Positions 1 through 64,000 of a stretch of DNA of 64,000 bases are shown piece by piece. The notes below the pieces were generated by a model. It saw only the letters and a program-made list of their open reading frames with translations, ran no database searches and was not told the DNA's origin. The position numbers and the translations under genes were made by a program. The stretch lies in assembly GCA_934555895.1 (NCBI GenBank), contig CAKTFH010000007.1, forward strand, positions 1-64,000, read 5' to 3'. The DNA comes from an uncultured Muribaculaceae bacterium. GTDB taxonomy: Bacteria; Bacteroidota; Bacteroidia; Bacteroidales; Muribaculaceae. Every line of letters starts with the position of its first letter. Position 1 is the stretch's first letter.

Positions 1-236
1 ATTTCAGCTTGAAAGCCTTATTTTTTAGCCTGTTCAGACCATAAAAAGAGACTGCCCAAACTTGTTAGACAGTCTCAATAAAGTCTTTAATTTCATGTTC
101 TAAAATTGTTTGTGTGTTATTAATTAATTGTTTATTGATTTCGATTGAGCGTAATATATTTTGATTGAACTTTGTATTTTGATTGAGCGATTTCGCTTAT
201 ATAAAGCGTTCACACAAATTAGTGTGGATGATGGTG
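1..236. other. AT-rich intergenic DNA at the left edge
   Basis: No gene is supported here. It holds a terminator-like stem-loop (48-76) and, further right, three near-copies of TTTGATTGA starting near 141, 160 and 178, about one to two helical turns apart. The DUF3868 gene ends at 237 on the minus strand, so this is the region downstream of that gene. Confidence 0.6.
48..76. terminator. stem-loop, probable terminator
   Basis: GAGACTG (48-54) pairs perfectly with CAGTCTC (70-76), followed by an A/T-rich run. It could serve the minus-strand DUF3868 gene ending at 237 or a gene beyond the left edge. The same arm sequence closes the stem after uvrA (12257-12301). Confidence 0.5.
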
Positions 237-1697
237 TCAATCCTTGATGAGGCGGAGGTTTTTCACAGCCTCAGGGAGTGCTCCGGCAGCTTCGAAATGG
301 CGGATGGCGGTGTCAAAGTCGCCTCGCTGAGTGGCAATCACGCCGCGGGCGTTCTCAGCCTCGGGAGTGTTGCCGGCCTTCTCGAGCAGCTTCTCGGCCT
401 CAGCCTGTTCGCCGGCCTGCAGGGCCGCCACAGCGGCGTTGAGGTTAGCGATGGGGTCGTCGGGATAATATTTCAGGGCCGTGGCGATGGTCTGGTTGAA
501 CTCGGGTGAGCCCTCGGCATAAAGCCTTGCCACGCGGAACATCTGGTTAAGCGACATCAGTTGCGGATGGGTCTTGATTACCTCGGCCAGACGCTCGTCG
601 CTCAGCGGCTTGAGGCGCGTGCTGATGGCGAACTGGGTGGCGCGGAGCATGGGGAACCATTCGGGCAGTATCTTCTGCGCATAGAGCTTGGCGAACTTGG
701 GCGAAGTCCTGAGCTCGCGCTCCTTCTCGTCGTAGTCGGCGGGGCCGTAGGCCGGGCGGTCGATGAGCTCGAGGAGGTCGCGGCGCTGCTGCTCGGTGAT
801 GTCGTTGGCATTGAGCACCATGTCGCGGAACTCACCCCAGTTCTCGGGCACAGCGCCATATTTGGCCGCTCCGGCCGGAAGATGGTAGCGCGCACCGAGA
901 TAGTCGGCCAGCGCCTTGGAGCGGTTGGTGGCCAGGAAGTCGTTGTGGGTGTAGGGCGACTCGGGCGATGCATAGCCGGTGACCTCTATCGATGCTATCT
1001 CCACGTTGGGGTCGGAGAGGGCATATTTCACCGAGTCGTCGATGATGGCGAGCTGGTCGCGGTTGTCGATGAGCTGACGGCTGCGCACGGTGCGGTAGGG
1101 TTCGGTGTGGAGCTCGGTCTTGTCGACCTCAAACTGCACTCGGGCACGACCCTCGTGCACAGTGACGGGGAGCTCGGTCACCGGCGGTGTAATCTGCACC
1201 AGACGCATGCGGTCGGCGGGATTGAGGTCGGTGGGCTCGTGAAACGGTATGTAGCTGCCCGCGGGCACACCGCATCCGCAACTATCGACCACAAGATTAA
1301 TATATGTGTCGCGACCGAGCATCCAGTGCTGCATAGGGATGACGGCCTCATAGGCTACCTTCTGGGCTTTGCCATTGCGACGCTGCACCTCAGCGAAGAT
1401 GTCGGTATAGTTGTCGGACACCGGCATGGTGCCGCGCAGATAGCCGTAGTGCATGTTGCGGCCGTTGACGAGCACAGTGGGGAAGGTAACCTTCTCCTTT
1501 CCATTCTCTACCACCGGAGTGATGTAGAGCTGCTTGTCGGAGCCGAGACGGAGCGAATCGAGCACGAGGTCGAAGCTCACCACGAGTTTGTCAGCCGCAC
1601 GGCTCTTCTTAAGGTTTGCAGTGCCTACCGAGGCCGAAGTCTGCATTGCGAGCGCCCCGAAGAGCGCCGCCGTGAGTGCGGTTTTGAATATTCTCAT
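237..1697 (-). CDS. DUF3868 / OmpA-like outer-membrane protein with TPR tail
   Basis: A 486-residue exported protein starting MRIFKTALTAALF with a signal peptide. An upstream extension to 1994 would overlap the DUF3575 gene and looks non-coding, so I place the start at 1697. The N-terminal half (about 25-280) resembles DUF3868 proteins of Bacteroidales. An OmpA-like peptidoglycan-binding segment follows (VTGYASPESPYTHN and LATNRSKALADYL, about 240-280). The last 120 residues look like tetratricopeptide helices (ARGVIATQRGDFDTAIRHFE). It lies 13 bases after the DUF3575 gene, so the two are probably one operon. This pair often accompanies Bacteroidales fimbriae genes (family knowledge). No fimbrillin is visible inside the window, and one might lie left of it. 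Confidence 0.75.
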   Translation of the reverse strand: MRIFKTALTAALFGALAMQTSASVGTANLKKSRAADKLVVSFDLVLDSLRLGSDKQLYITPVVENGKEKVTFPTVLVNGRNMHYGYLRGTMPVSDNYTDIFAEVQRRNGKAQKVAYEAVIPMQHWMLGRDTYINLVVDSCGCGVPAGSYIPFHEPTDLNPADRMRLVQITPPVTELPVTVHEGRARVQFEVDKTELHTEPYRTVRSRQLIDNRDQLAIIDDSVKYALSDPNVEIASIEVTGYASPESPYTHNDFLATNRSKALADYLGARYHLPAGAAKYGAVPENWGEFRDMVLNANDITEQQRRDLLELIDRPAYGPADYDEKERELRTSPKFAKLYAQKILPEWFPMLRATQFAISTRLKPLSDERLAEVIKTHPQLMSLNQMFRVARLYAEGSPEFNQTIATALKYYPDDPIANLNAAVAALQAGEQAEAEKLLEKAGNTPEAENARGVIATQRGDFDTAIRHFEAAGALPEAVKNLRLIKD

Positions 1698-1710
1698 ATC
1701 TTCGGGGAAT

Positions 1711-2316
1711 TTAAAAGAGGTACATAATTGAAATTCCAAGCTTGGTGATGCCGGCGTAGTTCGACTGGCCGTGGCCGATTTTCGCGCCGCAGTCGCCACA
1801 GGCATACTTATCGTACCACACTCGGTTGTAGCCCACGCCCACCTCTGCCTCGAGATTGACATGGCGGCCGAGAATCCACTGGTAGCCGTAAGTGATGCCT
1901 CCTCCGGCGAATCCGCCCTGATAGCGGTGGTCGCGCACCCCGGCACGCAAGTTCTCTCCACCGAAGAAGCCTCCGGGAATGGGTAAGGTAACATTTGCGG
2001 CGTTGAACTGGCCTCCCATCATGTGTACTCCGAAGAAATGTCCTGAGAATCGCTGACACAAATATCGGCGATATTCAGGCATAAGCACCCAGTGCTTGAC
2101 CTTGCGGTCGCCGCTGTCGGAATGGAATGTCCATGGGTTGAGGCCGTAAACCAGGTTTACGGTCGATTTCCCCTTCAATCCGACCTCCACACCTATATTA
2201 GGTGTCGTTGTGGCGTCGTAAAGAAGGTTGGTTTTCACGGCGATCTGCGATACGGCCGGCAAAACAGAACCTGCGGCCAGAATTATCGCTGCAAAAATCT
2301 TTTTCCTTATACTCAT
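1711..2316 (-). CDS. DUF3575 family outer-membrane protein
   Basis: A 201-residue protein starting MSIRKKIFAAIILAAGS with a signal peptide cleaved near VSQIAVK. The body (AVKTNLLYDATTTPNIGVEVGL ... LMPEYRRYLCQRFSGHFFGVH) matches the DUF3575 pattern, a small beta-barrel-like protein of Bacteroidota envelopes. The C-terminus LGISIMYLF ends in an aromatic residue, as outer-membrane barrels do. It is the first gene of a two-gene unit with the DUF3868 protein. A possible -7 box lies at 2696-2703, giving a leader of about 370 bases. Its exact role is unknown, and assembly or anchoring of surface appendages is inferred only from the partner gene. Confidence 0.75.
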   Translation of the reverse strand: MSIRKKIFAAIILAAGSVLPAVSQIAVKTNLLYDATTTPNIGVEVGLKGKSTVNLVYGLNPWTFHSDSGDRKVKHWVLMPEYRRYLCQRFSGHFFGVHMMGGQFNAANVTLPIPGGFFGGENLRAGVRDHRYQGGFAGGGITYGYQWILGRHVNLEAEVGVGYNRVWYDKYACGDCGAKIGHGQSNYAGITKLGISIMYLF

Positions 2317-3042
2317 TGTGTTTATATTAATGCTATTATGCATCGTGTAACGACAGATGATGCCAACAGAGGGGCACATCGGAAGCTACAGATATTCGCG
2401 CACGTAATGCAACGACCCTCCAAAGCGCCGAGCAGCAATCTACAAACGCTTGATATTCAGACAGTTTGTAATAGGGGGGGGGTAAAACACAACTGCCCCT
2501 CCGGAAAGCCACATGAATTTCTCTCTCGCAGCATTCTCATATAATCCTTTATTGTGTTACTTAGCAGACTAAAGGTTCTGTGAGTTTATCACCGTATCAG
2601 CGCAATAAGACAGTGGCTTAAATGCGATGCACAATGGTTGGTTATTTCTGAATCACATAGAGTGCAACAGCACCGTATATGTCCGATTGGATTAGCAAAA
2701 TTACAAAAACTTTTTCTAACGAATAGAATAAACGACCAATTTTTGTGGAGAATTTATCACAAAAATCCTTAAAAATATTTCAAATGCCCCTATGGGGCAT
2801 ACAGGGGCACATCAGGTCGCAAGAGTAGAGTTGAAAAAACATCAGTGCCCGGACCACAAACAGGTGGCAGAAAAGACAAAAATACCAAAATTCGGCTAAT
2901 TTGGCAAGAAATGTTTGCAAGACGGGTGAAAATTAGTAATTTTGCAACGCTGATTAGCACGCCTTTGCCCGAATGAACCGGCTGTAAAGCAAAGCACCAG
3001 CAATGACGAAAGAAATCTAAAACCAAACTTAATAGCAACATT
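2317..3042. other. 726-bp divergent intergenic region
   Basis: No protein gene is supported. It contains the leader of the minus-strand DUF3575 gene with a run of nine G (2474-2482), a possible minus-strand -7 box CAAAATTA (2696-2703), a small hairpin TGCCCC-tat-GGGGCA (2785-2799), and the etfB promoter (2914-2944). A plus-strand reading frame at 2092-2544 lacks any protein-like features. Confidence 0.6.
2914..2944 (+). promoter_or_regulatory. Bacteroidota promoter of etfB
   Basis: A -33 TTTG (2914-2917) and a -7 box TAATTTTG (2937-2944) are separated by 19 bases, the consensus spacing of Bacteroidota sigma-ABfr promoters. The leader to the etfB start is about 90 bases. Confidence 0.75.
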
Positions 3043-3915
3043 ATGAGTTTAAACATCGTAGTTCTTGCCAAGCAGGTGCCCGACACCCGCAACGTAGGAA
3101 AAGATGCTATGAAGGAAGATGGCACAATCAACCGCGCAGCGTTACCCGCCATCTTTAATCCTGAAGACCTCAATGCCCTGGAGCAGGCCCTCAGGCTGAA
3201 AGACGCCAACCCCGGAAGCACCGTGACGATGCTCACCATGGGTCTGCCACGTGCTGCAGAGGTGATACGCGAAGCAATGTATCGCGGTGCCGACACCGGT
3301 GTAGTGCTCACCGACCGCACGCTCGGAGGCGCCGACACCTTGGCCACCTCCTACTCGCTGGCCCAGGCTATAAAGAAAATGGGAAAAGTGGATGTGGTGC
3401 TCTGCGGACGCCAGGCAATCGACGGCGACACCGCTCAGGTGGGCCCGCAGGTAGCCGAGAAGCTCGGCATGCCTCAGGTGACATATGCCGAAAACATCCT
3501 CGGCATTGCCGACGGCAAAGCCACAGTGGTGCGCCGCATAGAGAGCGGTGTGGAGACTGTGAAGGCTCCCCTGCCCCTGGTGATTACCGTCAACGGCTCG
3601 GCACCCGACTGCCGTCCCCGCAACGCCAAGCGTGTGATGCAATATAAATACGCCGTGTCGCCCTCCGAGAAAGAGAAACTCAGCGACGACCTCAAGGCCC
3701 TCACTGACAAGCGTCCCGGACTGAACCTGCAGGAGTGGAGCGCCGCCTATGTGGAGGCCGACCCCCAGCAGATAGGTCTGGCCGGCTCGCCCACAAAAGT
3801 GAAAGCCATAGAGAACGTGGTGTTCACCGCCAAGGAGAGTCTCCGCCTCGACGACAACGACGCCGAGATAGAGAACCTGGTGAAGACCCTCATCGCCAAC
3901 CATACCATCGGTTAA
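3043..3915 (+). CDS. etfB: electron transfer flavoprotein subunit beta
   Basis: A 290-residue EtfB/FixA family protein. It opens with VVLAKQVPDTRNV, typical of the family, and has the nucleotide-binding segment VVLCGRQAIDGDTAQVGPQV (about 118-137), followed by the ETF-beta signature region VVRRIESGVETVKAPLPLVI. With EtfA it forms the heterodimer that takes electrons from acyl-CoA dehydrogenases. The order etfB-etfA-acyl-CoA dehydrogenase, with gaps of 43 and 8 bases, indicates one operon driven from 2914-2944. Length is slightly greater than the E. coli FixA type but normal for Bacteroidales. Confidence 0.95.
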   Translation: MSLNIVVLAKQVPDTRNVGKDAMKEDGTINRAALPAIFNPEDLNALEQALRLKDANPGSTVTMLTMGLPRAAEVIREAMYRGADTGVVLTDRTLGGADTLATSYSLAQAIKKMGKVDVVLCGRQAIDGDTAQVGPQVAEKLGMPQVTYAENILGIADGKATVVRRIESGVETVKAPLPLVITVNGSAPDCRPRNAKRVMQYKYAVSPSEKEKLSDDLKALTDKRPGLNLQEWSAAYVEADPQQIGLAGSPTKVKAIENVVFTAKESLRLDDNDAEIENLVKTLIANHTIG

Positions 3916-3958
3916 TCTACCCAAGCGATACCGCACACCACTATTAACAGACAACACA

Positions 3959-5005
3959 ATGGACAATCAATATACTATCGCAGACCAGAACAATGTGATT
4001 GTGTACTGCGAATACGACGAAGGCAAGGTGGCCGATGTGAGCCTCGAGCTCCTCACTAAGGGGCGCCAGCTGGCCGACAAGCTCGGGGTGAAGCTCAACG
4101 CCATCGTGATAGGCGACAAGCTCGACGGCATCGAGAAGCAGCTCTTCCCCTACGGAGTGGATATGGTATACAAAGTGGAGGACAAGCGTCTCTACCCCTA
4201 TACCTCGAACCCTCACGCCGCAGTGCTCATCAAGCTTTTCAAGATGATCAATCCTCAGGTGTGCCTCATGGGCGCCACCTGCATAGGCCGTGACCTCGGT
4301 CCCCGTGTAAGCTCGGCACTCCACTCGGGCCTCACCGCCGACTGCACCGCACTTGAGATCGGCGACCACACCGACCCCAAGACAGGTAAGGAATACACCA
4401 ACCTGCTTTACCAGATCCGCCCGGCCTTCGGCGGCAACATCGTGGCCACCATCGTGAATCCCGAATGCCGTCCCCAGATGGCTACCGTGCGCGAGGGCGT
4501 GATGAAGAAGCAGATACTCGACCCCGACTACAAGGGCGAGGTGACAAAGCTCGACGCCGACTTTATGGTCGACCCCTCTGAGTATGTGGTAGAGATCATC
4601 GACCGCCACATAGCCAAGAGCAAGGTAAACATCAAGAACGCCCCCATCATCGTGGCCGGCGGCTACGGCGTAGGCTCCAAAGAGGGCTTCGACATGCTCT
4701 TCGAGCTCGCCGGAGTGCTCGGTGCCGAAGTGGGCGCCACCCGCGCCGCTGTCGACGCAGGATATGTGGAACACGACCGTCAGGTGGGCCAGACCGGTGT
4801 GACCGTGCGCCCCAAGCTCTACATAGCCTGCGGCATCTCCGGCCAGATACAGCACATCGCCGGCATGAAGGAGAGCTCAATCATCATCTCCATCAACAAC
4901 GACCCCAACGCACCCATAAACTCAATCGCCGACTACGTGATAACCGGCAACTACGAGGATGTGGTGCCCAAACTCATCAAATATTATAAGAAAAACTCCA
5001 AGTAA
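3959..5005 (+). CDS. etfA: electron transfer flavoprotein subunit alpha
   Basis: A 348-residue EtfA/FixB protein. The C-terminal FAD domain (about 225-340) shows VAGGYGVGSKEGF, GATRAAVDAGYV, QVGQTGVTVRPKLYIACGIS and the signature ISINNDPNAPINSIADY. The N-terminal domain makes the subunit interface. It binds FAD and exchanges electrons between dehydrogenases and the quinone or NAD side of metabolism. It is cotranscribed with etfB upstream and the acyl-CoA dehydrogenase 8 bases downstream, which is its likely redox partner. In anaerobes such triplets can support electron bifurcation, but the sequence alone does not show it. Confidence 0.95.
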   Translation: MDNQYTIADQNNVIVYCEYDEGKVADVSLELLTKGRQLADKLGVKLNAIVIGDKLDGIEKQLFPYGVDMVYKVEDKRLYPYTSNPHAAVLIKLFKMINPQVCLMGATCIGRDLGPRVSSALHSGLTADCTALEIGDHTDPKTGKEYTNLLYQIRPAFGGNIVATIVNPECRPQMATVREGVMKKQILDPDYKGEVTKLDADFMVDPSEYVVEIIDRHIAKSKVNIKNAPIIVAGGYGVGSKEGFDMLFELAGVLGAEVGATRAAVDAGYVEHDRQVGQTGVTVRPKLYIACGISGQIQHIAGMKESSIIISINNDPNAPINSIADYVITGNYEDVVPKLIKYYKKNSK

Positions 5006-5013
5006 GCACAGCC

Positions 5014-6720
5014 ATGGCTAATTTCTATACCGACAATCCCGACCTGAAACTGCATCTGCAGCACCCGCTGATGCGCAAAATCGTGGCCCTGAAGGAGCGC
5101 GACTTCGCCGATGCGGAGAAATTTGACTACGCGCCGCTCAACTACGACGACGCCATGGACAACTATGAGCGTGTGCTCGAAATCGTGGGCGATCTGTGCG
5201 GCACCATCATTGCCGACAACGCCGAGGGCGTGGACCACGACGGCCCCACAGTGGCCAACGGCCGCGTGACATATGCTCCCGGCACACAGGAGAACCTCGC
5301 GGCCTGCCGCAAGGCCGGCCTGATGGGCATGGCTATGCCCCGCCGCTACGGAGGCCTCAACTTCCCCATCACCCCCTACATAATGGCCGCCGACATCGTG
5401 AGCCGCGCCGACACAGGCTTCGAGAACCTCTGGGGCCTGCAGGACTGCGCCGAGACTCTTTATGAGTTCGGCTCGGAAGACCAGCGCGAGCGTTTCATCC
5501 CCCGCGTGTGCGCCGGCGAGACCATGTCGATGGACCTCACCGAGCCTGACGCAGGCTCCGACCTCCAGTCGGTGATGCTCAAGGCCACCGAACAGCCCGA
5601 CGGCACATGGCTGCTTAACGGCGTGAAGCGCTTCATCACCAACGGTGACGCCGACATCCATCTGGTGCTCGCCCGCTCTGAAGAGGGCACCAAGGACGGC
5701 CGCGGCCTGTCGATGTTTATCTACGACAAGCGTCAGGGTGGCGTGAATGTGCGCCGCATCGAGAATAAACTCGGCATCAAGGGCTCGCCCACATGCGAGC
5801 TCGTGTACAAGAACGCCAAGGCAGAGCTCTGCGGCTCACGCCGCCTGGGCCTCATCAAATATGTGATGGCGCTCATGAACGGTGCCCGCCTCGGTATCGC
5901 AGCCCAGAGCGTGGGTGTAAGCGAGATAGCCTACCGCGAGGCCGAAGCTTACGCAAAAGACCGCAAGCAGTTCGGAAAGGCCATCATCGAGTTCCCCGCA
6001 GTGCAGGAGATTCTGGCCGAAATGAAGGCACGCCTCGACGCATCGCGCTGCCTGCTCTACGAGACCGCCCGCTACGTGGACCTCTACAAAGCCTACGAGG
6101 ATATCGCCCGCGAGCGCTCACTCACACCCGAGGAGCGCAAGGAGATGAAGCTTTACAACAAGCTCGCCGACGCATGCACTCCCCTTGCCAAGGGCCTCAC
6201 AAGCGAATACTGCAACCGCAACGCCTACGACTGCATTCAGGTGCACGGCGGCTCGGGCTTCATGAAGGACTATGCCTGCGAGCGCGTGTACCGCGATGCC
6301 CGCATCACCTCAATCTACGAGGGCACTACACAGCTCCAGGTGGTGGCAGCAATCCGCCACGTGACCACCGGTACATACTCGCAGCTTGTGGGCATGTATT
6401 CCGAGATGGAGATTTCCGAGGAGCTCCAGCCCCAGAAGAAGATGGCCGAAGAGCTCTTCAAGAAATACGAAGAGGCCGTGGCCCGCGTGCATGAAATGAA
6501 CAACCCTGAGTACACCGACCTCATGGCCCGTCACCTCGTGGAGATGGCCGGCGATGTGGTGATGAGCTACCTGCTCATGACCGACGCCACCCGCTACGGC
6601 AGCGAGTCACTTACCCGCAGCGCCAAGGTATACCTGACCATGGCCACAGCCAACGTGGCCAAGAACGCAGCCATCGTGGCTTCGGTATCGCCCGAGAACA
6701 TGAGCGTGTATAATGCCTGA
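5014..6720 (+). CDS. acyl-CoA dehydrogenase
   Basis: A 568-residue FAD-dependent acyl-CoA dehydrogenase. It carries the family signature near residues 168-200 (MSMDLTEPDAGSDLQSV), the second signature GGSGFMKDYACERVYRDARI, and the catalytic base in IYEGTTQLQ (Glu436). An added C-terminal helical domain of about 120 residues makes it longer than the 380-residue short forms, and resembles the long bacterial dehydrogenases. It introduces a 2,3 double bond in an acyl-CoA and passes electrons to the EtfAB encoded just upstream. Substrate chain length cannot be read from the sequence. A strong terminator follows at 6754-6793. Confidence 0.92.
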   Translation: MANFYTDNPDLKLHLQHPLMRKIVALKERDFADAEKFDYAPLNYDDAMDNYERVLEIVGDLCGTIIADNAEGVDHDGPTVANGRVTYAPGTQENLAACRKAGLMGMAMPRRYGGLNFPITPYIMAADIVSRADTGFENLWGLQDCAETLYEFGSEDQRERFIPRVCAGETMSMDLTEPDAGSDLQSVMLKATEQPDGTWLLNGVKRFITNGDADIHLVLARSEEGTKDGRGLSMFIYDKRQGGVNVRRIENKLGIKGSPTCELVYKNAKAELCGSRRLGLIKYVMALMNGARLGIAAQSVGVSEIAYREAEAYAKDRKQFGKAIIEFPAVQEILAEMKARLDASRCLLYETARYVDLYKAYEDIARERSLTPEERKEMKLYNKLADACTPLAKGLTSEYCNRNAYDCIQVHGGSGFMKDYACERVYRDARITSIYEGTTQLQVVAAIRHVTTGTYSQLVGMYSEMEISEELQPQKKMAEELFKKYEEAVARVHEMNNPEYTDLMARHLVEMAGDVVMSYLLMTDATRYGSESLTRSAKVYLTMATANVAKNAAIVASVSPENMSVYNA

Positions 6721-6753
6721 TAGACAAATTTAGCTATCTTAACCCAAAATACC

Positions 6754-6793
6754 GCGGCGGCCGCCCCTCAACCGGGAGCGGCCGCCGCTTTTT
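6754..6793 (+). terminator. rho-independent terminator of the etf operon
   Basis: GCGGCGGCCGC (6754-6764) pairs perfectly with GCGGCCGCCGC (6778-6788) and is followed by TTTTT. Confidence 0.9.
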
Positions 6794-6843
6794 CCTCAAA
6801 AAACGGGAAAACAGGCGAAAACGAGCCTTAACATGCCTCTGCT

Positions 6844-6875
6844 TTTGACAAAATTGCGAAAAAAGCGTAATTTTG
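6844..6875 (+). promoter_or_regulatory. Bacteroidota promoter of the T9SS-type protein gene
   Basis: TTTG (6844-6847) and TAATTTTG (6868-6875) are 20 bases apart. Transcription would start near 6882, which rules out the in-frame start at 6833 and supports the ATG at 6908. Confidence 0.75.
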
Positions 6876-6907
6876 TAAGAATATGGCAAAAACCGCGTTT
6901 TAATATT

Positions 6908-8254
6908 ATGAATACAAGCCTGAGATATATAATCGTAGCACTTGCGGCGGCAGTAGCCATAACAGGCCGCTGCGCGCTCACCTTCACAGCCTCGCTCGCG
7001 GGGCATCAGCCGATAGATGTGACACCAGCCTCAAACACCGGCCTGCAGCACGTGTATGTGCTCTACAACACCGCCGGCATCAGGGCGCAGTACACCGCTG
7101 CCTCGTCGTCGGCCACAGTAAAGTGGTACCGTTTCAGCAACCTCGGAGGCGGATTCGCCGAGGAGGTGGCGAGCTACCGCAACGGCGCCGTAAGTTCGGT
7201 GGATCTCACAGCCGACGATATGGGCTACATAGTCGACGAAGGCACCACCCGCACATGCTACTGGGTGGTGAACTACGCCAACCACCGCGCCAACCTGCAG
7301 CAGATAGAGATAGTGGCTGACCCAGTGGAATGTGACCGCATTACCCTCCATGTGGGCGAGGCCGCTCCGCGCATAGCCTACTACACCGTGAGCGGCATGG
7401 GCCAGACCCTCAGCCGCGAGCTCAAACTCACCTACAACTCGCTGGTCTACGACGAGGAGCAGCAGCAATACGTGCCCACCCTCGTGGAACGTGAACTGGA
7501 AAGCGCCGACGGCAACATCCATACCGACCAGCCGCTCTGCGAGACATTCTTCACCCTTTCAGGCGACCGCTTCCTGAAAGCATGGGGAATAGAGCAACAT
7601 GCCGAATCACCCTCCATGGCACCGGTGGCGATAGCCGTGACCACCTCGGCCGAACAGGCACAGCGCGACAACGCCAACGAGCAGCGCGAAGAGAGCAACG
7701 ACGCCATGGGAGGCTCGGGCCCCGTCGACATCACCTTCAGGGCCGAATACACCGATGCGGTGGTGTTCAAGGAGTGGCAGTTTGCCCGCGACCCGGAGTT
7801 CGACATCATCGACCTCCGCATACAGGAGAGCGAGGTGAAACATGATTTCACCGAACAGGGCACTACCTATGTGCGCTTCGTGGCCGGCAACGACAACGGC
7901 ACCTGCGACTATACCTCCGACACATACAAGGTGTATGTGGGCGAAAGCCGCCTCGACTGCCCCAACGCCTTCTCGCCCGGCGCCTCGGAGGGCACCAACG
8001 ACGAGTGGAAGGTATCGTATAAGTCAATCGTGGAGTTCGACTGCTCGATATTCAACCGCTGGGGCCTGCTGATGTGCCACTTCACCGACCCGTCGCAGGG
8101 CTGGGACGGTAAATACAAAGGCAAACTCGTGCCTCCGGGTGTTTATTACTATGTGATCAAAGCCCGCGGCACCGACGGCAAGAAATACAAGAAGGCCGGC
8201 GACATCAACATCATCCGCCTAAAAGACGAGGTTAGCAACCGTCCCGCGGAGTGA
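6908..8254 (+). CDS. secreted protein with T9SS type B (gliding motility-type) C-terminal sorting domain
   Basis: A 448-residue protein with an N-terminal signal peptide (MNTSLRYIIVALAAAVAITG). The middle looks like repeated immunoglobulin or PKD-like beta domains. From about residue 351 it carries the type B C-terminal sorting domain (CPNAFSPG ... SIFNRWGLLM ... GWDGKYKGKLVPPGVYYY ... GDINIIR), with the diagnostic FNRWG and WDGKYKG elements. Such domains direct secretion across the outer membrane by the type IX system in Bacteroidota (family knowledge). The start at 6908 is chosen because a promoter lies between it and the longer start at 6833. The lytic transglycosylase and uvrA follow closely. 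Its function at the cell surface is unknown. Confidence 0.8.
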   Translation: MNTSLRYIIVALAAAVAITGRCALTFTASLAGHQPIDVTPASNTGLQHVYVLYNTAGIRAQYTAASSSATVKWYRFSNLGGGFAEEVASYRNGAVSSVDLTADDMGYIVDEGTTRTCYWVVNYANHRANLQQIEIVADPVECDRITLHVGEAAPRIAYYTVSGMGQTLSRELKLTYNSLVYDEEQQQYVPTLVERELESADGNIHTDQPLCETFFTLSGDRFLKAWGIEQHAESPSMAPVAIAVTTSAEQAQRDNANEQREESNDAMGGSGPVDITFRAEYTDAVVFKEWQFARDPEFDIIDLRIQESEVKHDFTEQGTTYVRFVAGNDNGTCDYTSDTYKVYVGESRLDCPNAFSPGASEGTNDEWKVSYKSIVEFDCSIFNRWGLLMCHFTDPSQGWDGKYKGKLVPPGVYYYVIKARGTDGKKYKKAGDINIIRLKDEVSNRPAE

Positions 8255-8309
8255 CCTCATGCCTTCCTGCATGAAGGCACACCACACATCCAACCAAACC
8301 CGAGAGATA

Positions 8310-9296
8310 ATGAAACCACACATATTCCTTCTTTCACTGACTACACTGGCCGCCATGACCGTGGCGGAGATGATGGTGGCACGCCCGTCGTCACCGAGCC
8401 ACGGCACCGCCGCCCGCAGCAATATATCGGAGCCGATGCCCACAGTTGTGAGCCCGCCCATACCCCGCAAGGTTGAATTCGCCGGCGAGCACATCAGTTT
8501 CGACCGCAGCGACATGTACGAGCGCCTCGACCGCGAGCTATCGCAGATCTGCTACACCCACTCGTCGACCATGCTCATGCTCAAGAGGGCCAACCGCTAT
8601 TTCCCCGTGATGGCCCCCATACTGAAAAACAACGGCGTGCCCGTCGACCTCATGTATCTGGCCTGCATCGAGTCGACCCTCAATCCGAGAGCCTACTCCT
8701 CGGCCAAGGCCGCAGGCATATGGCAGTTCATGGCCGCCACCGCCAAGCAGTTCGGCCTCGAAGTAACCGACTATGTTGACGAGCGCTACCACCTGGAGAA
8801 GGCCACTGCAGCAGCAGCGCGTTTCCTCAAGCAGGCATATAACAAATACGGCAACTGGGAAAGCACCATGGCCTCGTACAACGGCGGCCAGGCCCGCGTA
8901 AGCAAGGAACTCGACGCTCAGCTCGCCGACTCGGCATTCGACCTCTACCTCGTGGAGGAGACCTCGCGCTACCCATTCCGCGTATATGCGGCCAAGATAC
9001 TGATGGAAGACCCTGCTAAATACGGCTATCGCCTGACCCCCGACCAGTTTTTCGCCCCGCATCGCTTCAAGGAGGTGACGGTCGACAGCACTATCGACGA
9101 CCTACCCTCGTGGGCACAGGCCCAGGGAACTACCTACGCGCTTTTGCGCGAGTACAATCCCTGGCTGCGCGCCAAATCGCTGCCCGTTGCCGCCGGCAAG
9201 AGCTACACCATAAAAATTCCTCTGGAGAGCAGCATGTCGAAATCGGCAAATCCTATCACCCACAAGCAGCTCTACAACCACAAGTGGGCTAAATGA
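8310..9296 (+). CDS. MltD-like lytic transglycosylase
   Basis: A 328-residue exported protein with a signal peptide ([20 protein letters not shown]). An SLT domain spans about 90-230: the catalytic glutamate sits in ACIESTLNP (Glu121), followed by [17 protein letters not shown] and the [11 protein letters not shown] motif near 190. It should cleave the glycan backbone of peptidoglycan with 1,6-anhydro ring formation. MltD usually has LysM repeats. Here only one weak LysM-like segment ([21 protein letters not shown]) is seen at the C-terminus. The start is the first ATG with a clear signal peptide. The stop codon region overlaps an ATG that could start uvrA. Confidence 0.88.
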
Positions 9297-9334
9297 CCCC
9301 TCTCCGCCCAAGAGAATACCTACTCTCACTCTCT

Positions 9335-12229
9335 ATGACAAAAAAGACCTCTACACACACCGACATATCAGCCGTTGCCCCGACAGAAACGACCGCCGCC
9401 CCTATGGGGCAGCGCCTCGATGTAATCGGGGCACGCGTGCACAATCTCAAGAACATCGATGTGAGCATCCCCCACGGAGCGCTCACCGTAATCACGGGCC
9501 TCAGCGGCAGCGGCAAGTCGTCGCTCGCCTTCGACACCATCTATGCCGAGGGTCAGCGCCGCTACATCGAGACCTTCTCGTCGTATGCCCGCAACATGCT
9601 CGGCAACATGGAGCGCCCCGATGTGGACAAGATATCGGGGCTCTCGCCGGTGATTGCCATCGAGCAGAAGACCATCAACCGCAACCCGAGGAGCACCATA
9701 GGCACCACAACCGAGGTCTACGACTTCCTGCGCCTGCTCTTTGCCCGCATAGGCGAGGCACGCAGCTACCTCTCGGGCGAGCCGATGGTGAAATACACCG
9801 AGGAGAAAATAGTGTCGATGATTCTCGACCGCTACAACGGCCACAAAGTGTATGTGCTCGCGCCGCTGGTGCATAACCGCAAGGGACACTACAAGGAGCT
9901 TTTCGAGCAGCTGACCAAAAAGGGATTCCTCCATGTGAGGGTCGACGGCGAACTGCGCGAGATAACCTACGGCATGAAGCTCGACCGTTACAAGAACCAC
10001 TCGATAGAGCTTGTGGTCGACAAGCTGAAGGTATCGGCCAAAGACGACAGCCGCCTGCGCGACTCGGTAGCCGCAGCCCTGCGTCAGGGCGGCAAGCAGA
10101 TGATGCTGTTCGACCTCGACACCGAGCAGGTGGCTCACTTCAGCCAGGAGCTCATGGACCCCACCACGGGCCTGAGTTACCGCGAGCCAGCGCCGCATAA
10201 CTTCTCGTTCAACTCGCCGCTTGGCGCATGCCCGCACTGCAAGGGCCTCGGCACGGTCAACATAGTCGACCGCGACAAGATAATCCCCGACCCGTCGCTG
10301 AGCATCCACGACGGCGCCATCGTGCCCCTGGGCAAATACAAAAACTCAATGATATTCTGGCAAGTGGCCGCCATTTGCGAGAAATACGGCTGCACCCTGC
10401 GCACACCGGTGAAAGACCTCCCCGAGGAGGCCATCACCGATATATTCGACGGCACGCCCGAGCGGCTGCAGATAAAGTCGGAGACACAGCAGATTTCCAA
10501 CTATTTTCTCTCCTACGAGGGACTTGTGAAATACATCGAGATGCAGCAGAGTGAGGATGCCGGCGCCGAAGCCCAGAAATGGAGCGGTAAATTCTACTCG
10601 CGGCTCGTGTGCCCGGAGTGCAACGGCGACCGCCTCAACAAAGAGGCCTTGCACTTCTTTGTCGACGGCAAGAACATAGCCGAGCTCTCGCGTCTCGACA
10701 TCTCCGAACTGCTGCAATGGTCGGAGACCGTGGAGAGCCGCCTCAACCAGCGCCAGCTCACCATAGGACGCGAGATACTCAAGGAAATCAGAAGCCGCCT
10801 GCGCTTCCTGGTGGATGTAGGTCTCGGATATCTGTCGCTCAACCGCAATTCAGCCACCCTCTCGGGCGGCGAGAGCCAGCGCATAAGGCTCGCCACACAG
10901 CTCGGCTCCGAGCTCGTGAACGTGCTCTACATCCTTGACGAACCGAGCATCGGACTGCACCAGAGCGACAACCGCCGCCTTATCGACTCGCTCGAGAAAC
11001 TGCGCGACGCACAGAACTCGATTATCGTGGTGGAGCATGACCGCGACATGATGCTCAATGCCGACTACATAGTCGACATCGGCCCCAAGGCCGGACGCAA
11101 AGGGGGCAACGTGGTGTTTGAAGGCACTCCCAAAGAGATGCTCTCCACCGACACCCTCACTGCTGGTTACCTCAGCCGAAAGCTCAACATAGATGTGCCC
11201 TCGGTGCGCCGCCCCGGCAACGGCAAGACCCTTGAGCTGCTTGGCTGCACGGGCCACAACCTCAAGGATGTGGACCTCAGCATTCCCCTGGGCACATTCA
11301 CATGCGTGTGCGGAGTGTCGGGCAGCGGCAAGTCATCGCTCATCAACGGCACCCTGCAGCCGGTGCTCTCCAACCTCTTCTACCGCTCCACCGACGAACC
11401 GCTCCCCTACCGCGAGTTGCGCGGCACCGACAACATCGACAAGATAGTGACCGTCGACCAGTCGCCCCTCGGGCGCTCGCCGCGCTCCAATCCGGCCACC
11501 TACACCGGAGTGTTCTCCGAAATCCGCAACCTCTTCGTAGGGCTTCCCGAGGCCCGTATCCGCGGCTATAAGCCGGGGCGATTCTCGTTCAACGTGTCGG
11601 GCGGCCGCTGCGAGGCCTGCAAAGGCAACGGCTACAAGACCATAGAGATGAACTTCCTGCCCGATGTGCTCGTGCCCTGCGAGGAGTGCTCAGGGCGCCG
11701 CTACAACCGCGAGACACTCGAGGTACGCTTCAAGGGCAAGTCGATAGCCGATGTGCTCGACATGACCATCAACCAGGCGGTGGAGTTCTTCGCCAATCAG
11801 CCCCGCATACTGCGCAAGCTCAAGATACTCCAGGAGATAGGTCTCGGCTATATCAAGCTCGGGCAGCCCAGTTCCACCCTGTCGGGCGGAGAGAACCAGC
11901 GCGTGAAGCTTGCCACCGAACTTGCCAAGCGCGACACCGGGCGCACACTGTTCCTGCTCGACGAGCCCACCACCGGATTGCATTTCGAGGACATCAAAGT
12001 GCTCCTCGCCGTGCTCAACCGCCTGGTGGAGAAAGGCAACACCGTGCTTGTGATAGAGCACAACCTCGATGTGGTGAAATGCGCCGACTACGTAATCGAC
12101 ATGGGCCCCGCCGGAGGCCGCGACGGCGGCCGCATCATCGCCACCGGCACCCCCGAGGCAGTGGCCGCCACCGACTCGCCCACCGCCCCCTTCCTCCGCG
12201 AGGAATTCTCCGCCTCCCCCGCCAGATAA
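9335..12229 (+). CDS. uvrA: excinuclease ABC subunit UvrA
   Basis: About 964 residues with the two-ABC architecture of UvrA, the damage-recognition ATPase of nucleotide excision repair. Walker A motifs [12 protein letters not shown] and [15 protein letters not shown] signatures [12 protein letters not shown] and [12 protein letters not shown], and zinc-finger cysteine pairs ([35 protein letters not shown]) are all intact. Two starts are possible: an ATG at 9293 overlapping the transglycosylase stop (ATGA) and the ATG at 9335. I prefer 9335 because the intervening peptide looks unlike UvrA. The 9293 start would mean translational coupling. A terminator follows at 12257-12305. Confidence 0.95.
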
Positions 12230-12256
12230 ACAACTTTAGCGCACAAATACAAAACA

Positions 12257-12305
12257 AAGAGACTGCGACAGCTGTGGGTGACACAGGGGCCGCAGTCTCT
12301 TGGTT
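12257..12305 (+). terminator. terminator of uvrA
   Basis: AAGAGACTGCG (12257-12267) pairs perfectly with CGCAGTCTCTT (12291-12301), followed by GGTTTT. Its arms share GAGACTG/CAGTCTC with the stem at 48-76. Confidence 0.8.
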
Positions 12306-12347
12306 TTGGGAGGTATCTGTTATCTATGAATCAGATGGACCTATGAA

Positions 12348-12641
12348 TCAGATGGACTTCTCGACGGTCCACACGAAGGCGCGGAGCCCCAGAAGGGGCT
12401 TGGAGAGGTCGAGATCGTGCAGACGGTCAAGCAGTGAGTCTACCTGGTTGTCTTCCACCATGGCGATGATTGCCTGGGCCAGCGAGGGCCACGCATGGGT
12501 GCCGTAGTGGGGCTCTCCTGTCTTGGAACCGCGCCCCTGCACCTGCCCGAAGGCCGTGAAGCCACGGCAGTTTGAACGGGTGAGCAGATCGATGATTTTC
12601 TCGTGATGTGCCTGGTCGTAGGCTATGAATATGGCTTTCAT
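12348..12641 (-). CDS. PG0541-like, P-II-like transporter-associated protein
   Basis: A 97-residue cytosolic protein (MKAIFIAYDQAHHEKIIDLL ... GFTAFGQVQGRGSKTGEPHYG). The pattern, a short ferredoxin-like fold with a glycine-rich loop, resembles P-II-type small proteins that in Bacteroidota sit at the end of RND efflux operons (PG0541 family). It lies 12 bases after the RND pump gene, so it is the last gene of the efflux operon. A regulatory or sensing role for the pump is inferred from position only. Confidence 0.7.
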   Translation of the reverse strand: MKAIFIAYDQAHHEKIIDLLTRSNCRGFTAFGQVQGRGSKTGEPHYGTHAWPSLAQAIIAMVEDNQVDSLLDRLHDLDLSKPLLGLRAFVWTVEKSI

Positions 12642-12653
12642 TTGTAGGCTTGA

Positions 12654-15600
12654 TTAGAGGTCGGCTGAAGAAGTGGATTTCTTGGTGAGTGCGGCACGGA
12701 GCTTGCGGCGCACGCGCTTCACGCCGTTGCCGGCAAACACGCAGTAGAGCACTGGCACGAAGAGCAGGGTGAGGATGGTGGAGAATGTGAGACCGCCGAT
12801 CACGGCCACACCCATGGGTCGCCAGAGCTCGGCGCCCTGACCGGTACCCACCGCCATAGGCACCATGCCGAGGATGGTGGTGAGGGTGGTCATGACCACA
12901 GGACGCAGACGCGAGCGGCCGCCGTCGATCACGGCGCGGCGTATGCTGAGGCCACGCTCGCGATTGAGCGAGATGTAGTCGATGAGCACGATACCGTTCT
13001 TCACCACGATACCGATAAGCATGATGGCGCCGATCATACTCATCACATTCAGCGTGTGGCCGGTGAGCCAGAGGATGAGGAACACGCCCGAGAACGCGAA
13101 GAGCAAAGAGGTCATGATGATGCCGGGATAGGTGAGCGACTCGAACTGCGCGGCCATCACTATGTAGACCAGAAGCACGATGAGCACTCCGAGCATGAGG
13201 AGGTCGGAGAAGGAGTCCTGCTGGTCCTCATAGGAGCCGGCAATCTGTATCGAGATGCCCGAGGGGAGGCTGAGCGAATCGATTTCGGCCTGTGCGTCGG
13301 TCACTACCTGCGACAGAGGCACGCCGTCGACCACGGCCGATACAGTGATTACGCGCTCGCGGTCCTTACGCTCTATGGTAGGCGGAGTGAAGCGCTCCAC
13401 CACTGTGCCGAGCTCCTTGAGGCGCACGCCCTTGCCGGTGTTGGTGTAGATCACGATATTCTCGATATCGGATATGCTGGTGCGGTGCTCCGGGGCATAC
13501 ATCACCTTGATGTCGTATTCCTCGCCGTCCTCGCGGAACTGCGATGCGGTGGAACCATTGATGCGGTTGCGCAGGTAGTAAGCTGCGGTCTGGAGACTGA
13601 TGCCGTAGAACGACAGTTTCTCGCGGTCGAAATCCACCTGATATTCCGGCTGGTAGTCGGAACGCGAGATGGTCACATCGGCCGTACCGTTGATGCCGCG
13701 AAGTATTTGCTCGAGGTCGCGGGCCACCTTGTCGGTCTCGTCGAAATCGTAACCATAAATCTCGAAATCGACGGTCGACTGACCACCCATGCCGGCTCCT
13801 CGTCCGCCGCCCACATTCACCTGGGCTTTTTTGAATTCGGGAAAATCCTCGTTGATGTCGGCACGCATGTCGTCAGCGATATCACTGATGGAGCGCTTGC
13901 GGTCGCCCGGGTCCGACAGACGGATATTCATCGATATGATGTGGGGGCCGTTGTCGCTTAGCGACGCGAAAGTGTTGTCGCTCGAAGCCGGACCAACGGT
14001 GTAGCTCATGGTCTGGATTTCCGGATATTTGGAACTCCATACGCTGTCGAGGCGAGCCATGGAGGCCTCGGCCTCCTCTACTCTCGACCCGATGGGGAGC
14101 TCTAGATTCACGCCGATGCGGGCGTTGTCCTGTGTGGGGAAGAACTCGGTGCCCACGAACTGCATCAGGAATATCGAACCCACGAAGATGCCCAGACACA
14201 CCAGTATAGTGGTACCGCGATGGGTGACCACCTTGCCGAGCAGACGGGCATAGGCGGCATCGAAGGCATCGAGGCCCTTCTCGATATGCGAATAAAAGTT
14301 CTTCTTGGTGTTGCGCGGACGCAGACGCAGCCACTGGCTGCAGAGCATCGGGGTGAGCGAGAGAGCGCAGGTGGTGGAGATAATCATCATGATGGTGACC
14401 ATCCAGCCCAGTTGACGGAAGAGCACGCCGGTCATGCCGGTGACGAGTGTCAGCGGGAAGAACACCGCGATAAGCGTGAGTGTGGAGGCGATAACTGACA
14501 CGGCCACCTCGTTGGTGCCGTGCACGGCGGCCTGCCTCGGGTCGGCACCTCGCTCTATGTGGGTTGTCACATTCTCAAGCACCACTATGGCATCGTCGAC
14601 CACCATACCGATTGATATGGAGAGGGCCGACAGCGACACAATGTTGAGCGTGTTGCCAGTGGCATAAAGATAGATGAACGACGCGATGAGCGACACAGGA
14701 ATGGTGATGACGATAATCATGGTGGCACGCCAACGTCCGAGGAACAAGAACACCACTATCATCACGAACAGAAGGGCATACATCACAGTCTCCACCAGCG
14801 AGTCGATGGTGTTGCGGATGTTGTCGGAAGTATCGACCACCACGCCTATCTTGATGTCGGACGGGAGGTTTTTCTGAAGTTGTGGAAGCATAGCCTGCAC
14901 CTTTTCGGAAATCTGCACCGAGTTGGCGCCCGACTGCTTCTGAATGACGATAATCGCACCCTCCTCGCCGTCTATATAGGAGTGCTGGGTGCGTTCCTCG
15001 AGGCTGTCTTCCACACGGGCCACATCACTGAGATAGACGGTGCGCCCCTCGTAGGTGCCCACGGGAATGATGCGAAGCTGGTCGGTGTCGTCGAACTCGC
15101 CCTGCACTCGCATTGCGTATGTGTTCGAACCGATATCAAACGAGCCGCCGGGCACGTTGCGGTTCTCAGCGCCTATCACGCTTGCAATCTGCTCCACCGA
15201 AAGATTATAGGCCTCGAGACGGGTGGGGTCGACATACACGTGAATCTCACGTTTGGGGGCACCGGAAATCGACACGGAACCCACGCCGTCGACACGTGCC
15301 AGAGGATTGGCCACGTTGTCGTCGAGAATCTTGTATAGTCCCGCCATACTCTCCTTGGCCTGTACCGAGAGGATACAGATAGGAATCATGTCGGTGGAGA
15401 ACTTGAAGATGATGGGGTTCTCGGCATCGTCAGGGAGAGTGGACTTGACCATGTCGAGCTTGTCGCGCACATCGTTGGTGAGCACATCGATGTCGTAGCC
15501 GTACTCGAACTCGAGGGTTATGACCGCTGTGTTCTCGCGCGAGGTGGATGTGATATGCTTGAGGTGCTCCACGGAGTTGAGAGTGTTCTCAAGGGGCTTG

Positions 15601-15791
15601 GTCACGTTCTGCTCTATATCCTTGGCGCTCGCGCCCGGATACATCGTAATCACCATCAGAGTGTTGGTATCTATATCGGGGTAGAGGTCGATAGGGAGCT
15701 TCGTGAGTGAGAAAAGGCCGAGGATGATTACCGTCAGGAAGCTGAGGGTAGTCATGATGGGGCGTTTTACCGCCGAACTGTATAGGCTCAT
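12654..15791 (-). CDS. RND efflux pump permease (AcrB/HAE1-like)
   Basis: A 1045-residue inner-membrane pump of the resistance-nodulation-division superfamily. It has the duplicated architecture: a first transmembrane helix ([19 protein letters not shown]), a large periplasmic loop, then a helix bundle carrying the paired aspartates in [16 protein letters not shown] (proton relay, TM4). The second half repeats this with [16 protein letters not shown]. It exports lipophilic compounds using the proton gradient, together with the adaptor (35 bases upstream) and the TolC-like channel. The substrate cannot be predicted. The order TolC-adaptor-pump is normal for Bacteroidota. No dedicated regulator is adjacent. 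Confidence 0.93.
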
Positions 15792-15826
15792 CTTATTGCT
15801 TTATGGCTTGTGTGATGAAACATATA

Positions 15827-16942
15827 TTAAAGGCTGTCGGCTGCAACTGTGGTCTTGGCGGCGGGAGCTGCACTGCCGGCGAGCTGCACCTTGGCACCGT
15901 TGGCGAGGCGGTTCTGACCTTTCACCACCACCTGCGAACCCGATTCCACGCCTGAGACAAGCTCATATGTATCGCCGAGGCGCTGGCCGAGCTGCACCTT
16001 GGTGAAGCTCACCGTGTTGTCGGCGGGATTGAACACATACACATAATGGTCGCCCGAACCGGTCTGCTTCACTACAGCCTTATCTGGCACAACCACGTGG
16101 TCGGCCTGGCCGAGGTTAAGGGTCACACGGCCGAACATACCGGGCATGATGCGCGAGTCGGAGTTGGGCACCGAGATTTCCACACCGAATGTGCGGCTCT
16201 GGGTATCGATGGTCGGCATCACTGTGGTGACCTTGCCCTGGAACATTTCGTCGCCGTAGGTGTCAAATCTCACCTCGGCAGGCATCCCTTTATGGATGTG
16301 TGGCACATCGCTCTCAGAGGCATTGATGACCACCTTCACAGGCTGAGTGCGTCCGATGGTGAGCACAGGCATATTGCCTGTCATATCGCCCGGATCGTAG
16401 TTGCGCTTTGTCACTACGCCTGCAATGGGCGAGGTGAGCACGGTGTTCTCACGGGCGTTGCGCAGAGTACGCTCGGCCTGAGCAAGAGAGTTCTTGGCAT
16501 TCACCAACTGTATCTCCATCTGGTCGACCTGTTGCTGTGTGCCCCCGCCAATGGCGAGTAGCTGCACGGCGCGGTCGTAGTTGAGCTGCACATTGTTGAG
16601 GTTGGCACGGGCGTTGTCAACCTGTGTCTCGTAGGCGAAGGTGTTCACATCGTCGAGTTCCACAAGCTTCTGGCCTTTTGAAACCTGCTGGCCCTCGTCT
16701 ACAAGGATGTTCTTGATGCGGTTGGGCATCGAACTTGAAATGTTGTTGATGATTTCAGGCTCGGCCGAAGCGGTATATACTCCGGTCTGGTTCACAATCT
16801 GGCTTGTAACGGTGGCCACTTCCACAACGGGCAGTTTCTCGGCCTTTGCCGAATCGCTGTCATCCTTGCCACTGCCCGAGCAGGCGGCGGTCAGAGCGCC
16901 AAGCAGCGCGAGGCAACCGAGTTGGTATATTCTGATATTCAT
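15827..16942 (-). CDS. RND efflux periplasmic adaptor (lipoprotein)
   Basis: A 371-residue membrane fusion protein. The signal peptide ends in a lipobox (LTAACSGSG), so it is probably anchored to the inner membrane by lipid. Barrel-sandwich (lipoyl) halves flank a coiled-coil hairpin (VDNARANLNNVQLNYDRAVQLL ... QQQVDQMEIQLVNAKNSLAQAERTL, about 80-150), followed by beta-barrel segments. It bridges the RND pump and the TolC-like channel of the same operon. The last residues (AAPAAKTTVAADSL) are low-complexity. Confidence 0.92.
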   Translation of the reverse strand: MNIRIYQLGCLALLGALTAACSGSGKDDSDSAKAEKLPVVEVATVTSQIVNQTGVYTASAEPEIINNISSSMPNRIKNILVDEGQQVSKGQKLVELDDVNTFAYETQVDNARANLNNVQLNYDRAVQLLAIGGGTQQQVDQMEIQLVNAKNSLAQAERTLRNARENTVLTSPIAGVVTKRNYDPGDMTGNMPVLTIGRTQPVKVVINASESDVPHIHKGMPAEVRFDTYGDEMFQGKVTTVMPTIDTQSRTFGVEISVPNSDSRIMPGMFGRVTLNLGQADHVVVPDKAVVKQTGSGDHYVYVFNPADNTVSFTKVQLGQRLGDTYELVSGVESGSQVVVKGQNRLANGAKVQLAGSAAPAAKTTVAADSL

Positions 16943-16957
16943 AGTGTGTAATGTTTT

Positions 16958-18316
16958 TTATCGTGATGTGGGAATGCCGAGCGCATCCTCGCGGCCCAGC
17001 AGAGTGTCGAGCTCGGAGGTCGACACGAGATAGTTGTAGATGGCCTGGAAATAGGCGAGCTGCGCCTGTGTGTTGGCAAGCTCGCTGTCGCGCAGGTTGA
17101 GATATGTGGCGGCGCCTATCTCGAAGCTCTTCTGCATTATCTCATATGCCTTGGCCGCCTGGCGCACGCCCTGCTCGCTACTTTCGATCTGGCGCACCTG
17201 CTTGTTGATGTTGTCGAGCGCAAGGTCGACCTGCATGTTGAGGTTATTGACCAGGTTCTCACGCTGAAACTCCATCTCCTGCACCTGCAGTTTGGCCTGT
17301 TTCACGGCGCTACGGCGTCCGAGGCCGTTGAATATAGGCACCTGAAGCACCAGGGCCACATTGCTGTAGGGATTGAAAATCTGGTTTTTGAGGGCATTTC
17401 CGCTGCTCATGGCATTCCAGTTGAGATTGTAGCTCGCCGCAAGCGTGGGAATCCAGGCGAACTTACGCATGGTGAGTGTCTTGCGCAGAGTCTCGGTCTG
17501 AATGTCGAGAGTGCGGAGCGATGTGTTTCGGTCGAGCGAGCGTCCGGCGCCGAGCGAGTAGCCATACATCTCACTTTTCATATCTGCAAGAGCCACCGAC
17601 GGCATCACTGCCACCTCGTTGTCGATGCCCATAAGCATCTTGAGCTGGAGCGAGCACTGGCGCACCGAGATGTCGGCCTGCAACAGTTCGGGCTCGATGT
17701 TCGATACCTGAACCGAACTTCTCAGCACATCATATTCCGAAGCGGTGCCGTTGTCGAACTGGCCGGCATACATGTCGGCATTCATTTTGGCTATTTCATA
17801 ATTCTGCCTGATTACATCGCGCGAGGCCACGGCGAGCATCAGGGCGTAATAGGCCTTGTTGATGTTGTTCACCAGGTCGAGACGCGAGGCACGCGCCTCC
17901 TCGAGACTGGCGAGAATCTGTGTGTCGCTTATCTGAATCGACTTCCACAGAGCGGCGTTGACCAGCGGCATGGAAGCCGAGAAACCGAAGTTCCAGTTGT
18001 TGTCGGTACCCATCTTGAACTGCTGGGTGTGTCCGCCCATGTTCATCGAAATGGTCTGCAGCTTGATGGTGCGCTGAAAAGAGCCCTGGAAATCGATGTT
18101 TGGGAAAAGATTGGCGAGCACCTCGCGCTTGGAATAGTCCATGCGCTTGACCTCGAGGTCGGCAATACGGATGGTGGGATTATCCTGAAGGGCAATCTCC
18201 ACGCACTCGTTGCGCGACAGGCGCAGCGTGTCACCGGAAACCACCGCAGCTCCGGCTGTGAAAGCCGACACCGCAAGAGTGACCGAGACCGCTATGAGTC
18301 GGGATAAGACAGTCAT
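16958..18316 (-). CDS. TolC-like outer-membrane efflux channel
   Basis: A 452-residue protein starting MTVLSRLIAVSVTLAVSAF with a signal peptide. It has the two-fold OEP repeat of long helices (DLEVKRMDYSKREVLANLFPN; VNNLNMQVDLALDNINKQV; a C-terminal helix with YLNLRDSELANTQAQLAYFQ) typical of TolC-family proteins. I prefer this start to the upstream ATG at 18367 because the signal peptide begins here. It is the first gene of the efflux operon, read from a promoter at 18440-18470. The adaptor gene follows 15 bases later. Confidence 0.92.
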   Translation of the reverse strand: MTVLSRLIAVSVTLAVSAFTAGAAVVSGDTLRLSRNECVEIALQDNPTIRIADLEVKRMDYSKREVLANLFPNIDFQGSFQRTIKLQTISMNMGGHTQQFKMGTDNNWNFGFSASMPLVNAALWKSIQISDTQILASLEEARASRLDLVNNINKAYYALMLAVASRDVIRQNYEIAKMNADMYAGQFDNGTASEYDVLRSSVQVSNIEPELLQADISVRQCSLQLKMLMGIDNEVAVMPSVALADMKSEMYGYSLGAGRSLDRNTSLRTLDIQTETLRKTLTMRKFAWIPTLAASYNLNWNAMSSGNALKNQIFNPYSNVALVLQVPIFNGLGRRSAVKQAKLQVQEMEFQRENLVNNLNMQVDLALDNINKQVRQIESSEQGVRQAAKAYEIMQKSFEIGAATYLNLRDSELANTQAQLAYFQAIYNYLVSTSELDTLLGREDALGIPTSR

Positions 18317-18439
18317 GTGTGTGATAATGATATTTGACAAAATAATCGTTTTCAAATATAGTGGCAATCTTCAAAACATCAGTGTAATCAGCCCATAATA
18401 TGGTTTATATATTAAGGTGAATGCCACACTACAAAGGTG

Positions 18440-18470
18440 CAAAATTAGCCATAAATAATGAAAGCACAAA
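18440..18470 (-). promoter_or_regulatory. promoter of the efflux operon
   Basis: Read on the minus strand: -33 TTTG (complement of 18467-18470) and -7 TAATTTTG (complement of 18440-18447), spacing 19 bases. The predicted leader before the TolC-like gene is about 115 bases. Confidence 0.75.
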
Positions 18471-18647
18471 CAGTCTCCGAGTACAATAGTCTCCCGCACA
18501 GCCAATCTACCCAAATATTCCCGTTTTACAGCCTTTCTTACCAATAATATTACCCGGGTTGTATATTTTGATATTCATCAGGCGCATTCCGCATTCACAA
18601 GCTACAAGCCATGTGCATTGTTTTTTCGGGATTAGAAAAAAAATGCG

Positions 18648-18655
18648 TATCTTTG
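18648..18655 (+). promoter_or_regulatory. -7 box of glyS
   Basis: TATCTTTG fits TAnnTTTG. The -33 position has only a T-rich run, so the promoter is partial. Confidence 0.55.
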
Positions 18656-18718
18656 CGCACAACTATACATGTGCAAACAACAAAACGAAATTATAGCAAT
18701 TAAACCGATAATACAGCA

Positions 18719-20263
18719 ATGGCACAACAGGAAGATGTGTTTAAGAAAATAGTGTCGCATGCCAAGGAATATGGCTTCGTATTTCCCTCAAGCGAAATCT
18801 ACGACGGACTGTCGGCCGTATACGACTACGGTCAGAACGGTGTGGAACTCAAGAACAATATCAAGCGCTACTGGTGGGAAGCCATGACGCTGCTCCACGA
18901 GAACATCGTAGGCATCGACTCGGCCATATTCATGCACCCAACCATCTGGAAGGCTTCGGGTCACGTGGACGCTTTCAACGACCCTCTGATCGACAACCGC
19001 GACTCAAAGAAGCGCTACCGCGCCGATGTGCTCATCGAGGAGCAGATTGCAAAATACGACGATAAAATTGAAAAAGAGGTGGCAAAAGCCGCCAAACGCT
19101 TTGGCGAAAGCTTCGACGAGGCTCTTTTCCGCGAGACCAATCCCCGCGTGGCCGAGACCAAAGCCAAACGCGACGCACTGCATCAGCGCTTCTCCGATGC
19201 CATGAACGCCAACGACCTCGATGGTCTGCGCCAGATCATAATCGACGAGGAGATTGTGGACCCCATCAGCGGCACCAAGAACTGGACCGATGTGCGCCAG
19301 TTCAACCTGATGTTCAAGACTGAGATGGGCTCTACTGCCGACGGATCGATGACAGTGTTCCTGCGTCCCGAGACCGCTCAGGGTATCTTCGTGAACTACC
19401 TCAACGTACAGAAAACCGGTCGCATGCGCATCCCATTCGGTATCGCGCAGATAGGCAAGGCCTTCCGCAACGAAATCGTTGCACGCCAGTTCATCTTCCG
19501 CATGCGTGAGTTCGAGCAGATGGAAATGCAGTTCTTCGTGCGCCCCGGCACCGAGATGGAGTGGTTCAAGAACTGGAAGGAGACCCGTCTGCGCTGGCAT
19601 AAGGCCCTTGGTCTGGGCGACGACAAATACCGCTTCCATGACCACGAGAAGCTCGCCCATTATGCCAACGCCGCCACCGACATCGAGTTCCGCATGCCAT
19701 TCGGCTTCAAGGAAGTGGAGGGCATCCACTCTCGCACCGATTTCGACCTCTCGCAGCACGAGAAATTCTCAGGCAAAAAGATACAGTATTTCGACCCCGA
19801 ACTCAACGAGAGCTACACTCCCTATGTAATCGAAACCTCGATTGGCGTGGACCGCATGTTCCTTTCGGTACTCTGCTCAGCCTATGAAGAGCAGGCTCTC
19901 GAAGGAGGCGACACCCGCGTGGTGCTACATTTGCCCGAGGCACTGGCTCCGGTGAAATGCGCCGTGATGCCGCTCGTGCGTAAGGACGGTCTGCCCGAGA
20001 AGGCCCGCGAGATTGTGGCTGACCTCAAATTCGACTTCAACACCCACTACGAGGAGAAAGACTCAATCGGCAAGCGCTACCGCCGTCAGGATGCCATAGG
20101 CACACCTTTCTGCATTACCGTCGACCACCAGACTCTGGAAGACAATACCGTGACACTGCGCGAACGTGACTCCATGGTACAGAAACGTGTGGCCATCGCC
20201 GACCTCCACACCCTCATCCATGACCGCGTAAGCCTAAACTCCCTGCTCCGCAAGCTAGGTTAA
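18719..20263 (+). CDS. glyS: glycine--tRNA ligase (single-chain, dimeric type)
   Basis: A 514-residue class II aminoacyl-tRNA synthetase of the eukaryote/archaeal-like alpha2 type. The N-terminus has EYGFVFPSSEIYDGLSAVYDYG, typical of the family. Motif 2 appears as FRNEIVARQFIFRMREFEQ and motif 3 as PYVIETSIGVDRMFLSVL. The C-terminal anticodon-binding domain (about 400-514) includes VKCAVMPLVRKDGLPEKA. It charges tRNA-Gly with glycine. Standalone gene with its own -7 box at 18648. Confidence 0.96.
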   Translation: MAQQEDVFKKIVSHAKEYGFVFPSSEIYDGLSAVYDYGQNGVELKNNIKRYWWEAMTLLHENIVGIDSAIFMHPTIWKASGHVDAFNDPLIDNRDSKKRYRADVLIEEQIAKYDDKIEKEVAKAAKRFGESFDEALFRETNPRVAETKAKRDALHQRFSDAMNANDLDGLRQIIIDEEIVDPISGTKNWTDVRQFNLMFKTEMGSTADGSMTVFLRPETAQGIFVNYLNVQKTGRMRIPFGIAQIGKAFRNEIVARQFIFRMREFEQMEMQFFVRPGTEMEWFKNWKETRLRWHKALGLGDDKYRFHDHEKLAHYANAATDIEFRMPFGFKEVEGIHSRTDFDLSQHEKFSGKKIQYFDPELNESYTPYVIETSIGVDRMFLSVLCSAYEEQALEGGDTRVVLHLPEALAPVKCAVMPLVRKDGLPEKAREIVADLKFDFNTHYEEKDSIGKRYRRQDAIGTPFCITVDHQTLEDNTVTLRERDSMVQKRVAIADLHTLIHDRVSLNSLLRKLG

Positions 20264-20277
20264 ACATCAATCTAACT

Positions 20278-20330
20278 GTTCAAAATTGTTTATTTAATAG
20301 TAACCGATTATCTCATTTATAATTTTGAAC
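20278..20330. promoter_or_regulatory. inverted repeat overlapping the lemA -7 box
   Basis: GTTCAAAATT (20278-20287) and AATTTTGAAC (20321-20330) are a perfect 10-base inverted repeat. The right arm overlaps a -7 box TAATTTTG (20320-20327) that would drive the lemA-FKBP pair. It could be an operator or simply the glyS terminator stem. Confidence 0.4.
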
Positions 20331-20353
20331 GGTCACTTAACACAGACAGAATA

Positions 20354-20968
20354 ATGAAAAAAGGTACAATAACACTAATAATAATCGGAGTAATCCTTGT
20401 GATTCTCTGCGGCACAGGTTGCTCGCAGTACAACGGTATGGTCGACGCCGATCAGGCCGTGCAGCGCCAGTGGGGCCAGGTGCAGAACCAGTATCAGCGC
20501 CGCGCCGACCTCATCCCCAACCTCGTGTCGACAGTAAAGGGATATTCCGAGCATGAATCGACTACCCTCGAGAGCGTGACCCGCGCCCGCGCAGGCCTCA
20601 GTGAAGCTTATAGTGCCGCACAGCAGGCCAACACCGAGGCTCAGGCCGGAGCTCCCGAAAACCTCGCCGCTTTCCAGCAGGCTCAGGAGAAACTGCAGAG
20701 CGCCCTCGGCATCTATGTAAACGCCGTGCGCGAGGCTTATCCCGACCTCAAAGCCAACCAGAACTTCCTCGATCTGCAGGCTCAGCTTGAAGGCACAGAA
20801 AACCGCGTCAGCACCGAGCGTCAGCGCTACAACGAGGAGGTGGAGGCATACAACAAAAAGGTGCTCCGTTTCCCCGCACGCATTTTCGCATCGCTTTTCG
20901 GTTTCAGTTCCAAGCCCATGTTCCAGGCCGACCAACAGGCACAGTCGGCTCCTAAAGTGGAATTCTAA
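20354..20968 (+). CDS. lemA: LemA family protein
   Basis: A 204-residue protein with a single N-terminal membrane segment (TITLIIIGVILVILCGTGCS), which also contains a possible lipobox cysteine. The LemA core follows: YNGMVDADQAVQRQWGQVQNQYQRRADLIPNLVSTVKGY and later LDLQAQLEGTENRVSTERQRYNE. LemA proteins are widespread, largely helical envelope proteins of unknown biochemical role. In many bacteria lemA neighbours a membrane TPM-domain gene. Here it is followed 12 bases later by an FKBP-type lipoprotein. Confidence 0.92.
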   Translation: MKKGTITLIIIGVILVILCGTGCSQYNGMVDADQAVQRQWGQVQNQYQRRADLIPNLVSTVKGYSEHESTTLESVTRARAGLSEAYSAAQQANTEAQAGAPENLAAFQQAQEKLQSALGIYVNAVREAYPDLKANQNFLDLQAQLEGTENRVSTERQRYNEEVEAYNKKVLRFPARIFASLFGFSSKPMFQADQQAQSAPKVEF

Positions 20969-20980
20969 CCCTCAGGCAGG

Positions 20981-21541
20981 ATGAAAAGAATTATCTATGC
21001 TATAGCGCTTCTGGTAGTGGGCCTGCCGTTGCTCAACTCCTGCAGCAAAGATGACAGCTACAGGGATGTGTGGGAGGATTACCGCGACTGGCGTAACGAG
21101 AACCTCACCTGGCTTGCAGAACAGGAGACTGTAATAGATGACAAGACCGGCGAGCCGTTCTACACAAAAGTTGTAGCACCGTGGAATCCCGGCTCATACG
21201 TGCTCTTCCACCGCTTCAACGACCCGGCCGAGACAGCAGGCAACCTCACGCCCATGCTCACCTCCACCGTGACCGTCACCTACCAGCTTCACCTCTACAA
21301 CGGCGAGTTGGCCGATGACTCGAAGGGGCTCGAAGGTGGCGTGCTCACATCGCAGCTATCGTCGCTCATTTCCGGATGGCATATAGCCATGAGCCAGATG
21401 CATGTAGGCGACACAGTGCAGGTTGTAGTACCCTATACAGAAGGCTACGGCGCCCAAAGTTCGGGTAATGTACTCCCCTACTCTGTGCTCCGCTTCAACA
21501 TAAAGCTGAAGGATATACCCCACTACGAGACCCGCCCCTGA
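20981..21541 (+). CDS. lipoprotein FKBP-type peptidyl-prolyl isomerase
   Basis: A 186-residue lipoprotein (LLNSCSKDDS lipobox at about residue 21). The C-terminal part resembles an FKBP domain: VTVTYQLHLYNGELADDS near the start, then SGWHIAMSQMHVGDTVQVVVPYTEGYGAQ and VLRFNIKLKDI. It probably assists proline isomerisation or folding at the envelope. The N-terminal 70 residues are charged and form no recognisable domain. It follows lemA closely and shares its promoter. Confidence 0.8.
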   Translation: MKRIIYAIALLVVGLPLLNSCSKDDSYRDVWEDYRDWRNENLTWLAEQETVIDDKTGEPFYTKVVAPWNPGSYVLFHRFNDPAETAGNLTPMLTSTVTVTYQLHLYNGELADDSKGLEGGVLTSQLSSLISGWHIAMSQMHVGDTVQVVVPYTEGYGAQSSGNVLPYSVLRFNIKLKDIPHYETRP

Positions 21542-21558
21542 TTTACAATAAAACATAA

Positions 21559-21598
21559 TGCGCTCCCCTGCCATGCCGGTGGGGAAGCGTATCTTTTT
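21559..21598 (+). terminator. terminator after the FKBP gene
   Basis: CGCTCCCC (21561-21568) and GGGGAAGCG (21581-21589) form a stem with one bulged base, followed by TATCTTTTTAT. Confidence 0.65.
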
Positions 21599-21628
21599 AT
21601 CAAGAATTCAATCTCCCTGTAACCAATC

Positions 21629-22936
21629 ATGAAAAAACTACTACTCACAGCATCGCTCATTGCAGCCTGCGCCGTAGAAATGTGCGCGGAATCGGCCATC
21701 TATGCCTGCGGCCACATACGCCGCCAGCGCCCCAATACCATAGAAACCCTCCGCAACTCGGGTTATACCACTGTGATACTCTTCAACGTGAATGTGGAGA
21801 ACGACGGCTCGCTGACCACAGATTTCAGCTGGAGCTCGCAGACTGCCGCCGAAGCCGGAGGCATAATCTGCCGTGACGGAGAGTATATCTTCGACCGGTA
21901 TCAGCCCGAATATATCAACGACATAAAATCAATACTCGAGCAACCCACATCGGTGCAGCGTCTGGAGATATGCATAGGCGGATGGGGCAACGGTTCATAC
22001 GGCCATATCCGCGACTTCATCAAGGCTCACGGCACCGACGAGAACACCATGCTCTACCGTAACTTCAAAGCGCTCAAGGAGGCTATCCCCGAGATTGAAG
22101 CCGTGAACAACGATCAAGAGCAGGATTACGACCTCGAGACTGCCATAAAATTCCACTCTATGCTCGCCAAGATAGGCTACAAGACCACCGTGGCTCCATA
22201 CATGAACCGCAACTACTGGCGAGACCTCGTGTCGGCCCTCAATACCGAAGCCCCCGGCACATGCGATATGGTTTACCTCCAGACCTACGGCGGAGGCGCA
22301 AACAACAATCCCAACGACTGGAAAGTGTTCGGCGATATTCCTATGCTGGTTGGTTTCGACTGCGAGGCAAACGACAACATGACCACAATGGAGAACCAGT
22401 TCAAAAACTGGCGCGACAAATGCGGCGTCGTAGGCGGATTCCTGTGGAACTACAATAGCGAGGCCCGCGTGCAAGGCGACTGGGCAACAGCCATCAACCG
22501 CATATTCCATAAACCGGAAGGCACGCCAGCAGCCACCTTCCATGCCGACACAAACTACCTCGGCTACAGCGTGGGACTTCCAGTGGGGTCATACACGTTA
22601 GGCGAAATGGCACGCCTCGGCATCAAACCCAAAGATATCGCATCGGTGAAAGTAGAGCCAGGCTACAAGGTGACACTCTATCAGGGCGGTAACTTCGACG
22701 GCACATCGATGACAGTCACCGAATCCAAAAACACCCTGTCACGATTCAACAACCGCACATGCTCCATCGTTATAGAGCCCGACGGGCAGGGTGCCGCGGA
22801 GGCTCCCGTCGCCGATGCCGACTCTTATCCCGCCAGCTATTTCAACCTTCAGGGACAGCATATAGAAGCCCCCGCTCCGGGCACCCTGTGCATCAGAGTG
22901 AGCGGGGCGGAGGCGACTAAAATTTTTATCCGCTGA
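21629..22936 (+). CDS. secreted GH18-like protein with crystallin-like domain
   Basis: A 435-residue exported protein (signal peptide MKKLLLTASLIAACAVEMCA). Residues about 20-290 look like a TIM barrel of the GH18 (chitinase/EndoH) type: SAIYACGHIRRQRPN, LEICIGGWGNGSYG, KTTVAPYMNRNYW and a final-strand GGFLWNYN. The catalytic DGxDxDxE motif is not canonical, the matching site reading VNNDQEQDYD. A beta/gamma-crystallin-like segment follows (KVTLYQGGNFDGTSMTVTES, NRTCSIVI, about 350-385). The C-terminus (YFNLQGQHIEAPAPGTLCIR) is a short module common in secreted proteins of this order. The enzymatic activity is uncertain. Confidence 0.55.
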   Translation: MKKLLLTASLIAACAVEMCAESAIYACGHIRRQRPNTIETLRNSGYTTVILFNVNVENDGSLTTDFSWSSQTAAEAGGIICRDGEYIFDRYQPEYINDIKSILEQPTSVQRLEICIGGWGNGSYGHIRDFIKAHGTDENTMLYRNFKALKEAIPEIEAVNNDQEQDYDLETAIKFHSMLAKIGYKTTVAPYMNRNYWRDLVSALNTEAPGTCDMVYLQTYGGGANNNPNDWKVFGDIPMLVGFDCEANDNMTTMENQFKNWRDKCGVVGGFLWNYNSEARVQGDWATAINRIFHKPEGTPAATFHADTNYLGYSVGLPVGSYTLGEMARLGIKPKDIASVKVEPGYKVTLYQGGNFDGTSMTVTESKNTLSRFNNRTCSIVIEPDGQGAAEAPVADADSYPASYFNLQGQHIEAPAPGTLCIRVSGAEATKIFIR

Positions 22937-22965
22937 CATCAGCCAGGCGGTGTGTCACGCGCACA

Positions 22966-23907
22966 TCATGCGTCGATAAGGAAGCGGTCGGCATCCATGG
23001 CGGCGCGGCATCCCGAAGCGGCAGCATTCACAGCCTGCTGATAGATGGGGTCGGCGCAATCGCCTGCGGCAAACACCCCCGGCACGCTGGTGGCAGTAGA
23101 AGGCGAAGCCACTTTCAGATAGCCCTCGGCATCCATATCTACCTTGCCACGGAAAATTTCGGTATTAGGTGTATGTCCGATTGCAAGGAAAAATCCGTCA
23201 ATTGCCAAATCGAAACGACGCTCCTGCGGAGTGTCAACATTCTCCACCACATGAGCGCCTTCAAGCACTTCACCACCATAGAGGCTGAGAGTATTGCAGT
23301 TAAAAAGCACTTCAATATTCTCGGTCTCCTCAATACGGTGCTGCATTACTTTCGAGGCACGCAGGAAGGGCTTACGCACAATCAGATATACTTTTTTCGC
23401 AAGGGAAGCGAGATATACGGCTTCCTCGCAGGCGGTGTCGCCACCCCCCACAACAGCCACAACGCGCTTACGGTAGAAAAATCCGTCGCATGTGGCGCAG
23501 GCCGACACACCCATGCCCATGAACTGACTTTCACCGGGGATGCCCAGATAACGCGCCGAGGCGCCTGTTGAGATAACAACGGTTTCAGCTTCTATTGTGT
23601 CCCCGTTGTCGGCCGTGAGCCTGAACGGACGGTGGGAGAAGTCGACCTCGGCAATCTGCCCCATGCGGATATCGGCTCCAAAACGCTTGGCCTGCTGACG
23701 AAACTCATCCATCATCTGCGAGCCATTGATACCCTGGGGATAGCCCGGGAAATTCTCTACATCTGTAGTGGTAGTGAGCTGGCCGCCGGGCTGAGGACCC
23801 TCAAGCACTATGGGTTTAAGATTGGCACGCGAGGCATAGATGGCCGCGGTGAAACCGGCAGGACCGCCTCCTATGATGGCACAACGGGTTGTGTGGGTTG
23901 TTGACAT
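22966..23907 (-). CDS. trxB: thioredoxin-disulfide reductase
   Basis: A 313-residue flavoprotein. It has the FAD-binding GGGPAG near residues 13-18, the redox-active CATC (Cys137 and Cys140) in SACATCDGFFYRK, and the NADPH-binding VVGGGDTACEEAVYL. The C-terminal FAD motif is GVFAAGDCAD. It reduces thioredoxin with NADPH. It lies 51 bases after lolA on the same strand, which suggests an ftsK-lolA-trxB transcription unit. Confidence 0.96.
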   Translation of the reverse strand: MSTTHTTRCAIIGGGPAGFTAAIYASRANLKPIVLEGPQPGGQLTTTTDVENFPGYPQGINGSQMMDEFRQQAKRFGADIRMGQIAEVDFSHRPFRLTADNGDTIEAETVVISTGASARYLGIPGESQFMGMGVSACATCDGFFYRKRVVAVVGGGDTACEEAVYLASLAKKVYLIVRKPFLRASKVMQHRIEETENIEVLFNCNTLSLYGGEVLEGAHVVENVDTPQERRFDLAIDGFFLAIGHTPNTEIFRGKVDMDAEGYLKVASPSTATSVPGVFAAGDCADPIYQQAVNAAASGCRAAMDADRFLIDA

Positions 23908-23958
23908 GGTCTTATGATAAATTTTATGAGTTTTATATAATCAATGCAGGAAAGCTCA

Positions 23959-24576
23959 TTAACGGAGGTCTACAATCTCCACTCCGGGATATTTTTTCGC
24001 ATCGAAACGGAAAGCAGATGCCGCAGGAGCTTTGACTTTCTCTATTTCCTTGATTTTTATTGAAGTGACAGCACCGTCAGTGGTGTAAAAAACAATCTCT
24101 GAAGGCAGTGATGTGGCCTGCGACACGGCTAGCACTATTTTGGAATAGTCGGATTGCCCTTTCGGCTTGAGCTCAAGCATGTCGAAACCTGCTGGAGCCG
24201 TGAGGCGCCGTGCGGTGTATTCTGCCCGCAGGCTTTCCATTATGGCAAACGGATTGACCTGTGTAAGTTCGTCGGCTGTAGGCTCCGACACGCTCACTTC
24301 GCTTGTTCCGAGTGAATAGGTCCACTGCGTGCGTCCGTCATACCATGTCTGCATGGCCTGTGTTGAGAGGTGGAAGCGGCTGCCGGCGAGAAGGATGTCG
24401 CCGGTAGCTGTCTCGCCGTTGTATTTTACCGAAAACGAGGCCTTCAGTGCCGGCATGCTTTTCATTGCCTTGGAGGTGCGTGTCATAATGTCGGCCGCCG
24501 TAGGAATAGCGGCGAAGGCCGGGAGCGAGACCATCAGCAGCATTATTGCCGAAAATATTTCGCGGAATTTCTTCAT
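23959..24576 (-). CDS. lolA: LolA-like outer-membrane lipoprotein carrier
   Basis: A 205-residue periplasmic protein with a signal peptide (MKKFREIFSAIMLLMVSLPAFA). The body (MPALKASFSVKYNGETATGDILLAGSRFHL, WYDGRTQWTYSLGTSEVSVSEP, LELKPKG) is the half-open barrel pattern of LolA. It should carry lipoproteins across the periplasm. Placement downstream of ftsK is common in Bacteroidales. Its start codon lies only five bases from the end of the 347-bp palindromic element (24582-24928), so the element forms its immediate 5' region. Confidence 0.88.
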   Translation of the reverse strand: MKKFREIFSAIMLLMVSLPAFAAIPTAADIMTRTSKAMKSMPALKASFSVKYNGETATGDILLAGSRFHLSTQAMQTWYDGRTQWTYSLGTSEVSVSEPTADELTQVNPFAIMESLRAEYTARRLTAPAGFDMLELKPKGQSDYSKIVLAVSQATSLPSEIVFYTTDGAVTSIKIKEIEKVKAPAASAFRFDAKKYPGVEIVDLR

Positions 24577-24600
24577 ATCTTAGAGCTTGTTTAATAATAA

Positions 24601-24738
24601 ATGTTACGGGCAGGGCGGTCAGTCGTCGCGCAGATTTTCGCTTGCGATGAGGGAGTTATGGGGGTCCATAACGACCGAAGAACAAGCGGAAAGATGCCGG
24701 CGAATGGCCGATTGAAAGTATTATTTTCATACAATTAA
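24601..24738 (+). CDS. possible 45-residue peptide in the left arm of the palindromic element
   Basis: An open frame MLRAGRSVVAQIFACDEGV... whose ATG lies inside the terminal inverted repeat. The equivalent frame in the right arm (minus strand, 24909 to 24847) begins MLPAG and reaches CDEGV at the same offset, then meets a stop. Shared frame and CDEGV could mean an ancestral peptide, or could be a by-product of the conserved hairpin sequence. It is antisense to the ftsK-lolA transcript. Confidence 0.2.
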   Translation: MLRAGRSVVAQIFACDEGVMGVHNDRRTSGKMPANGRLKVLFSYN

Positions 24739-24778
24739 CATATTTTTACTATTATTTCATGGACGGAGGTAAATTCCT

Positions 24779-24919
24779 ATGATTATAAAATCACCTTTGC
24801 TTCGCATATCTTGGCCGGTTTTCGTCCTGTTCCTCAGTCATGTACTTCAGTACACTCCTTCGTCACATGGCGAAAACCGTCTCAAGCTATGCGACCCTGC
24901 CGGCAACATTTATTATTAA
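24779..24919 (+). CDS. possible 46-residue membrane peptide in the right arm of the palindromic element
   Basis: An ATG preceded by a GGAGG sequence nine bases upstream, which is unusual in this genome, opens a frame MIIKSPLLRISWPVFVLFLS... with one hydrophobic stretch (about 7-22), ending in GNIYY. It runs through the large hairpin 24803-24893. The corresponding frame of the left arm (minus strand, 24730 to 24656) starts MKIILSIG and ends after 24 codons. Evidence for translation is weak. Confidence 0.2.
   Translation: MIIKSPLLRISWPVFVLFLSHVLQYTPSSHGENRLKLCDPAGNIYY
24803..24893. other. nested 91-base hairpin of the right arm
   Basis: CGCATA-t-CTTG (24803-24813) pairs with CAAG-c-TATGCG (24883-24893). 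CGGTTTTCG (24816-24824) pairs with CGAAAACCG (24871-24879). TGTACT-tc-AGTACA forms the inner hairpin (24841-24854). The purine-rich strands CTCCTTCGTC and GTTCCTCAGTC make the internal loop. Confidence 0.7.
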
Positions 24920-24967
24920 ACAAGCTCTTAATTGATAACGGATTGACTGATGATGCGGTTCATGGCA

Positions 24968-27883
24968 TCACAGAGAGTGAAGGATATCCTGCAGCCCGAT
25001 CATGTCGACAAGCACCTGGCGGGGCTTTCCTCCCGACACCGGCGCCGGACCGACTATACCAACGGCCTCGAGCTGATCCATTATTTTGCCCGCGCGGGCA
25101 AAACCGATGCCGAAACGACGCTGTACTGCTGTGGTGGAACCGATACCGGAGTTCACCACAGCCTCGGCAACTTCGTTGAAAAGCACATCGCGGTCACCCA
25201 ATGTGCCTGCGCCGGCGCCAAGGCCCATCGAACCGGAGCCTTCATTTTCCATAGTAGGCTCGGGCAGAATGTATGCTGTGGGATAACCGGCCTGCGACTC
25301 TATGTGGTGGCAGATGGCCTCCACCTCGGGTGTGTCGATGAAGGCACACTGCACTCGGGTGAGATTGCCGTTGTGCATGAACAGCATGTCGCCGCGGCCG
25401 ATGAGCTGATTGGCTCCGGGTGTATCGAGGATGGTGCGGGAATCGACCATGGATGTCACACGGAAAGCTATACGGCCCGGGAAGTTGTTTTTAATCATGC
25501 CGGTAATCACATCAGTTGAAGGGCGCTGTGTGGCCACAATCATGTGTATGCCCACGGCGCGGGCCTTCTGCGCGATACGTGCCACAGGCTTCTCGATTTC
25601 TTTGCCTGCCACCATTAGAAGGTCGGCAAACTCATCGATAATCAGCACTATATAGGGCATGAAGTGATGGCCACGGTCGGGCATGAGACGCTTCTGCACA
25701 AACTTCTCATTGTATTCAGCGATATTGCGCACTCCGGCATCGCGGAGCAGGGCCAGACGGTTATCCATCTCGGTGCATAACGATATGAGAGTGGGGAGCA
25801 CCTTGTCCATCTGGGTTACCACAGCCTCCTCCTCATCAGGCAGCTTGGCCAGGAAATGGCGCTCGAGCACGCTATAGAGGCTGAACTCGACCATTTTTGG
25901 GTCTACAAGCACAAACTTCAGCTCAGCGGGATGGCGTTTGTAAAGCAGAGATGCTATGATGGCGTTGAGGCCCACCGATTTACCCATACCGGTCGCACCG
26001 GCCACAAGAAGGTGAGGCATTTTGGCGAGGTCGGCCACAAACACCTCGTTGGAAATGGTGGCGCCCATGGCCATGGGAAGCTGTTCCTTGCCTTCGATGA
26101 AACGCTTGCTGCTCAAGATGCTGCGAATCGATACCGTCTGTGGGTCTTTGTTAGGCACCTCGATGCCGATGGTGCCCTTGCCGGGCATGGGCGCTATGAT
26201 GCGGATGCCAAGGGCCGAGAGCGACAGGGCGATGTCATCGCCGAGGTTTCTGATTTTGGCGATACGCACGCCCTCGGCTGGGATTATCTCATAGAGAGTC
26301 ACCGTAGGGCCCACAGTGGCCTTTATCTTGCTGATTTCGATGCCGTAGTCGTTGAGGGTCTTGCGGATGCGGGCCTGATTCTCCTCCTGCTCGTCGATGT
26401 CAACGATGTTTTCTTTCTGAGGTATGTCGCGCAGAAGGTCAACCGACGGCTTCATATAATGCGAGAGTTCGGCAGTGGGGTCGTAAAGCTCTGTACGCCC
26501 CTCGTCGGCTGTCTCTATCTGTTGTGTAACCACCTCTATTTCCTCAGGGGAAGTTTCCGCTACTATCTCAGCACTGACTTGAGAATGAGGCTGCTGCTCT
26601 GGCTGATGGGAGGGTCGTTCCTCGGGCTGATGGGAGGGTTGCCCGGCGGGAGGCTCCGGGGGAAGATAACGGGCATGGTCAGCGATGGCATAGGGGTCTT
26701 CGGCCGCCGGAACGGAGTCGTCGAAGCCCACCGTAACCGGAACGCGAGGCTCTTCGGGCTCGTCGTCGGCATGGGCGGCTGCCGTTTCATCCTGTGCCGC
26801 CTCGCGACGGTCAGCCGCATTCATGGCTTCACGCACCCTTATGCGATCCTGTTCATGCTCGTATCTCGACTGCTCGAGTTTCTGCAGATATGCCCGGCGC
26901 ATGGAGCGCCAACGGCTTATCAGACGGTAAATATCGTTGATAAACACATAGCATACGGCCACGATGGCCAATGCGCTCACAAGCGCGGCACCCACCCAGT
27001 CGGTATTGGCCACGAGCCATTGGTTGACATACTGGCCGTGGTAGCCTCCGAGATTATAGTCGGTGCCGAGCCAGAGCGACACAAGGCCGAGAGCGAGCGA
27101 TGTTGTGATGCCAACAAGCAATGTCTTGAATGTAAGTGACCAGAAGGATATCTTGCGCAATCCCATCAGTCCTAGTCCGAGAAGCACCAGATAGACAAGA
27201 AGCGCTACCGAACCAAGGCCGAAGCCCTCGACAATCACGGTGTGAGCCAGACGGGCGCCCACTGGGCCTGCCGCATTGTGTACATCGCCGGCTGCAGCCA
27301 TCTCGCCGATTGTCTGCGATGTCACGGCACTCTGGTCTTCTGCTCCTGTGCGGAGAAACGAAATGGAAGCCACGGCCATATAGACCGCCACAAACACGAG
27401 CGCCACTCCTAAAACAGCATGGAAGCGTCTGTCGCACAGGAATTTCACCACCGCATAGTCGTGAAACGGCTTGCGGGGCTTTTTCTCTTTTGGCTTGGCT
27501 GACTTGCGCGAGGGCTGTGAGGCATTACGGCTCTGGGAAGACGGCGCCGATGCAAGCCGCTCGGCTGGTTCTGTCTCACGGCGCGCGCGCTGGCGGCTTC
27601 GGGGTCGCTCGTTGTCGCGCTGACTGTCGCGCATATCCCCTCGGCGTGATACGGAGTTTTCCGGGCGCCTGTCGCGGTCATCTATATCAGAGTCGTATTG
27701 GTCGCGATAAGTGCGGTCAGGGTCGTAGCGCGAACCGTAAACCGGGCCGTCAAGTTCATCGTCGTAATAGTCTCGTCGGTCAGCGGCGCTATAGCGACGC
27801 CTACGTTCGTCACGGTCAAATGAATCGCGGCTGTTGCCGCGATTGTCATATATATCGTCTCTCATGTAGCGTTCTTCTCTCAT
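24968..27883 (-). CDS. ftsK: DNA translocase FtsK
   Basis: About 971 residues. A charged, Arg/Asp-rich N-terminus (DNRGNSRDSFDRDERRRR) precedes about four or five membrane helices (FHAVLGVALVFVAVYMAVA onward, about 160-320), an Ala/Pro/Glu/Gln-rich linker, and the RecA-like motor with Walker A GATGMGKS near residue 630 and Walker B-like IVLIIDEFADLL. The C-terminal gamma winged-helix domain is present (STTAVQRRFGIGFARAGKIMDQL), which reads KOPS/FRS-type sites. It pumps chromosome DNA through the septum and activates dimer resolution. A -7 box at 27922-27929 excludes the upstream ATG at 27934. Starts at 27883 or 27865 are possible. Confidence 0.93.
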   Translation of the reverse strand: MREERYMRDDIYDNRGNSRDSFDRDERRRRYSAADRRDYYDDELDGPVYGSRYDPDRTYRDQYDSDIDDRDRRPENSVSRRGDMRDSQRDNERPRSRQRARRETEPAERLASAPSSQSRNASQPSRKSAKPKEKKPRKPFHDYAVVKFLCDRRFHAVLGVALVFVAVYMAVASISFLRTGAEDQSAVTSQTIGEMAAAGDVHNAAGPVGARLAHTVIVEGFGLGSVALLVYLVLLGLGLMGLRKISFWSLTFKTLLVGITTSLALGLVSLWLGTDYNLGGYHGQYVNQWLVANTDWVGAALVSALAIVAVCYVFINDIYRLISRWRSMRRAYLQKLEQSRYEHEQDRIRVREAMNAADRREAAQDETAAAHADDEPEEPRVPVTVGFDDSVPAAEDPYAIADHARYLPPEPPAGQPSHQPEERPSHQPEQQPHSQVSAEIVAETSPEEIEVVTQQIETADEGRTELYDPTAELSHYMKPSVDLLRDIPQKENIVDIDEQEENQARIRKTLNDYGIEISKIKATVGPTVTLYEIIPAEGVRIAKIRNLGDDIALSLSALGIRIIAPMPGKGTIGIEVPNKDPQTVSIRSILSSKRFIEGKEQLPMAMGATISNEVFVADLAKMPHLLVAGATGMGKSVGLNAIIASLLYKRHPAELKFVLVDPKMVEFSLYSVLERHFLAKLPDEEEAVVTQMDKVLPTLISLCTEMDNRLALLRDAGVRNIAEYNEKFVQKRLMPDRGHHFMPYIVLIIDEFADLLMVAGKEIEKPVARIAQKARAVGIHMIVATQRPSTDVITGMIKNNFPGRIAFRVTSMVDSRTILDTPGANQLIGRGDMLFMHNGNLTRVQCAFIDTPEVEAICHHIESQAGYPTAYILPEPTMENEGSGSMGLGAGAGTLGDRDVLFNEVAEAVVNSGIGSTTAVQRRFGIGFARAGKIMDQLEAVGIVGPAPVSGGKPRQVLVDMIGLQDILHSL

Positions 27884-27921
27884 TAGCAATGTGATAAAGT
27901 GTTTGGTTGAAATACCAATCA

Positions 27922-27929
27922 CAAATTTA
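27922..27929 (-). promoter_or_regulatory. -7 box of ftsK
   Basis: TAAATTTG on the minus strand fits TAnnTTTG. No clear -33 box is seen. Transcription would start near 27915, which fixes the ftsK start at or below 27883. Confidence 0.55.
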
Positions 27930-28014
27930 GACAAAAAACATGAGATTTCTACGACGATAGAATAAAAACAAGGTAAAATTTACAAGCAGCAAACCGCGGC
28001 CGAAGTAATGGCCG

Positions 28015-31000
28015 TCAGTCGAGCAGGGGGTCGTCGCCTTCCGAACCGTCAGGATAGTCAGGAAGCACGGGTTTCTGCTTTGTCGGAGCCTTGGGTGCAG
28101 GTGTTTTGGGCTTCGCGGGAGAAGAAGGCGTAGTGGTCTTGGCAGGCTTCTCCACAGGCTTTTCAGGAGCCGATGGGTTGGCCGGTATGGCGGGTTTCGC
28201 AGGAGCTTTAGCCTTGGTGTCAGGTTCGGCGGCTGCGGGTTCGGGCTGAGTCGGCTCTTGTGCGGGCTGTTCGGCGGCAGGCGGCTCTGCAGCGGGTTGC
28301 TCTATGGGAGTTTCAGCTTCGGGCACAGATTCCGGCTGTTGTTGCTCGGACTGTTCCTCAGCAGGCTGTTCGGTTACCGGTTGCTCTTCAGCAGGTTGAG
28401 TTTCAACAGGCAGCTCTTCAGGTTGCTCTTCGGGCATACCCTCCGATGTGCCGAAGATGTCTGGCGGCAGCACCGCCTCTTCAGTGTCACGGTAGGTCTT
28501 ATCCTGCATGTAACGGAAATAGTCATCGAACGAGCGGCCACTCTTCAGCAGCTTGTCGAAGTTGTCGACGGAAATCACCACGGGGCGTACTTCGGAAGGC
28601 AGCTGCAAATCGGCGGACTGAGCCATCACCTTACGATAATGGTTGATTTCCTCCACATTGCGGAACCCTTTAATGATAAGAAGGCCGAGGCGTCCGAAAT
28701 TCATCTGTTCGAGGTCGAAGTCTTTCACCACGAACGACTTGAAATTATGACGGGCCACATCATAAAGAAGTCCGTTAGGCGAGATACGGTCGGTGGGGAA
28801 GAGGAGTATCAGATACTGTGCGGCCTCGGGGTTGAGGTCGAACTCAAGCTCACCCTCGTTGGCCACAGCGGTGGAGTCGTTGCTGAGGCGGATATCCCAC
28901 AGTAGTCCGCGCATGTTGCTGCCCGAGTTTTCGGCCAGTTTGCGTCCGAGCGCCAAGCCTTTGAGATATGACGAGGCATATGGGGAGATGTCGGTGTCGG
29001 GATAGCGCTGAAGCATCTCGAGAAGTGTCTCGCGGAAGGCATCCTGATTTTTTTCAGTCACATATGCAAGAGCCTCAAGGAACATGAACTTCGGCATCAG
29101 TCGGGTGAGCGGGAAATCCTTGCGCACCTCCTTATAGATTTTGTGCACGAGGGCATTGTCGTTGGCCATATAAGCCTCGAGAGCCTCGTCGTAGAGCGAG
29201 TTCTCACGCTCGAGCATACGACGCAGCGACTCCACATAGTTCGGGTCGCGGAGAGCCTGCCCGTAGTTGGAATCGGGGAATTCCGAAAGTATCAGCTGAC
29301 GATAGTGCTCTGCCTTAGCCGTGTCGCCCGAACGCATGAACATGAGATACATATTATAATATGCATCAAGGCGATAGATGTTGTCGGGATAGCGTGTGAG
29401 CAGGGATGTGAACTCGGTCTCGGCGCTGTGGAAATCCTCAAGCTTGTCCTTCAGTATAAGGCCCATGTTATACAGTCCCTCCTGGATGATGTCGTTGGCG
29501 GTCTGCTTGTCGGCATCGGTCGTGGGTATCTGCTTTAGATAGTATTCTGGGAAGTGTGGATCGTTCTCCTTCTGGCTCTCCTCAGCAGTTTCTTCCGACT
29601 CCTGTTCGGCGGCATCGCCTTCGGTGTCGCCTTCGGCCGACGCGTCGCCTTCTTCGGCAGAGCCTTCGGTACCAGTGCCGAAATCGTTGAAGTTGAATGT
29701 AGACTTGTTGCGACGGCGCCAGTCATCCTCCAGGCGTCGGTTGCCCCATTTGCGCTGGAACTCAGTGCGGCCGGCGTTTTTGGTAGCCGTATTGTAGAAA
29801 TACCACGAATCGTCGCCATTGTTCATGGCGAATGTCTGTGGCGCCTTGGTGTTGCCGGCGAGGTCGGAGGCCTCTGCGTCGCGGTTGGCCAGAAACTCCT
29901 CACGGGCGGCAGCCTCGGCCTCCTCTTTCTCCTTCTTTTTCAGTTCCTCGATTATGTGGTTCACGGCCGCAAGTTGCTCTTCCGGTGTCATGGCCGCCAG
30001 ACGGAGCAGCGAGTCCTGAAGCTCTACATTCTCGGAGTAGACGGCCAGCTCGTCGAGCAGGTCGGAACGCTTCTTTATGGCACGATAATCGGGATATGTC
30101 TCGGGCAGCTGCGGCACAGCCTCGGCATAGCACGGCTGTGCCTTGGCATATTTCCGCAGGTCGTAATATAGGCTGCCTAACGTAAGCTGTGATATGGCCT
30201 TCTCGATACCATTGCGGGTACTTTTCTCAGCGGCGAGCTCATAGTTGGCTATGGCGTTGGCGGTATCGCGGCGCGAGAGGTAGAGGTTGCCTATGGCATA
30301 ATATATCTGGTCGAGATATTCCTTGTTGCGATCGTAGCGTGTCATACGCTTGAGCGCGTTCACCTCAGGCTTGATGTCGGTGCCCGAGAACACCTCGCTT
30401 TGCTTGATGCGCGCATTGAATTTCGTGCGGTACGAGGCCGACGAGCTGCTGCCTGCTTTGTGGAAAGCCTTGTATGCGGCATCGCGCTGTCCGGCGAGCG
30501 AATATATCTGGCCCAAAAGGAACCACAAGCGGGTTTTCTGGGCTCCATTGCTCAGTTTTATGGCCTCCTGAAGCGGGGGGATGGCCTTGGCATACTCTTT
30601 CGAACGTATCAGCCAGTCGGCCATGGCGGTGTTATAGAGCAGTTTGAGCCGCTTGTTCACCAGTTGCTCGGGTTTAATCCTCGTGAGGATGGTCTCAGCC
30701 TCATATAGCCAGTCCATGGCACAATATGAGCGTGCCTCCCACAGCTTTGCCTCTGTGACGGTGTTGGGTAGCCAGGTGAAATGCTTGGAAATATAGAAGA
30801 AGGTGGCTGCCGAGCCGAGGAAGTCGCCGTTCATGAACTGTGAGCGACCCATCATCATCCACGAATTGTGGAGAAACGGGTTATACTCCTCGCGCTTCAT
30901 CCATGCCTTATACTCGGGGTCGGAACTTTTCCCGGCCTTCTTGGCAGGCTTTTTCTTGATGGAGCGCAGCTGTATGGCTTTCTGAGCCTTCTCTATCGAG

Positions 31001-31281
31001 CGGTCGAAATTGCCGGTTGGCTGAGGCGCCTTCTCATCGGCCTTGGCCTCGGCCGGATGCATGAAGAGTGTGCGGGTGTAATCATCCTCATAGGAAGTTT
31101 CCATATCCTTGAGGGTCTGCTTGTAGTGCTCATCACCGTTGAAGTGAATATTGTAACGGGTGATAAACGCCTGATACTTACGGGTGGCGGCGTTGTTTTT
31201 CTTCGGCGAGCACGACTGCAGTGCCGCTCCCGCCAAAAGGAGCGAAGCCAACAAACACAATATGCCGAACGACTTCCTCAA
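28015..31281 (-). CDS. PorW/SprE-like TPR lipoprotein (type IX secretion-associated)
   Basis: A 1088-residue lipoprotein (LQSCSPKKNN lipobox). The N-terminus (RKYQAFITRYNIHFNGDEHYKQTLKDME) followed by many tetratricopeptide helices fits the PorW/SprE family, an outer-membrane lipoprotein of the type IX secretion machinery in Porphyromonas and Flavobacterium (family knowledge). An acidic insert lies around 520-570. The last 130 residues are a Pro/Ala/Glu/Gln-rich tail ending in SEGDDPLLD. The start codon is TTG: an in-frame TAA lies four codons upstream and there is no ATG. It lies 130 bases upstream of ftsK and is likely a separate unit. Homologues also occur in Bacteroidales without a full T9SS, so the role is inferred. 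Confidence 0.65.
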   Translation of the reverse strand: MRKSFGILCLLASLLLAGAALQSCSPKKNNAATRKYQAFITRYNIHFNGDEHYKQTLKDMETSYEDDYTRTLFMHPAEAKADEKAPQPTGNFDRSIEKAQKAIQLRSIKKKPAKKAGKSSDPEYKAWMKREEYNPFLHNSWMMMGRSQFMNGDFLGSAATFFYISKHFTWLPNTVTEAKLWEARSYCAMDWLYEAETILTRIKPEQLVNKRLKLLYNTAMADWLIRSKEYAKAIPPLQEAIKLSNGAQKTRLWFLLGQIYSLAGQRDAAYKAFHKAGSSSSASYRTKFNARIKQSEVFSGTDIKPEVNALKRMTRYDRNKEYLDQIYYAIGNLYLSRRDTANAIANYELAAEKSTRNGIEKAISQLTLGSLYYDLRKYAKAQPCYAEAVPQLPETYPDYRAIKKRSDLLDELAVYSENVELQDSLLRLAAMTPEEQLAAVNHIIEELKKKEKEEAEAAAREEFLANRDAEASDLAGNTKAPQTFAMNNGDDSWYFYNTATKNAGRTEFQRKWGNRRLEDDWRRRNKSTFNFNDFGTGTEGSAEEGDASAEGDTEGDAAEQESEETAEESQKENDPHFPEYYLKQIPTTDADKQTANDIIQEGLYNMGLILKDKLEDFHSAETEFTSLLTRYPDNIYRLDAYYNMYLMFMRSGDTAKAEHYRQLILSEFPDSNYGQALRDPNYVESLRRMLERENSLYDEALEAYMANDNALVHKIYKEVRKDFPLTRLMPKFMFLEALAYVTEKNQDAFRETLLEMLQRYPDTDISPYASSYLKGLALGRKLAENSGSNMRGLLWDIRLSNDSTAVANEGELEFDLNPEAAQYLILLFPTDRISPNGLLYDVARHNFKSFVVKDFDLEQMNFGRLGLLIIKGFRNVEEINHYRKVMAQSADLQLPSEVRPVVISVDNFDKLLKSGRSFDDYFRYMQDKTYRDTEEAVLPPDIFGTSEGMPEEQPEELPVETQPAEEQPVTEQPAEEQSEQQQPESVPEAETPIEQPAAEPPAAEQPAQEPTQPEPAAAEPDTKAKAPAKPAIPANPSAPEKPVEKPAKTTTPSSPAKPKTPAPKAPTKQKPVLPDYPDGSEGDDPLLD

Positions 31282-31511
31282 AATATATCTTTACACGCAG
31301 TAAATTACGGGAAACCGATATTATATGGTCTACGATTTCCAATGGCACTACCTTAAATAACGCCCTGCATGGCTCTTTATTGCGCTTTATCACACTTTTG
31401 TGGCACCTCTGTCAATGCATGAAACTAACGCCGGGAAAGAGCTGAAATGTTAAAAATCAAGGAGAAGCAACATTGTTAACAATTTGTAACACTGAGGTAA
31501 CAATGCGATTA

Positions 31512-31519
31512 TATCTTTG
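31512..31519 (+). promoter_or_regulatory. -7 box upstream of the candidate small RNA
   Basis: TATCTTTG fits TAnnTTTG. The nearest TTTG (31483-31486) is 25 bases upstream, longer than the usual 19-21. Confidence 0.45.
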
Positions 31520-31520
31520 C

Positions 31521-31698
31521 ATCGGATTTAGACAGAGTCACATTTTTGATTCGGAGTCACATCCCGAAAGATATAACGACACCTAAATCTACTTTTGAAA
31601 AAACGCCAAATAGTTTACAAATAGTATTAGAGCAAAGTAAATAAAATACTTCATTATCCCTTAAAAGCGGGTCGTCGATGATGACGCTCCGTTTTTTT
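31521..31698 (+). ncRNA. candidate small RNA, about 175 bases
   Basis: Between a -7 box and a terminator with a T7 tail. GATTTAG (31525-31531) pairs with CTAAATC (31583-31589), closing a domain with an inner hairpin TTCGG (31550-31554)/CCGAA (31564-31568). GAGTCACAT occurs twice (31535-31543 and 31554-31562). I do not recognise an RNA family. Confidence 0.4.
31666..31698 (+). terminator. terminator of the candidate small RNA
   Basis: AGCG-gg-TCGTC (31666-31676) pairs with GATGA-CGCT (31680-31688), followed by CCGTTTTTTT. Confidence 0.6.
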
Positions 31699-31782
31699 AT
31701 GCTTTTTTTGCAGCGTCAATACTCCTACATTTTATTAAACCATGAGCAGAAATGGGCATTTCATTGGAATTATGGGGATTTT

Positions 31783-31816
31783 TTTGCGTTAGTTTGGAAT
31801 AAAATTGCTAATTTTG
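31783..31816 (+). promoter_or_regulatory. promoter of the DUF4925-like gene
   Basis: TTTG (31783-31786) and TAATTTTG (31809-31816), spacing 22 bases, slightly over the usual range. The leader is about 150 bases. Confidence 0.6.
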
Positions 31817-31973
31817 CCGTAAATTCACTAAAAAGTTGTTTTTCAATATATAATAAAAATATCAAAGAGCTTAGCACTCTTCTATACAGCATTAATTAGG
31901 TATAACTTTCTAATAACTAACTAATCCAATCACACGCATTAAAAAACAATCAGGAAAAATTTCACAAACAGTT

Positions 31974-33248
31974 ATGAAAAAATTTGCTTTAATGTCAGTA
32001 TCGTTGCTGATGGCACTCATGCCTCTGACCTCATGTAGCAGCGACGATGATCCTAAGAAGGTAGGTCCCGTAGCGCCCCTCTTCTCCGAGACAGTCTATA
32101 CAGCCGAAAACGGTCTGGAGCTTACCTACAGCGGTGCTCCCATGCTCGGCAAAACAGTAAAATTCACACCAGATGCTAATGACGGCACAAAAGGGAGTCT
32201 CACTCTCTACAGCACTTTCGACCTCTCGGCAATACCTGTCGATGACGCACTGGAACCCGCTCCGATAGCAGGCCCCGGCGTAATTCCCGGCTCTGCCGAG
32301 ACAGTGCTTGACATAAAACTCGAAGGCAACAGCGACAACGCAAGCTTCTCGGGCAGCTCGGAGAACCTGTACTGCCGTTTCAACTACAACGGTGAGATTT
32401 CAAAAGAGGGTCTCAAGCTCAACATCACCGATGTGAAGCTCAACAACACCAGCCTCTGCGCCAACTGGAAGCTCACCAAGTATGCCATGGACGACGAGAC
32501 CTATGAAATATCCGCAAACCCCATCCATATCGTATGGGAAAGCGGTGCTAATATCAACCTCTTCGGTTCGCCACTGCCTGTGAGCGACCTCCTGAAGCTT
32601 CTCATGGCCATGCCGTTGCTCAACGACATGACTCTCACACTCCCCGACGCTCTCAACAGCGTTCTCAACGATGTGTCTTTCCTCGAGGACGGCAACATCC
32701 AGGCAACCTACCTCGATGCCGAAAACGGAGCCACCGAATTTGCCAAGAGCCCGCTCAACCTGATGCAGTATGTGCTCAACGGCAGCAACTCAATGCTCCT
32801 CTTCATCAATCCTCAGGCCGTGATCGCAGCTGACGCAGAGAACAACCCCGACGAACCCGAGAATCCCGATAGCCCCGCTAAAGCCATGAGCCGCGACGGC
32901 GAAACAGCCGAACCCGCTTTCGACATTGACGCTCTGCTGCCCAACATCATGGCCCAGCTTGTGCCCATGCTCTCCACCGGAGTACCCATGGCATATAACA
33001 TCGACGGCGAAAAGCTCTGCCTGTATCTCGACACCGACATTCTCCTTCCCCTGCTGAAACAGAATGTATTGCCTCTGCTCAGAAACGAAGAGTTCGTGAA
33101 AAGCATTATCGATATGGTAGCAGCTGACCCCGACATGGGATACATCGCAATGTTCCTCCCCGACATGTTGACCTCGATTGCCGATGTGATCGACCAGACA
33201 ACACGCCTCCAAGTAGGTCTGAATTTCGACGGCCGCACAGCCCTCTGA
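31974..33248 (+). CDS. surface lipoprotein, probably DUF4925 family
   Basis: A 424-residue lipoprotein (MPLTSCSSDDDP lipobox). The first 170 residues are beta-rich (ENGLELTYSGAPMLGKTVKFT, SLTLYSTFDLS, FSGSSENLYCRFNYNGEI). The rest is more helical, with a Glu/Pro/Asn linker around 285-300. It resembles the DUF4925 lipoproteins of Bacteroidales, but I recognise it only loosely and no function is known. It has its own promoter and a strong terminator, so it is a single-gene unit. Confidence 0.75.
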   Translation: MKKFALMSVSLLMALMPLTSCSSDDDPKKVGPVAPLFSETVYTAENGLELTYSGAPMLGKTVKFTPDANDGTKGSLTLYSTFDLSAIPVDDALEPAPIAGPGVIPGSAETVLDIKLEGNSDNASFSGSSENLYCRFNYNGEISKEGLKLNITDVKLNNTSLCANWKLTKYAMDDETYEISANPIHIVWESGANINLFGSPLPVSDLLKLLMAMPLLNDMTLTLPDALNSVLNDVSFLEDGNIQATYLDAENGATEFAKSPLNLMQYVLNGSNSMLLFINPQAVIAADAENNPDEPENPDSPAKAMSRDGETAEPAFDIDALLPNIMAQLVPMLSTGVPMAYNIDGEKLCLYLDTDILLPLLKQNVLPLLRNEEFVKSIIDMVAADPDMGYIAMFLPDMLTSIADVIDQTTRLQVGLNFDGRTAL

Positions 33249-33271
33249 AAGACCGAATCAACCATATAAAC

Positions 33272-33308
33272 AAAAGCGCGGACTCCTATTCCGGGTATCC
33301 GCGCTTTT
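33272..33308 (+). terminator. terminator of the DUF4925-like gene
   Basis: AAAAGCGCGGA (33272-33282) pairs perfectly with TCCGCGCTTTT (33298-33308). Confidence 0.85.
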
Positions 33309-33454
33309 GAGATTTTTCTATTCACAGCTCTACAGTTGTAGAAGCAACGCAAAAGCCACAGCCGATGTGTCGCATAAGAGCAACTGCCATAGCTTTAAAT
33401 CGCTCAGGCGACACAAATAACAGACAACAACATCCTTATTTATAACCAATCATC

Positions 33455-35905
33455 ATGATTATGAACAAATTGCTGATCGGGGCCATTGGAGCCGCAGGTA
33501 TGCTGACCACACTATCGGCATGCAGCGACACATTCGACCCTTCAAGTACCTCCGACCGCGAAGGCACGCTGCTTGTCAGTGTGGATGTGGACAACGAGGT
33601 TGCGGCACCTAAAGCCCTCTCCAGAGCTGTCGGCCAAGCCTTTGCAATCGACGCTTCCGCACTGAAGCTACGCCTTACGGGAGGCAACAGACAGGTATGG
33701 AACTGGGACTCCCCTTCCGAAATGGGCCAGGGTACCTATCCCGTAGGGCATTACGAGTTTGAAGCCTATTACGGCGACGCTGCCGAAGAAGGTTTCGAAA
33801 AGCCCTATTACTACGGACACTCCGACTTAACCGTGCTCGAGAACCGCGTGACCACCGTGGCTGTGACAGCCGCTCTGGCCAACGCAATGGTCACAGCCAC
33901 AGTGTCGGATACCGCCAAAGATTTCTTCGCCGACATGTCGCTGACAGTGGAATCGTCGACCGGTGCCACCCATGCATACGGGCTCGATGAAACCCGTGCG
34001 CTCTACATAGCTCCAGGCGCCACATCGGTCAATGTGGATGTCACATTGCAGGACGGTACAAAAGCCAAGCTCACCCCTGTCACCTTCGACGCCAAAGCAC
34101 GCAATGCCTATCAGGTAAATATCTCCGTAAACAACGGCGAAACAGGCAAAACCGAGCTGAATGTAACTTTCAGCGACGCTCTTGCAGAAGAGACAGTTGA
34201 AATAGATCTCAGCGCCGAACTACTCTCAGCTCCCGCTCCCGAAATAGCCACATCGGGATTCACATCAGGCGAGCCTCTCACATTCGTAGTGGGAAGCACC
34301 CCCTCCACACCCCTAAAGGCCACAGTCACTGCCCAGGCAAAAATGGGCACAGTGGTGATGACCACTTCTTCAGCTTCGCTACAGCGCCAAGGATGGCCCG
34401 AGGTTGTGGACTTCGCCACAGCCGACGCCGCTACGCTCGCAAAGCTCAGCGACCTCGGTCTGCAATTCAACGGCCTTACCGGCCAGAAGAGCCGCATGGC
34501 TCAGCTCGACTTCACCAATGTGATAGAGCATATCTCCTACAATGAAAGCGGCAACAACCATACCGAAATCAGCATCGTGGCAAAGGATGCCGTGACCAAG
34601 GAATCTAACCCGGTGACCCTCAGCTTCGACATTCAGAAAACGAGTCTTGAAATCGAGAGCTTCGCTTTCTCACCGGTCAACAATACAATTACACTCAACG
34701 TGGCCTACAACGGCGGTAATCTCACAGAAGATGTGGCAAGCGGTGCAGTGCAGTTCCTCATGCAGAACGACCGCGGCACATATGATAAGGTGACACCCGT
34801 AAGCATCACACCCGCAGCCCGCTCGACTGAGCGCTACATCGTTGTACTCCCCACACCAGCCGATGGCGATGCCGTTGTAAAAATAGCCTATGGCAATCAG
34901 CAGGAAACATCAACGGTCAAGGGCGAGCGCCCTGCTCTCGATGCACAGCTCGCTGTAAGCGAAAACGATGTGTTCGCCACACACGCAGCTCTGAGCGTAC
35001 GCGGCACAGAAGTGAGCGGTGCCAAGGTGATGGTCTCCACCAACGGCGGCAACACCTATACAGAAAGCACTGTCACACCCTCAAACGGCACACTCACCTT
35101 TACCGGTCTGGCTCCCGCCACTACCTACACCGTGCGCATGACCGCCAACGGCCTCTACTCTAATAAAGTGGCATTCACTACCGAAGCCGCCCTCCAGATT
35201 CCCAACAGCAATATGGAAGCTGCTGTCACAAACAGCGGAACCAATACAAAAAACAATATCTTTGTTTCACCCTGGGGCACTAACAATGCCATGACCACAA
35301 GCCAGGGCGCAGATGTAGCGTATTGTAAAAACAGCGGAACCATCCCAACTACCGATGCGCATTCCGGTAGCGCAGCCCTCATCCGCACTGTAGGATGGGG
35401 TAGCGGCAATACCGCCACCGGCAATGTAAACCGCACAAAATATATCGACGCCGGGCTTCTTCATCTCGGCTCGTCACGCTCTACACGCCCCAGCGGATAT
35501 TCTGATGTAAGCGGTTCGCTTTCGACCGAAGATCTCGATTGCGGTTACGCATTCGAATCGCGCCCGTCATCAATGAAATTCTGGTACAAATACACCGCTA
35601 AAAATTCAGCCGACCATGGCATTGCCATCGCATATGTTTACGATGCGTCAGGCAATGTGATTGCGTCCGGAAGGCAAGAACTTGGTTCACAAGGCAGTTA
35701 CACAGAGGCAACATTTGCTTTCAACTACACTGACGGAGCACCAAAAGCTGCCAAAATCTACGTTTGTTTCATGTCGACAAATGTTACGACAGCGCTTACC
35801 AAAGACAGTAATTGGATAACCCCGCCCGGCTTTGGAGGCATAGCTCCGAACAATCAATTTATTGGTTCACAACTTTACATCGACGACATAGAACTCACCT
35901 ATTAA
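33455..35905 (+). CDS. DUF4493 lipoprotein with FN3-like and PCMD-like domains
   Basis: An 816-residue lipoprotein (LSACSDTFDPS). Residues about 30-250 fit DUF4493 (GTLLVSVDVDNEV, LRLTGGNRQVWNWDSPSEMGQGTYPVGHYEFEAYYG). A middle beta domain (about 260-400) is shared with the next two genes. A fibronectin-like domain follows (LTFTGLAPATTYTVRMTANGLYSN, about 545-570). From IPNSNMEA (about 585) to the end is a jelly-roll-like domain resembling PCMD, a putative carbohydrate domain. It is the first of three tandem paralogues, probably cotranscribed (gap of 19 bases). Surface adhesion or glycan binding is inferred. A second ATG lies two codons downstream. Confidence 0.75.
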   Translation: MIMNKLLIGAIGAAGMLTTLSACSDTFDPSSTSDREGTLLVSVDVDNEVAAPKALSRAVGQAFAIDASALKLRLTGGNRQVWNWDSPSEMGQGTYPVGHYEFEAYYGDAAEEGFEKPYYYGHSDLTVLENRVTTVAVTAALANAMVTATVSDTAKDFFADMSLTVESSTGATHAYGLDETRALYIAPGATSVNVDVTLQDGTKAKLTPVTFDAKARNAYQVNISVNNGETGKTELNVTFSDALAEETVEIDLSAELLSAPAPEIATSGFTSGEPLTFVVGSTPSTPLKATVTAQAKMGTVVMTTSSASLQRQGWPEVVDFATADAATLAKLSDLGLQFNGLTGQKSRMAQLDFTNVIEHISYNESGNNHTEISIVAKDAVTKESNPVTLSFDIQKTSLEIESFAFSPVNNTITLNVAYNGGNLTEDVASGAVQFLMQNDRGTYDKVTPVSITPAARSTERYIVVLPTPADGDAVVKIAYGNQQETSTVKGERPALDAQLAVSENDVFATHAALSVRGTEVSGAKVMVSTNGGNTYTESTVTPSNGTLTFTGLAPATTYTVRMTANGLYSNKVAFTTEAALQIPNSNMEAAVTNSGTNTKNNIFVSPWGTNNAMTTSQGADVAYCKNSGTIPTTDAHSGSAALIRTVGWGSGNTATGNVNRTKYIDAGLLHLGSSRSTRPSGYSDVSGSLSTEDLDCGYAFESRPSSMKFWYKYTAKNSADHGIAIAYVYDASGNVIASGRQELGSQGSYTEATFAFNYTDGAPKAAKIYVCFMSTNVTTALTKDSNWITPPGFGGIAPNNQFIGSQLYIDDIELTY

Positions 35906-35924
35906 TCTCCGCAATCAAACATAT

Positions 35925-37247
35925 ATGAAAGCTAAATTTATAACAACTTTCGCCGCTCTGGCTGCGATGGCTCTCGGCGCTGTGTCATGCAGCGATGATG
36001 TCTACAAGCCCGAAACGGAGGAGAGGGGAAAGCTCAACACCTCATCGATTATTCCAGAAGTAGCAAACGCGGAGATTATAATCTCCGACCAGCAGGGGAC
36101 CAAAAAATCAATGAGCCGACGCTCATATCCTCTTGATGACTTCATCATCACCATAGAAAATTCTCTCGGCGAGACTGTAAACGAATGGACCTACAGCTCC
36201 ATGCCGTCGCTCCCCGACTTCCCCGTAGGCACCTACACCATAAAGATAGCCTCGCAGGAGGAGGTACCCTCCGCATGGGAGGCGCCACTCTTCTTAGGAC
36301 AGGCCTCATTCGATATCAAGAAAGGCGAAATCACCGAACTTGAAGCCATAGTCTGCCGTCTGGCAAACATCTGCGTTAGCGTCACCTACAGCGACGAACT
36401 TATAGCGGCCTCGGCCGGCGACATAAGCGTGACAGTGACTGCCAAAGACCTCCATCAGCTCGTATTTTCGGCCGGCGAAACACGGCGAGGTTATTTTCAG
36501 GCTTTTGAGGGTCTCAACACTCTCGAAGTGCATTTCACCGGCACCATCAACGGTGTAGCCGAAGACTTCAGGTATGTGCTCAAAGAGGTCGCTGCCGGTC
36601 AGCACCGCAAAGTGGCGTTCACCCTGCGCGACAACAACAATGTGCCGCCGGATGAAACCGGTACAATCACCCCCGGTGACGGCCAGGGCATCAACGTGAA
36701 CACCACCATAACCGGCAACGATCTCGCCGGCGACACCCCATGGGAAGAAACCATCATTAAAGACGGCGACCGTCCCGGAAAAGAAGACTGGGGTGGCGAC
36801 GAGCCGGGCCCCGGACCGGATGTACCCGAAGACTGGATCATCGACTTCACCAGCGAAACACTCGACCCTGCAGGAGTGAACGAAGCCAAAGGCTGGACCG
36901 GCGATGCAATTGTCGTGATAACATCAAGCGAAGGCGTGGCATCGCTGATGGTCGAGATTATATCTGACAACGCCACGCTGTCTGACGAGGCGCTGCGCAG
37001 CATAGGACTGGCCGGCACGTTCGATCTGGCAACAGCACAGACTCCCGATGGCATTGACCTTGAAGAGGGGCTCCGCGGCCTTGGATTCGCCGTCAAAGAT
37101 GAAGTTGTGGGCCATACCACCGTAAACTTCAATATTACCGAATTCATTCCTATGCTTGCCGGCCTAGACGGTAACCACAATTTCAAAATTACTGTTACCG
37201 ACCAAAAAGGCAACTCCAAAGACATGACACTTAAATTCAAATCATAA
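35925..37247 (+). CDS. DUF4493 lipoprotein, short form
   Basis: A 440-residue lipoprotein (GAVSCSDDVYKPE). The DUF4493 part (about 30-240) includes SLGETVNEWTYSSMPSLPDFPVGTYTIKIAS. A Gly/Pro/Asp linker (about 285-305, GDEPGPGPDVPED) leads to the beta domain also found in the flanking proteins (VVITSSEGVASLMVEI ... VNFNITEFIPML). It lacks the FN3-like and PCMD-like C-terminal domains of its neighbours. Middle gene of the operon, 12 bases before the third. Confidence 0.72.
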   Translation: MKAKFITTFAALAAMALGAVSCSDDVYKPETEERGKLNTSSIIPEVANAEIIISDQQGTKKSMSRRSYPLDDFIITIENSLGETVNEWTYSSMPSLPDFPVGTYTIKIASQEEVPSAWEAPLFLGQASFDIKKGEITELEAIVCRLANICVSVTYSDELIAASAGDISVTVTAKDLHQLVFSAGETRRGYFQAFEGLNTLEVHFTGTINGVAEDFRYVLKEVAAGQHRKVAFTLRDNNNVPPDETGTITPGDGQGINVNTTITGNDLAGDTPWEETIIKDGDRPGKEDWGGDEPGPGPDVPEDWIIDFTSETLDPAGVNEAKGWTGDAIVVITSSEGVASLMVEIISDNATLSDEALRSIGLAGTFDLATAQTPDGIDLEEGLRGLGFAVKDEVVGHTTVNFNITEFIPMLAGLDGNHNFKITVTDQKGNSKDMTLKFKS

Positions 37248-37259
37248 GCACCCACTGAA

Positions 37260-39458
37260 ATGAAAAAGAAAAATCTGTTTTTCGTTTGCGCAGCCTCGCT
37301 GGCGATGATTTCATTCAGCGGCTGCTCCGACGATATAAACTACGACGGACTCACCGAGGGTGAGGGCCGCGTGTTTCTCCGCCCGCTGCTCGACAGCGAT
37401 GTGAAGGTAGAGAGCCGGGGCCTCCTCAGCGATCAGGAGCTCCACGAAAGCGCCCTTATCTGGATTTCCAACTCCAAGGGTCTAGTCCGTAAGTATCAAG
37501 GCACAAGTTCGATTCCCACCGGTGGCATCAACCTTGTAAGCGACAACTACGTGGCCGAAGTGTGGGCCGGCGACTCGGTGCCCGCGTCATTCGAGCACCG
37601 TTATTTCAAAGGCCGCGAGAGCTTCGTCGTAAGCGGCGGACGCACCACGCAGGTCGACATCGAGTGCAAGATAGCCAATACAGTAGTGGCGGTGGACTAT
37701 GCCGACGCCATCGACAATGTGCTCACCGACTACACCATGACAGTCAGCCATGTAGCCGGCGAGCTCGTGTATGAGGGCCGCGATACCCGTCTCGGATATT
37801 TCATGCTGAACAGCCGCGACAAGGAGAACAGCAACACCATCACCTATACCCTGGCAGGCACCAAGGTCGACGGCTCAGATTTCACACACACCGGCAAAAT
37901 CGTAGATGCAAAGCCCTCCACAAAATATGTGCTCCATGTGACCCACACCGATCAGGCCGAGGAGGATTTCGGCGCCGCCCTCATCAAAATCACAGTAGAC
38001 GAAAGCATGATAGAAAAGGAAGATGTGATCGAACTCTATGCCGCTCCCTCAATCGAAGCCACCAACTTCGATATCACCAAGCCAATAATCGGCGAGCCTA
38101 TGAAACTCACAGAGAAGAAATTCTGGATAAAGAGCACCAAAGGCTTCAGCCGTCTGGAATTTTCATGCGACGAGTTTTCAACCGCACTTCCTACCCTCGG
38201 AGGCAATGACTTCAACATATTCGGCATGAGCGATGCAGTGAGGTCAACCCTCACACAGGCCGGATTCAGCTTCCAGCATTTCACACATGCCGATGCACAG
38301 ACCGAGGCCGAACGTGATTTTGAAGAGGTGAAAGTGATTCTCTCCGAAAACTTCATGAATCTCTACGGCAAAGGCGAGCACACACTCACCATCACTGCCA
38401 CAGACAATAACGGACGCACCACCACACGCAACATCAGCATCATAGTTTCCGATGCCAAGCTTATGACCGACGAGACCATCGACTATGAGACATGGGCTAC
38501 GAAGGCCACTCTCCACGGCACAGTGATGAAGACCGATGTGGCCAACGTGGGATTTGAATACCGCGAAGCGGGCACTCAGAACTGGACCTTCGTCAGCGCC
38601 AATCTCACCGCTCCCGCCGAGGGTCAGCAGTATTCGGCCACCATCACCGGCCTCAAACCCGGCACCGGATATGAGTATGTGGCCAAATGCGATGATTTCA
38701 CGGCATCAGCCGTGATGACATTCACCACTGAAGCAGCCTCACAGATTCCCAATGCCGGCATGGAGGAGTGGAACACCTCTTCCACCCCATATCTTGTTTA
38801 CGCCGCGGGCGGAGAGATGTGGTGGGATACCGGCAACCATGGTTCCGCAAAGATGAGCAAAAACATCACCGAACCGTCAGGCGACTACAAACATTCCGGA
38901 AATTACTCGGCCAAACTCATAAGCCAGTTCGTAGGCGTAGGCATTGCCGGTAAATTTGCCGCAGGTAACATTTTCCTTGGCAAATATATCCGCACCGATG
39001 TTATGGACGGCGTGCTCGGCTTCGGACGGCCTTTAGCCTCGCGTCCGACAGCACTGAAAGTCTGGGTGAAGTATACTCCGGGTGAGGTAAAATGGTCAAG
39101 CACCGACCTGTTGCCAAAGGGCGAAATGGACCGTGGCAGCATATTTGTGGCTCTTACCGATGCTTCGCGTCAGTCCGACGGCAGCGAACAGTGGCCTGTG
39201 ATTATCCGCACCAAATCATCAGACCGTAAGCTCTTCGACAAGAATGGTTCAAACATCATTGCCTACGGTGAAAAGATCTTCACCGAAGCCACCGCAGGCG
39301 AAGGCATGGTGGAGATAACCATACCTCTCGATTATCGTAAAACTGATGTTTGCGCCTCTGACATAGTCATCACCTGCTCGGCAAGCCAGTATGGCGACTA
39401 CTTCACCGGTGGCGAATCTGTGATGTATGTCGACGACTTCGAGCTCGTTTACGAATAA
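37260..39458 (+). CDS. DUF4493 lipoprotein with FN3-like and PCMD-like domains
   Basis: A 732-residue lipoprotein (FSGCSDDINYDG). It repeats the plan of the first paralogue: DUF4493 (EGEGRVFLRPLLDSDVKV, YVAEVWAGDSVPASFEHRYFKG), the shared beta domain (FWIKSTKGFSRLEFSCDE, about 280-400), an FN3-like domain (ATITGLKPGTGYEYVAKCD) and a PCMD-like C-terminus from IPNAGMEEWN (about 500). Sequence similarity to the first protein is modest outside these landmarks. The operon ends at the terminator 39481-39545. Confidence 0.75.
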   Translation: MKKKNLFFVCAASLAMISFSGCSDDINYDGLTEGEGRVFLRPLLDSDVKVESRGLLSDQELHESALIWISNSKGLVRKYQGTSSIPTGGINLVSDNYVAEVWAGDSVPASFEHRYFKGRESFVVSGGRTTQVDIECKIANTVVAVDYADAIDNVLTDYTMTVSHVAGELVYEGRDTRLGYFMLNSRDKENSNTITYTLAGTKVDGSDFTHTGKIVDAKPSTKYVLHVTHTDQAEEDFGAALIKITVDESMIEKEDVIELYAAPSIEATNFDITKPIIGEPMKLTEKKFWIKSTKGFSRLEFSCDEFSTALPTLGGNDFNIFGMSDAVRSTLTQAGFSFQHFTHADAQTEAERDFEEVKVILSENFMNLYGKGEHTLTITATDNNGRTTTRNISIIVSDAKLMTDETIDYETWATKATLHGTVMKTDVANVGFEYREAGTQNWTFVSANLTAPAEGQQYSATITGLKPGTGYEYVAKCDDFTASAVMTFTTEAASQIPNAGMEEWNTSSTPYLVYAAGGEMWWDTGNHGSAKMSKNITEPSGDYKHSGNYSAKLISQFVGVGIAGKFAAGNIFLGKYIRTDVMDGVLGFGRPLASRPTALKVWVKYTPGEVKWSSTDLLPKGEMDRGSIFVALTDASRQSDGSEQWPVIIRTKSSDRKLFDKNGSNIIAYGEKIFTEATAGEGMVEITIPLDYRKTDVCASDIVITCSASQYGDYFTGGESVMYVDDFELVYE

Positions 39459-39480
39459 GCAGTCTGTCACCATCAAATAG

Positions 39481-39545
39481 GAACCGCTCCCGCAGGGCGC
39501 CGTCAAGGAGCCTTAAGGGAGCGGTTCTGTTTATTGTGCGGATAT
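39481..39545. terminator. terminator between convergent genes
   Basis: GAACCGCTCCC (39481-39491) pairs perfectly with GGGAGCGGTTC (39527-39537), followed by TGTTTATT. It lies between the DUF4493 operon and the convergent glycosidase gene and could serve both. Confidence 0.75.
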
Positions 39546-39548
39546 GTG

Positions 39549-41402
39549 TCAGTCGATGATGAATGTGTGGCTTCCTGCAGGAAGTATGCCGAAATCGAGC
39601 ACTCCCCCTTCGCTGGCCTTCGGCAGCTGAATGGTGCGGCCGTCATGACGGCATTTAAGAGCGCCGGAGGGTACAAGAGATGCCGGAAGCCGCAGCGCCA
39701 CCGGCACAGGAGATGAAAATGCGAGATTAAGGCTGCCATCGTCCTGCGTAAGCTCCATCTCTATGCCACCGCGGATAGTGGGCACACATGCTTTGAAATG
39801 CCCGAGAGTACCCGGCTGAGGAAACAGCTGTGCGATGCGGAAACCGGGCAAAAGAGGTGTGACACCGACGAGGCGACGGGGAATGACATTAGCGGGGACC
39901 GCACCCCAAGCATGGTTCCAGTCCTGATTGGTCTTGTAACGGTCATCCCAGGCTTCAGTGGTGATGGTCGAGCCGGTGGCAATCATATTGTGCCAGCTGC
40001 GGTCGTCGGTGGCAGTGAGCAAATCAAGCGCATAATCGCCCAAGCCGCAGCCATAGAGGGCGTCCATAAGAAACTGTGATGCATACACACTGCAAGCCAT
40101 GCCTCGGCTTCGGATATGCTCTCCCACGAGAGCACGCTCCGACGGGCTGTCGATTATGCCGAAGGCTACGGGAAATATCGAGGCATGCAGCGAGGCATGG
40201 CGAGTGTCGCTGATGAGTCCGTCGGCAAACCGGTGGTTTTCATTGTCATAAAAAGCCTCCATGAAACGGTGTCTGAGGGCACCGGCATCGGCCCGCAACT
40301 CCTCGGCTACCGCATGACGCCCGATAGCATCAGCCATCTTTGCCATCACCACCAGCGCACGGTAATGATAGGCATTTACCACAGAATTATAGGGCGTGAA
40401 TTCAAAACCGTCCGACTCGCCCGGCACATCCCATATGTTCTCGCCTTTTTTCGTACGCGGCCAGTCTACAATGTCACGGATAGGCTCTTTGCGGCCTATC
40501 GATGCCATAAACTCCGGCGTCTGCTGCGCTATAGTAGTGGAGATAAGCCCTTCGGAAGTGCGCATAGGCAACAGAAGGTTTGCTTTCAGACGGTCGAAAT
40601 AACGCGAAATCAAAGTAGTATCTCCAGTGTACATGTAGTCTTCATAGGCTATCAGCGGCATGCAGAGCATCCACTCAGTGGGCCATGTGGGATGAAGAAG
40701 CAGATGCTCGAAGGTGGCCCGCGCCATGCCGTAGGAGGCGTCGGTACCGTAATGGCACAGCTGATTGATTAAAGCATCGGCCTCATAGGGGATGCGCTCG
40801 CGGTCGCCGTCGACATACAGCCCAGTGAATGATGTGGCCTTGATGGAATATTTGCAAAGCTCCCAAACGGCGTTGAGCACAGAATCGGATGATTCAAACG
40901 CCGATGCGCTGTCATCGAACGGATAATGCACCATCTGCCGGCTTACTCCGCTTATTGCGGTGATGGCAGCATTTGGTTCTATCTCGCAATAACGAAACGG
41001 AAGCACCTCACCGATATCTTCCGGCATTTTTATGGCATCGGGCCCGGTATTTCGCCCGTCAGGTGCGATAACCGGAGTGTAACTGTGCGTACCTGCAGTC
41101 ACCGGGATGCGGATGAGGCGGTAACGCACCGATGATGCCGGGCGGCGAAGCACACGGCCCGCGGAGTCGAGACGCTCGCCCAGATGCAGAGTTATGGTAT
41201 CGGGGCGCGATGCATTCACCGTAAGCGAAATCTGCGCGAAGGCATCGCGGCCGAAATCGGCCATTGTCGAGCCGTCGGGCAAAGTGGATGTGGCTTGAGG
41301 TGTCTGGGTGGTTTTCTGCAGGGGCAGCAAAGGGAATGGTTCGGAAGCGGCCGCTATGAGGCTGAACAGAAGCCCCACTATGGCACTGATGAGAGTTTTC
41401 AT
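39549..41402 (-). CDS. alpha-L-rhamnosidase-like glycosidase (GH78-type)
   Basis: A 617-residue exported enzyme (signal peptide MKTLISAIVGLLFSLIAAA). The N-terminal part holds a small beta domain (ITLHLGERLDSAGRVL). The catalytic six-hairpin barrel starts near 210 with the GH78-like motif YVDGDRERIPYEAD, followed by GRKEPIRDIVDWPR and NSVVNAYHYRALVVMA. The C-terminal beta domain contains PVALRLPASLVPSGALKCRHDGR. It probably removes alpha-L-rhamnose from plant or host glycans, but the six-hairpin fold has many activities. The start at 41402 is chosen for the signal peptide. The upstream extension overlaps aspS. Confidence 0.8.
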   Translation of the reverse strand: MKTLISAIVGLLFSLIAAASEPFPLLPLQKTTQTPQATSTLPDGSTMADFGRDAFAQISLTVNASRPDTITLHLGERLDSAGRVLRRPASSVRYRLIRIPVTAGTHSYTPVIAPDGRNTGPDAIKMPEDIGEVLPFRYCEIEPNAAITAISGVSRQMVHYPFDDSASAFESSDSVLNAVWELCKYSIKATSFTGLYVDGDRERIPYEADALINQLCHYGTDASYGMARATFEHLLLHPTWPTEWMLCMPLIAYEDYMYTGDTTLISRYFDRLKANLLLPMRTSEGLISTTIAQQTPEFMASIGRKEPIRDIVDWPRTKKGENIWDVPGESDGFEFTPYNSVVNAYHYRALVVMAKMADAIGRHAVAEELRADAGALRHRFMEAFYDNENHRFADGLISDTRHASLHASIFPVAFGIIDSPSERALVGEHIRSRGMACSVYASQFLMDALYGCGLGDYALDLLTATDDRSWHNMIATGSTITTEAWDDRYKTNQDWNHAWGAVPANVIPRRLVGVTPLLPGFRIAQLFPQPGTLGHFKACVPTIRGGIEMELTQDDGSLNLAFSSPVPVALRLPASLVPSGALKCRHDGRTIQLPKASEGGVLDFGILPAGSHTFIID

Positions 41403-41426
41403 GACGAATATGGGTTGTTGATGTGG

Positions 41427-41434
41427 CAAATATA
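41427..41434 (-). promoter_or_regulatory. -7 box of the glycosidase gene
   Basis: TATATTTG on the minus strand, 25 bases before the start codon. No -33 box is visible. Confidence 0.5.
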
Positions 41435-41456
41435 GTGCTTTTTCCGAAAAAAATAG

Positions 41457-41464
41457 TAATTTTG
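41457..41464 (+). promoter_or_regulatory. -7 box of aspS
   Basis: TAATTTTG, 42 bases before the aspS ATG. The -33 region is only T-rich. It lies within 23 bases of the divergent glycosidase box. Confidence 0.55.
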
Positions 41465-41505
41465 CGGTTGCGCTCACGTAGCGCATAATCATTATCGATA
41501 GATAT

Positions 41506-43269
41506 ATGTATAGAACCAACACCTGCGGAGAGCTCCGCATATCTGATGCAGGCAGGGATGTCACCCTGTCCGGATGGGTGCAGCGTGTGCGCAAGATGGG
41601 CGGCATGACCTTCCTTGATTTGCGCGACCGCTACGGTATAACCCAAATAGTGTTCAACAACGACACCGACGCAGCGCTGTGCGAGAAGGCCAATCACCTG
41701 GGACGTGAATTTGTGGTGCAGGTAAAGGGCAAGGTTGCCGAACGCACTTCCAAGAACCCCAATCTGCCTACAGGCGATATAGAGATAATAGCCGAGAGCC
41801 TCAATGTGCTCAACGCCTCGGAGGTTCCCCCCTTCACCATTGAGGATGAAAGCGACGGCGGCGACGACATCCGCATGAAATACCGCTACCTCGACCTGCG
41901 CCGCAACCCCGTGCGCCGCAACCTCGAGTTGCGTCACCGCATGACCATGGAGACACGCCGCTACCTCGACTCGAAAGGCTTCCTCGAAATAGAGACCCCC
42001 ATGCTTGTGGGCTCCACTCCCGAAGGCGCACGCGACTTCGTGGTGCCCTCGCGCATGAATCCCGGATGCTTCTACGCTCTGCCACAGTCGCCCCAGACCC
42101 TAAAGCAGCTGCTGATGGTGTCGGGCATGGACCGCTACTTCCAGATTGTGAAATGCTTCCGCGACGAAGACCTCCGCGCTGACCGTCAGCCTGAGTTCAC
42201 CCAGATTGACTGCGAGATGAGCTTCGTTGAGCAGGAAGATGTGATAAACCTCTTCGAGGGTATGGCCAAACATCTGTTCCGCGAGCTTCGCGGAGTGGAG
42301 CTTACCGAGCCGTTCCCCCGCATGACATGGCACGACGCCATGAAATATTACGGCAGCGACAAACCCGACCTGCGCTTCGGCATGAAATTCGTCGAGCTCA
42401 TGGATATAATGAAGGGCTCTGGCTTCTCGGTGTTCGACAACGCGGCCTACATCGGCGGCATCTGCGCCAAGGGAGCCGCAGGCTACACCCGCAAGCAGCT
42501 CGACCAGCTCACCGAATTTGTGAAGCGTCCGCAGATTGGCGCCAAGGGCATGGTCTACGCCCGTGTGGAGCCCGACGGCACAGTGAAATCGTCGGTCGAC
42601 AAATTCTACAGCCAGGAGACCCTGCAGAAGATGAAAGAGGCCTTCGGCGCCGAGCCGGGCGACCTCATCCTCATACTCAGCGGCGACGACGCCATGAAGA
42701 CCCGCAAGCAGCTCAACGAGCTGCGTCTGGAGATGGGCACACGCCTCGGCCTGAGAGACAAGAACAAATTCGCCTGCCTCTGGGTGGTTGATTTTCCAAT
42801 GTTCGAGTGGAGCGACGAGGAACAGCGCCTCATGGCCATGCATCACCCGTTCACACATCCCAAAGACGAGGATATACCACTGCTCGACACCAAGCCCGAA
42901 GATGTGCGTGCAGATGCCTACGACATGGTAGTGAACGGTGTCGAAGTAGGCGGAGGCTCAATCCGTATCCACGACAGCGAACTGCAGGCGAAGATGTTTG
43001 AGATACTCGGTTTCACACCCGAGAAAGCTCAGGAGCAGTTCGGCTTCCTGATGAATGCCTTCAAATATGGCGCGCCCCCTCACGGAGGTCTGGCCTATGG
43101 CCTCGACCGCTGGGTATCGCTCTTCGCAGGTCTCGACAGCATCCGCGACTGCATCGCCTTCCCGAAAAACAACTCAGGCCGCGATGTGATGCTCGACGCT
43201 CCCGCGCCCCTCGACCAGAAACAGCTCGACGAGCTTGAGCTGCAGCTTGCTCCCGCAGCAGAGAAATAA
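41506..43269 (+). CDS. aspS: aspartate--tRNA ligase
   Basis: A 587-residue bacterial-type AspRS. The N-terminal OB-fold anticodon domain ([22 protein letters not shown]) precedes class II motif 2 ([24 protein letters not shown]) and motif 3 ([18 protein letters not shown]). The GAD insertion domain of bacterial enzymes occupies about 290-420 ([23 protein letters not shown]). It charges tRNA-Asp. Followed by a strong terminator. Confidence 0.97.
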
Positions 43270-43313
43270 AGGGTAGCAGACACGCCATCTGCTTAAAACG
43301 AATAATGATGAGC

Positions 43314-43355
43314 CGGGAGGCCGCGACGACTGGGCCGCGGTCTCCCGATTTATTT
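43314..43355 (+). terminator. terminator of aspS
   Basis: CGGGAGGCCGCG (43314-43325) and CGCGGTCTCCCG (43336-43347) pair with one G-T, followed by ATTTATTTT. Confidence 0.8.
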
Positions 43356-43369
43356 TATCGGAAAGACTT

Positions 43370-44155
43370 ATGAAGATAAAAGAGATAATCGACGAAATAG
43401 AGCGTTTCGCGCCTCCGTCGCTGCAGGAGAGCTACGACAACACCGGTTACCAGTGCGGCGACCCGGAAGCTGAGGCCACCGGCGCCCTGCTTTGCGTGGA
43501 TGTCACCGAGGATGTGCTCCGCGAAGCTTCGGAAGCCGGATTCAATCTTGTGATATCGCACCATCCGTTGCTGTTCCGCGGTGTAAAGTCGGTGATAGGA
43601 CGCAACCGTCCTGAGCGCGCTCTGGCCGAGGCCATACGCCGCGGCATCACGGTGTATTCCTCGCACACCGCCACCGACAGCACCCGGGGCGGGGTGTCGG
43701 CACGCATGGCCAGGCTTTTGGGGCTAAAGAATGTAATCGTGCTGGCACCTACATCACCCGGTGCGGAAACCGGTCTTGGAGCCGTGGGCGATCTACCTGA
43801 ACCCGTAGCGGCCGCTGATTTCGCCGCGATGGTGAAGGAGGCCTTCGGGTGCAGTGTGCTACGTGCGTCACATCCGGCAGAGGGGCTCACGGTAAAGCGC
43901 GTGGCGCTCTGCGGCGGATCGGCCGCAGAGTTCGTGCCCGACGCAATAGCGCAGGGGGCACAGGTTTATGTGACAGCCGACTGCAAGCTCAACGAGTTTC
44001 TCGACCACACCTCCGACATATGGCTCATAGATGCGGGGCATTATGAAACGGAGCAGTGCACAAAACAGATTTTTTTCGAGATTATAAGCGAAAAATTTCC
44101 TAACTTTGCACTCCGATATGCGTCGTCCGATCGCAATCCCGTATTATATCTCTGA
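43370..44155 (+). CDS. Nif3-like dinuclear metal-centre protein
   Basis: A 261-residue member of the Nif3/YbgI family, hexameric proteins with a two-metal site. It shows ESYDNTGYQCGDPE, LVISHHPLLFRGVKSV (metal-binding His pair), SSHTATDSTRGGVSARMA and a C-terminal DAGHYETEQ. The length is the short form without the extra insert found in many Bacteroidota homologues. Family function is unresolved (GTP cyclohydrolase type 1-like fold). Downstream gene 56 bases away has its own -7 box inside the 3' end of this one. Confidence 0.88.
   Translation: MKIKEIIDEIERFAPPSLQESYDNTGYQCGDPEAEATGALLCVDVTEDVLREASEAGFNLVISHHPLLFRGVKSVIGRNRPERALAEAIRRGITVYSSHTATDSTRGGVSARMARLLGLKNVIVLAPTSPGAETGLGAVGDLPEPVAAADFAAMVKEAFGCSVLRASHPAEGLTVKRVALCGGSAAEFVPDAIAQGAQVYVTADCKLNEFLDHTSDIWLIDAGHYETEQCTKQIFFEIISEKFPNFALRYASSDRNPVLYL
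44101..44108 (+). promoter_or_regulatory. -7 box upstream of the zinc-ribbon gene
   Basis: TAACTTTG fits TAnnTTTG and lies within the end of the Nif3-like gene, 104 bases before the next ATG. A T-rich run sits near the -33 position. Confidence 0.5.
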
Positions 44156-44211
44156 CATACAGCACGCTGTGGCTATACAAGCCTCAGCGCTCAACTAATA
44201 AATGTAAGCAA

Positions 44212-44982
44212 ATGGCTACCGAAAAAGTAAAATCAGAAACACAGAGCGTGGAGACCCGTCTGCGCTCGCTCTATGAGCTCCAGAGCATCCTTACTGAAAT
44301 CGACCGCATCAAAATCATCCGCGGCGAGCTTCCCCTCGAAGTGAAAGACCTTGAAGACAACCTCGAAGGCCTGCACACACGCATCAACAATCTCACTGCT
44401 GACATTGATGACCTCAACGGCCGTCTTGCTCAGGAAAAGAATAAAATCGGCGAAGCACAGAGCAAAATCGCACGTTACAAAGAGCAGCTCGACAATGTGA
44501 GAAACAACCGCGAATTTGACCTTCTCTCGAAAGAGGTTGAATTCCAGACACTCGAAATCGAACTCTGCGAAAAGCACATCAATGAGTTCTCACGCCAGAT
44601 AGAGAACAAATCGGCCGAAATCGCCTCCACCAAAGAAAAAATCACCGACACAGAGCACATTCTGTCGGAAAAAAAGACCGAGCTCAACGAAATCGTAACC
44701 GAAACCCGTCAGGACGAGGAGCGTCTCCGTCAGCAGGCCAAAGACCTTGAAGCTCACATCGACGACGAGCGCACCCTCGCCGCTTTCAAACGCATCCGCA
44801 AGAACGCCCGCAACGGCCTCGGCCTCGTTTGTATCTCCCGTAACGCCTGCGGCGGCTGCTTCAACCGCATACCGCCTCAGAAGCAGCTCGAAATCCGCAT
44901 GCATAAGAAGATTATCGTGTGCGAATACTGCGGCCGCATCATCATCGATCCCGAAATCGCCGGGATAACCGAGGATAAATAA
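44212..44982 (+). CDS. coiled-coil protein with C4 zinc ribbon
   Basis: A 256-residue protein. Residues about 10-180 are long coiled-coil heptads (LEDNLEGLHTRINNLTADIDDLNGRLAQEKNKI). The C-terminus holds a four-cysteine zinc ribbon (NACGGCFNRIPPQKQ ... IIVCEYCGRIIIDPE). This matches the DUF164/CT398 type, implicated in other bacteria in protein-protein scaffolding for secretion or RNA binding (family knowledge). In Bacteroidales it regularly follows the Nif3-like gene. The true role is unknown. Confidence 0.88.
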   Translation: MATEKVKSETQSVETRLRSLYELQSILTEIDRIKIIRGELPLEVKDLEDNLEGLHTRINNLTADIDDLNGRLAQEKNKIGEAQSKIARYKEQLDNVRNNREFDLLSKEVEFQTLEIELCEKHINEFSRQIENKSAEIASTKEKITDTEHILSEKKTELNEIVTETRQDEERLRQQAKDLEAHIDDERTLAAFKRIRKNARNGLGLVCISRNACGGCFNRIPPQKQLEIRMHKKIIVCEYCGRIIIDPEIAGITEDK

Positions 44983-45162
44983 ATCCTCATGCTGCCACAC
45001 CGGCAGCACACCCACCTCCGAGCAGCCTTGCAGCCGGCAAAAGCCCGGCATGCCGATGTAGCGCATCCATATCATGCGCACCATGCACAGCTACGCGAGA
45101 AGCCGCTTCCGAGGAAAATTGCGCCCGTCTGACGGTGCAAGCCTTGCTTACATTATTTTCTA

Positions 45163-45247
45163 CAGTTGCCCGATGGCCCGGATTCCCCTCCGCACCACCG
45201 GGCAACTGCTGTTCTGAGCTTTTCCGAGCTTTTCTTGAGCTTTTTTT
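45163..45247 (+). terminator. stem-loop followed by GAGCTTTT repeats
   Basis: A perfect 10-base stem (arms 45163-45172 and 45199-45208) is followed by GAGCTTTT at 45216, 45226 and 45237 and a long T run. It may be the terminator of the zinc-ribbon gene, or the left boundary of the transposase unit. The repeat spacing of 10-11 bases equals one helical turn. Confidence 0.45.
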
Positions 45248-45299
45248 GTTTTTTCTTCCTCATCATCCTCCAATTTCCAATATGCTTGAAAAAAATTTG

Positions 45300-45307
45300 T
45301 ATCTTTG
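45300..45307 (+). promoter_or_regulatory. -7 box of the transposase gene
   Basis: TATCTTTG fits TAnnTTTG. Predicted transcript start is near 45314, exactly at the base of the hairpin 45315-45379. Confidence 0.55.
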
Positions 45308-45314
45308 AAGTGCG

Positions 45315-45379
45315 CTTCGGCTGCCGCCTCAGCCCGGCAATAGGCGCCCTCTCTTCCAGTTCTGAGGCGCCAGCCGAAG
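45315..45379 (+). other. REP-like hairpin at the 5' end of the transposase transcript
   Basis: An 18-base arm starting CTTCGGCTG (45315-45332) pairs with 45362-45379 in 17 of 18 positions. The 29-base loop contains further GGCGCC sequence. Transcript start and stem base coincide, so the mRNA would begin with the hairpin. Confidence 0.65.
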
Positions 45380-45455
45380 GGGAAAAGGCCGAAAGCGAAA
45401 AGCGGCAGCAAAAGCAGCCAAGAAAAGAAAAAGCAACCCTCCTAAGCTCCCCAAG

Positions 45456-45770
45456 ATGCAAAAAGACGGCTCCACCGGCTTTCCTTCCTACCACCCTCTC
45501 CCCTCTTTCATGGAAGGCAAAGGGCCGGAGCCTTCGGTGGGAGCCAAAAAGCACCCCAAGCGCGCCTTCTTCCACGACTACTGCTCTCCCGGCTATTATC
45601 TCATAACCGCTACCACCCTCCCCGGCTCTCCGCGCCTTTCAGAAATCCCGGCCCTTGATTCCCGGGAAATAAAAAGAAATAAAAAAAGGAGAGATGATTC
45701 TCCCCGAACTTACCCCATTGGGCAAAATAATCAAAGACGAGATTCTGGCCATCCCGGTCCATCATCCTGA
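45456..45770 (+). CDS. N-terminal part of REP-associated transposase, out of frame with the rest
   Basis: A 104-codon frame containing AKKHPKRAFFHDYCSPGYYLITATT (about 30-54), which matches the beginning of IS200-like/REP-associated tyrosine transposases. After about codon 72 (LDSREIK) the transposase reading continues in another frame (45694 onward), and this frame then reads unrelated sequence. ATG codons at 45456 or 45510 could start it. The shift lies in or near an A-rich stretch ending in seven A (45681-45687). Confidence 0.6.
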   Translation: MQKDGSTGFPSYHPLPSFMEGKGPEPSVGAKKHPKRAFFHDYCSPGYYLITATTLPGSPRLSEIPALDSREIKRNKKRRDDSPRTYPIGQNNQRRDSGHPGPSS

Positions 45771-46524
45771 ACTAAAGATTCTGCGCTTTGTGGTGATGCC
45801 CGACCACATCCATATCGTGTTGGGCATACACACCCGCCTCAAGCGAATGCTCGGCAGTGAGCTCGCCGGCTTCTTCGGTGCCTGCTCAAAAGCAAGCAGC
45901 CGCCTCCAGGGCATTACTGAAATCAAGACACTCTTCAAGACCTTCCACGACCGCCTGATCTTCTCTCACGAGCAACTGGACAAATCCATAAAATATGTGG
46001 AAGATAATCCGCGCCGCTATATCCTCAGGAAAAGATTCCCTGAACTATTCCGCCGATACCTGCATCTCGAAATCGCCGGCCACGAATACGCCGCCTTCGG
46101 CAATATCTTTCTTCTCAAAGAGATATATCTTCTGCCTATAAGGGTACATCGCAGATGGAGCGAGGCTGAGTTCTGCGAATATTCTGACTACTGCCGGAAA
46201 GAAATCGACAACGGAGCCGTGCCCATCACCCCTGCCATCCATCCTGCGGAAAAAGCCATCATCGATTATGCCAAGAAAAACAGCGGGAAGATGATAATAC
46301 TGAAAGAACAGGGCTTCGAAGAACGGTTCAAACCTCAGGGTGAGAATTTCGACCTATGCAGCGCCGGCCGATTGCTTCTGCTGGCGCCGTGGCCCGACAA
46401 CACCGGCCACAAATCCCGAGCCGGCTATGGAGAATTCCATAAAATGAACGACCTTGCCCGCACCATCGCCTCCCTTTCCCCCTCCACCCGCCTCCTCCTG
46501 AAGTCGCAGGAAGGAAACAAATGA
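45694..46524 (+). CDS. REP-associated tyrosine transposase-like protein, catalytic part
   Basis: A 276-codon frame whose ATG follows AAAAAAAGGAGAG. It contains the HUH metal-binding motif in RFVVMPDHIHIVLGIH (about 31-46) and the catalytic tyrosine in SIKYVEDNPRRY (Tyr near 98), so the Y1-transposase core is complete. The expected N-terminal strand is encoded upstream in another frame. RAYT enzymes nick and join single-stranded DNA at REP hairpins (family knowledge). The C-terminal 120 residues (SGKMIILKEQGFEERFKPQGENFDL onward) go beyond the minimal domain and resemble a DprA-like Rossmann segment often fused in Bacteroidota homologues. It could be a decayed copy, a product of frameshifting, or a separately started protein. 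Confidence 0.7.
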   Translation: MILPELTPLGKIIKDEILAIPVHHPELKILRFVVMPDHIHIVLGIHTRLKRMLGSELAGFFGACSKASSRLQGITEIKTLFKTFHDRLIFSHEQLDKSIKYVEDNPRRYILRKRFPELFRRYLHLEIAGHEYAAFGNIFLLKEIYLLPIRVHRRWSEAEFCEYSDYCRKEIDNGAVPITPAIHPAEKAIIDYAKKNSGKMIILKEQGFEERFKPQGENFDLCSAGRLLLLAPWPDNTGHKSRAGYGEFHKMNDLARTIASLSPSTRLLLKSQEGNK

Positions 46525-46529
46525 GTATA

Positions 46530-46573
46530 AAAAAATCGGTTTCCCTGACACAGAGGTAGGGAAACCGGTTTTA
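46530..46573. terminator. terminator between transposase and small lipoprotein gene
   Basis: CGGTTTCCCT (46537-46546) pairs perfectly with AGGGAAACCG (46558-46567), flanked by A and T runs, so it can act in both directions. Confidence 0.8.
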
Positions 46574-46609
46574 TCTTTCAGTTTTGTTTCTTGCTGTAAG
46601 CGGCTAAAC

Positions 46610-46822
46610 TTATTTAGCGGGCTCTTCGGCAGCAGCCTCAACAGTCTCAACAACAGCAGTGGTGCCGTTTGTGAGAGTGTCAACAACTTCCTCAACAGCA
46701 GCAGCCTCAACAACTTCTACAGAGTCAGTAGCCTCAGCCTCGGTAGCGTTCTCAGCCTTGTTGCCGCAAGATACCATCGAGAAACCAGCGATTACAGCGA
46801 AAGAAAGGAATAACTTTTTCAT
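46610..46822 (-). CDS. small acidic lipoprotein
   Basis: A 70-residue lipoprotein (MVSCGNKAEN lipobox at Cys19). After cleavage the 52-residue product is almost only Ala, Glu, Val and Thr (EVVEAAAVEEVVDTLTNG), with no recognisable domain. It has a well-formed promoter at 46875-46905 and a terminator, so it is probably a real, well-expressed gene. Similar short Glu/Ala-rich lipoproteins are common in Bacteroidales. The function is unknown. Confidence 0.75.
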   Translation of the reverse strand: MKKLFLSFAVIAGFSMVSCGNKAENATEAEATDSVEVVEAAAVEEVVDTLTNGTTAVVETVEAAAEEPAK

Positions 46823-46874
46823 TTTCGTGTTCAGATTAAATAATAAAACAATATTTTGTGCTTCAAAAACACTG

Positions 46875-46905
46875 CAAAGGTACGACTAATTTTTGTTCCT
46901 CCAAA
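46875..46905 (-). promoter_or_regulatory. promoter of the small lipoprotein gene
   Basis: Minus strand: -33 TTTG (complement of 46902-46905) and -7 TACCTTTG (complement of 46875-46882), spacing 19. Confidence 0.75.
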
Positions 46906-47040
46906 TGTTTTTCACACTTTTTTCACCAATAATCTGCTTTAAAACACATTATTTTTTTCCCTTCAGATTAAACCATATGCGGCATATCTGATTTTCAATA
47001 GATTAGCTACACCACTTCTTTAAAATGTTTTTAACAATAA

Positions 47041-47090
47041 AAGTGCAGGCAATGAATTTCGGAATGCCGAAATACACATTGCCTGCACTT
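47041..47090 (-). terminator. nested hairpin, terminator of the rubrerythrin-type gene
   Basis: AAGTGCAGGCAATG (47041-47054) pairs perfectly with CATTGCCTGCACTT (47077-47090), enclosing TTTCGG/CCGAAA (47057-47062 and 47067-47072). On the minus strand it is followed by TTTATTGTT. Confidence 0.7.
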
Positions 47091-47108
47091 ATTAAATATT
47101 TATGCAAC

Positions 47109-47138
47109 CGGTATGACTGCCATCATGGCATCATACCG
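47109..47138 (-). other. hairpin just after the rubrerythrin-type gene
   Basis: CGGTATGA-c-TGCC (47109-47121) pairs with GGCA-TCATACCG (47127-47138). It lies 15 bases after the stop codon and before the terminator hairpin, and may protect the 3' end of the mRNA. Confidence 0.5.
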
Positions 47139-47152
47139 CTACATGAGGCTGA

Positions 47153-47704
47153 TTATTTTCCGAAGTAGCGGTCATAAAGGCCTTTGAAGCCACGGCCGTG
47201 ACGGGCCTCATCCTTAGCCATCTCATGCACGGTGTCGTGGATAGCATCGAGATTAGCCTTCTTGGCGTTAAGAGCGATGCGCATCTTATCGGCGTTGGCA
47301 CCGGCCTCGGCCATCATGCGCTTCTCAAGGTTGGTCTTAGTATCCCATACCATATCACCAAGAAGCTCGGCGAACTTCGAAGCATGCTCTGCCTCTTCCC
47401 ATGCGTAACGCTTGAAAGCCTCGGCAATTTCGGGATAGCCCTCACGGTCGGCCTGACGCGACATGGCAAGATACATACCCACCTCTGTGCATTCGCCCAT
47501 AAAGTGGTTGTTGAGGTCTTTGATCATCTCCTCGCCGGTGCCTTTGGCAACGCCGATTTCGTGTTCGGTGACAAATTTAACGACCTCTTCGTCGTCTACT
47601 TCTTTGAATTTGCTGCGAGGAGCGCCACACATCGGGCACTTCTCGGGAGCTTCGTCGCCTTCGTGTACATAACCGCACACGGTGCAGATAAATTTCTTTT
47701 TCAT
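47153..47704 (-). CDS. rubrerythrin-type peroxidase with N-terminal rubredoxin domain
   Basis: A 183-residue cytosolic protein. The N-terminal 37 residues are a rubredoxin-like iron site ([12 protein letters not shown] and [11 protein letters not shown]: two CxxC pairs). The rest is a four-helix ferritin-like di-iron domain ([53 protein letters not shown]) with Glu and Glu-x-x-His ligands. The rubredoxin domain being first is the reverse of classical rubrerythrin. It should reduce hydrogen peroxide in this anaerobe. It has a good promoter at 47765-47796. Confidence 0.9.
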
Positions 47705-47764
47705 AAGTCGAAACTTTTTAAATTTCTAATTTAACCGGCCGACATTCCGATCGGCTTTATCTTG

Positions 47765-47796
47765 CAAATATAGCTCGGCAGGACTGTATTTGCAAA
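47765..47796 (-). promoter_or_regulatory. promoter of the rubrerythrin-type gene
   Basis: Minus strand: -33 TTTG (complement of 47793-47796) and -7 TATATTTG (complement of 47765-47772), spacing 20. It ends six bases before the last base of hutI. Confidence 0.75.
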
Positions 47797-47801
47797 TATT
47801 T

Positions 47802-49064
47802 TCAGAATATTTTTTCACCTTTAAGCCATATTTGACTTATAAAAGGTGTGGTGTATGCATAAAGCATATATGCCACTTCTGGCATCGGCGCGGTGGTGAA
47901 AAAGCTTGCCTTCATGCCCGGGGCTATGGCTCCGTGAGAAGTCTGGAGCTCCATGGCGGCCGCTCCGTTGATGGTGACGGCGTTCAGCGCTTGCTCGGGA
48001 GTGAGCCGCATGCGTATGCAGCCCAGCGAGGCCACGAAGCGCATGTCGCCAGAAGGCGAGGAGCCGGGATTGTAGTCCGAAGCGAGAGCCAGCGGCAGAC
48101 CGGCAGTTATCATTCCACGTGCATCTCCATAAGGCATGCCGAGGAAGAACGACGCTCCGGGAAGCATGGTGGGTATTGTGCGGGAGCCGCGCAACGCTTC
48201 GATTTCCTCCGCGCCGGCACGCTCCAGATGGTCGACACTCACAGCATCGTGGGCCACTCCCACCTGCACGCCGCCCGACACCGCCAGTTCGTTGGCGTGA
48301 ATCTTCGGTTTCAGTCCGTATTTTGCTGCGGCCTCAAGAATGCGGGCCGTGTGCGCCGGGGTGAAGAAACCCTCGTCGCAGAACACATCCACATAGTCGG
48401 CCAGCCCCTGCCTGCCCACTTCAGGCAGCATCTCCGTGCAGAGCATCTCCACATAATCATCGATTCGGCCGGCGTACTCGCGTCCTACGGCATGCGCCCC
48501 AAGAAATGTGGACTTAACGGTCACCGGCGCAGTGCGGCGTATGCGGTCAATCACACGCAGCATCTTCAGTTCGTCGTCGGTTCGCAGTCCGTAGCCGCTC
48601 TTTATCTCCATGGCACCGGTACCTTTACGCATCACCTCGTCAACCCGCGCCATAGCCTGGCGGTAGAGGTCATCCTCAGATGTTTCATGCAACAGGTCGG
48701 CCGAATTGAGGATGCCGCCGCCACGGGCGGCAATCTCCTCGTAGCTGAGGCCATGAATCTTGTCGACGAACTCCCCTACCCTGTTTCCGGCATACACCAC
48801 ATGGGTGTGGCTGTCGCAGAACGACGGGAAAACCCACTCGCCCTGCATGTCGACTACCTCGGCAGCGCCGTCTGTGTCGACATCGCCGAAAGAACTCATC
48901 GGTCCGATGCCTGTGATGCGGTCGCCGAGCACGGTCATATATGCGTCGTGAAGCACGGGCAGCGTATCCATCTCCGCACCGCAAAGCCGCTCTGGCGCGC
49001 CCTGGGTATATGCGCCCACTATGGCGCCTATGTTCTTGAAGATTTTAGCAATCATATTTCTCAC
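47802..49064 (-). CDS. hutI: imidazolonepropionase
   Basis: A 420-residue amidohydrolase that opens imidazolone-5-propionate to N-formimino-L-glutamate, the third step of histidine breakdown. Metal ligands appear in FCDSHTHVVYAGNR (HxH), with KIHANELAVSGG and HDAVSVDHLERA further on. The start overlaps the last four bases of hutH (ATGA), which implies translational coupling. An alternative ATG lies three codons in. It is the last gene of the hut group. Confidence 0.95.
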   Translation of the reverse strand: MRNMIAKIFKNIGAIVGAYTQGAPERLCGAEMDTLPVLHDAYMTVLGDRITGIGPMSSFGDVDTDGAAEVVDMQGEWVFPSFCDSHTHVVYAGNRVGEFVDKIHGLSYEEIAARGGGILNSADLLHETSEDDLYRQAMARVDEVMRKGTGAMEIKSGYGLRTDDELKMLRVIDRIRRTAPVTVKSTFLGAHAVGREYAGRIDDYVEMLCTEMLPEVGRQGLADYVDVFCDEGFFTPAHTARILEAAAKYGLKPKIHANELAVSGGVQVGVAHDAVSVDHLERAGAEEIEALRGSRTIPTMLPGASFFLGMPYGDARGMITAGLPLALASDYNPGSSPSGDMRFVASLGCIRMRLTPEQALNAVTINGAAAMELQTSHGAIAPGMKASFFTTAPMPEVAYMLYAYTTPFISQIWLKGEKIF

Positions 49065-50548
49065 ACATCGGTGGTGCGGATAAACTCTTCAGCCGCATTG
49101 ATATAAGGATACATCACCGTGTCATTTTCAATAAACGGCACATCCTTGCGGAAATCTGCCACCATAGCCTCAAGCTGAGGCGATGTGCGGAGCGGACGGC
49201 GGAATTCAAGCGCCTGGGCTGCATTGAACAGCTCTATGGCCAGCACACGGCGGGTGTTGTCGACCACACGCCAGAGCTTTGTCGCGGCGTTGGAACCCAT
49301 CGACACGTGGTCTTCCTGACCCTGCGACGAGGGGATGGAGTCGCAAGAGTTGGGCCAGCACAGTCCCTTGCTCTGGTTCACTATCGACGCAGCGGCATAC
49401 TGAGGTATCATGAAACCGCTGTTCACGCCCGGCTTGGCCACAAGGAACGAGGGGAGTCCTCTCTGACCGGCGATAAGTTTATATATGCGTCGCTCGGATA
49501 TGTTCGAAAGCTCGCAGAGCGCCACAGCGAGAAAGTCCATCGGCTGCGCGATAGGTTCGCCATGGAAATTACCGGCCGACACTATCAGGTCTTCGTCGGG
49601 GAATATGGTGGGATTATCGGTTACGCTATTGATTTCAGTCTCGATAACAGAGGCCACGTAAGCCAAGGTATCTTTCGAGGCACCGTGTACCTGCGGAATG
49701 CAGCGGAACGAATAGGGGTCCTGCACATGCACCTTGGGTCGCTTGATAAGCTCGCTGCCCTCAAGATAGGCCATCACGGCCTTGCCGGTGGCAATCTGGC
49801 CGGCATGCGGGCGCACCTGCTGAATCTGCGGCAGGAAAGGCTCTATGCGGCCATCGAAGGCGTCGAGCGAGAGCGCACCGATCTTGTCGGCCCAGCGGCT
49901 GAGTTTACGGGCCTCAATCACACACCAGAGGGCATAGGAGCTCATGAACTGGGTGCCGTTGAGCAGCGCCAGACCCTCCTTGCATTTCAGGGTTACAGGC
50001 TCCCAGCCCATGGTCTTGAGCATCTCGTCGGAAGGTATTACCCTGCCGTCCATCTCCACGTCGCCCAGACCGAGCAGCGGCAGCGACAGGAGCGCCAGAG
50101 GAGCCAGGTCTCCTGATGCGCCCAGCGACCCCTGCTGGCGCACCACAGGGAGGATATCGTGGTTGTACATCTCCACAAGACGCTCCACCGTGACGAGCTG
50201 CACGCCGGAATTGCCGTAGCTCAGCGACTGTATCTTGGTGAGGAGCATCAGGCGCACCACCTCGTTGGGCACACGCTCGCCCACGCTGCACGAATGCGAC
50301 ATCACCAGGTTGCGCTGCAAAGCCTGCAGACTGTCGGATGAAATGGAGATGTTGCACAGCGAGCCGAATCCGGTGGTGATGCCGTAAAGAGGCTCTCCTC
50401 CGGCTTCCACGCGGCGGTCAAGATACTCACGGCAACGGACAATGCGCTCGCGGGCATCGTCGCTGAGAGCAAGATGCATGCCGTTCTTTATGATTTGCTC
50501 CACACGGTCGATAGTCAGAAGGGCGGAGCTGATATGATGAACTTCCAT
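49061..50548 (-). CDS. hutH: histidine ammonia-lyase
   Basis: A 495-residue lyase converting L-histidine to trans-urocanate and ammonia. The Ala-Ser-Gly triplet that self-cyclises to the MIO cofactor is in GSLGASGDLAPL (about residues 143-146), and VKLHALNGTQ-like active-site segments follow (LLNGTQFMSSYAL, FHGEPIAQPMDFLAVAL). It lies 98 bases after hutU. Confidence 0.96.
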   Translation of the reverse strand: MEVHHISSALLTIDRVEQIIKNGMHLALSDDARERIVRCREYLDRRVEAGGEPLYGITTGFGSLCNISISSDSLQALQRNLVMSHSCSVGERVPNEVVRLMLLTKIQSLSYGNSGVQLVTVERLVEMYNHDILPVVRQQGSLGASGDLAPLALLSLPLLGLGDVEMDGRVIPSDEMLKTMGWEPVTLKCKEGLALLNGTQFMSSYALWCVIEARKLSRWADKIGALSLDAFDGRIEPFLPQIQQVRPHAGQIATGKAVMAYLEGSELIKRPKVHVQDPYSFRCIPQVHGASKDTLAYVASVIETEINSVTDNPTIFPDEDLIVSAGNFHGEPIAQPMDFLAVALCELSNISERRIYKLIAGQRGLPSFLVAKPGVNSGFMIPQYAAASIVNQSKGLCWPNSCDSIPSSQGQEDHVSMGSNAATKLWRVVDNTRRVLAIELFNAAQALEFRRPLRTSPQLEAMVADFRKDVPFIENDTVMYPYINAAEEFIRTTDV

Positions 50549-50646
50549 TCAGAAATTTTTGATTGATATGTTATTACTTGAATCTCAAAAACATCGGTTT
50601 GTCACTGTAAGCGCCACTTGTGGCGCCTCAATGCCACCGCAGTAGC

Positions 50647-52662
50647 TCAGTGCTTCAAGGCGGAGCGAACCAGCTCCGGGTCGGCCATATTGGGCAGAGT
50701 GACTTTCAGGCCCGGAGTGCGCTCCATCTCGCGGCGTATGGCCGAGAGGGCACCCTTGTTGCGGGCCCACGAGCGGCGTGCTATGCCGTTGTTCACATCC
50801 CAGAGCAGCATCTCGCTTATGGCACGGTCGGAGGCATCGGAGCCGTCGATGACCATGCCGAAGCCACCGTTGATGACCTCGCCCCAGCCTACTCCGCCGC
50901 CGTTGTGAATCGACACCCATGTGGCGCCGCGGAACGAGTCGCCGATGACATTCTGCACCGCCATGTCGGCGCAGTGGTTCGAACCGTCGTAGATATTAGA
51001 GGTCTCACGATAGGGAGAGTCGGTTCCCGACACATCGTGATGGTCGCGGCCGAGCACCACGGGCGCTGAAATCTCGCCACGGCGGATGGCATCGTTGAAG
51101 GCGCGGGCAATGCGTATGCGGCCCTCGCTGTCGGCATAGAGGATGCGTGCCTGCGAACCAACCACAAGATGGTTTTCTTCGGCCTTACGTATCCAGTGGA
51201 GATTGTCTGCAAGTTGTCCGTGAATCTCTTCCGGCGCCTCGGCGAGCATCTGCTCGAGCACCTCGGCTGCCAGACGGTCTGTGACGGCGAGGTCCTCGGG
51301 TTTGCCCGAGGTAACCACCCAGCGGAACGGGCCGAACCCATAGTCGAAGAAGAGCGGACCCATGATGTCCTGCACATAGGAAGGATAGCGGAAAGTGCCG
51401 TCGGCCTTCATCACATCGGCACCGGCACGCGACGATTCGAGGAGGAAAGCGTTGCCGTAGTCGAAGAAGTACATGCCTCGGTCGGCAAGCCTGTTGATGG
51501 CCTTCACCTGACGGCGCAGGCTCTCCTGCACGGCCTCACGGAAACGTGCCGGCTCCTCGGCCATCATGCGGCGTGCCTCCTCATAGCTCATGCCCACGGG
51601 ATAATATCCGCCGGCCCAGGGATTATGGAGCGATGTCTGGTCGCTGCCGAGGTCCACGGCAACCTCCTCGTCGGCGAGGCGTTCCCAGAGGTCGACCACA
51701 TTGCCCTGATATGCCAGCGAGACAGTCTCGCCGGCCTCCATGGCACGGCGCATGCGGGGCAGCAGTTCGTCGAGTGAGGTGTAGACCTCGTCTACCCAGC
51801 CCTGCGCCTTACGCTTCTCCACAGCCTTGGGGTTGATTTCGGCTGTCACGCTCACCACTCCGGCGATATTGCCGGCCTTAGGCTGCGCTCCCGACATGCC
51901 GCCGAGACCGGCGGTGACGAAGAGCATGCCGCGCTGGTCGGGACGCTCGGCCGTGAAACGCTTGCGGGCGGCGTTAAGCACCGTGATGGTGGTGCCGTGC
52001 ACAATGCCCTGCGGACCGATATACATATAGCTGCCGGCGGTCATCTGGCCATACTGGCTCACGCCCATGGCATTCATGCGCTCCCAGTCGTCGGGCTTGG
52101 AGTAGTTTGGTATCACCATACCGTTGGTAACCACCACGCGGGGCGCCTTCTCATGCGATGGGAAAAGGCCCAGCGGATGGCCTGAATACATCACCAGAGT
52201 CTGCTCGTCGGTCATTTCCGAGAGATACTTCATGGCCAGGCGATACTGCGCCCAATTCTGGAACACAGCTCCGTTGCCTCCGTAAGTAATCAATTCGTGG
52301 GGATGCTGAGCTACGGCGGGATCGAGATTGTTCTGAATCATCATCATAATGGCGGCAGCCTTGCGCGATTTCGCAGGATAGGCATCGATGGGACGGGCTT
52401 TCATCTCGTAGTCGGGACGCAGGCGATACATATATATACGGCCGTACCGGCGCAACTCTTCGGCAAATTCAGGCGCGAGCTCGGCATGCTGCTCCACGGG
52501 AAAATAACGGAGGGCATTGGCGAGCGCGAGCTCTTTTTCAGCAGGAGTAAGGATATCCTTGCGTCGGGGAGCATGGTTCACATCGGGGTCGTAGGGCTTA
52601 GGTGCGGGGAGCACGGCCGGTATGCCGCACTTTATATCATTCCGGAATTCTTCAAGTGTCAT
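50647..52662 (-). CDS. hutU: urocanate hydratase
   Basis: A 671-residue NAD-dependent enzyme that hydrates urocanate to imidazolone propionate. The NAD-binding loop is seen in TAGLGGMSGAQPKAGNIAG, with the family signature regions YGGNGAVFQNWAQYRLAMKYL and NPWAGGYYPVGMSYEEA. It is about 110 residues longer than the Bacillus/Pseudomonas type, as in other Bacteroidales. It lies 21 bases after ftcD. Confidence 0.95.
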   Translation of the reverse strand: MTLEEFRNDIKCGIPAVLPAPKPYDPDVNHAPRRKDILTPAEKELALANALRYFPVEQHAELAPEFAEELRRYGRIYMYRLRPDYEMKARPIDAYPAKSRKAAAIMMMIQNNLDPAVAQHPHELITYGGNGAVFQNWAQYRLAMKYLSEMTDEQTLVMYSGHPLGLFPSHEKAPRVVVTNGMVIPNYSKPDDWERMNAMGVSQYGQMTAGSYMYIGPQGIVHGTTITVLNAARKRFTAERPDQRGMLFVTAGLGGMSGAQPKAGNIAGVVSVTAEINPKAVEKRKAQGWVDEVYTSLDELLPRMRRAMEAGETVSLAYQGNVVDLWERLADEEVAVDLGSDQTSLHNPWAGGYYPVGMSYEEARRMMAEEPARFREAVQESLRRQVKAINRLADRGMYFFDYGNAFLLESSRAGADVMKADGTFRYPSYVQDIMGPLFFDYGFGPFRWVVTSGKPEDLAVTDRLAAEVLEQMLAEAPEEIHGQLADNLHWIRKAEENHLVVGSQARILYADSEGRIRIARAFNDAIRRGEISAPVVLGRDHHDVSGTDSPYRETSNIYDGSNHCADMAVQNVIGDSFRGATWVSIHNGGGVGWGEVINGGFGMVIDGSDASDRAISEMLLWDVNNGIARRSWARNKGALSAIRREMERTPGLKVTLPNMADPELVRSALKH

Positions 52663-52683
52663 GTGCTATATGATTTCTATCGG

Positions 52684-54378
52684 TTAGTCTATCTTGGAGT
52701 TTACAATGTCGAGCACGCGGCGCTCTGCCTCCTCGGCATCGGCGGCTATGCCGGCAGCCTCTTTGAGGAGGGTTTCGGCCACCTCACGGTTTTTGAGACC
52801 TGCGGCATTGATGCGCACATTGAGATAAGCTCCAAGCACAGCGCTGCGGGCAGCAAGAGCACCTACTCCTGCATCGCTCACCGAAGCCGGATTGCCTGTC
52901 TCGGCCATAAGTCCGAGCAACGGAAATGTGGCATTGGCGGCCTTCATTGTGCGCAGTGGCACCTCGGTAGCATAGAGTGTCGCATCCTGTATGGCTTTCG
53001 AGCGAGCTTCCTTCTCCTCGACAGTGGCTTTGGGGAGCTTGAACGCGTCCATTATGCGGTTGAAGGCTGCTGTATCCTCGTCGACCAGGTTGAGAAGCGA
53101 TTTCAGAAGCACCTGCCCCTCCTCGGCGGCACGGCTGAAGTCTTCCCAGCGGTCATCCCATCCGGGTTTATGAGCCGAAAGGTTGGCCACCATTGTGCCC
53201 AAGGCCGCTGCCAGAGCGCCCATATATGCCGAAATAGAGCCACCGCCCGGAGCGGGCGACTCGCTGGCTGTCTCCTGTGCGAATTCGGTGCAAGTAAGAT
53301 CGGTCAGCTGGCTGCCGGTGTCTGAGGCAATGAGGTCTTCAATCACTTTTTCCTTGACCACGAATGGCTTGAGGTCGTCGAGACCCATCGACTTCACGGC
53401 GATGCGGATTATCTCGTCGTCGGAGATGCCGAATGAGCGCTCCTGTTTGCGCAGATAGTGCTTGCCGGCCTCGATGAGTGTGCGACGGGGCACGAGCCCC
53501 ACGATTTCAGTGCCGGTGACACGCACTCCGCGGGCTTCAGCCGCGCGACACACTTCGTCGAACGCCTTGTGCAACGGGGTGGCGGCAATGTCGGTGATAT
53601 TCATCGATACCTGCGCGATGCCGTATTCGTCGATATACCACCCTATGGCCTTGGTGCCTTTGAGCGTGCCGGGAATCATCACCGGCTTGCCATCGGCGTC
53701 AAGCACCGGAGCGTCGGTGACTTTCGGTCCCTGGCGCATAGGGCGTCCCTTCTCGCGCACATCAAAAGCGATGGCGTTGGCGCGGCGAGTGGATGTGGTG
53801 TTCAGATTGAAATTCACTGCTATGAGAAAATCGCGGGCGCCTACAACTGTGGCTCCCGTGCGGGCCATGTGTGCGTCGAACGGACGGGCACCGAAGTCAG
53901 GTGCTTCCCCTGGCTTGTCGGCGCGTTCGGCCAGGCCCTCGTACTCGCCCTTGCGCACAACAGCGAGGTTCTTTCGCTCCGGCGCGAAGGCGGCCGCCTC
54001 GTAGCAATAGGTAGGCACCTCAAGTTCGGTGGCTATGCGCTCGGCAAGTTTACGGGCCAGATCGGCGCACTCCTCGAGCGTGATGCCGCTCACGGGGATA
54101 AGCGGAAGCACATCGGTGGCACCGATGCGGGGGTGGGCTCCGTGATGGTGACTCATGTCGATGAGTTCGGCGGCACGGCGCACGCTGCGGAACGCCGCTT
54201 CGGTGACGGCCTCAGGCTCGCCGACAAAAGTCACCACAGTGCGGTTGGTGGCTTCTCCGGGGTCCACATCGAGCACCTTCACCCCTTCTACCTCACTTAT
54301 CGACTTCACTATACTGTCGATGACATCTCGGTTGCGCCCTTCGCTGAAATTGGGCACACACTCTACGATTCTCTTCAT
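52684..54378 (-). CDS. ftcD: bifunctional glutamate formimidoyltransferase / formimidoyl-THF cyclodeaminase
   Basis: A 564-residue fusion. Residues 1-300 are the formiminotransferase (MKRIVECVPNFSEGRN, HHHGAHPRIGATDVLPLIP), and about 350-560 the cyclodeaminase (SESPAPGGGSISAYMGALAAALGTMVANLS). It moves the formimino group from formiminoglutamate to tetrahydrofolate and releases glutamate and ammonia. It replaces HutG or HutF-type routes as the last step. The start at 54378 is the first residue of the conserved domain. The upstream extension to 54489 crosses a -7-like box and is unlikely. First gene of the hut operon. Confidence 0.95.
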   Translation of the reverse strand: MKRIVECVPNFSEGRNRDVIDSIVKSISEVEGVKVLDVDPGEATNRTVVTFVGEPEAVTEAAFRSVRRAAELIDMSHHHGAHPRIGATDVLPLIPVSGITLEECADLARKLAERIATELEVPTYCYEAAAFAPERKNLAVVRKGEYEGLAERADKPGEAPDFGARPFDAHMARTGATVVGARDFLIAVNFNLNTTSTRRANAIAFDVREKGRPMRQGPKVTDAPVLDADGKPVMIPGTLKGTKAIGWYIDEYGIAQVSMNITDIAATPLHKAFDEVCRAAEARGVRVTGTEIVGLVPRRTLIEAGKHYLRKQERSFGISDDEIIRIAVKSMGLDDLKPFVVKEKVIEDLIASDTGSQLTDLTCTEFAQETASESPAPGGGSISAYMGALAAALGTMVANLSAHKPGWDDRWEDFSRAAEEGQVLLKSLLNLVDEDTAAFNRIMDAFKLPKATVEEKEARSKAIQDATLYATEVPLRTMKAANATFPLLGLMAETGNPASVSDAGVGALAARSAVLGAYLNVRINAAGLKNREVAETLLKEAAGIAADAEEAERRVLDIVNSKID

Positions 54379-54398
54379 GGTTCGGTTGCTTAAACTTA

Positions 54399-54431
54399 AT
54401 CCCGTGAATCGGGATATTTTTTGCAAATATA
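54399..54431 (-). promoter_or_regulatory. -7 box and leader hairpin of the hut operon
   Basis: TATATTTG on the minus strand (complement of 54424-54431) fits the -7 box. Just downstream, ATCCCG/CGGGAT (54399-54404 and 54410-54415) forms a small hairpin in the leader. No clear -33 box. Confidence 0.45.
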
Positions 54432-54616
54432 CACTATCCGCGGCACAAACCGGCACACCGGAGCCATATTTTTCAACATATGTTTCCAATCTGTAACTTA
54501 CCCGGGCACACTGTCAGGGTGAACCAATAATCCGCTCGATTGTATTCACTATAAGAGCCGTATCCCGCAAAGGTGCAAAAGGGACACGGCGCCAATGTTT
54601 CAACTAAACTGTCATT

Positions 54617-56074
54617 ATGATGCGAGCATGCATGATTCTTTTGGCCGATGTGCACGACCTAAGCCGCTTTGTGGATACCCACAGTGGCAATTCCTACGCA
54701 ATTGCCCACTGGATAATGAATATCGTGGACTGGATACTCGGAGCGTTCGGTCTCGAAAACAACCAGACCCTTGTAACAGCCCTGTATGCCATGGTGGTGT
54801 TCGGGGTGGCTTTCGGCGTGGGCTATGTTACGCAGATAGGCGTGCTATATCTTACACGCATGATGGCACGTCACTGGAGCGGCGACATGTATACGAGCCT
54901 GCTCGGTGTGAAATTTTTCCACAAGATATGCCGCATCATACCGGCTCTTGTATTTCTTATCCTGATACAGTTCACACTATCGGCCCACGACACACTCTCG
55001 AGAGCGCTCACCCAGATCACGCTTATTTATGTGGTGTTCGTCACAACCCGCGCCTTCTCGGCACTCATAACTGCCATATGGATGCATGTCGACGCCCGCG
55101 AAAACAAGCGGCGATTGCCGTTGCGCGGCCTCTCACAACTTGCCAAAGGCGTGGTGTGGGCAATAGCGCTCATCATAATAGTGGCGATTCTCGTCGACAA
55201 GTCGCCCGCACGACTTCTGGCCGGACTCGGCGCATTTGCGGCAGTGCTGATGCTGATATTCAAAGACAGCATCCTCGGTCTCGTGGCGGGAGTGCAGCTT
55301 TCAGAAAACGACTCACTGCATGTGGGCGACTGGATAAAAGTGAACGGCACCGATGCCAACGGTACGGTGCAGGAGGTGTCGCTCACGGCCGTAACGGTGC
55401 TCAATTGGGACAAGACCACCACCACTCTCCCGCCCTACAGCCTCATAAGCGGGAGCTTCACCAATTACCGCAGCATGCAGCAGAGTGGCACGCGCCGCAT
55501 ACAGCGGTCATATATGATAGATGCCGACAGTGTGCTGCCTGCCACACCGCAGATGCTCGAAAACATCAAAAAAGTGCCCTTCATGAACGACTACATCACC
55601 CGCAAGGTGGCGCAGCGCGACGCCGGCCACACTGCCGATGTGAACAATCCCGAGGGACTTGTCGACGGCACCATCGACACCAACCTGGGCATGTTCCGCG
55701 CATACCTCAAGATGTGGCTCGATGCATCGCCGATGATTTCGCACGAGAGCGACTGCTTCGTCACCACTCTGCCGCAGACACCCAACGGCATACCTCTGCA
55801 GGTCTACTGCTTCACCGACACCTCTAAATGGTTCCCCTACGAGGCCATCCAAGCCACGGTGTTCGAGCAGATAGCCGCCATGCTCCCCGCCTTCCAGCTC
55901 TACACCTTCGAACTTGCCTCAGGCCGCGATACAGTGGTCGACGGTTACCTCGGCGCCCACGGCTCGCCCGACAACGTATTCGGCATCCCGTATCCGTTCT
56001 ACCAGGCGCCCGACGCCCCCGACAGCCCCGATTCCACCAAGCCGCAGACCCCGTCGCAGACTCCGGCGAGCTAA
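54617..56074 (+). CDS. MscS-family mechanosensitive channel (YbdG-like)
   Basis: A 485-residue inner-membrane protein with about five transmembrane helices (VTALYAMVVFGVAFGVGYVT, IIPALVFLILIQFTLS, VWAIALIIIVAILV and others). The MscS pore helix and beta domain follow: LAGLGAFAAVLMLIFKDSILGLVAGVQL and DWIKVNGTDANGTVQEVSLTAVTVLNWDKTTTTLPPYSLI. The C-terminus is Pro/Ser/Asp-rich and disordered (DAPDSPDSTKPQTPSQ). Channels of this type protect against osmotic down-shock. Starts at 54617, 54620 and 54632 are possible. Confidence 0.9.
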   Translation: MMRACMILLADVHDLSRFVDTHSGNSYAIAHWIMNIVDWILGAFGLENNQTLVTALYAMVVFGVAFGVGYVTQIGVLYLTRMMARHWSGDMYTSLLGVKFFHKICRIIPALVFLILIQFTLSAHDTLSRALTQITLIYVVFVTTRAFSALITAIWMHVDARENKRRLPLRGLSQLAKGVVWAIALIIIVAILVDKSPARLLAGLGAFAAVLMLIFKDSILGLVAGVQLSENDSLHVGDWIKVNGTDANGTVQEVSLTAVTVLNWDKTTTTLPPYSLISGSFTNYRSMQQSGTRRIQRSYMIDADSVLPATPQMLENIKKVPFMNDYITRKVAQRDAGHTADVNNPEGLVDGTIDTNLGMFRAYLKMWLDASPMISHESDCFVTTLPQTPNGIPLQVYCFTDTSKWFPYEAIQATVFEQIAAMLPAFQLYTFELASGRDTVVDGYLGAHGSPDNVFGIPYPFYQAPDAPDSPDSTKPQTPSQTPAS

Positions 56075-56185
56075 CGACTTGTCAAAATGCGTTGTAGCCG
56101 AATATTCATCGTTAAATAAGGTTTCAAGTGTCAGCTGCCGCCAAAAAAATCAGCAACGCGGCACAAAACTTTTCAGAAAAATCAT

Positions 56186-56193
56186 TAACTTTG
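56186..56193 (+). promoter_or_regulatory. -7 box of gapA
   Basis: TAACTTTG fits TAnnTTTG, leaving a leader of about 110 bases before gapA. The -33 position is not well matched. Confidence 0.55.
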
Positions 56194-56242
56194 CATCGCG
56201 TAATCCGCACCCTTCGCTCATCGTGCAACGAAGGCCGGTTAA

Positions 56243-57322
<1,080 letters not shown>

Positions 57323-57346
57323 TCCATAGCCCAATCAAGAAAATTC

Positions 57347-57380
57347 CGGGGACTGTGCAGCAAGGCACAGCCCCCGTTTT
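57347..57380 (+). terminator. terminator of gapA
   Basis: CCGGGGACTGTGC (57347-57359) pairs with GCACAGCCCCCG (57365-57376), with a mismatch, followed by TTTT. Confidence 0.8.
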
Positions 57381-57421
57381 ATATTATCTTTCAATGAATC
57401 AATTCAAGGAGGGCGGAGAGG

Positions 57422-58660
57422 TTATTTGAAGAGCTTTTTGAATGGGTTCAGCTCAGCCTTTATCTTTTTACGAAGACACTCGGCCTGATAGTCCTCGGAC
57501 TGGCAGTCGCCAAGAGTATTAAGCGCCATAAGTTTATGTCCCTGCTTGTAAAGCGCCTCGGCTTTCTTACAGCATGCCCTTGAGCTGATGCGGGGTTCAT
57601 ATGCCAGCCTCTTCGCAACATCAAACCACCGTATTGCCTCCTTCAAATCCTGTGTCGCATATCGACCTTCAAGCAGCACTTCTCCATACTCCAGCGCCGG
57701 GCAATGTATATCCGTGCTCCGCGACTCCTCCTGGAGAACCGCAGCCCTTTTCAGAGCCGCGACATACTTGACATTTTCATCGGTGCTTCTATAACACCAC
57801 GCAAGAATCCGGGCACCAACAGCGTCATTCTGCCCGGCAGCTTCGGTTGCCCACGGAATGGCCTTGTCATATTCCCTGCACCAATAATACATCTCGGCCA
57901 GCAACGACTTGGCTTTCACATGATTCTTTCGGGCCGCTTTCCCAAGCCAATGCTCCGCCTGACGATAATGCCTGTCACCCCCGATTTTTATATTGCTGCC
58001 GAAAGGATAATATTCTCCGAAGCCCATGGCATACTCAGCCTCCGTTTTACCCCGGTTCGCCAAAGATTCGACCTTTTCAAGTACCTCCTGAATATTAAAC
58101 TTACGGCGGCGGACCATGTCTATATATTTCCGACAAAGTTCGGCCTCTTCAGGTGTAACGGCATATTCCAGCGAGTTATCCTGCGGCACGATTTTTTTGA
58201 CCGGAGCGGCTTTGGGAACTACCGACTCGGCAGGCTTGACCGCCTGCTGCTTCGACAACCGGAGCCAACAGCGCAGGTCGTCGACCAACTTGTCAAGCTG
58301 TATCTTCTCGGTAGCGTCGATATTGTTCTTCGAGCCATATTCCATGAGAAATATGTTGTCGAGAGGCGTTGAGTCAAGTTTCACGAGCACTACGCGCTTC
58401 TTCTTGGCATGTGCATAGTTCAGTTCCTTAATGGTCCAGTCGTTCTCGAAGTCGATGTTGGTATGCGCCGATGAGTGCATGAACAGCACAACCTCCGCCG
58501 TATCTATGGCACGGCATATGACCGAAGCGAACTGAACACTGCTTTCGATTCCATCGAGGTCTACCCAACATTTTATGCCGAGCCGCAACTCCACATATCT
58601 GACAATAGAAAATACCTGCTCTTTGTTCTTTCTCTTGTAGCTTATGAATATTTTTGCCAT
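57422..58660 (-). CDS. TIR-domain protein with Sel1-like repeats
   Basis: A 412-residue cytosolic protein. The N-terminal TIR-like domain (about 1-135) starts KIFISYKRKNKEQVFSIVRYVE and has the helix DWTIKELNYA with a Trp75/Glu79 pair. The glutamate matches the usual catalytic position of NAD-cleaving TIR domains. A Lys/Pro/Ala linker (about 140-170) leads to Sel1/TPR-like helical repeats (TEAEYAMGFGEYYPFG, AEHWLGKAARKNHVKAKSLLAEMYYW, AIRWFDVAKRLAYEP). The start at 58660 is chosen since the upstream 12 residues are not part of the domain. The codon use is less GC-rich than that of neighbours. Bacterial TIR proteins serve in phage defence or signalling (family knowledge). No partner gene is adjacent, so the role here is open. 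Confidence 0.8.
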   Translation of the reverse strand: MAKIFISYKRKNKEQVFSIVRYVELRLGIKCWVDLDGIESSVQFASVICRAIDTAEVVLFMHSSAHTNIDFENDWTIKELNYAHAKKKRVVLVKLDSTPLDNIFLMEYGSKNNIDATEKIQLDKLVDDLRCWLRLSKQQAVKPAESVVPKAAPVKKIVPQDNSLEYAVTPEEAELCRKYIDMVRRRKFNIQEVLEKVESLANRGKTEAEYAMGFGEYYPFGSNIKIGGDRHYRQAEHWLGKAARKNHVKAKSLLAEMYYWCREYDKAIPWATEAAGQNDAVGARILAWCYRSTDENVKYVAALKRAAVLQEESRSTDIHCPALEYGEVLLEGRYATQDLKEAIRWFDVAKRLAYEPRISSRACCKKAEALYKQGHKLMALNTLGDCQSEDYQAECLRKKIKAELNPFKKLFK

Positions 58661-58759
58661 AGCAAAGCCAGAGGGGATAAAGCAATTCCGCTCCAAATGA
58701 TAATGGGATATGCATTTGAAGCGGAATAGATGGGTTTATTACTGCGAAGTGAAGAAAAA

Positions 58760-59746
58760 TCAGCGGAGGCGGAGCTTCTTGCCGGGCACGAGCTTCGACT
58801 TTGTCGACAGACCATTTAGACGGCAGAGCTGGCGCACTGTGACTCCCTGGCGCGATGCGATGCGACTGAGAGTATCGCCCTTACGGATCGTATAGGAAGA
58901 GCTGCCTTTCGACTTGCCGCCGGACGAACCTGTAGATGCCGACTGTGTGGCGGGATGGGTTGCCTGATACTGTCGTGCATATTCGCTGTTGGCGGCAGGG
59001 TCGAAATTACGTGCTTTCTTATATGTGCGTTTATCGAAAACAAACGTATCGGTGTGCACTGTCTGGTTGGCGAAGTCGAAAATGGCTGCGGGATTGATTG
59101 GCATGCCCATGTAGCGGGTCTCGAAATGCAGATGCGAGCCAAACGAACGGCCTGTATTGCCGCCAAGGGCGATGGGGTCGCCCACCTTGACATCCTGATC
59201 TTCCTTCACGAGGAATTTCGAGAGGTGGCCGTAAACAGTTTCAAGACCATTGGTGTGACGCAGTATCACATAATTGCCGTAACCTTTGCGCTCGAAGTTG
59301 GTGAGGCGCACACGGCCTGAGAACGCGGCATACACGGTGTCGCCGGTGCGGAGCTTGAGGTCGATACCTTTGTGCTCGCGGCGGAAACGCGGACGGTAGC
59401 CGTAGGGTGAGGTCACGTAGCCGGGGCACGGCATTGCAAATTCGCTCACATCGATACTTTTTGTATCGGGCACGGCCATGCCGGCATATGCATTGACACT
59501 GCGGGAGTTCCATCCCTCGGTATAGATATCGAGCTCGGGCTCTTCCTCGTCCTTGAAAAGATTGTCGAGGAAATCCTGTGTGTCTTTTACCGAAATCTGG
59601 TTGCCTATGTTTTCCTGGCGTGAGATGAGGTCGGAATGCTCGGCTTTGTGTGCCGACGGCAGACGGTAGGTCTGCGCCTGAGCGGCAATAGCCGAGCAGG
59701 CTGCTATGATAATAAGTGAGATGTTCTTTATCGTGTTTTGAAGCAT
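58760..59746 (-). CDS. M23 metallopeptidase with C-terminal LysM domain
   Basis: A 328-residue exported cell-wall hydrolase (signal peptide MLQNTIKNISLIIIAACSAIAAQA). The M23 domain spans about 105-225 with zinc ligands His125 and Asp129 (EHKGIDL) and His205/His207 (GSHLHFE), all present. A Ser/Gly/Lys linker leads to a LysM peptidoglycan-binding domain (YTIRKGDTLSRIASRQGVTVRQLCRLNGL, about 285-328). It should cut peptidoglycan cross-links, being an active endopeptidase and not a degenerate activator. Confidence 0.93.
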   Translation of the reverse strand: MLQNTIKNISLIIIAACSAIAAQAQTYRLPSAHKAEHSDLISRQENIGNQISVKDTQDFLDNLFKDEEEPELDIYTEGWNSRSVNAYAGMAVPDTKSIDVSEFAMPCPGYVTSPYGYRPRFRREHKGIDLKLRTGDTVYAAFSGRVRLTNFERKGYGNYVILRHTNGLETVYGHLSKFLVKEDQDVKVGDPIALGGNTGRSFGSHLHFETRYMGMPINPAAIFDFANQTVHTDTFVFDKRTYKKARNFDPAANSEYARQYQATHPATQSASTGSSGGKSKGSSSYTIRKGDTLSRIASRQGVTVRQLCRLNGLSTKSKLVPGKKLRLR

Positions 59747-59878
59747 TGTTTACGGTGGCGAGGAATTCGCCTTTTTCAACGTTGGCGAAGGCTCTGCGGA
59801 GAGAGCGGTCAAAAAATGTGGAGAAAAACAGGTTAAAGAGAGAAGAGCCACAACAGCGGCGTCGCCTTGAAAGAGTCG

Positions 59879-60346
59879 TCAGAGGGCCAGTTCGTCGGGG
59901 TTGTAGATGGCGGGAGCGGTTACAGGCATATAGTCGAACACCTCTTCAGGCTTGAAGAAGCGTGCCACTTCGATGGCTGCATTTTCGGGCGAATCGGAAG
60001 CATGCACAATGTTTTCCTGACCGCTCATACCGAAATCGCCACGTATGGTGCCGGGAGCGGCGTTGCGGGCATTGGTAACGCCTGTCATGGCGCGGACCAC
60101 AGACACAGCCTCTACACCTTTTACAGCGAGAACCACTACCGGAGTAGCCATCATGGAGCGCAGCAGAGAGGGGAAGAAGGGACGGTCCACTAAATGCGAA
60201 TAGTGTTCACGGAGTATAGGCTCTGAAAGTTGCATCATTTTCATGCCGGCTATCACAAGGCCTTTCTGTTCGAACCGGCTTACGATACGGCCTATGAGAC
60301 CGCGCTGCACGCCTGAGGGTTTTACTATTACGAGAGTGGTTTCCAT
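59879..60346 (-). CDS. ndk: nucleoside-diphosphate kinase
   Basis: A 155-residue NDK starting METTLVIVKPSGVQRGLIG. The phosphohistidine His115 is in QENIVHASDSPENAA. It balances NTP pools using ATP. An ATG two codons upstream (60352) is equally possible. The longer frame to 60439 is not part of the family. A -7 box lies at 60453-60460. Confidence 0.95.
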   Translation of the reverse strand: METTLVIVKPSGVQRGLIGRIVSRFEQKGLVIAGMKMMQLSEPILREHYSHLVDRPFFPSLLRSMMATPVVVLAVKGVEAVSVVRAMTGVTNARNAAPGTIRGDFGMSGQENIVHASDSPENAAIEVARFFKPEEVFDYMPVTAPAIYNPDELAL

Positions 60347-60452
60347 TGACATTGAAAAATTCAGTGTGTGAGTGAGAGTGTCGGAGGAGGAGAATTCACT
60401 TCGGCTCCATTTTGCGGAAGAATTGACACCAATGAGCACAAGTTCCGCACTC

Positions 60453-60460
60453 CAAAGTTA
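60453..60460 (-). promoter_or_regulatory. -7 box of ndk
   Basis: TAACTTTG on the minus strand, about 100 bases before the start. The -33 position reads TTTCG on that strand. Confidence 0.55.
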
Positions 60461-60616
60461 TAAAAAACACTCCAAGTGCCGAAATTTCACAGTCTTAAAT
60501 TATACTAACAAACCACACCGACAGCTAAAATACGGCATAAAACACTACGGCAGTGGTATTTATAAAAATATGTTTTACAGCATATTTTTGCGACCACACA
60601 TAATATTATATCAGAA

Positions 60617-61168
60617 TTATTCGTCAGGGATACGGAAAACCGTGAAATTCACCGACCCATAGGCACGGTGGTCATAGAAGTGAGGCAGATGCGAAAAATC
60701 GTGTTTTTTAGAGTGTTCGATTATGAAGATGGAACCCGGATGCAGTAGAGACGAACTGAGCACCTTCCCGGGAATCTCGGCAAATCCCGGCATATCGTAT
60801 GGAGGATCGGCAAAGACTATGTCATATGACGCCACAGCTGAATCAATAAACCGTATGGCATCGCCCTTTATTAGATTGTGTTGCGCCTCGGCGCCAAGTT
60901 CCTTGGCTACCTTCGCTATGAACCGCCCCTGCACAGAGGCTTTCTCCACCGATGTCACAAGAGAGCATCCACGCGACAGAAACTCGAATGACACCGCACC
61001 GGTGCCCGCGAAAAGGTCAAGGGCCGTAGGTTCGTCGCCCTCGAAATCAACGAGATTCTCAAGCACGTTGAAGATATTCTCGCGCGCGAAGTCGGTGGTG
61101 GGGCGTGCGGTGATATTGGTGGGCACATCGAAGCGGCGCCTACCATATTTTCCTCGTATAATTCTCAT
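60617..61168 (-). CDS. rsmD: 16S rRNA (guanine-N2)-methyltransferase RsmD
   Basis: A 183-residue SAM-dependent methyltransferase. MRIIRGKYGRRRFDVP, TDFARENIFNVLEN, the SAM loop ALDLFAGTGAVSFEFLSRG and the catalytic DPPY (about 120-123) identify RsmD, which methylates G966 of 16S rRNA. Its start overlaps the end of the DUF3822 gene by four bases. Confidence 0.95.
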   Translation of the reverse strand: MRIIRGKYGRRRFDVPTNITARPTTDFARENIFNVLENLVDFEGDEPTALDLFAGTGAVSFEFLSRGCSLVTSVEKASVQGRFIAKVAKELGAEAQHNLIKGDAIRFIDSAVASYDIVFADPPYDMPGFAEIPGKVLSSSLLHPGSIFIIEHSKKHDFSHLPHFYDHRAYGSVNFTVFRIPDE

Positions 61169-62001
61169 TGATGCTGTGTGGTTTTAGGTTGGGGAAGAAC
61201 ATGCTGCCATGTAAGCGGAGCCACGATAAGCTCGAATGGAGCCGAGAGCGATACCTTTCCGGCACGTATCATGGCCGAGGGATATATCGCCGGCATCACA
61301 TATCGGACATATCGGCGCAACAAAGGCGTGATTTCAGCCCTGAGATGACGATCCCCCGCCACCATAATCTCGTCAGTGTCGGGAAGTTGCAAGGCCTCGC
61401 GGGCGGCTAGGATATAATAAAGCGCATCCATCACGGCCTCCACATGATATGAAGCCACCGTGAGCGGTGCCGCGGCCCCGAGGGTGATTATGTCGAGACG
61501 TTTTCCGCGCAGATTGACAAGAGTCTTGCCACGCGGACGCAACGCATAGCGGGCGCGGAAATAGCGGCACAGCGGCACTAACGGATGCTCAACGGCGATG
61601 CCGGGGAAAGTGCGGGTGAGGAAACGGTGAATGTCGGTGGGAATCTCGCTGCAGAGCGCCACATTCTGCTCGGGCAGGCGACTTATGAGCATTGTGGAGG
61701 GTGAGCCTCCATCGCCGGGATAAGCCTCCCGGTAAAGTGCGGCCAGCACACTGTCATCGTCGCAAAGGGGCAAAGGCAACGCATGCCCGCAGTCATAGAG
61801 CATCATAGTGTGCCGGTAGTCGGTCAGCAGGAAATCGTTGGCATAAACCGCATCCTCCAGACACTTTAACGGCGAAGGAGTTTCGGAATCGAGCGATATC
61901 ACCTTGTGGGTGAGATGCTGCTCCTCATACGGCGACAGCACCACCGCCTCGAGCTCGCGGGAGTTCGCTTCCATAAGCAGTTGCCACATCTGTGCTTGCA
62001 T
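61165..62001 (-). CDS. DUF3822 family protein
   Basis: A 278-residue cytosolic protein (SYLLTDYRHTMMLYDCGHALPLPLC-like segment, LVNLRGKRLDIITLGAAAPL, DTDEIMVAGDRHL). It fits the DUF3822 family of Bacteroidales, which typically precedes rsmD. The fold may resemble actin/ASKHA proteins, judged only from its position and pattern. It is translationally coupled to rsmD (ATGA). The function is unknown. Confidence 0.8.
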   Translation of the reverse strand: MQAQMWQLLMEANSRELEAVVLSPYEEQHLTHKVISLDSETPSPLKCLEDAVYANDFLLTDYRHTMMLYDCGHALPLPLCDDDSVLAALYREAYPGDGGSPSTMLISRLPEQNVALCSEIPTDIHRFLTRTFPGIAVEHPLVPLCRYFRARYALRPRGKTLVNLRGKRLDIITLGAAAPLTVASYHVEAVMDALYYILAAREALQLPDTDEIMVAGDRHLRAEITPLLRRYVRYVMPAIYPSAMIRAGKVSLSAPFELIVAPLTWQHVLPQPKTTQHQ

Positions 62002-62052
62002 AGGCGGTGAATCTGTCGATGATTATTTGGGGAGAAATAAAAGAAACTGCAA

Positions 62053-64000
62053 TCAATAGCCGCGCGATTGCTGCAGGCCTCCGCGGCCGGAGGTTCGACC
62101 GGAGTTGTTGCGCGAGTTGTTGTAGCGCGACCCGTTACCCCAGGTGTCTTCGCCACCGTAGTAGCCGTCGCCGTATTCACCCTCTTCCTCTTCTTCCTCA
62201 TCGGTAGGTTGAGTGTCGCGGTCGCGGGTCTTGGGCCTGTTCTTCTTTATGTCGTTGGGTTTCTGCTGGTCGACGGGTGTGCTATAGAGCGACCATTCCT
62301 GATCGATGTCCCAGTTTTTTCGCAACGAGAGTTTCTTCGGATAATAGAACACATCCTCGGGCTGTATAGAGTCGGCCACATTGCCTGTATCCCATATGCC
62401 GTTATGGTTACGGTCAGCGAAAGCACGGGCATAATATGTACCCGGATTCACATAATCGAACACTACCTCTCCCTTGCCGTCAAGAGTTTTGGTCATCACC
62501 GGCTTGTCCGAGCTGTCGAGCAGCTGCACCACCACAGCGGCCGAGTCTGGCACAGAGGCATAGTCGGTAACTCCAAAAATTATATTGCCGTAATCCTCGG
62601 GGAGCTTCACCACGAATTCATGCTTGAAATCCTTAATCCACTCACCGTAGATGCTTCGTATCGACAACGAATCAGCCGAGAAACGGTATTTTGCTCCTGG
62701 CTGCCATTTAACATCAAGCACATACTGGCGTACCATGGCAGTATCCTGTGTCAGGTGCACGCCGGGCACAGGAATCCAAAGCGTATCCTGCTGTATCTCC
62801 AGACGCCAGCCGGCCGAATCAATGCTCTCAACCGGCTCGGCAGCCTCGAATCTGGCCGGCAGGTTCAATTCCTGCGACGAACCCGAGAGGGCTTTCCAGT
62901 TGAGAAGAGCCACCGGAGGAGGCAATGTGTCGGCTTCCTCTTTTTTCTTCTTTTTCTCAGGACGGTTTTTCTTTGCGCCACGAAGGAAAAGTTTCAGGGT
63001 ATCGGTGGTGTACGACAGCCGGTCAAGCGAGTCAGTGCGCAGATAGCGGGCCGACACGAGCAGTGAATCTTGATTCACAAGCGCAGTATCGCGCATCCAG
63101 TAAACGAGCGAATCGAGTCCCTCACGTGCCTCAAGCACCGAGAGGTCTAGCAGCTTGCTACCCTTGCGCGGACCGTTGATTATGGTGATGTCGGGCAGCG
63201 AATCGGATAGGGCTCCGAACTTAAATGTCACCCGCCTCGCGTCGGTACGCTCATATTCGCGCAGATACTGCGATCGATAGTTTTCATTGAACCATGTCAG
63301 CAGCAAATCATCGGGCATATAATGCCAGGCTATACGCGGAGCAATGGAGTCGGTACCATCTGAAGCCAGCAACGTATCAAGCACTTCCACCGGCTCTACC
63401 GACGGAGTGACAGTGAAAGAAGAAAATGCCACATCCTCAGAGCGGTCCCAGTGCCAGTCGCGGTTGCGGTCGTTGATGGCGAACACCCGGTAGGTGCCCT
63501 CCTTGAGGCCACGGATGGTGAACTGGCCATACTGGTTGGTCTTGGCCACACGATCGAGCGGAAGAGTTGTGAAAGTGGTGTCGGTAAACTCATCGGCATT
63601 ATATACACCCACCACCATGCCCTGTGCGGGCTCGAGGTTGCGGGCCTCAAAAAGCATGCCGGATATGCGCAGTGAGTCGATGGTGGGGCCTGTGGAAAAG
63701 TCCATGGCGAAGCCGTCGAGCACATTACCTTCGTTGAGATCACGGATGGCGTCGGAGAAATCGAAAGTGTAAGTGGTGCTGTCGCGCAGGGTGTCGCGCA
63801 ACTCCACAGTGATGCGGCGCCCGTTGGCACTTACTGACGGATTCTGCTTTTGCGGAGGGCTTATAACCAGTTTGTTACCCACATCATCGAGCTTAAGGTT
63901 CTCATTAAACACAAACTCTACACGGGGGCGCGCCACATCTGTGGCTCCGGGCGACGGATTGGAGCGCACAAATTCGGGCGGCGTCTCGTCGCGCGGCCCA
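62053..64000 (-). CDS. Ig-like (Big_5-type) lipoprotein or surface protein, cut by the window edge
   Basis: The 3' 649 codons of a gene whose start lies beyond 64000. It opens GPRDETPPEFVRSNPSPGATDV, an Ig-like Big_5 domain typical of Bacteroidota cell-surface proteins that begin GGPKDTTPP. At 63969 the apparent start codon is a GTG inside the domain and not the true start. Further beta domains follow (YGQFTIRGLKEGTYRVFAINDRNRDWHW, YVNPGTYYARAFADRNHNGIWDTGN: these resemble collagen-binding-type B repeats). The last 50 residues are Glu- then Gly/Asn/Arg-rich. It is first in an apparent unit with DUF3822 (51 bases) and rsmD. Confidence 0.82.
   Translation of the reverse strand, partial: GPRDETPPEFVRSNPSPGATDVARPRVEFVFNENLKLDDVGNKLVISPPQKQNPSVSANGRRITVELRDTLRDSTTYTFDFSDAIRDLNEGNVLDGFAMDFSTGPTIDSLRISGMLFEARNLEPAQGMVVGVYNADEFTDTTFTTLPLDRVAKTNQYGQFTIRGLKEGTYRVFAINDRNRDWHWDRSEDVAFSSFTVTPSVEPVEVLDTLLASDGTDSIAPRIAWHYMPDDLLLTWFNENYRSQYLREYERTDARRVTFKFGALSDSLPDITIINGPRKGSKLLDLSVLEAREGLDSLVYWMRDTALVNQDSLLVSARYLRTDSLDRLSYTTDTLKLFLRGAKKNRPEKKKKKEEADTLPPPVALLNWKALSGSSQELNLPARFEAAEPVESIDSAGWRLEIQQDTLWIPVPGVHLTQDTAMVRQYVLDVKWQPGAKYRFSADSLSIRSIYGEWIKDFKHEFVVKLPEDYGNIIFGVTDYASVPDSAAVVVQLLDSSDKPVMTKTLDGKGEVVFDYVNPGTYYARAFADRNHNGIWDTGNVADSIQPEDVFYYPKKLSLRKNWDIDQEWSLYSTPVDQQKPNDIKKNRPKTRDRDTQPTDEEEEEEGEYGDGYYGGEDTWGNGSRYNNSRNNSGRTSGRGGLQQSRGY

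Follow-up and report, generated by a model that had tools for sequence, protein, structure and literature searches.

The window analysed here, a 64,000-nucleotide stretch from an uncultured Muribaculaceae bacterium, carries ftsK (24968..27934, a mechanically called reading frame with a putative start codon) and lolA (23959..24576, with Pfam LolA-type domains on its relatives) co-directionally on the - strand, and the spacer between them holds a 347-base palindromic repeat exactly where a preliminary description of this DNA had placed it (24582-24928). Comparison with related copies places the transposon proper most plausibly at 24583-24927 (345 bp, GAGCTTG...CAAGCTC) with TTA on both sides, the two copies of the target site duplication lying at 24580..24582 and 24928..24930. 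Self-comparison and alignment of copies set the terminal inverted repeats at 24583..24615 (+ strand, GAGCTTGTTTAATAATAAATGTT...) and 24895..24927 (- strand). Their outermost 24 bases are exact inverted copies, as had been claimed (two matches in the window with up to three mismatches allowed, against 0.00 expected), and over 34 bases 94% of the positions in the arms pair; a register of 40 bases had been proposed for the arms, but they match over only ~34 before diverging.

Inside each terminal repeat lies an arm hairpin, recognised by its fold and by a covariance-model match: the left at 24616..24712 on the + strand, the limits of its lower stem being approximate (match 24632-24697 +, 76.2 bits), and the right at 24802..24894 with its motif on the - strand (match 24815-24878 -, 70.2 bits). 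From the sequence and the hairpin alignment, the 5' and 3' loop strands are GATGAGGGAG (24646..24655) and GACCGAAGA (24673..24681) on the + strand of the left hairpin, and GACGAAGGAG (24855..24864) and GACTGAGGA (24831..24839) on the - strand of the right, which agrees with the earlier observation of shared purine-rich strands around apical stems that change while staying paired. The middle of the element (24713..24801) is poorly conserved in the alignment, and longer relatives have transposase remnants or genes here; the window's list of open reading frames holds no long frame inside the element. Folding gave z-scores of -11.1 and -12.0 for the two strands, with 0 of 100 dinucleotide shuffles as good on either. 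Of the single long stem-loop once envisaged beside the lolA start, the terminal stem stands, but in the predicted fold it closes a junction with the two arm hairpins and some smaller ones. The core RGGAG-stem-YGACY (stem of at least 5 pairs) occurs exactly twice in the 64 kb, both times in the element's arms (GGGAG...CGACC on the left, AGGAG...TGACT on the right), and in 20 order-1 Markov controls of the window it was absent from 18 and occurred once in two.

One end of the repeat lies five bases before the lolA start codon (24577-24581), as had been noted, and the lolA frame is open. The insertion would thus have displaced the entire native leader of lolA, a gene generally regarded as essential.

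Mobility and the IS5 connection

The ftsK-lolA spacer was examined in 30 relatives, and the repeat was absent from it in all 29 in which both genes could be located; the hairpin model returned no match across all 30 loci. The closest genome by FtsK search, G001 (locus L001), shares 86% identity over 344 C-terminal residues. Copies do exist elsewhere, DNA matches to the element at E ≤0.1 occurring in 68 of 149 family genomes, with whole-length copies at identities of 83-85% in G120, 84% in G093, 79-80% in G004, 70% in G021 and 69% in G116. Full-length places number at least four each in G120, G093 and G004, in a search that scored four candidates per genome. End-to-end alignment was achieved for 13 full copies, and all 12 full copies of G120, G093 and G004, which were gathered by BLAST and not by motif, carry both hairpins facing inward. 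A distant blastn search of a plasmid collection with the element gave no match.

The three bases flanking each side were identical in 29 of 34 elements of the window type and related types (TTA in 20, TAA in nine), the 34 being those of the loci examined whose ends were clearly readable. The other five read TAA/TTA (three), TTA/TAA (one) and ATA/TTA (one). Four loci (L087, L089, L093 and L211) combine a TAA flank with a TTA flank, a pattern that might reflect a difference between strands at the central target base, or recombination between copies. Duplication of a TNA target is typical of the IS1031 group and a hallmark of IS5-type MITEs.

Longer versions of the element contain pieces of an IS5-type transposase between arms of the same kind, and two hairpin-bearing loci, L132 and L130, encode transposases that exceed the cut-off score of NCBIfam NF033580 (IS5 family transposase). 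L277, which coincides with L130, measures 1,112 bp and has both hairpins as well as terminal repeats that match perfectly over 34 bases. Relatives of the L132 transposase were found at E ≤1e-20 in 67 of 397 family genomes; among the 30 transposase loci returned, 14 contain at least one hairpin match and seven (L264, L265, L268, L269, L271, L276 and L277) have an inward-facing hairpin on each side of the transposase, with open transposase frames of 263 aa in L269 and L271. A midpoint-rooted tree built from 24 of the 30 (L266, L267, L270, L275, L278 and L290 being omitted as fragments or masked) groups its ten hairpin bearers together, joined by one hairpin-less row, L291. The length between best ends, which are weak in some loci, is 893-906 bp in 11 of 15 hairpin-less loci and 1,032-1,291 bp in nine hairpin bearers, and when 14 hairpin-less loci were searched for the hairpin without filters, the best result was a single match at E 0.93. 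L291, which belongs to the hairpin clade of IS5 elements and has 1,115 bp between its ends, gives no model match, although its arms still fold; it would be a case of hairpin loss or of a diverged form. The ends of the IS5 loci compared are related, not identical, to those of the window element (L286, AGAGCTTGTTTAAAAACAAATGTGAA; L268, AGAGCCTGTCCCATAATAAATGTTAACG), and no intact IS with exactly its ends was found among them. The mobile, non-autonomous character first suggested for the element is thus upheld by full copies elsewhere, 29 spacers without it, TNA flanks and hairpin-bearing IS5 relatives. On this comparative evidence it is almost certainly an IS5-family MITE, which would have jumped into the ftsK-lolA spacer as a 345-bp unit.

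The covariance model (R1) finds the hairpin in 87 of the 149 family genomes. At E ≤1e-4 there are nine to 72 hairpins in each of 24 positive genomes hand-picked from the 87; some others of the 87 have just one or two matches. Pairing yielded 23 two-hairpin elements under a rule that accepts only a + hairpin followed by a - hairpin and so favours the inward count; loci with other neighbours were L146, L193, L228 and L241, L193 and L241 each being a distinct element with its own ends. The description of the element as a head-to-head duplication fits the two-hairpin elements; single-hairpin relatives of ~160-215 bp with other ends also exist, some of the rows classed as solo being single arms in which only the lower stem, and no end, was found. 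The ends of some single-hairpin elements are nearly identical to those of hairpin-less IS5 elements (L193 with L287; the right end of L237 with L284 and L288). The hairpin is therefore a module common to MITEs of more than one IS5 lineage, and not merely the leader of a transposase gene.

Beyond the family the hairpin is rare. A phylum-wide model search with strict filters, under which weak matches are lost, matched one of 296 genomes, G001 itself. An order-wide search matched 10 of 295, at least three of which (G001, G008 and G023) belong to the family set. Inspection of five of the other seven matches (those apart from G700 and G805) found the core in L298 and L299, a changed core in L296 and L297, and a short, doubtful match in L300. 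Locus L297 (genome G896), outside the known family set, has two similar adjacent hairpins at ~1430-1634 with the changed core AGGAG...TGACGAG, perhaps another branch of the same structure.

Structure and covariation of the hairpin

From base to apex the hairpin comprises a stem, a loop in which tandem G·A motifs can form, and an apical stem that covaries. Its internal loop can be read as 5'-GA-Y-GA-R-G-GA-G-3' against 5'-Y-GA-C-Y-GA-R-GA-3', with standard covarying pairs between the tandem G·A motifs, which may be sheared pairs. The strands first described as constant and unpaired are therefore conserved, but readable as tandem G·A motifs with covarying Watson-Crick pairs in between. Our alignment (A2) comprises 39 of 64 distinct hairpins, hand-picked for diversity; 89.4% of its 819 pair cells are paired, against 35-47% with slid partners and 63% after shuffling, and 19 of 21 pairs change on both sides. 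RNAalifold, run on A2 with no structure supplied, proposes nearly the same structure. Row selection required GGAG, GA[CT][CT]G[AG] and five or more inner pairs, so that the constancy of these letters and of the inner stem is partly built in; what counts as independent evidence is the outer stem, together with pairs 17-48 (U-A 14, C-G 11, G-C 4, U-G 4, A-U 3, other 3) and 20-45 (A-U 22, G-C 13, G-U 2, other 2).

Among 87 distinct rows retrieved by the model, which itself favours the structure, the two inner G·A motifs are near-invariant (83-87 of 87 per column) and the outer one is variable (55-62 of 87). The conserved structure that had been postulated is thus seen both in these columns and in the two-sided changes of A2. 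Neither outcome that the preliminary description had named as fatal to its reading, an element with no further copies or copies lacking compensatory stem changes and constant loop strands, was observed. In the same rows, G·U or U·G fills 168 cells against 31 for A·C or C·A; pair 26-92 contributes 67 of the G·U cells and pair 9-108 another 36, and 21 of the 31 C·A cells come from the doubtful pair 15-102, the count without these three pairs being 65 against 10. This marked excess of G·U over A·C suggests selection on the motif strand and not on the duplex, and it is highly likely, as far as sequence comparison can say, that the single-stranded form of this strand is what selection acts on.

Known structures do not account for the hairpin. 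Rfam gave no match at gathering score in the window and none at E ≤1 in 24560-24950. The GATGAG...CGAA letters recall the core of a hammerhead ribozyme, an identity that we rejected because there is one continuous outer helix and not three, and because Rfam gave no match. A kink-turn was rejected because the strands of the internal loop are about equal in length, with no three-base bulge in the alignment, and a terminator because the hairpins inspected have no T-run. A further sequence, GGTAWYTT, follows many hairpins at 18-22 bases (L192-L277); the strict pattern was found in 29 of 96 against 3 in 288 control windows, and by eye it is apparently limited to two-hairpin elements.

How the hairpin may act

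We favour, at a probability of roughly 0.55, the reading of the window element as a MITE carrying a structured single strand that acts mainly as RNA. The motif strands run inward from both ends, so that a transcript entering from either side would first make one correctly oriented hairpin. The hairpin could then be bound by a host RNA factor, either a nuclease of RNA processing or a ribosomal or RNA polymerase protein; once bound, it might turn the insert into a separate RNA domain, with the result that insertions between genes would be tolerated and copies would persist. That the hairpin acts as RNA rather than as DNA we consider probable, and a role in making operon insertions tolerated we put forward tentatively, as a possibility somewhat short of even odds. 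Our preference for RNA rests on the kept G·U wobbles, the strand asymmetry and the entry-facing hairpins, and by analogy on MITE transcripts that are cut: Correia/NEMIS elements of Neisseria are inserted beside genes and the stem-loops of their transcripts are cut by RNase III, as one source describes (PMC2229807), and ERIC is reported to affect mRNA through RNase E (PMC2229807, PMC10969869). Correia/NEMIS elements are likened here to ours by description, as MITEs adjoining genes. Were both arms derived from a single end, the inward orientation would simply be inherited, and by itself it is no argument for RNA. Against an RNA role, solo elements between co-directional genes have no sense bias, although a role in host mRNA might give one: 35 classified against host genes, with neighbours judged by longest open frame only, comprise 5 sense, 11 antisense, 11 divergent, 2 convergent and 6 unclear. 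The orientation result is not clear, and it supports neither RNA nor DNA.

An alternative that we regard as unlikely, though not negligibly so, is that the hairpin acts as single-stranded DNA, folding when an arm is exposed during replication or excision, so that the transposase or a host factor uses the fold to find or synapse the ends and hairpin MITEs jump more often. The fixed place of the module just inside the ends of two-hairpin elements would suit such a role, as would its retention in MITEs without a gene, the absence of orientation bias to host genes and the stability of tandem G·A motifs in DNA too. IS5-type transposases, however, are DDE enzymes, whose substrate is generally taken to be duplex DNA, the wobbles so often kept (G·U, or G·T in DNA) are better suited to RNA, and one IS5 clade with the same flank triplets manages without the hairpin. 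In IS10 and IS50, transposase leaders limit expression from read-through transcripts, and the hairpin might likewise be a transposase mRNA leader that MITEs merely inherited; a sense hairpin does lie between end and transposase frame in L132/L263, L264, L265, L268, L269, L271, L276 and L277. This we hold to be improbable, given that the likely start lies outside the hairpin in the four leaders inspected, that the 3' hairpin, conserved to the same degree, points in the opposite direction, that gene-less MITEs keep the covarying structure, and that some single-hairpin MITEs have ends like those of IS5 elements lacking it. Least probable of all, and already disfavoured, is an ordinary MITE in which a palindrome or terminator without a function of its own is kept by mutation bias or copying. 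In its favour, MITEs as a rule are palindromes for which stable folds are predicted (PMC2229807, PMC10969869), and some copies within a genome are near-identical, so that alignment cells are not independent; yet the covariation extends across diverged families when set against the slid-partner control, the G·A columns are near-invariant, the strands are asymmetric and no T-run follows the hairpins inspected.

Relation to ERIC and other repeats

Outside the Bacteroidota, the model, run on 727 bases of an E. coli locus with an ERIC, scores best at the ERIC core (16.9 bits, E 0.0015). In a separate 49.5-kb E. coli stretch, the best match again reaches 16.9 bits (E 0.099; the next 12.2) and sits in the sole ERIC found there by blastn, and RGGAG-stem-YGACY has a single occurrence there, against zero in 20 Markov controls. 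Being 97% identical, the two ERICs count as one case. Like the window element, ERIC is an intergenic palindromic MITE, and its AGGAG-stem-TGACT fits the same pattern; unlike it, ERIC is 127 bp long, with TATA-type ends, one hairpin and one G·A motif only, lacks IS5-type ends and belongs to another phylum. The window element is not an ERIC, as similarity to the ERIC consensus over its length is absent and only model positions 20-46 match. The shared core is short, about ten letters around a stem, and judged from its letters convergence appears as likely as common descent.

Closer in phylogeny are BrickBuilt and other MITEs of Porphyromonas gingivalis, Bacteroidales elements with ends like those of IS5-family ISPg elements; BrickBuilt differs from the window element in its tandem-repeat interior, in ends that begin CCGAAAGG and in irregular flanks (PMC4596501). 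REP/RAYT repeats, set apart here by description, have a tagged hairpin served by a Y1 transposase, unlike the present elements with their IS5-type ends. With IS5-family elements the window element shares terminal inverted repeats, 3-bp TNA flanks and, in its relatives, an IS5-type transposase between related ends, but window-type elements differ from IS5 at large in the covarying tandem-GA hairpin inside each end, which a related IS5 clade lacks. We know of no such hairpin module in IS5 elements, and the literature searched, in partial listings that make for weak evidence of absence, held no description of this hairpin.

A broader and doubtful possibility is that RGGAG-stem-YGACY is a portable module in unrelated MITEs of two phyla, recognised by a widely conserved bacterial factor, the IS5 MITEs of Bacteroidales extending the core shared with ERIC to two or three tandem G·A motifs. 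If true, this would link ERIC to a relative whose transposase is identified, and would give it an RNA (or single-stranded DNA) partner open to testing.

IS5 MITEs are a known kind of element, and what is new here is a conserved tandem-GA hairpin common to several MITE types and to IS5 elements. MITEs are usually seen as passive leftovers in which the ends alone matter; a structure kept by compensatory changes across element families, in up to dozens of copies per genome, suggests that something beyond the ends is selected. The finding supplies a covariance model for repeat annotation, a motif for protein-binding tests and a possible handle on ERIC.
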